From NCBI GenBank assembly GCA_022496205.1, contig WTXD01000160.1, positions 1-23,726 of the forward strand: 23,726 bases of DNA. The letters run 5' to 3'. The notes under the pieces were generated by a model that had not been told where the DNA came from, made no database searches, and saw only the letters and a program-made list of their open reading frames with translations. Positions 1 through 23,726 of this stretch are shown in pieces. Both the position numbers and the translations under genes were made by a program. Origin of the DNA: Gloeopeniophorella convolvens. Lineage: Eukaryota > Basidiomycota > Agaricomycetes > Russulales. Position 1 is the stretch's first letter. Every line of letters starts with the position of its first letter.

Positions 1-2424
1 AGCGCGGGACAAGTTCATAAACGTCCATGTCACGCAAAGAGGATAACTCCTCCGAGCGCCGTCAAGCCAGTCATCCCGATTAGGGGAGGCCAACGCCTCA
101 CGCCACTCAGGGTCATCCGGGGAGCGAACATTCACGGAGCCAGCGGCGGCGTGAAAAATGAACTCATCCCCGGGGTCGACACCATTGGGCTCTATCCCTA
201 ACTGTTGGGACACAGCAACGAGGACATCGAAGCGACGCGCGGAAGCTTTCGCCTCTTCAATCGCCCGAGCGACAGCGCGACTATGAGCCATGCCATCGCC
301 GGTCTCCTCTCAAGAGCGTGTCGGTACACGGGTCCGTGTGGAGTGCCGAGGGTCAGGCTGCACAGGCTGATCTGGTATGGGCAACGCAGGCGCAGGAGGA
401 GGTGGCAAGGGAGCATCCGAGGTCCGAAGCGAGGATGAATCACCCAGTAAAACGGGGAGATCAGCCAATGCGTCCGAAGGCTCATCAACGCCGACCACAC
501 GACCGGGGTACAGGGGGTGTGGGACCGCTGCAAGATGCTCCACAAAGGAAACGTGAAAAGATTCCACAATCCAATGGGACTTGCGGTGCCAGCACCGGTA
601 CGCTTTCGCGTTGGTGGCGTACCTGACAAGCACGCACTTGACAGAGCGGGGTGAGAGCTTGGGGTTGTTGCCTTGCACAAAGACGAATGCGGTGCATCCA
701 ATCTCGCGCAGGCGGGAAAGATTCGGGCGATGGCCAAACCAAAACTCATGCGGGGTCCGCCCGGCCAAAGCCGCAACGCCGGTGAGAGTGGTCAGGTAGC
801 CTGCAGTCATGACGAACTCGTCTCAAAGGAAATCGGGAGCAGAGCAGCATTCCTGCATCGCGCGTGCTTTACCCATCATGGTGCGGTACAGCCGTTCAAC
901 ATGGCCATTATGCGCAGAAGTGTACGGGGCCGTTAACAGCTGGGTGATCCCATGCGAAGCACACCAATGAGCCATGGCGTCAGACTTCAGCTCGCCGTTA
1001 TCCGTGACGAGGTATGTGAGACGCTTGCCGGATTGACATTCCACAGCCAGATGCCAGGCACAGAACTGAGGGAATGCGTCCGATTTAGACTTGAGTAGGC
1101 GAGTCCAGCTGTAGCCCGAGTAGTCGTCAATCAAGTTCATTACATAGGAGTAGCCTGAATGTGACACAGTAGACATGGGCCCAGTCAAGTCGACGTAGAC
1201 ACGCTCTAAACGCCGGGTAGCCCGTCCTCCTTCCCGCTCATCCGGCACAGTGGCGCGAGTTTGCTTGCCCCTGCGACAGGAGTTACACGCGGGTGGAGCT
1301 TCGGAAAGATCCGTGGGCATACCTTCGGCGACATTCTGACGGGCCATGTCTAGAATGGTGCGGTAGTTGGCGTGGGCGAGGCGGCGGTGCCAGGTTTCGA
1401 TATCGGGAATGACGGAAAGGGCAGGAAGGGCGCGGTCAGGGCTGGCATTGGTGACATGGGAAACATGGAGCTCAAACAGCTGGTCAGAGGACACAGAGCC
1501 GGAAGTGATGCAGCGCCGGGCAGAGTCGTAGAGATAACAACCGCTGGAATCGAAGAAGGCGGAATATCCACTCGTGCGACTGAGTAGGCTGACGGAGATG
1601 AGGCGCACCGCGGCGGAAGGCGCATACAACACGTTGGTAAGCCGGAAAGGAGTATTGTTGGGGTGTAGAATAAGCTCGATAGTACCGACGGCAATTGCTT
1701 GTATGGCTGATGTGCCCACACCAGCGATGGGCCGAGGCGGGATAGGATGGAGAGACAGGAAATCGGAACGAACAGAAGAGAGGTGAACAGTGGCCCCAGT
1801 GTCGACAAGGAAGCGGCCAGGAGAGGAATCAAGGGGGCCAAAAGAGAAATTCGCCTTCCAAGTTGTGGCAGGGAAGCCGAAAGCGAGGTCGTCGCTCAAG
1901 TCGATCAGCGAATCAGATCGCATTTCGGTGGGAGCGGCAACGACAAGAGCGGAATCTGGGACAGGTGGGGGAGGAATGGAAGTCTGCGGAGCCTGCAAGA
2001 CATATGTCATCCCATTGAGTACGACGGATGATGTGTGTGGAACAGTGAGTGGCACGACGGGGGGGTTCACAGGTTTCGACGACACGGTGGGCGGAGAGAC
2101 AGCTGCCGCCGCAGTATCTCCTGCCGCAACGTGGGCAGACTCTTTGGCGCGCCGTTGCCTGTTACGGGCGTCATCGCGGGCTTTACCCTGTGCTGCACGG
2201 GCTTCGTCAGCCGTTTTCCCGGCCATACCACCACCAGGGGCAATGCAAAATTCAATGGTGTGGCTGATGCGTCCGCACCGTGGGCAAGGCGGACGCCCGT
2301 TAGCCGGCAGCGCCAGAGGTGCTCCAGGTAGGGACTGCGGCCAGACACCCCCCCGTTCCGCTCGCATCTTGTAGTCGTACTCCAATTGCTGCTCAATGTA
2401 CTCCTCTGTGAGAGTGCCGTCGCG
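1..2424 (-). pseudogene. pol: Protease-integrase and start of RT of copia element C
   Basis: One reading frame with two stops. In order: CCHC zinc knuckle CPRCGRISHTIEFC (near 2280-2240); aspartic protease motif FLVDTGATVHL (near 1800); GAG-pre-integrase with HRRLAH and CNSC (near 1390-1270); integrase with the DDE residues in VYVDLTGP, VTDNGE and NGHVERLY (about 1200, 1000 and 890). TGA at 825-823 replaces the Trp expected in APDFL-W-DEFV. A second TGA at 312-310 falls in the linker before RT. Downstream, in the same frame, PDDPEWREALASPNRDDWLDG is the usual N-terminal copia RT segment; the catalytic RT core is beyond the left edge. The IN triad itself is intact. Confidence 0.88.
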
Positions 2425-3848
2425 TGCGGCGCCAAGGTTGCGTGAATATGGGGATGGGACTTTTCCACAATATTCAGCAGAGTGAGAACAGATAGTTGTT
2501 CCTCATTGATGGGACCAATGGCGAAGACGCGATGACGATAGTCACGGTGTTGGGCAAACAAAGTGGACAGATTGTTTGGATTGGGGCCAAGGTGGAGATC
2601 CCACCAACGACGCAAGAGATGGATTTGTTCGACGGAACCTTGCTGTTCATGGCGCGTGCGGAGCGTGGCATATGCGTCGGCCGCAGTACGGCAATTCTCG
2701 ATGGTCTGCAGTTCGCGAACCTCCATTTTGTCACGCATGAAGGCGAGAATCATCTTGTTGTTGCCCCACCAAGCGCGGTTGCTTCGAAAGTCATCCACTT
2801 CGGCGGGGCACGCAATGTTCCCATCGAGATAACCGACACATTGAACATATCCCATGTGTGTCCTCAGAGTGCGGTACCAGTCCATCCAGTTACCAGGCGT
2901 CGCGTGGAGTCGCAGTTTATCTGGCCAAGGGGGAAGGCCGCTCAAAGTTATGCGCGATATAGCCTCGAACTGTGGCTGAGGCGCTGGCACTGGGACAGCA
3001 GGCTGAGGAGCAGGGAGGTGCACGGGGAGTGTCTGGTAGCGAGGTGGCAACGGTGGTGGCTGGTAGTAAACATACTGGCCGTGGGCCGGTGGCGGTGCCT
3101 GGAACGCCTGCTGCGGCTGTTGATAAGGCTGCAGCATCTGCTGGTAGGCTTGTTGCACAGGCGCTTGATACACCTGGGCCGGCGGCTGGTAGGGCTGCTG
3201 CGAGATTGGCTGCTGGGGCGGTGGACCTGGAGGCAGTTGGTAGACAGTTTGGTGCGGCGGACCCGGCGGTGGCTGATAAACATGATGATGATGAGGCGGT
3301 GGCGCATGATAGACCGCTTGCGGTGTCGGCTGCGGCACTGGTACAAGAGGTGGCTGCATAACCATGACCGTTTGCTGTTGAGCCGCCTGCTGCAACTGCT
3401 GCTGAACCATTTCTGGCGTGGATTGCTGCCCGGGAAATGTCGCCGTTACGTCGTCATGGGGTGATGGACTCGGGGCAGGTGGTAGTGGTGCAGGCGCGGC
3501 CAACAACGGCACGGGGGCCTCCAGGGGAGGTGATGTGTGAGTCGGAACGGCTCCATGGTCTGCCGGCGGTGTCCTATTCTGACCGATTGACGCCATCGAG
3601 GGAATGGTAGGCATTGGTCCATTCTGAGGTTGGGGTCCTGGTGCTAACGGAAACTGGTAGTGAGAAGCCACTTGTTGTGCGTGGGAGTCTGCTGAGTTGC
3701 GACCAAGTGCTGTTCCAGACCTAAGAGTCATATGTCCGTGCGTGGAAGCGCGCGATGGTCCAGCGGACGGGATGCGCGAGGGACCGGTGGACGTCCCCGG
3801 ATGGGATAAAGGTGTGAAGTCTTCGAACTCGGAATTGCGATCGGACAT
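2425..3848 (-). pseudogene. gag: Gag of copia element C (frameshifted)
   Basis: Capsid-type Gag, which packages the element RNA in a virus-like particle. The first true ATG in frame is at 3848 (protein begins MSDRNSEFEDF); the open frame extends upstream only with non-ATG codons. About residues 80-300 are proline/glutamine rich with a His run, a low-complexity tail unusual beside the Gags of elements A and B. About residues 300-475 form the Gag core (WPDKLRLHATPGNWMDWYRTL), like the UBN2/copia Gag family. Near 2420 the frame is lost: the sequence RDGTLTEEYIEQQLEYDYK continues in the next frame, consistent with a one-base deletion. No slippery heptamer is visible there, so I read it as damage rather than programmed frameshifting. 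Confidence 0.82.
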
Positions 3849-3886
3849 GGCCAAGAATGGAGGATGGAATCCAACTGTTGGATTGC

Positions 3887-3977
3887 CCAGGGATATGTGC
3901 GGATACTGCGAGCTGGGACGAAAGGAATTCAAGTGTTCGAATCCAGGGATACGTGCGGATACCGCTAGCTGGAACGA
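3887..3977. repeat. 35-bp direct duplication in the leader of element C
   Basis: 3887-3921 and 3943-3977 match at 31 of 35 positions with a 56-bp period (both start CCAGGGATA). They lie just upstream of the Gag ATG at 3848. Next to them 3868-3884 is an inverted repeat, AATCCAAC-T-GTTGGATT. Confidence 0.75.
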
Positions 3978-4133
3978 GGGAGTACGTGACCGCTGACAAT
4001 CCTGAGCGTGATAAGGACCGCAAGAAGGATACCGCCAAGCGACACAGAGATCGAGACGAGTAAAGAACGCAAGAGAATGATGACGAGAGGAGCTTCAGGT
4101 GATAAACGGGCAGATTGAATCAATTCTGTCCCG

Positions 4134-4147
4134 CAGGGCCCATAACC
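4134..4147 (-). other. Primer-binding site of element C (initiator tRNA-Met anticodon arm)
   Basis: On the minus strand GGTTATGGGCCCTG directly follows the LTR end (TTAACA). It is complementary to the CAGGGCCCATAACC anticodon arm of eukaryotic initiator tRNA-Met, not to a tRNA 3' CCA end. The same 14-mer follows the LTRs of elements A and B. Confidence 0.85.
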
Positions 4148-4335
4148 TGTTAAGTTCTGTAACTCCCTCAGTCAAAGTATAAAGGAAACAACTGTATTTT
4201 CATCACCTGTAACTCTACAAACGTTGTCAGAACACAAAACAGACCAAATAACAAGGCGCGGCTTACCCCTCAGTCAAAGTATAAAGGAAACGACTGAGGG
4301 AACGCAAACGAATGCCGAACATCTAATCTATCAAA
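4148..4335 (-). repeat. 5' LTR of element C, promoter-proximal/R-U5 part
   Basis: Supported inner part of the LTR. Predicted start of transcription at A4295 in CCCTCAGTC. Exon 1 is 4295-4267, the intron-like segment 4266-4215 (GTAAGC...TTTGTAG, with CTGAC as possible branch site), and exon 2 4214-4207 (AGTTACAG). After a 13-nt GT-starting gap (4206-4194), the leader recurs as 4193-4157 with the 52 nt missing and one mismatch. U5 is only 9 nt and ends at 4148. The outer LTR boundary is unresolved; plus-strand ACA ends at 4689 or 4787 are possibilities without support. Confidence 0.7.
4215..4266 (-). other. Intron-like 52-nt segment in the leader of element C
   Basis: Begins GTAAGC, ends TTTGTAG, with TTCTGAC about 12 nt before the end, matching a fungal intron. 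The joined flanks (GACTGAGGG + AGTTACAG) occur contiguously 50 nt downstream at 4173-4157, which fixes both boundaries. Confidence 0.7.
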
Positions 4336-5533
4336 ATGCACGTGACGCGCTGCCAACTGGCCCGCGACCCTGCCAAACTTCACCCGCCAAACTTCACACA
4401 ATGTACCAATGTACTGAAGGGGGCAGACATGAGCTCGGCAAAAGATGGTGGGCTACATACCAGAAAGTGAGTACGGCCATGGCGATGGAGCAATGAGCCT
4501 GGAAAGTAAGCAGATGCTAAGTGATTACTCCGGTATGATGGAATGAGGGCACGCACCATTTCCTCTGAGATACCTAGATTGTAAATCCTGAGGTAAGAGG
4601 TGAGTGAGCTTCCAGAAAGATGATGCAAGAACTGGGGTGTACGCAGGGTGCTCAGAACTCAGTGCTCATAGGCTCGGATAGGGGCTACAATAGAACTTGT
4701 CAGTCAATGGGGGGTCAAGACAGAAGCAGGGAGAGCTACCTTGTGCAGAGTAAGGATACATTGAGGTAAGGGAAGAACACATCAACAAAGGAGTTGAGCG
4801 ACTGGGGGCATGCAAGTAGTAGCTGGAGGGAGGATGCAAGATGTCCGAAGTCGCGAGCGCATGTCATATCAGTGCCCGGGGTTAGCCGGTGGAGAACTCC
4901 GGACGACGGATTCGGATATCCAACTGCAATGGCCATCAGAAAAAAGGCACGGGGATTGCCCCGGGTTACCCTGACCAGCCGAGCACCGAAATGGGCTGAA
5001 ATAGGCCGCTGTTGGGTTAGAGCTGGTTGTAACCCCGCAAAATCTTACATAACCGCAAATTGAGCATCGCACGGCATAACCGTGCTTTCGTGTCGCTCTT
5101 ATGGTGGTTGTGATGGATTGTGACCGGAATGCATCCCAATTATAATGTACCTAGGGGACAACTACACTTCTCTCAGGCTTCTCAAGTATATGGGTTGTAA
5201 GGACATACTGTCCCTGCTATCATAAAGTAGTAATTGATCCACAGAGACCTTGAGGTTTGCACTGAGCAGTAGTGCTTCAAGCTCGAGCTTCGACCTCACA
5301 CTAGGTGGATGATTTGAACCATTGGATTTATATTGATCGACTATATACTACATTTTGTTACACAATACTGAGTACACTCAATGCTAACCCTAATCCGGCA
5401 CCAGCACAATCTGCTGACCCCTACAGTGCTCTAAAATCTCACAAGTCACTAACTGATTCAGTAAGGGTGGTGGCGGAAGTCCTAAAGATTACAGAGGGTA
5501 ATGATAGATACACCTAGGTGCCAATGCATATCA
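4336..5533. other. Unassigned stretch, probably partly U3 of element C
   Basis: No open frame resembling a known family, no tRNA and no clear repeat boundary. Copia-type U3 regions elsewhere in this window are about 270-290 nt, so roughly 4296-4590 could be U3 of the element C LTR, but no terminal dinucleotide can be confirmed without the partner LTR. Small direct repeats occur near 4375-4400 (CCAAACTTCAC twice). The 70-codon ATG frame at 5305-5517 has no recognisable feature. Confidence 0.4.
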
Positions 5534-5795
5534 GCTTCTGTTGAGACGGACAGTGTCCTGGCAGCTCTGATTAGATTAGATATGGACCTAATGATCAAGG
5601 ACTATCTTATCTTATGTACATAATGTTCTAGACTTAAGGCTGTGCTCAGCCCCACATTCGTTTCTGTGTTCCGGACTCTTCTAGGGCATTCCGTGACCCA
5701 CCTTGTACTCCGGTACCCACTCTTACTCCGTTTCATGTGGGTCTCTTAGGCTTTCTAAGCAGTGTTTATCACATGCTATCTGTCGCTCCTTACAG

Positions 5796-5831
5796 TATAT
5801 AAGGACTCCTTTCTTCGCCTTTGTAGCCTCA
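5796..5831 (+). promoter_or_regulatory. LTR promoter: TATA box and initiator
   Basis: TATATAAG at 5796-5803, followed 35 nt downstream by CCTCAGTC, an initiator-like sequence with A5831 as predicted first base. The downstream duplicated leader begins at the base corresponding to A5831, independently supporting this start site. Confidence 0.65.
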
Positions 5832-5987
5832 GTCTTTTGACCTTCCTTGACTGAGGCAAGTACACTTACGCTCCTTTCTACTTTCTTATACTTACACTAC
5901 CTTACAGCGTCACTCTGTGTCCTTCAGGTATTGTTGTAATCAAGTCTTTTGACCTTCCTTGACTGAGCGTCACTCTGTGTCCTTCAG
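5831..5987 (+). repeat. Leader present twice: unspliced-like, then spliced-like copy
   Basis: Copy 1: exon A 5831-5855, intron-like 5856-5907, exon B 5908-5927. Gap 5928-5942 begins GT. Copy 2: 5943-5987, equal to A joined directly to B, with 45 of 45 bases identical. Confidence 0.85.
5856..5907 (+). other. Intron-like 52-nt segment (GC-AG) in the solo LTR leader
   Basis: Starts GCAAGT after GAG and ends CCTTACAG. GCAAGT is the usual form of the rare GC-AG intron donor. The exact junction GAG|CGTCACTC is found contiguously in the downstream leader copy, defining both ends. Confidence 0.65.
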
Positions 5988-6023
5988 TTGTCACTTCACC
6001 CTTTGCTGCGCTTCAACAGCTTC

Positions 6024-7490
6024 ACCAAGGTGAGGGGGCAAGTGCGCATACCTCGAATGTAACACTAGCCTGGCTTCACACTGGTGGCATAGTCTACCTA
6101 CATGGCGATCAGACCTGTGATAACGTGCCTACCTTGTTATTTGAATGCCAGTTCGTAATGAAGCAACTCACAAGAAAGCACATCACATACAACGTGACAT
6201 CGCAGACACCGTGTGCATGGTCATCACCGTACAGCCTGTACATGGGAGGACATCACTGATGTATCCGAACACGGCACACTGCGGCCACACATCCTCGAGG
6301 CCAACAGCATGCATCTCGGGTACCTGGGTGAAGGAGTTCGTGCGATGAGGAAGTGAGTGGACGAGCACGCCACGCGGCACTGTGATCAACATATTGTAAC
6401 TGTTCATGGTCACAATATGGTCTAGGTGGCGTAGCAGACATACCTTTAGGTCGACGTGTTCCTGAGAGGGATAGTGTAATACCTACAGAGCTTGCACAGG
6501 AACCCGATGTTCTGCATGGTAAGGTATGACAAGATAAAGCCTGAGGAATGTGGGTCGCGATGGGATGGTGACAGGGCAGTTGTGCGCCAGCTGGCATCCA
6601 CGATGGTGCGGAATGATGCCATGGGGACAAGGCCGCTGCCCTCGCCCGAGATGTAGATGACGTGCTCCATCGAGCATGGCGGCGTGATGACGCGCGTGTC
6701 GTTCGGAACGGAAGTGCTGCATGGTGATGGGGCAAGAGTGGGTGAGCTGCCGCCAGAATCTGAGGTAATGTGACCACACACCCTAGAGCGCAGAGACGAT
6801 TCGTGCGCGTTTGCATCCGGCGTCATGACGGGCTCTGTTCCGTGCGTGGAGTGCCGACGGGCGGGGAGCCCCGAGTGCAAAGTCGAAGGCAGGGCTGCAG
6901 CCATCACCCACAGCAGCATAGCCGTGCTCGTCAGAGCACGGCGGCGGTCCCTTGCGGCGCGCGAAGGCACGTGGGTCCGAGTTCGCGGCAGCAAGCGCAT
7001 AAGAGCGCATCAGCGTCGATTTCGAGTGAGACATAAGGGCAAGGTTGCCGTCCTCAGTCAGGGGAAGACCACCGCATTCTGACGAGCGTGGCAATGGAGT
7101 GAGAGGGCCATGCGCAAGGATGCACCGCGGCGTTGTGCTTGAGTGAGACACAATGGCGGTTCCACCGTCCTCGGTCGGGGCCTTGAAGCCGCGTTCTGCT
7201 GAGCATAGCGGTATCGTCGTGGGGCGTGCATCAATACACCCTGGGTGTGCGTCACCACGGTAGATGTGTTGCGGCGGATTGCTGTGCCACGTCACAGCCG
7301 CACCGCTGCACGAAGGGATTCGCGACGGCGGAGCGGCAGGTTTGGGGACTGCGACTATGGTGCTATACCAAGTCAGTATATACTTTAAGTTGACCAACCT
7401 TGTCCCTCGTGGACCTCATGGATCTAGCACGGGAGGCGTTGAGGAAAGAGGCAGCGGGGAGCGGAAAAAAAAAACAAATGCGACGTGGTA
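6024..7490. other. Unassigned stretch with possible gene remnants
   Basis: No family recognised. On the minus strand a few stretches read like ordinary protein, e.g. HVIYISGEGSGLVPMASFR (near 6660) and PRGVLVHSLPHRTN (near 6370). They lie in different frames, separated by an intron-like GTATGT...GATCACAG segment (6443-6380), and none starts with ATG. Degenerate repeats of roughly 110 nt are visible near 7030-7095 and 7142-7210, with a weaker one near 6870-6945. A run of ten A lies at about 7466-7475. It could be a decayed host gene or an unrecognised element. Confidence 0.3.
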
Positions 7491-7495
7491 GCACG

Positions 7496-8150
7496 TGTCA
7501 GGACTCACTCGCAGGGTGCGCGCAGAGAGGATAGCAGAGGGTTTGGAGAGCGTCACAGGGGGGGAACAGAAGATGAGCTGCGAGTATTGCAGATACGAGG
7601 GGGAACACACTAACAGTGCTATTGCAGTGCTAGGTACAGATGAGAGTGCCACAGATGGACAGTCTGAGGACCACTGGGCGATACATGGGGGTCTTATATA
7701 CTACTGGAGACCCCCCAGACAAATCTGGTCTAATTACTGATGGGGATTCCAGAGGGGATTCCCCATAACCTCTCCTCTCCGATACACTTCTTAGATTCCA
7801 TCGCAGAGTGGGGCTTGAGGCCCCATGGAGTTCTTGATGATCAGAGTCCCAAAGAGGACGCATGAAGTGTTTCACCTTGATCAAGGTTCTGGTTACTTTG
7901 GGACGAGTAATATGGCCATTCTGAGAGATCCCTAGTCCGGGATCTTGGGGGTATTCCAGGGTTAATTGGCCATTAGGGAGTAGGGCGAGGAATGGGGGTG
8001 AAGGGTCACGTGATGCATTTCGACTTGTAGTCGCAATGTGAGTGGTACGCGTCGCATTGTGAGCGACGCGTAGGGTATTTACTGGTAGGGCTGGATTCGC
8101 TTTAGTGTTCTGAGCAGTTCGACCTCCTTGAGGCCCTAGTGTTTGTGACA
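7496..8150 (-). mobile_element. Solo Ty3/gypsy LTR of the same family as element G
   Basis: 655 bp with termini TGTCA...TGACA. It aligns without gaps to the 655-bp LTR of element G at 20495-21149, with 11 differences by eye, all transitions (about 98.3% identity). Flanks are GCACG (7491-7495) and GCACA (8151-8155), a 5-bp target duplication with one G/A difference. No gypsy coding sequence adjoins it, so it is a solo LTR. Strand follows element G, whose pol is on the minus strand. A 174-codon frame on the minus strand (8154-7630) is the portion of Pol that reads into the LTR in G. Confidence 0.88.
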
Positions 8151-9765
8151 GCACACGTCGTGCGATTTCATGCCACGCCGGGTTCTGCCGAGTAGATTAC
8201 ATGCTGTTACGTGGGCGCAGGGCGTGAAAAAAGAACGGGCATGACGGACGGCAGCGAGGTTTAGACCAAAAGCCTCGGACTTCAAAATGGCAAGTACAAT
8301 TACCGTTGCACTACGGACACAAATGAAAGCATTAGCAACAGACCGCTCATATAGACTTGTACAAGGTCTGGAATTGACTTCGCCTTATTCTCAGACTCCG
8401 ACTCGCTGCTCTTCACTTTCTCCCCTCACCGTCTGCATCAGTCCCCACCGCATCCTGCGGTTCTCGCTTTCACTGACAACACGCTTGCGGGTCTTACCTG
8501 ACATACGCCTCCCTGTTTCTCCCACACGGCTGCCATTGTTATTGTCTCTGCTGCGCCCCCGGTCCGTCACTGTGCTGACTCAGTTGTTCGCATGCCAAAT
8601 TGCCAGCATGCCTCCGGCATTCCCTACATCCTCGAGTTGCTTCCACGCCCCGCTCTGCCTGCGCTGTCGGCACCTGCCTTGCGTCTGCAACTACTCTGCA
8701 TCCCCCAGTGTGCTATCCGCACCACATTCTGCACCACTCCCTCATTGTTCACTCTGTCTGTGGCAGACTGAGAGCGCTGAAAAAGATTTTGATTTGAGGA
8801 TAGCAAGTCGGCGTGTGCGTGGGACGCTCGGGATGTAGAAAAAACGATGCATTTATTTTGTGTATCGATTCCTGGCTAATACAGCAACTCTATCCCACCT
8901 CCATGATATCCTCTATACTCCCTCCCTCCCTTAACCTTTCCTATGCCGCCGCCGCCGCCGCCACCATCATCCTCACCTGCGCCGCACCCGCACCCGCACC
9001 TGCCACCACATCTGTGCATGCCCCCCCCCCTGCGCGGTGCCTCCGTGGCACATCCAAGTGCACGGGGCTTGGAGGTGCACGCACTGCTGGGCTGGCGGGC
9101 TCTTGCCAAGGACAAGCTCTGCGATCAGTCCGGCGCCGACGTTGCCACCACGAGCAGGAAGTCGTGCGCACCGCGGAGCTCGTCTCAAGCCTTGGCGAGA
9201 TGCTCATGGCACGGCGCAGCAGTGGGCGTGCGCAGGGCTGCTCACGGGCACCGACGCACCGCTGCTCCTCATGCTGTAGGCGTCGGACGGCGGCACCTCA
9301 AAATAGACAAATCGTCTTCTGGGCAGCGTGCAGGCGCACAGCCTGGTGACGATGATCTGCAGGCTCGCACTGCCCACCGTCGACGCCCGCACGATCCAAA
9401 TGGTGCACATCTGCAGACCGTGCACCCCCGTGCAGCACATCTCTGCAATGAGCACGCGCTGCGATTACTAGAGCAAAAATGTACATATACATTCAATGAC
9501 GGTCGAAAATAAACTAGTACAATCCCAATTGTGGTGTGTGTGAACAGTGGGACCTCGTGTATAGCTATCATGATGAGAATACAAACTCGGTTGACTGCCA
9601 GTTGATGTCGTGAGGTCCCTACATGCAGCTCTGACACTTTGAAAAGGTTCCACAGAATGAGGTCCACCTCGTAATTATCTATAGTTTAGCTGTAACCTGG
9701 TGCAAGGTTTTGCAGAGTTGAAAGTAGTTTACGACCACATCAGCTTCAGCACATAAGCAGGCTAT

Positions 9766-9789
9766 AATCCCGAACAACATTTCGGGATT
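9766..9789. repeat. Perfect 9-bp hairpin
   Basis: AATCCCGAA, a 6-nt loop, then TTCGGGATT. It has no run of T after it and no adjacent gene; function unknown. Confidence 0.6.
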
Positions 9790-11049
9790 TCACAAGGGCG
9801 GAAACCTGGCACAAGCTACGCAAAGGATTCTAATCAGCTTGTTATCCATTGCCACTGCAACACAAGGGACTTGCAAGTCCGGACAATACCGGAACGGTTT
9901 GCAAATGGCCGGAACCGCGTGGAACCTCCGAAACTCGGGGCGATGCGCGCGTCGGATCCCTGATGCATGTCGACTTAGCAATTTTGCGCATCGCTCCCTC
10001 GCGCCACTCCCATTACCACTTCTGTGTACTCGTCACAGCTCTCTAAACTCTTACACTATCTCATCCAACTTCATGCAAGATAAGTGTTACATGAAGCATT
10101 TTCGGAGATCAGCCGTCACGAGCGCACCCTCGGTCAAGCTCCCGAGCTGTGCCCCACCGCTCTCATGAAGATCGACTCCGGGGCAACATGCTCAATGCCA
10201 TGGCGCTGTCCCGAGCAGCTCAGCGGTGCACACTCGCCCCGCCCTCCCCGCCTTCGCGATACTCACGAGCCACCCACCCCACCCTAGGCACACCGCCTGG
10301 CCAGTGCTGATGGTCCGGCTGCGCAGTCGCTGCCACGCTCGCTGCGACACTTGGCAGCTGCACATCGCAATCGATGTTCTCTTCTGGTAGCCCGGCTGGG
10401 TCCCGGCGCTGTGTTCTATGTGTGGCTGGGCGCTGCGCTTGCTGTGTCCCCCGTGGGTGGGTCACCTCGCCAGCAATGACGGACACATCTCCGGATAATC
10501 TCAACAAGGACCGTACCGCACAAATGCACTCTGCCGATCATGCATCTGAGTCGCGACGCCATGAAGACACCCACGCTCACGGTCACGCCGGTGCTCGTGC
10601 ATGCACACGCAGGCGAGGGTGGGACGAGGGTGGGATCGCTCGGGCGTGGAATAGCTGTGCCTAGAATCCCGGTGGTCTTGTGTCTGGTCGGGTCCGCAGC
10701 AACGCCGATTCTCTGTTCATGCAATATTGTCTCTCGTCTCTCTTTTGTTTCGACTATCTACTCGTGCTCGACCTCAATTCGTGGTATATATTCAACCCCT
10801 TTCTGCTCTGCCTTGTGCCGAGCACATTTGTACGCGACCCTGGTTTATCACCTTTGCTCTGCACTCGTGCCTTGCGTCGAATGTTGCACCTGTAGTTGTA
10901 GCATATTTAAATTGCCTAATGCAAGCGTGTGAACACATACTTGTTGCAATTGCAGCTCCTGTTCGTCGACTCAGCTCAATTTGGAAGGGGTGGCGAGCGG
11001 TGAGCGAGTTGGCGTTTTATGATCAGACATGGTCAGCATGGACGGGTGG

Positions 11050-11142
11050 TGATCATGGACGAACAGCGGGGATCGTGCCCTGATCAGACACGAACAGCGA
11101 GGATCGTGTCCTGATCATGCACGAACAGCCGTAGGGGTGCTC
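11050..11142. repeat. Three 31-bp tandem repeats, each starting TGATCA
   Basis: Units at 11050-11080, 11081-11111 and 11112-11142 share TGATCA...ACGAACAGC...GATCGTG; the third diverges in its second half. A diverged unit may precede them at 11020-11049. Confidence 0.8.
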
Positions 11143-11201
11143 AATCATAATGTACAAGGTCAATGCGACGCGACGCGAGGCCGAACATCCTGCTATCAGC
11201 G

Positions 11202-11260
11202 GCTGATCAGCTCCCTCCCGCTCGGATCGTCCCTGATCAGGGCCGGTCAGCGCTGACCGG
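11202..11260. repeat. Cluster of perfect palindromes
   Basis: GCTGATCAGC (11202-11211), CCCTGATCAGGG (11231-11242) and, abutting it, CCGGTCAGCGCTGACCGG (11243-11260) are perfect palindromes of 10, 12 and 18 bp. They continue the TGATCA theme of the adjacent tandem repeats and lie upstream of the element A LTR. Confidence 0.8.
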
Positions 11261-11859
11261 ACCGCTCAGCTCGATCATTGTCGGAAGGATTTGCTGATGC
11301 GCCGCGCTGTTTCACACAACGTCGCCACCAACGACGACCACGACAAGGTAAGCACAGCCGTATCACGGGCGACGGCCTCGTAAGTACTTCCCCCTCCCTA
11401 TCCCGCCCATCCCACTTGCCCGGTCTTTGCTCCGCCTGCGGCCTTTCTTTGACCCCGCAATATTCACCGTACTCTACACGCTCACCCGCCGTACGACAAG
11501 TAGGACTATTCGTGCACGTCAGCTTCGCTGGCTGTGTGCCGCCGCTGCGCGCGCTGCTCGGCTTGCTTGAGACGAACATAGTTGATAAGGACTACGCGTG
11601 CGGTGATGCGGACTTCGGTGATGCGCCCGGCTCATTTTTACTCATGGTGGGAGGGCTCGCTGGCAGCATTGTGTATTGGAGTTACAAGTCGCGCTCCGTT
11701 TGGTCTTCCGGGCCGGGCCGCTTTCCCGGATCCTCTCCCCCTGCCTCCGCTACTCCCAGTTCCGTCTCGTTTGACCTTATTCTTCCTAGCTCTCGCATGC
11801 AAAAATCAATCCCAGCGTCCGCCTCCACTGTATGACGATGCGCAGCAAAACTACGCAAC

Positions 11860-12144
11860 TGTTGACGAAGAAATGATGGGCGCGTCGTCACTTTATGTAC
11901 GTTTCTGTTGTGTCCAGCCGTTCGAGCTCCAGCTCCCGAAACTGCCTGTGATTGCCCCCATGTAAATACTGTACAATACTCCTATCAGCTTGCAGTATAA
12001 ATTGTAGTATGTACCGGCTACGAATATCAGCGTTTCTACACTTCGCGTTGCCCTTCCTCCTTCTGCTCCCTTCACTCGCTCCCCCTCACTCGACTTCGCT
12101 TCGTGCCGCTGCGCGCCTTCGTTTCGGACCTCCAACTCGCATCA
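11860..12144 (+). repeat. 5' LTR of element A (right end certain, left end not)
   Basis: Ends CGCATCA directly before the primer-binding site. TATA box at 11996-12002 and initiator-like ATCAGC with A12029. Unlike the LTRs of B, C and the solo copy, there is no duplicated leader and no intron-like segment between 12029 and 12144. TGTTG at 11860 would give a 285-bp LTR; TGATGCG at 11604 or 11619 mirrors the terminal CGCATCA better and would give 541 or 526 bp. Confidence 0.6.
11996..12029 (+). promoter_or_regulatory. LTR promoter of element A
   Basis: TATAAAT at 11996-12002, with a predicted initiator A at 12029, 33 nt downstream. The spacing matches the solo LTR at 5796-5831. Confidence 0.5.
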
Positions 12145-12158
12145 GGTTATGGGCCCTG
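12145..12158 (+). other. Primer-binding site of element A
   Basis: GGTTATGGGCCCTG directly after the LTR, complementary to the anticodon arm of initiator tRNA-Met; identical to the sites of elements B and C. Confidence 0.85.
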
Positions 12159-12216
12159 GGCCTAAGCATTAGTACGAAGTCACACCGTCATTCAAAGAGC
12201 TTACCGAATTATCATC

Positions 12217-13461
12217 ATGGGCGACGACGCGAGGATCTCCATCCCCAGACTCAACGTCGATGGGACCAACTGGCCCAACTACCGTGACCGCCTGTCATGG
12301 GCACTCACCTCGAAGGGCCTTCAAGACCATCTGACGCACGCTACGGTCTCTCCGGCATACATCGCGGCCGGCACGATCAACAGTCTCGACGAGAACGCAC
12401 GTTGGACTGCCGGCGAGGGTACAGTCAAGCAGTACATCGCCATGTCCGTGCCCGACTCGATCTTTAACCGTATCAAGGTCAAGACGACTGCGAGGGAAGT
12501 ATGGGAGGAGATGAAGAGTGTTTTTGAGGGACGCTCGAGGATGGTACTGGTGGATCTGAAGAGGAAGCTTCAGAATGCACGTTGCGGAGAAAACGACAAC
12601 GTACGCACTCATTTCATGAAACTCGCTGACCTTCGGGAGCAGCTTGCTGCCGGAGGCATCACCATCACCGACGATGACTTCACCGACACCCTACTCGGCT
12701 CGTTGCCCGAGTCCTATGAGCCCACCATCGCCGGCGTAACCGCGAGCGCGAAAATCATTGCGCGACCTATGATGGCAAACGAAGTTATCGGACTCATCAC
12801 CGATGACTACGACCGACGCACCTTACGCCAACTCCAGCAGACGGACGACACCAAGGACGAAGCTTTCGTCACGGCGGACGACCGCAAGCGCAAAGACAAG
12901 CGCACAGTCGAGTGCTTCAATTGCAAGCGCAAAGGGCACTACAAATCGGAGTGCTGGGCGAAGGGCGGAGGGAAGGAAGGACAGGGGCCCGAGCGTACGC
13001 AGAGGAAGCCCCGCGACCGAGCTAACAAAGCCGCAGAACCAGATAACGAAGTCGAGGCGTGGGCCGCCATCGACGAAGAGACCGGTCAGCGTTGCGCTGA
13101 AGTAATGCGCGGGAACGCACCGGAAGCCGAACTCTACGACTCGGGCGCATCGCGCCACATGTCCCCTTTCCGCCACTTGTTCACCACCTTCCAGTCCATC
13201 CCTTCTCGTCCCATCATCGCGGCTGACAACCGCACGTTCTATGCCACTGGAGTTGGTGACTTGCACATCAAAGTTCCGAATGGCGCGACTTTGACACCGG
13301 TCGTGCTCCGAGATGCGTTGTATGCTCCTGAGATGGGACTTACCATCGTGTCTATCAGTCGCATCGCCAAAGCAGGTCATCAAGTCAGTTTCAAAGACGA
13401 CACCTGCATGATCCAGAACAAGTCAGGACGCACTGTCGGACGCATCCCAGCCGCGCCGAAC
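12217..13461 (+). pseudogene. gag-pol: Gag-protease part of element A Gag-Pol, interrupted by element B
   Basis: Starts at ATG 12217 (MGDDARISIPRLNVDGTNW), 59 nt after the primer-binding site. Residues about 1-210 are the UBN2-type copia Gag core. CCHC zinc knuckle CFNCKRKGHYKSEC is near residues 233-246. The aspartic protease begins at ELYDSGASRHMSP near residue 308. The open frame runs to residue 415 (IPAAPN), where element B is inserted; the few codons after it are LTR sequence ending at a stop at 13473. There are no other stops or frame breaks, so this half of A is intact apart from the insertion. Confidence 0.92.
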
Positions 13462-13462
13462 G
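13458..13462 (+). repeat. Target-site duplication of element B, left copy
   Basis: GAACG immediately before TGTTGGAATG. The identical GAACG is at 19017-19021, after the right LTR. Confidence 0.95.
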
Positions 13463-13735
13463 TGTTGGAATGAATCTCGTATGTCCTTATTCATTTACTA
13501 TACGCTTCATATTCTATGCGTGCGCGTGCGGACAAACGCGCGCGAGTCCTTTTACCTTCGTACTTTCTGTGCCGGTGGCCCGGGCCGGGCCCCGGCGATT
13601 CGTTTCGCGCTAAGTCGTGCGCGTTGTCTATGCCCGCAAGGGCTTGCACATTTGCTTCCGGGTGGCTTGAATTTTGGTACTGTACAGCAGTGGCTGAGCC
13701 TGTTGATAACCGACTGTTCGAGCACCAGCCACCTC

Positions 13736-13910
13736 AGTTCTCGCCTTACCAGCGCGCGAGTATACTGAGGTGAGCATACTTTAGTTAGTTTGATTGCCAA
13801 ACCTGTACTTAACTGCCTCAGCGGTGCTTCCGTTTCGTACAGGTGAATAAACAATAGTTCTCGCCTTACCAGCGCGCGAGTATACTGAGCGGCGCTTCCG
13901 TTTCGTACAG
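13736..13910 (+). repeat. Leader present twice in the element B LTR
   Basis: 13736-13769 (34 nt) and 13822-13842 (21 nt) recur fused as 13856-13910; exon A copies are identical and exon B copies differ at one position. The right LTR has the same arrangement at 18787-18961, there with no mismatch between the copies. Confidence 0.9.
13770..13821 (+). other. Intron-like 52-nt segment in the 5' LTR of B
   Basis: Starts GTGAGC after ACTGAG and ends CTGCCTCAG, with CTTAAC as possible branch site. The joined flanks ACTGAG|CGG(C/T)GCTTCC occur contiguously downstream at 13884-13899. Confidence 0.7.
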
Positions 13911-13965
13911 AATCGCTTCGCGCGCTTTCGAGAACCACCCGATACCCGGGCTATTTATTTCTACA

Positions 13966-13979
13966 GGTTATGGGCCCTG
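13966..13979 (+). other. Primer-binding site of element B
   Basis: GGTTATGGGCCCTG directly after the LTR; complementary to the initiator tRNA-Met anticodon arm, as in elements A and C. Confidence 0.87.
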
Positions 13980-14027
13980 AGGACGCCTCTAATACCACTA
14001 CTGCTGCTAAAACCGACTCTTCCTTCC

Positions 14028-16616
14028 ATGGCTACTTCCTCTACGACTTCTTCCCTCGCCCCCACGTCCCTCGTGGAGGCACTTCCCTCTTCCATCCCTC
14101 GTCTTGAGCCCAATGGTTCGAACTGGGCCATCTTCTCTATGCGTTTCCGGGACACCATGATGGTGAACCGGCGTTGGGGCTACTTCACTGGGTCGATCTC
14201 GCGACCCGAGCCCAAGGACCCGAAGAAGCCGACAGCAGATGAGCTGAAAGAGATGGAGGACTGGGACTACGAGAACATAGTCGCACGACACCTGCTCACG
14301 CAATGTCTCCCCGACACGACGGCAGTACGGCTCGCCGCCGTGGAGACCGCGAAGGAGCGCTGGGAGATAGTCAGCTGGACGTTCAAGGCGAAGAGTGCGT
14401 ACGCACAGAACGACCTCGAGAATGCTTTCTTCGAAATGCGTTGCCCGCGGAACGGCGATGTTCGGGCATTTCTTGCAGACCTACGGGTCAAGCGCGAGGA
14501 GCTCGCTGCCGCCGGCGTCAGTGTCGAGGACAAGGACTACCAACGCACCGTCCTCCGTGGCATTCCCGAAGACCTGGCCCGTTTTGCGTCGCAGCTCCTA
14601 GCGGCGTACCGTATTGCAGACCCCGACAAATCCCTTTCCACCGAAATCCTTATCGACCACATCTCTGAGGAGGCCGATCACATGCGCAACCGGCGCGGCG
14701 CGGATAGCTCCAAGTCGAAGAAGGAGGCCAACGACGAGGCGTTGGCTGTCGGCTCGGATGGGAAGAAGAAGAAAGCCAAGCGCAAGGGCAACTGCCACAA
14801 CTGCGGCAAGGCTGGTCACTGGGCACGCGAGTGCCGCCAACCTAAACAAGACAAAAACAAAGATTCAGCACCAGCGCAGAAGCAGGAGAACAAACCCGCA
14901 GATTCGGCGAACGTCGCTGCCGATCCGTACGACGACGAGATGGACGGCACGTGGATCAGCGCCGAGCTGGAAGGCACATCGGAGGTCATGGACTACTTGG
15001 GAGATTTGAGGACGCTGGCGATCGAGCCGGTGCGCGCAGAGGACATCGCGGAGTTGCCTCTGCCTATCTACCCATCGTGGGGCGCGCGTCAGCGCGCTGC
15101 GGCTGAGCTGGAAGATCGCCTAGCCGAGCAGGAGAACGGACCTGCGCCTGAGATGATGGCCGCGGACGAATCTACTTACGTTGAGCTGTACGACTCTGGT
15201 GCAACACGACACATCTCCCTGTACCGCGACGCGTTCATTTCCTACCGCAAGCTCTCCCCGCCCAAGTTGCTCAGCACAGCCAACTCGCAACGGTTCGAGG
15301 CCGTCGGCATTGGCAGCATGGACGTCACCGTACCGAACGGCGACACCTCCCACACCTCCATCCGTCTCACAGACGTCCTGTACGTGCCGACCGCTGGGTG
15401 CACGCTCGTGTCACTGGGTGCTCTGGACCGCCTAGGCTACCGCGCCGCGATTGGTGGCGGCAAGCTCGAGATCTTCGCACCAACAGGGGGCAAGGTCGCA
15501 TCCATCCCGAAGACGTCGCGCGGACTATACAGAGTCACGCGCGAACCAGACTCAGCAAACACTGTCGAAACCGTGTCAGTCATGGAGCTGCACCGGCGCA
15601 TGGGGCACATCTCGCCCGAGGCCGCGCGCAGGCTCATCACTCAAGGCCATATCAAGGGCCTCGCGGTAGATCCTAAGTGCATGATTACGGACTGTGACGC
15701 ATGCATTTTCGCGCGCGCAACCGAGAAACAAGTTCCTAAAGTCCGCATCAGCCCGCGCGCGGAACACTTCGGCGACGAGGTCCACACTGACCTGTGGGGC
15801 CCCGCGAAGGTCGCTACCTTGAATGGCCGCACCTACCTCATCACCTTCACCGACGACGCCACGCGCTTCTCCATCATCTACCTGCTCCGGCGCAAGTCGG
15901 AAGCCCTGAAGGCGTACAAGTCGTTCGAGGCCTGGGCCACGACCCAAGGCCACTGCGCCGCGATCAAAGTCCTGCGTTCCGACCGCAGCAGCGAGTACCT
16001 CAGCGATGAATTCGATCAGCACCTCGCATCCGCTGATACCGTGCGACGACTCACCACTCATGACTCGCCGCAACTGAACGGCGTGGCCGAACGCCTCAAT
16101 CGGACGCTCCTCGAGAAGGTGCGGGCCATGCTGCACAGCACGGGCCTGCCGGCGTCGTTTTGGGGCGAAGCCATACGGCACGCGACGTGGTTGAAAAACC
16201 GCACGTCGACGCGTGCACTGGGCGGGAAGACGCCGTGGGAGGCGCTGTTCGGCAGCAAGCCCGACCTGTCGAGGCTGCGGGCGTGGGGCTGCAAGGTGTG
16301 GGTGCACAACGCATCCGGGGGCAAGCTGGCGCCCCGAGCGCGCGAGGCGCGCTGGCTCGGATTCGATATAACGGCGCACGCGCACCGTGTCTTCGTGCCA
16401 GGCGGCGGTGTATCTGTCGAGCGCAACGTCTATTTCAGCTCCATGGCTCCGCTCGAGGGGGAGCAGCAAACCACGTACCTGCGTGTTGGTGCGAGCGAGC
16501 AGACCGCTGAGCAAGCGCCCGCGCCCTCGGCTTCTCACAAGGCAACCCCCACGTCACCCGCGTCAACCGTCGACGCTCCCACGACGCCTGAACGAGCGCC
16601 CGAACACGCGCCTTAG
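14028..16616 (+). CDS. gag-pol: Gag-protease-integrase of element B (ends at in-frame TAG)
   Basis: ATG 14028 lies in CCATGG, 48 nt after the primer-binding site. Gag core (IPRLEPNGSNWAIFSMRF) occupies about residues 20-230. A lysine-rich run precedes the CCHC knuckle CHNCGKAGHWAREC near 255-270. Protease motif VELYDSGATRHIS is near 388. GAG-pre-integrase LHRRMGH...CDAC is at about 518-570. Integrase has DDE residues in VHTDLWGP, LRSDRSSEY and NGVAERLN (about 586-690). The usual DRGGEY reads DRSSEY, explicable by two G-to-A changes. The TAG at 16614-16616 sits in the Pro/Ala-rich linker; the same frame then continues through RT, so this is the front of one Gag-Pol. Confidence 0.93.
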   Translation: MATSSTTSSLAPTSLVEALPSSIPRLEPNGSNWAIFSMRFRDTMMVNRRWGYFTGSISRPEPKDPKKPTADELKEMEDWDYENIVARHLLTQCLPDTTAVRLAAVETAKERWEIVSWTFKAKSAYAQNDLENAFFEMRCPRNGDVRAFLADLRVKREELAAAGVSVEDKDYQRTVLRGIPEDLARFASQLLAAYRIADPDKSLSTEILIDHISEEADHMRNRRGADSSKSKKEANDEALAVGSDGKKKKAKRKGNCHNCGKAGHWARECRQPKQDKNKDSAPAQKQENKPADSANVAADPYDDEMDGTWISAELEGTSEVMDYLGDLRTLAIEPVRAEDIAELPLPIYPSWGARQRAAAELEDRLAEQENGPAPEMMAADESTYVELYDSGATRHISLYRDAFISYRKLSPPKLLSTANSQRFEAVGIGSMDVTVPNGDTSHTSIRLTDVLYVPTAGCTLVSLGALDRLGYRAAIGGGKLEIFAPTGGKVASIPKTSRGLYRVTREPDSANTVETVSVMELHRRMGHISPEAARRLITQGHIKGLAVDPKCMITDCDACIFARATEKQVPKVRISPRAEHFGDEVHTDLWGPAKVATLNGRTYLITFTDDATRFSIIYLLRRKSEALKAYKSFEAWATTQGHCAAIKVLRSDRSSEYLSDEFDQHLASADTVRRLTTHDSPQLNGVAERLNRTLLEKVRAMLHSTGLPASFWGEAIRHATWLKNRTSTRALGGKTPWEALFGSKPDLSRLRAWGCKVWVHNASGGKLAPRAREARWLGFDITAHAHRVFVPGGGVSVERNVYFSSMAPLEGEQQTTYLRVGASEQTAEQAPAPSASHKATPTSPASTVDAPTTPERAPEHAP

Positions 16617-18506
16617 GACGCACCACTTCCCGACGCGCGCGAAAGCGCTGCCCCGCCCCCAACGACCGCCGAACCCGCGGCGATACCAGAACGACCCGCG
16701 CGGATTCGCAAGCCATCACGCATCGTGCGCGACCTGCAATCCGGCGCCGGTGTCTCGACTTTACGCCGCTCCGAGCGCATCGCTCGCGGTATCCAACTAC
16801 CTGGAGGGTTTGGAGATGGGGATGAGGAGGAGGCAGGGGGAGCATGGGCAGTGGAGGAAGGCTTACCGGTCCTCAGGGAGGATTGGGACGGTATGGAGCA
16901 CACGTTCGCCGCCGAGACCGCTGACGCCGAGGCACTCGAACCGCGCACGCTCGCGGAGGCGAAGCGCCGCCCGGACTGGAACCTCTGGGAGGGTGCCATT
17001 CTTGAGGAGCTCACCAACCTCAAGAAGCAGGGCACCTGGCGTCTGGAGCACGCGTCGCCGGGCACGAACATCATCGGCTCCAAGTGGGTCTTCAAGGCCA
17101 AGAAGGACGCCGCCGGAAACGTCGTACGCTACAAGGCGCGCCTCGTCGCCAAAGGCTTCAGCCAGATCGACGGCGTGGACTACGACGACACCTACGCGCC
17201 CGTCGCAAAACTCGCGTCCTCGCGCGCAGTAATCGCCCTGTCGAACCGTCTCAAACTGGAGATTCACCAGATCGACATCAAGGGTGCGTACCTCAACGGC
17301 GAGCTGAACGACGACGAGGTGCTGTACATGCAGCATCCTCCGGGCTACAAGCCAAGCGACGCCGGCGCGCGCGTTCTGCGCCTCATCAAAACCCTCTACG
17401 GGCTGCGTCAGTCTGGACGCCGGTGGTACCAGAAACTGCGCTGGATCTTTGAGAAGCTGGGCTTCAAGGCCTCCGCCTCAGATCAGGCAGTGTTCTACAG
17501 GATGGTGAAGGGGCCGTGCAGCGAGCTGACGATTGTTGTGGTGCACGTCATGACTGCACGATCGCAGTGAGCTCACTAAAGCTTATCGAAGATCTCAAAC
17601 GGGGCTCCGGCAGTACGTCGAAGTCACAGATCTGGGCGAGCTCCACTGGCTCCTCGGGATCGAGATCAAACGCGACCGCGCCGGCGGCACCATTCATTTA
17701 TCCCAACGCGCCTACATGACTCCATCCTCCGCCGCTTCCACTTTGATGAGCTCAAACCCGTGTCCACGCCCATGGACGTCCAAGTCCGCCTCACCACCGA
17801 ACTCGCACCGGCCGACGCTTCCGAGTTTGCCGCCATGCGCGACGTGCCTTATCGTGAGGCCGTCGGCGCACTGAACTGGGCGGCGCTCGCTACGCGTCCG
17901 GACATTGCGTTCGCGGTCTCAACCGTGGCGCGCTTCTCGTCGAACCCAGGTCCGGCGCACTGGAATGCCGTAAAACGCATCTTCAGATACCTCAAGGGTA
18001 CGCGCGACCTGTGGCTTTCGTACGGCGAGACCAAGCGGTCGTTGACGGGCTTCGCGGATGCTGACGGGAGCATGGCCGAGGATCGCCGCGCGATCTCGGG
18101 CTATGCATTCTTGATCGACGGCGGCGCTGTCTCGTGGTCATCTAAGCGGCAGGAGATCATCTCGCTGTCCACCACCGAGAGCGAATACGTCGCGGCGACG
18201 CACGGCACCAAGGAGGCGCTCTGGCTTCGCAGCCTTATCGCAGAACTCTTCGGCCCCTTTGATGCAGCTACCACCCTCTTCTCTGACAACCAATCCGCCA
18301 TCGCCCTGACTCGCGACGGCCAGTACCACGCGCGGACGAAGCACATCGACATCCGCTTCCACTTCATCCGCTGGGTCGTCGAGGAGGGCAAGGTCAAGCT
18401 GGTCTACTGCCCCACTGCCGACATGGTCGCCGACGCGCTCACAAAAGCCTTGCCTTCGCCGAAGGTCAAGCACTTCGTGCAGGAGCTCGGACTCCGCGCG
18501 GTTTGA
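16617..18506 (+). pseudogene. pol: Reverse transcriptase-RNase H of element B (three one-base deletions)
   Basis: Continues the 14028 frame after the TAG. RT motifs SKWVFKAKKDAAGNVVRYK, QIDIKGAYLNGEL and TLYGLRQSGRRWY are clear (17080-17430). At 17549/17550 a base is missing inside the catalytic VDD box (HVDDCTIAV). Further single bases are missing at about 17601-17605 and at 17717/17718; the three together restore the original frame from about 17718. RNase H follows: TGFADADGS, SSKRQEIISLSTTESEY, FSDNQSAIALT and VADALTKALPS, ending at TGA 18504-18506, directly against the polypurine tract. With the catalytic box shifted, no functional RT can be made from this copy. Confidence 0.92.
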
Positions 18507-18513
18507 GGGGGAG
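18505..18513 (+). other. 3' polypurine tract of element B
   Basis: GAGGGGGAG immediately before the right LTR; primes plus-strand DNA in LTR elements. The same 9-mer occurs at 16455-16463. Confidence 0.88.
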
Positions 18514-19016
18514 TGTTGGAATGAATCTCGTATGTCCTTATTCATTTACTATACGCTTCATATTCTATGCGCGCGCGTACGGACAAACGCGCGCGAGTCC
18601 TTTTACCTTCGTACTTTCTGTGCCGGTGGCCCGGGCCGGGCCCCGGCGATTCGTTTCGCGCTAAGTCGTGCGCGTTGTCTATGCCCGCAAGGGCTTGCAC
18701 ATTTGCTTCCGGGTGGCTTGAATTTTGGTACTGTACAGCAGTGGCTGAGCCTGTTGATAACCGACTGTTCGAGCACCAGCCACCTCAGTTCTCGCCTTAC
18801 CAGCGCGCGAGTATACTGAGGTGAGCATACTTTAGTTAGTTTGATTGCCAAACCTGTACTTAACTGCCTCAGCGGCGCTTCCGTTTCGTACAGGTGAATA
18901 AACAATAGTTCTCGCCTTACCAGCGCGCGAGTATACTGAGCGGCGCTTCCGTTTCGTACAGAATCGCTTCGTGCGCTTTCGAGAACCACCCGATACCCGG
19001 GCTATTTATTTCTACA
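18514..19016 (+). repeat. 3' LTR of element B
   Basis: 503 bp, about 99.2% identical to 13463-13965 (four transitions, no indels). Confidence 0.96.
18821..18872 (+). other. Intron-like 52-nt segment in the 3' LTR of B
   Basis: Identical to 13770-13821. Its retention in both LTRs shows that the 3' LTR template was not spliced in the last transposition cycle. Confidence 0.68.
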
Positions 19017-19021
19017 GAACG
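19017..19021 (+). repeat. Target-site duplication of element B, right copy
   Basis: GAACG immediately after the right LTR end TTTCTACA; matches 13458-13462. Confidence 0.95.
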
Positions 19022-20494
19022 GACTGTACAAAGTCGACCACGGTGACGTCGCCATCTCGGCTGCGGCGGAACCGATTCATCTCGCTGAGCTCCACCGTCG
19101 TCTCGGCCACATTCCCCTTCCAGCCATCCGATCTTTTATTGACCTCGGATTAATTAAAGATCTTGTCGTGATCGACAATCTGACATCGATCGACTGCGAT
19201 TCGTGCGAGTACGCGAAGTCGACTCGCAAGACGATTCGCAAGGAGCGCGCCGAGCCACGCGCAGCTCATTTCGGCGACGAAGTTCACACCGACGTCTGGG
19301 GACCTTCACCGACTGATTCCCTTGGCCACAGTCGCTACTATGTGGCATTCACTGACGACTACTCACGTTTCACACGCATCTACCTCCTCCGCACCAAAGA
19401 TGAAGCTTTTGGCGCATACAAGACGTTTTCCGCGTGGGCCAAGACGCAGCATGCCGCGCGGATCAAGATTCTCCACTCAGATCGTGGAGGAGAGTACCTC
19501 AGCGATGAGTTCACGATGTTTCTGAACTCCGAGGGTACCGAGCGTCGACTGACTACGCATGACACCCCGCAGCATAACGGTGTCGCAGAGTCTTTAAACC
19601 GTCGACTTCTCGAGCGCGTTCGCGCGATCTTGCATCACTCTGGCCTGCCTAAGTTCCTCTGGGGCGAGGCTATTCACCACGCGGTCTGGTTGAAGAACCG
19701 CGCGCCCACTCGTGTCTTAGGCAACGTCACACCTTACGAAAAACTTTACAAGTCTAAGCCTGACTTGTCCGACGTTCCGGAGTGGGGCCAAGCAGTATGG
19801 GTCCACACGTCCAAGAACGACAAGCTGAGCGCGCGTGCAGTTGAGGGGCGTTGGGTTGGATTTGATCAGGAGAGTACGCATGCTCATCGCATTTATTGGG
19901 CTGCTACTCGCAAAATTTCCGTAGAGCGCGACGTCAAATTTCGTCGTACCTACATCACTCTTCCTGCACCATCCTATCCGACTACCACTGTCCAACCCGC
20001 AGTGCCAGCTACATTGGCGCCGCCTCCAGCACCACCTCCTGTGCCGCCTCCTGCATCTGGCGCATCAGCGCCAGTTCCTACACCTTCCTCCTCGACCAAG
20101 CAGTCAGCATCAGCACCGGCAGTTCCGCCGGAGCAAGTACCACTCCCGCCCGATCTTCCCGACAAGGCACAGCCTACGCTGCGCCGATCGTCACGTCTCA
20201 CAAAGCCATCCGACTACCAGAAGCGTCTCCAGGCCGGCGAAGGCACCACGGAGGGCATGCACCCACTGGCAAGGCTCTTGGACCACTCATTCCAGCCGGA
20301 ATGCCCCGTCAGGGGGAGTCCGCGTCTATCATTGACGCAGCATCATTTGCAGACCCCTCAGACGTCGACTACGCGCTCGCCAGCGCGGTCGATTACCTCG
20401 ACGACGATCCAAAGACGCTCTCGCAGGCTAAGTCGCACGCCGACTGGCCGAGCTGGAAGAGTGCTATGGATAAGGAGATGAAAACATTGACTGA
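19022..20494 (+). pseudogene. pol: Integrase part of element A Gag-Pol, resumed after element B and cut by G
   Basis: Resumes in the frame of 12217-13461 with LYKVDHGDV. GAG-pre-integrase (LHRRLGH...CDSC) is at about 19090-19210. Integrase core has DDE residues in VHTDVWGP, HSDRGGEY and NGVAESLN. The proline-rich linker runs from about 19970 to 20210. A one-base frame break near 20245-20255 moves the reading to another frame, where TLSQAKSHADWPSWKSAMDKE, the usual start of copia RT, is seen at about 20415-20480. The LTR of element G begins at 20495, so RT catalysis is lost. The GTG at 19168 is an internal codon, not a start. Confidence 0.9.
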
Positions 20495-21149
20495 TGTCAG
20501 GACTCACTCGCGGAGTGCGCGCAGAGAGGATAGCAGAGGGTTTGGAGAGCGTCACAAGGGGGGAACAGAAGATGAGCTGCGAGTATTGCAGATACGAGGG
20601 GGAACACACTAACAGTGCTATTGCAGTGCTAGGTACAGATGAGAGTGCCACAGATGGACAGTCTGAGGACCACTGGGTGATACATGGGGGTCTTATATAC
20701 TACTGGAGACCCCCCAGACAAATCTGGTCTAATTACTGATGGGGATTCCAGAGGGGATTCCCCATAACCTCTCCTCTCTGATACGCTTCTTAGATTCCAT
20801 CGCAGAGTGGGGCTTGAGGCCCCATGGAGTTCTTGATGATCAGAGTCCCAAAGAGGACGCATGAAGTGTTTCACCTTGATCAAGGTTCTGGTTACTTTGG
20901 GACGAGTAATATGGCCATTCTGAGAGATCCCTAGTCCGGGATCTTGGGGGTATTCCAGGGTTAATTGGCCATTAGGGAGTAGGGCGAGGAATGGGGGTGA
21001 AGGGTTACGTGATGCATTTCGACTTGTAGTCGCAATGTGAGTGGTACGCGTCGCATTGTGAGCGACGCGTAGGGTATTTACTGGTAGGGCTGGATTTGCT
21101 CTAGTGTTCTGAGCAGTTCGACCTCCTTGAGGCCTTAGTGTTCGTGACA
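20495..21149 (-). repeat. 3' LTR of chromovirus G
   Basis: TGTCA...TGACA, 655 bp, gap-free match to the solo LTR 7496-8150 (11 transitions). On the minus strand it starts at 21149, directly after the polypurine tract. Confidence 0.93.
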
Positions 21150-22504
21150 TTATCCCCTCTTTATGATTGCGCTGCGCCTGAAGCGCACTGATAAGTCTGT
21201 CATGAGCGAGTGATGGTGGTTGCGGCATAGAGGGGTGTCGTTGGTGGAATGAGTGAACAGTTTCCATGGCGTGTTTCATTTCCGAGTAAGGGACCCATGA
21301 ATTTTCAGAGTCAGGGTAACCTTTCCACTTGACAAGGTATTGAACGCCTCGTCGGTTTCTAGTGGTTCGGCTCTTGATAATTGTTTCAATCTCGTAGTGT
21401 CCTTCTTCATCGTCAATGATTTCAGGTGGGGGTGTTGAAAAGTTAGGTCCGTGAGCGGTGGTTTCTTTGTATGGGGAAATGAGTGAGTTGTGAAAGACGG
21501 GTGAATGTGCCAATGGTCGGGTAGTTTGAGTTTACTGGTGACCGCGTAGGAGGTGATGACTTTAAATGGTCCATAACGTTTGGGTGCTAACTTTGCCTTT
21601 GGATGTGTTGTACGAAGGTTCTTTGCTTCTAGCCAGACAAGATCTCCTTCTTTGTATTTGTGTTCTGGTCCGTCGGCCTAGAGCGTTTCATGATTTCTGC
21701 GGCGTTTTCTAAGCTCGCTTTGATTTCGGTGCGGATTTGCTCGAGTAGTATGAGACGTTGTTCGCAGATTCAACTTGGAACCGAGTTGTGGTGGTGGAAT
21801 GAATTCGGGGAGGAAGCCATACCAGGCTAGGAAGGGTGCAATATGGGTAGCTGAGTGCTGGCGATTATTGTGTGCAAACTCCATGAACGGGATGAGGTCA
21901 ACCCAGTTGTCTTGTTGATAATTGCAGAAGACTCGTAGGTATTGTTCTAGTTCTTGGTTAACTCGTTCTGTTTCGCCGTCGGTCTGAGGGTGGTATGCAG
22001 TACTGAGGGTGAGAGTTACTTGAAGTCGTTTCCAGACTTCTTGCATAAATTGCGATGCGAATTGGGTCCTCTGTCGGAGATAACTTGTTTAGGAAGTCCA
22101 GTGCGCTTCCAGACATAATTGATGTAGAGGTCGGCAGTTTGTTCTGAGGTGATAGTCTTATGACAGGGAGCGATGATAGTGGCTTTGGTGAAGCGGTCAA
22201 CTACACGTAGAGTGAGTCATATCCCTTTGAGATAGGGAGGTCGGTAATGAAGTCCATGGTGATGACTTCCCAGGGACGGTTTGGATTTCGTTTGGATGCA
22301 GTGGAATGGGATTAGGGTGTTGTCGTTTAGTGGTTTGGCAAGTGGCACAGCCGTCGACATATTCTTTGACGAATTTGGATATTCCAGGCCACCAGTACTC
22401 TGAGAGACTAGTTCGTAAGTTTTCCATCTTCCTGGGTGGCCGGTGGCGAGTGACTCATGGTATTGTTGAACAATTTCTCGTCGTAATTTGGTGTCTTTGG
22501 GGAT
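20629..22504 (-). pseudogene. pol: Integrase with C-terminal chromodomain of chromovirus G, reading into the LTR
   Basis: H2C2 zinc finger (YHESLATGHPG...CATCQ) near 22480-22340, the catalytic segments VITMDFITDLPISKG, VISDRGP and AYHPQTDGETERVNQ (about 22265-21970), the EGDLVWLEAKNL segment, then a chromodomain (YEIETIIKSR...QYLVKWKGYPDSENSWVPY) near 21405-21285 with Tyr, Trp and Tyr in the expected aromatic cage positions. At least seven frame breaks lie between 22405 and 21500. The last open stretch (ORF from 21513) passes through the polypurine tract and 174 codons of the LTR before a stop at 20631-20629. Confidence 0.9.
21149..21163 (-). other. 3' polypurine tract of chromovirus G
   Basis: TAAAGAGGGGATAAT on the minus strand, abutting the LTR start (its last T is the first LTR base). 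Confidence 0.85.
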
Positions 22505-23726
22505 TAGACCTTTCCTTGATGTAGGATGAGACCGTCTTCGTAGTTCCAATCTTCTAAGCCTTTCGCTATCGTACGTGGACCATTCTTCATGATTGTTGTT
22601 AACGCTTTAGTGACTTCTTCGTCTTTGTCTTGAGATTCTCTGATGCGTCGTCGTAGGTTTTGGTCTCCAATGGTAGTGGTAGTGCCAGCGCGAGTAGCTC
22701 GGATTGCGAAAAACTTGGTGTCCAGGAGGATTTTGTTGTCGTTTTCAGTTATTATCCCCTCTTTAAGATCTGGACGGCGGGACAGATGATCGGCGCGGTT
22801 GTAAATGCCGGGTTTATGAAGGAGAAGAACGTCGTATTGGGAAAGTTCAAGAGACCAGCGTGCTTGTCTTCGGGTGAGTTTCTGTTTTGTGGTGAAGTAT
22901 GTCAGGTTGTTGTGGTCAGTCCAGATTTCAACACGGTGTTGAGCCCCTTGTAAATAGTGTCGATAGGTTTCGAGGGAACGGATAATAGCAAGAAGTTCTT
23001 TGTCATGGATGTCGTAGTTGCGTTCTGCGTCGGTCATGGATTTAGACAGGAATGCGACCGGGTGCCAGCGATTAATTTCGTCTGGTTGCTCTAGCACAGC
23101 GCCGATGGCAAAGTCGGAGGCATCTGTAATCAGACGAAATGGGCGAGTGTGGTCGGGAGTGTGAGTACTGGGGCTGAGGTGAATGCGTGCTTGAGGTTGT
23201 CAAACGCTTGTTGACAGGCTGAGGACCACTGGAACGGAGTATCTTTACGTGTGAGGGCATGAAGTGGTCGTGCGATCTTAGAGAAATCCTTGATGAAACG
23301 TCTGTAGAAATTGCCAAAGCCGAGGAACGCTTGAACGTGCTTGAGTGTTTTTGGCGTTGGCCAATCCATGATAGCTTTGAGTTTGGCAGGGTCCATGCGA
23401 ATGCGACCGGCAGAGATGATAAGGCCAAGGTATTCAATGGTTGTCTGGAAGAAGGAACATTTCTCTGGTTTGAGGTAGAGGTCGAGTTCGCGAAGTCGCT
23501 GGAGGACACGATGAACAAGGGCATAGTTTTCTTCAAGAGTGTCGGTGAAAATGAGGATGTCATCCATGTAGATAACAACACAGCCGGTTGCAATGATATC
23601 CTTGAAGTTCTCGTTCATAAAGGATTGGAACGTGCCGGGGAGTTGCAGAGTCCAAAGAACATGACTAGGGGTTCGAATAGACCACGGTTGGTCTTGAAGG
23701 CGGCTTTCCATTCATCGCCTTCTTTG
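22505..23726 (-). pseudogene. pol: Reverse transcriptase-RNase H of chromovirus G (frameshifted)
   Basis: From the right edge: [19 protein letters not shown] and the [13 protein letters not shown] segment (joined across a frame break near 23637), then the catalytic box CVVIYMDDILIF, thumb-region EYLGLIISAGRIRMDP and the NFYRRFIKDFSKIARPL segment. A frame break near 23150 precedes RNase H (LITDASDFAIGAVL, SKSMTDAERNYDIHDKELLAI, VEIWTDHNNLTYF), ending in the LSRRPD segment and a spacer. Another frame break lies near 22520. Motifs are well preserved; the breaks look like single missing bases, mostly in short homopolymers. The RT N-terminus is beyond the window. Confidence 0.92.
22751..22765 (-). 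other. Internal (central) polypurine tract candidate of chromovirus G
   Basis: TAAAGAGGGGATAAT, identical over 15 nt to the 3' polypurine tract, inside pol after RNase H (encodes LKEGII). Confidence 0.65.

Follow-up and report, generated by a model that had tools for sequence, protein, structure and literature searches.

An LTR design in copia elements of the fungus Gloeopeniophorella convolvens that appears to keep its introns by storing a pre-spliced copy of its leader

Retrotransposition is classically recognised by the introns that disappear when a sequence passes through RNA. A splice donor is present in R of HTLV and foamy viruses, and the introns of the retrotransposons Ogre and EVADE lie outside the LTR. 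In Ogre and in EVADE, a copia element of Arabidopsis, the introns serve subgenomic RNAs (PMC12786077, accessible part). Penelope-like elements retain introns through transposition, which has been explained by an unconventional, possibly antisense, template; the accessible part of the same paper makes no mention of a pre-spliced second copy (PMC3846280). Among Ty1/copia elements, half-tRNA priming has been described for Drosophila copia and anticodon-loop cleavage for Ty5 (PMC5371799, accessible part). Here we describe LTRs that seem to preserve their introns because they also hold a pre-spliced copy, which would be used as a landing site.

The window, i.e. the whole stretch of DNA analysed, comprises positions 1 to 23,726 of contig WTXD01000160.1 (C69 in our numbering) of the 36.7-Mb assembly GCA_022496205.1 of G. 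convolvens. It contains an element, termed B, with two LTRs of 503 nt each, both TG...CA, which were delimited by repeat search and sequence (5' LTR 13463..13965 and 3' LTR 18514..19016, forward strand) and are flanked by the 5-bp target-site duplication GAACG (13458-13462 and 19017-19021). The coding region (14028..17570, forward strand) consists of separate ORFs for copia-type gag, integrase and RVT_2 reverse transcriptase; Pfam searches with ORFs 14028-16616 and 16725-17570 matched Retrotran_gag_2, gag_pre-integrs (just below its cut-off), rve and RVT_2. By this domain order of gag, integrase and RVT_2, element B is a Ty1/copia LTR retrotransposon. The same scan of element B returned RVT_2 and rve and no match to GIY-YIG, the domain looked for as a sign of a Penelope-type element. 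In a further element, termed C, the scan covered just gag and integrase domains and matched both, gag under the cut-off. Directly after the 5' LTR of element B lies the primer-binding site GGTTATGGGCCCTG (13966..13979, forward strand), which, by its position and motif, is putatively of the half-initiator-tRNA type. A tRNA scan of six loci found none.

An earlier note on this DNA had claimed that the LTRs of elements B and C and a solo LTR carry their leader twice, first split and then fused, and recomputed coordinates and identities agree with it throughout. In the 5' LTR of element B (all positions on the forward strand), segment A (13736..13769), the putative first exon, starts at the initiator-like CCTC/AGT (the slash marks the start of A) and is identical to its second copy, A'. 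It is followed by intron 1, or i1 (13770..13821; 52 nt, GTGAGC...CTCAG), which is missing from the fused copy, and by B (13822..13842), a putative exon of 21 nt that is 20/21 identical to B' and precedes GTGAAT. The following 68 nt (13843..13910, GT...AG) form the putative intron 2, or i2, made up of the spacer s that separates the copies (GTGAATAAACAAT, 13843..13855) and the fused A'B' (13856..13910; A' 13856-13889, B' 13890-13910), the candidate landing site of strong-stop cDNA. U5, taken here as everything between B' and the LTR terminus, occupies 13911..13965. AB and A'B' are identical at 54/55 positions in this LTR and at 55/55 in the 3' LTR (A 18787-18820, i1 18821-18872, B 18873-18893, s 18894-18906, A' 18907-18940, B' 18941-18961, U5 18962-19016, forward strand). 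The solo LTR, a member of family F1 (5539..6018, forward strand), is flanked by the duplication GCTTC at 5534-5538 and 6019-6023 and contains A 5831-5855, i1 5856-5907 (GC-AG), B 5908-5927, s 5928-5942, A' 5943-5967, B' 5968-5987 and U5 5988-6018, with AB and A'B' identical at 45/45 positions. In the element C LTR, which lies on the reverse strand (A to LTR end, 4148..4295), the order is A 4295-4267, i1 4266-4215, an 8-nt B 4214-4207, s 4206-4194, A' 4193-4165, B' 4164-4157 and U5 4156-4148, followed by the primer site at 4147-4134; 36/37 positions are identical. As to the continuity of R in these LTRs, A'B' is uninterrupted, and A, the putative start, is split from B by i1.

The split-then-fused LTR structure is real and genome-wide. 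Using as query the primer site shared by B and C plus the last LTR bases, ACAGGTTATGGGCCC, we found 73 occurrences in the assembly and retrieved the upstream regions of all of them. The LTR has the form A-intron1-B-s-A'B'-U5 at 54 sites (50 from the scan, L036, L042 and L069 added by mismatch-tolerant alignment, and L005, which is cut at its 5' side). At 14 sites it is collapsed to U3-AB-U5, with a single fused AB right after U3 (L011, L015, L017, L024, L026, L029, L033, L034, L041, L052, L054, L061, L067 and L071), and five loci show neither form (L025, L050, L065, L066 and L068). A score of 30 was reached at 50/73 primer-site loci, versus 0/700 dinucleotide-preserving shuffles of seven such LTRs, where the maximum was 20. 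A stricter scan (A score of at least 15, B score of at least 8) found the structure at 50/73 loci in the forward direction and at one (L038) in reversed strings. The laxer scan gave 15/73 matches in reversed strings, because a long A match and a chance short B match together met its threshold. At 11 primer sites without a preceding ACA (10 loci and window position 12145) the structure was absent, the maximum score being 15. Pattern counts for the two largest families, F1 and F2, gave 257 intron-bearing and 42 collapsed LTRs. No relatives were found in viral contigs. L065, L066 and L068 belong to another LTR family, which shares the primer site and the ACA end but not the split leader.

Other repeats are also present in the window. 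Element B has inserted into a second copia-type element (12145-13462 and 19022-20481), which has a gag ORF at 12217-13473, integrase within 19168-20481 and a primer site at 12145, and whose LTR has neither the ACA end nor the intron architecture. A direct repeat of 655 bp (7496-8150 and 20495-21149), whose two copies are separated by 13 kb and share 98% identity, possibly marks the termini of an element that received the copia insertions; an ORF with a chromodomain overlaps its right copy.

The two leader copies evolve in concert. In an alignment of 66 LTRs, 26 of 3074 positions distinguish AB from A'B', and 48 of these LTRs have no difference at all; the alignment omits L025 (an unrelated repeat), L092 (an extra unit), L036 (decayed, junction misplaced) and loci without the structure. 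At F1 sites 16, 17, 32 and 33, which vary among LTRs, both copies within each LTR carry the same base; in family FB this is true of site 13 and, for one LTR, of site 39. At F1 site 26 one LTR shows the mirrored state and another does not. The same difference between A and A' is found in two LTRs each at F1 site 27 and F2 site 4, and such shared unmirrored differences count against the replication cycle proposed below; they could represent a lag of one generation, because in the parent the source of A would be the 3' LTR and that of A' the 5' LTR. The description of A+B as completely different between families was too strong, as AB is 46-96% identical between family representatives. A frozen duplication is excluded by the mirrored subfamily variants together with this divergence, since AB is alike within LTRs and yet so variable between families. 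Aligning AB with A'B' across genomic copies, the check that the earlier note had called for, showed the two copies evolving together, and the few differences and mirrored variants favour its proposal that each replication cycle writes the fused copy anew, with spliced leader RNA as the source.

That i1 is removed can be read from the fused copy, whose DNA implies it. This intron is 49-54 nt long, with AG as acceptor in 66/66 LTRs and GC (45), GT (20) or AC (1) as donor. In F1 and F2 intron 1 (e.g. L006; window 5856-5907) the GC donor reads GCAAGT. Splicing of i1 alone would produce the leader A-B-s-A'-B'-U5, and the LTR would therefore gain one unit per cycle; the cycle closes only if i2 is also removed, because A-B-U5 then equals the order of A'-B'-U5. 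The segment s-A'-B' (49-80 nt) looks like this second intron, with B' and its AG as the acceptor. GT directly follows the first B in 65/66 LTRs (in L038 after a one-base shift) and the second B in 0/66, the first B ends in AG in 65/66, and the predicted i2 has GT and AG ends in 65/66 LTRs each; s-A'-B' thus has the form of an intron. A ends in ACTGAG or ACTGAGGG in 66/66 LTRs, and, judging by motif, the corresponding end of A' may be the branch-point region. The i2 donors, among them GTATTG and GTGAAT, have a weak +5 position, which counts against the cycle. In F1 and F2, the pattern of the s-A' junction gave 274 matches, at least one of them unrelated, and fused A-B-s gave none at the stringency of the pattern. 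The junction expected from exon skipping was rejected, its one match in F1 and F2 being an unrelated sequence. In these two families, among RNAs that leave copies, i2 seems always to be removed at the 5' end and i1 never at the 3' end.

We consider it likely that R is split in the DNA and would be restored by splicing, and that pairing with A'B' would keep both introns in each cycle. Support in the DNA comes from the architecture, the concerted evolution, the placement of GT and AG, the variant copies and the hypervariable base before A'; from these we infer that transcripts begin at A, that both introns are spliced out, that the 3' copy is spared and that the cDNA lands as proposed. Transcription would start at A, and the 5' leader A-i1-B-i2-U5 would shed i1 and i2 to give A-B-U5, which would be copied by reverse transcription from the primer site into minus strong-stop cDNA. 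The RNA 3' end would keep its introns as U3-A-i1-B-s-A'-B', and the AB end of the cDNA would pair with A'B' (37-55 nt unbroken) in the 3' LTR. Synthesis would then continue through s, B, i1, A and U3, so that the product would again be U3-A-i1-B-s-AB-U5, with A'B' overwritten by the spliced AB of the parent. Overwriting in every cycle would explain the concerted evolution, and the introns would survive because the 3' LTR supplies them; if the cDNA paired with A instead (22-34 nt), an intronless U3-AB-U5 would result. The earlier note had proposed that cDNA made on spliced leader RNA is transferred to the 3' end of genomic RNA. Rewriting from the spliced leader is retained here, but splicing of i1 alone, as envisaged there, would not regenerate the LTR. 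With somewhat less assurance, we suggest that the spliceosome would be an obligatory part of replication: double splicing of the leader would make R, the 3' copy would escape, and A'B' would be remade and never inherited. Candidate reasons why the cap-proximal copy would be spliced and the 3' copy spared are cap-proximal enhancement of splicing and poly(A) cleavage before the B' acceptor, although the latter alone would not spare i1. The spacer of element B contains AATAAA, and removal of a 5' poly(A) signal is thus one possible benefit of the intron.

An alternative that we regard as unlikely, and which survives better than the others, is that only i1 is spliced and that reverse transcriptase slips between AB and A'B' during strong-stop synthesis, deleting s-A'-B' unspliced. 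Reverse transcriptases are well known to switch template between direct repeats, and at 37-55 nt AB and A'B' form a nearly identical pair. However, slippage leaves the GT after the first B (65/66 LTRs) unexplained, and it should often fail and yield A-B-s-A'B', of which there is no case in F1 and F2 among the 274 junction matches.

The base immediately before A' is exceptionally variable. Junction bases were counted from 100 of the 274 matches, setting aside one unrelated match and one odd-length junction each of F1 and F1b. Among the matches listed, this base is A in 16, C in 14, T in 8 and G in 1 of 39 equal-length F1 junctions, where every other variable-spacer position has at most one exception; it is A in 23, C in 13 and T in 13 of 49 F2 junctions, where some other positions vary too. 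Mapped onto the U3 tree of 22 F1 LTRs, it changed at least 11 times, versus a mean of 0.31 and a maximum of 6 for 289 U3 columns; for 17 F2 LTRs at least 5 changes were needed, versus a mean of 0.14 and a maximum of 3 for 332 columns. The base before A is C in 21/22 F1 and 17/17 F2 LTRs. LTR pairs 5-9 kb apart, matched by eye among the matches listed, agree in the base before A' in all six cases (C18, C24, C36, C76, C124 and C157); the LTRs on C145, which lie 10.4 kb apart and differ, were not counted as a pair. A simple reading is that this base would be an untemplated addition by reverse transcriptase at the RNA 5' end, and Ty1 cDNA ends are reportedly untidy. Collapsed copies have C before A in 41/42 cases, which speaks against an untidy cDNA end, since it should show there, unless promoter function selects C. 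By eye, A begins at CCTC/AG or close variants in family representatives; a TATA-like box is located about 35 nt upstream of A in F1 and F2, and the other families shown have none at that spacing.

These data also bear on a reading to which we give very little credence, namely that the spliced leader stems from a single ancient insertion, that transcription now starts at A' with A-i1-B as ordinary U3, and that DNA gene conversion equalises the copies. Short tandem repeats can convert each other, but here two short tracts would have been converted and the intervening 49-54 nt spared in all families. Conversion also fails to account for the hypervariability of the very base that precedes A' and for the conservation of GT after B, and the TATA-like box of F1 and F2 is spaced for A, not A'.

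Intronless copies arose repeatedly. On the U3 tree of 33 F1 LTRs, which is poorly resolved (20 of 28 inner branches open), the full or collapsed state requires at least 8 changes, 3 of them forced by well-supported branches. One collapsed and one full F1 copy have an identical U3, and the collapsed form occurs in other families as well (L011, L067 and L071). Collapse after insertion was tested for 9 of the 14 collapsed 5' LTRs (leaving out L011, L015, L024, L034 and L054). In six elements (C43, C342, C373, C123, C401 and C397) both LTRs are collapsed and the 5-bp target duplications match, so that collapse preceded or accompanied insertion, and DNA recombination after insertion is rejected for these six. 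C183 and C268 combine a collapsed 5' LTR and unmatched flanks with a full LTR some 5.5-6 kb downstream, and thus may be chimeras rather than single insertions; collapse of one LTR alone is possible in these two and counts against the cycle. C146 has a collapsed 5' LTR and no partner LTR within the 2 kb examined.

Other variants are rarer. Three F1 copies have a single-copy A-i1-B-U5, as expected from splicing of i2 alone or from recombination between B and B'. Two old, diverged LTRs of the form A-intron-B-U5, without a fused copy (L095, C369:36335-36775, and L106, C223:1055570-1055870), may represent the ancestral state that preceded this design or a product of decay. L092 reads U3-A-i1-B-s-A-B-s-A-U5, lacking B' and having an extra unspliced unit, and its last A meets U5 exactly at the predicted i2 acceptor. 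Loss of this acceptor would leave s-A in the leader and add a unit, which matches the observed order; the junction of A with U5 may also have arisen by deletion at a 2-nt repeat. In L015, L024 and L054, A is joined to an internal point of U3, and in L089 A' has a double start, with the start of A' lying inside A'; these four are what misplaced cDNA ends would be expected to leave. F2-like junctions also occur as inverted pairs 450 bp apart in at least five places among the matches listed (C6:3028/3478, C28:28260/28710, C76:1575/2025, C83:6476/6926 and C97:2473/2923), as though a compound repeat had been built from parts of two LTRs. The four misjoined loci look like products of a step that would also build the architecture in the first place and may be its origin, i.e. 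end-to-end joining of cDNA from an i1-less leader to the 3' end of genomic RNA after s, without A'B' pairing, but as the regular step this is highly improbable, since RNA 3' ends would have to fall precisely behind s and s-A'-B' would still have to be removed from the leader. Under the proposed cycle, the idea in the earlier note that cDNA lands on or is joined to the RNA end gives way to ordinary pairing of the repeats AB and A'B', and would be needed for these rare misjoins only.

Like the earlier note, which knew of no such LTR, we found no description of an intron within an LTR or of a pre-spliced copy in literature titles and abstract openings, a coverage that leaves most subscription journals outside. 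The word "intron" is absent from the accessible part of PMC5445492, and a phrase match in that of PMC5542766 was unrelated. The novelty of this apparently intron-keeping LTR design is provisional.

If the proposed cycle is true, splicing sits inside the strand-transfer step, and introns persist through reverse transcription without limit. How a single RNA comes to be spliced in its 5' LTR while the identical 3' LTR escapes would then be a question open to experiment. The base before A' would be a visible record of the behaviour of reverse transcriptase at a capped RNA end. For LTR annotation and dating, these segments should be handled separately.

Several known systems share individual features with these elements. 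HTLV and foamy viruses likewise have a splice site in the LTR, but no complete intron is known within it and the genomic RNA is unspliced. Penelope-like elements share the retention of introns and differ in enzyme class. Ogre and EVADE are, similarly, LTR elements that use introns, whereas theirs lie outside the LTR and are described as serving subgenomic RNAs. Ty1/copia elements such as Drosophila copia and Ty5 share copia-type gag, integrase and RVT_2 and a primer site right after the LTR; in their standard scheme R is unbroken at both RNA ends, whereas here it would be split by introns in the DNA.
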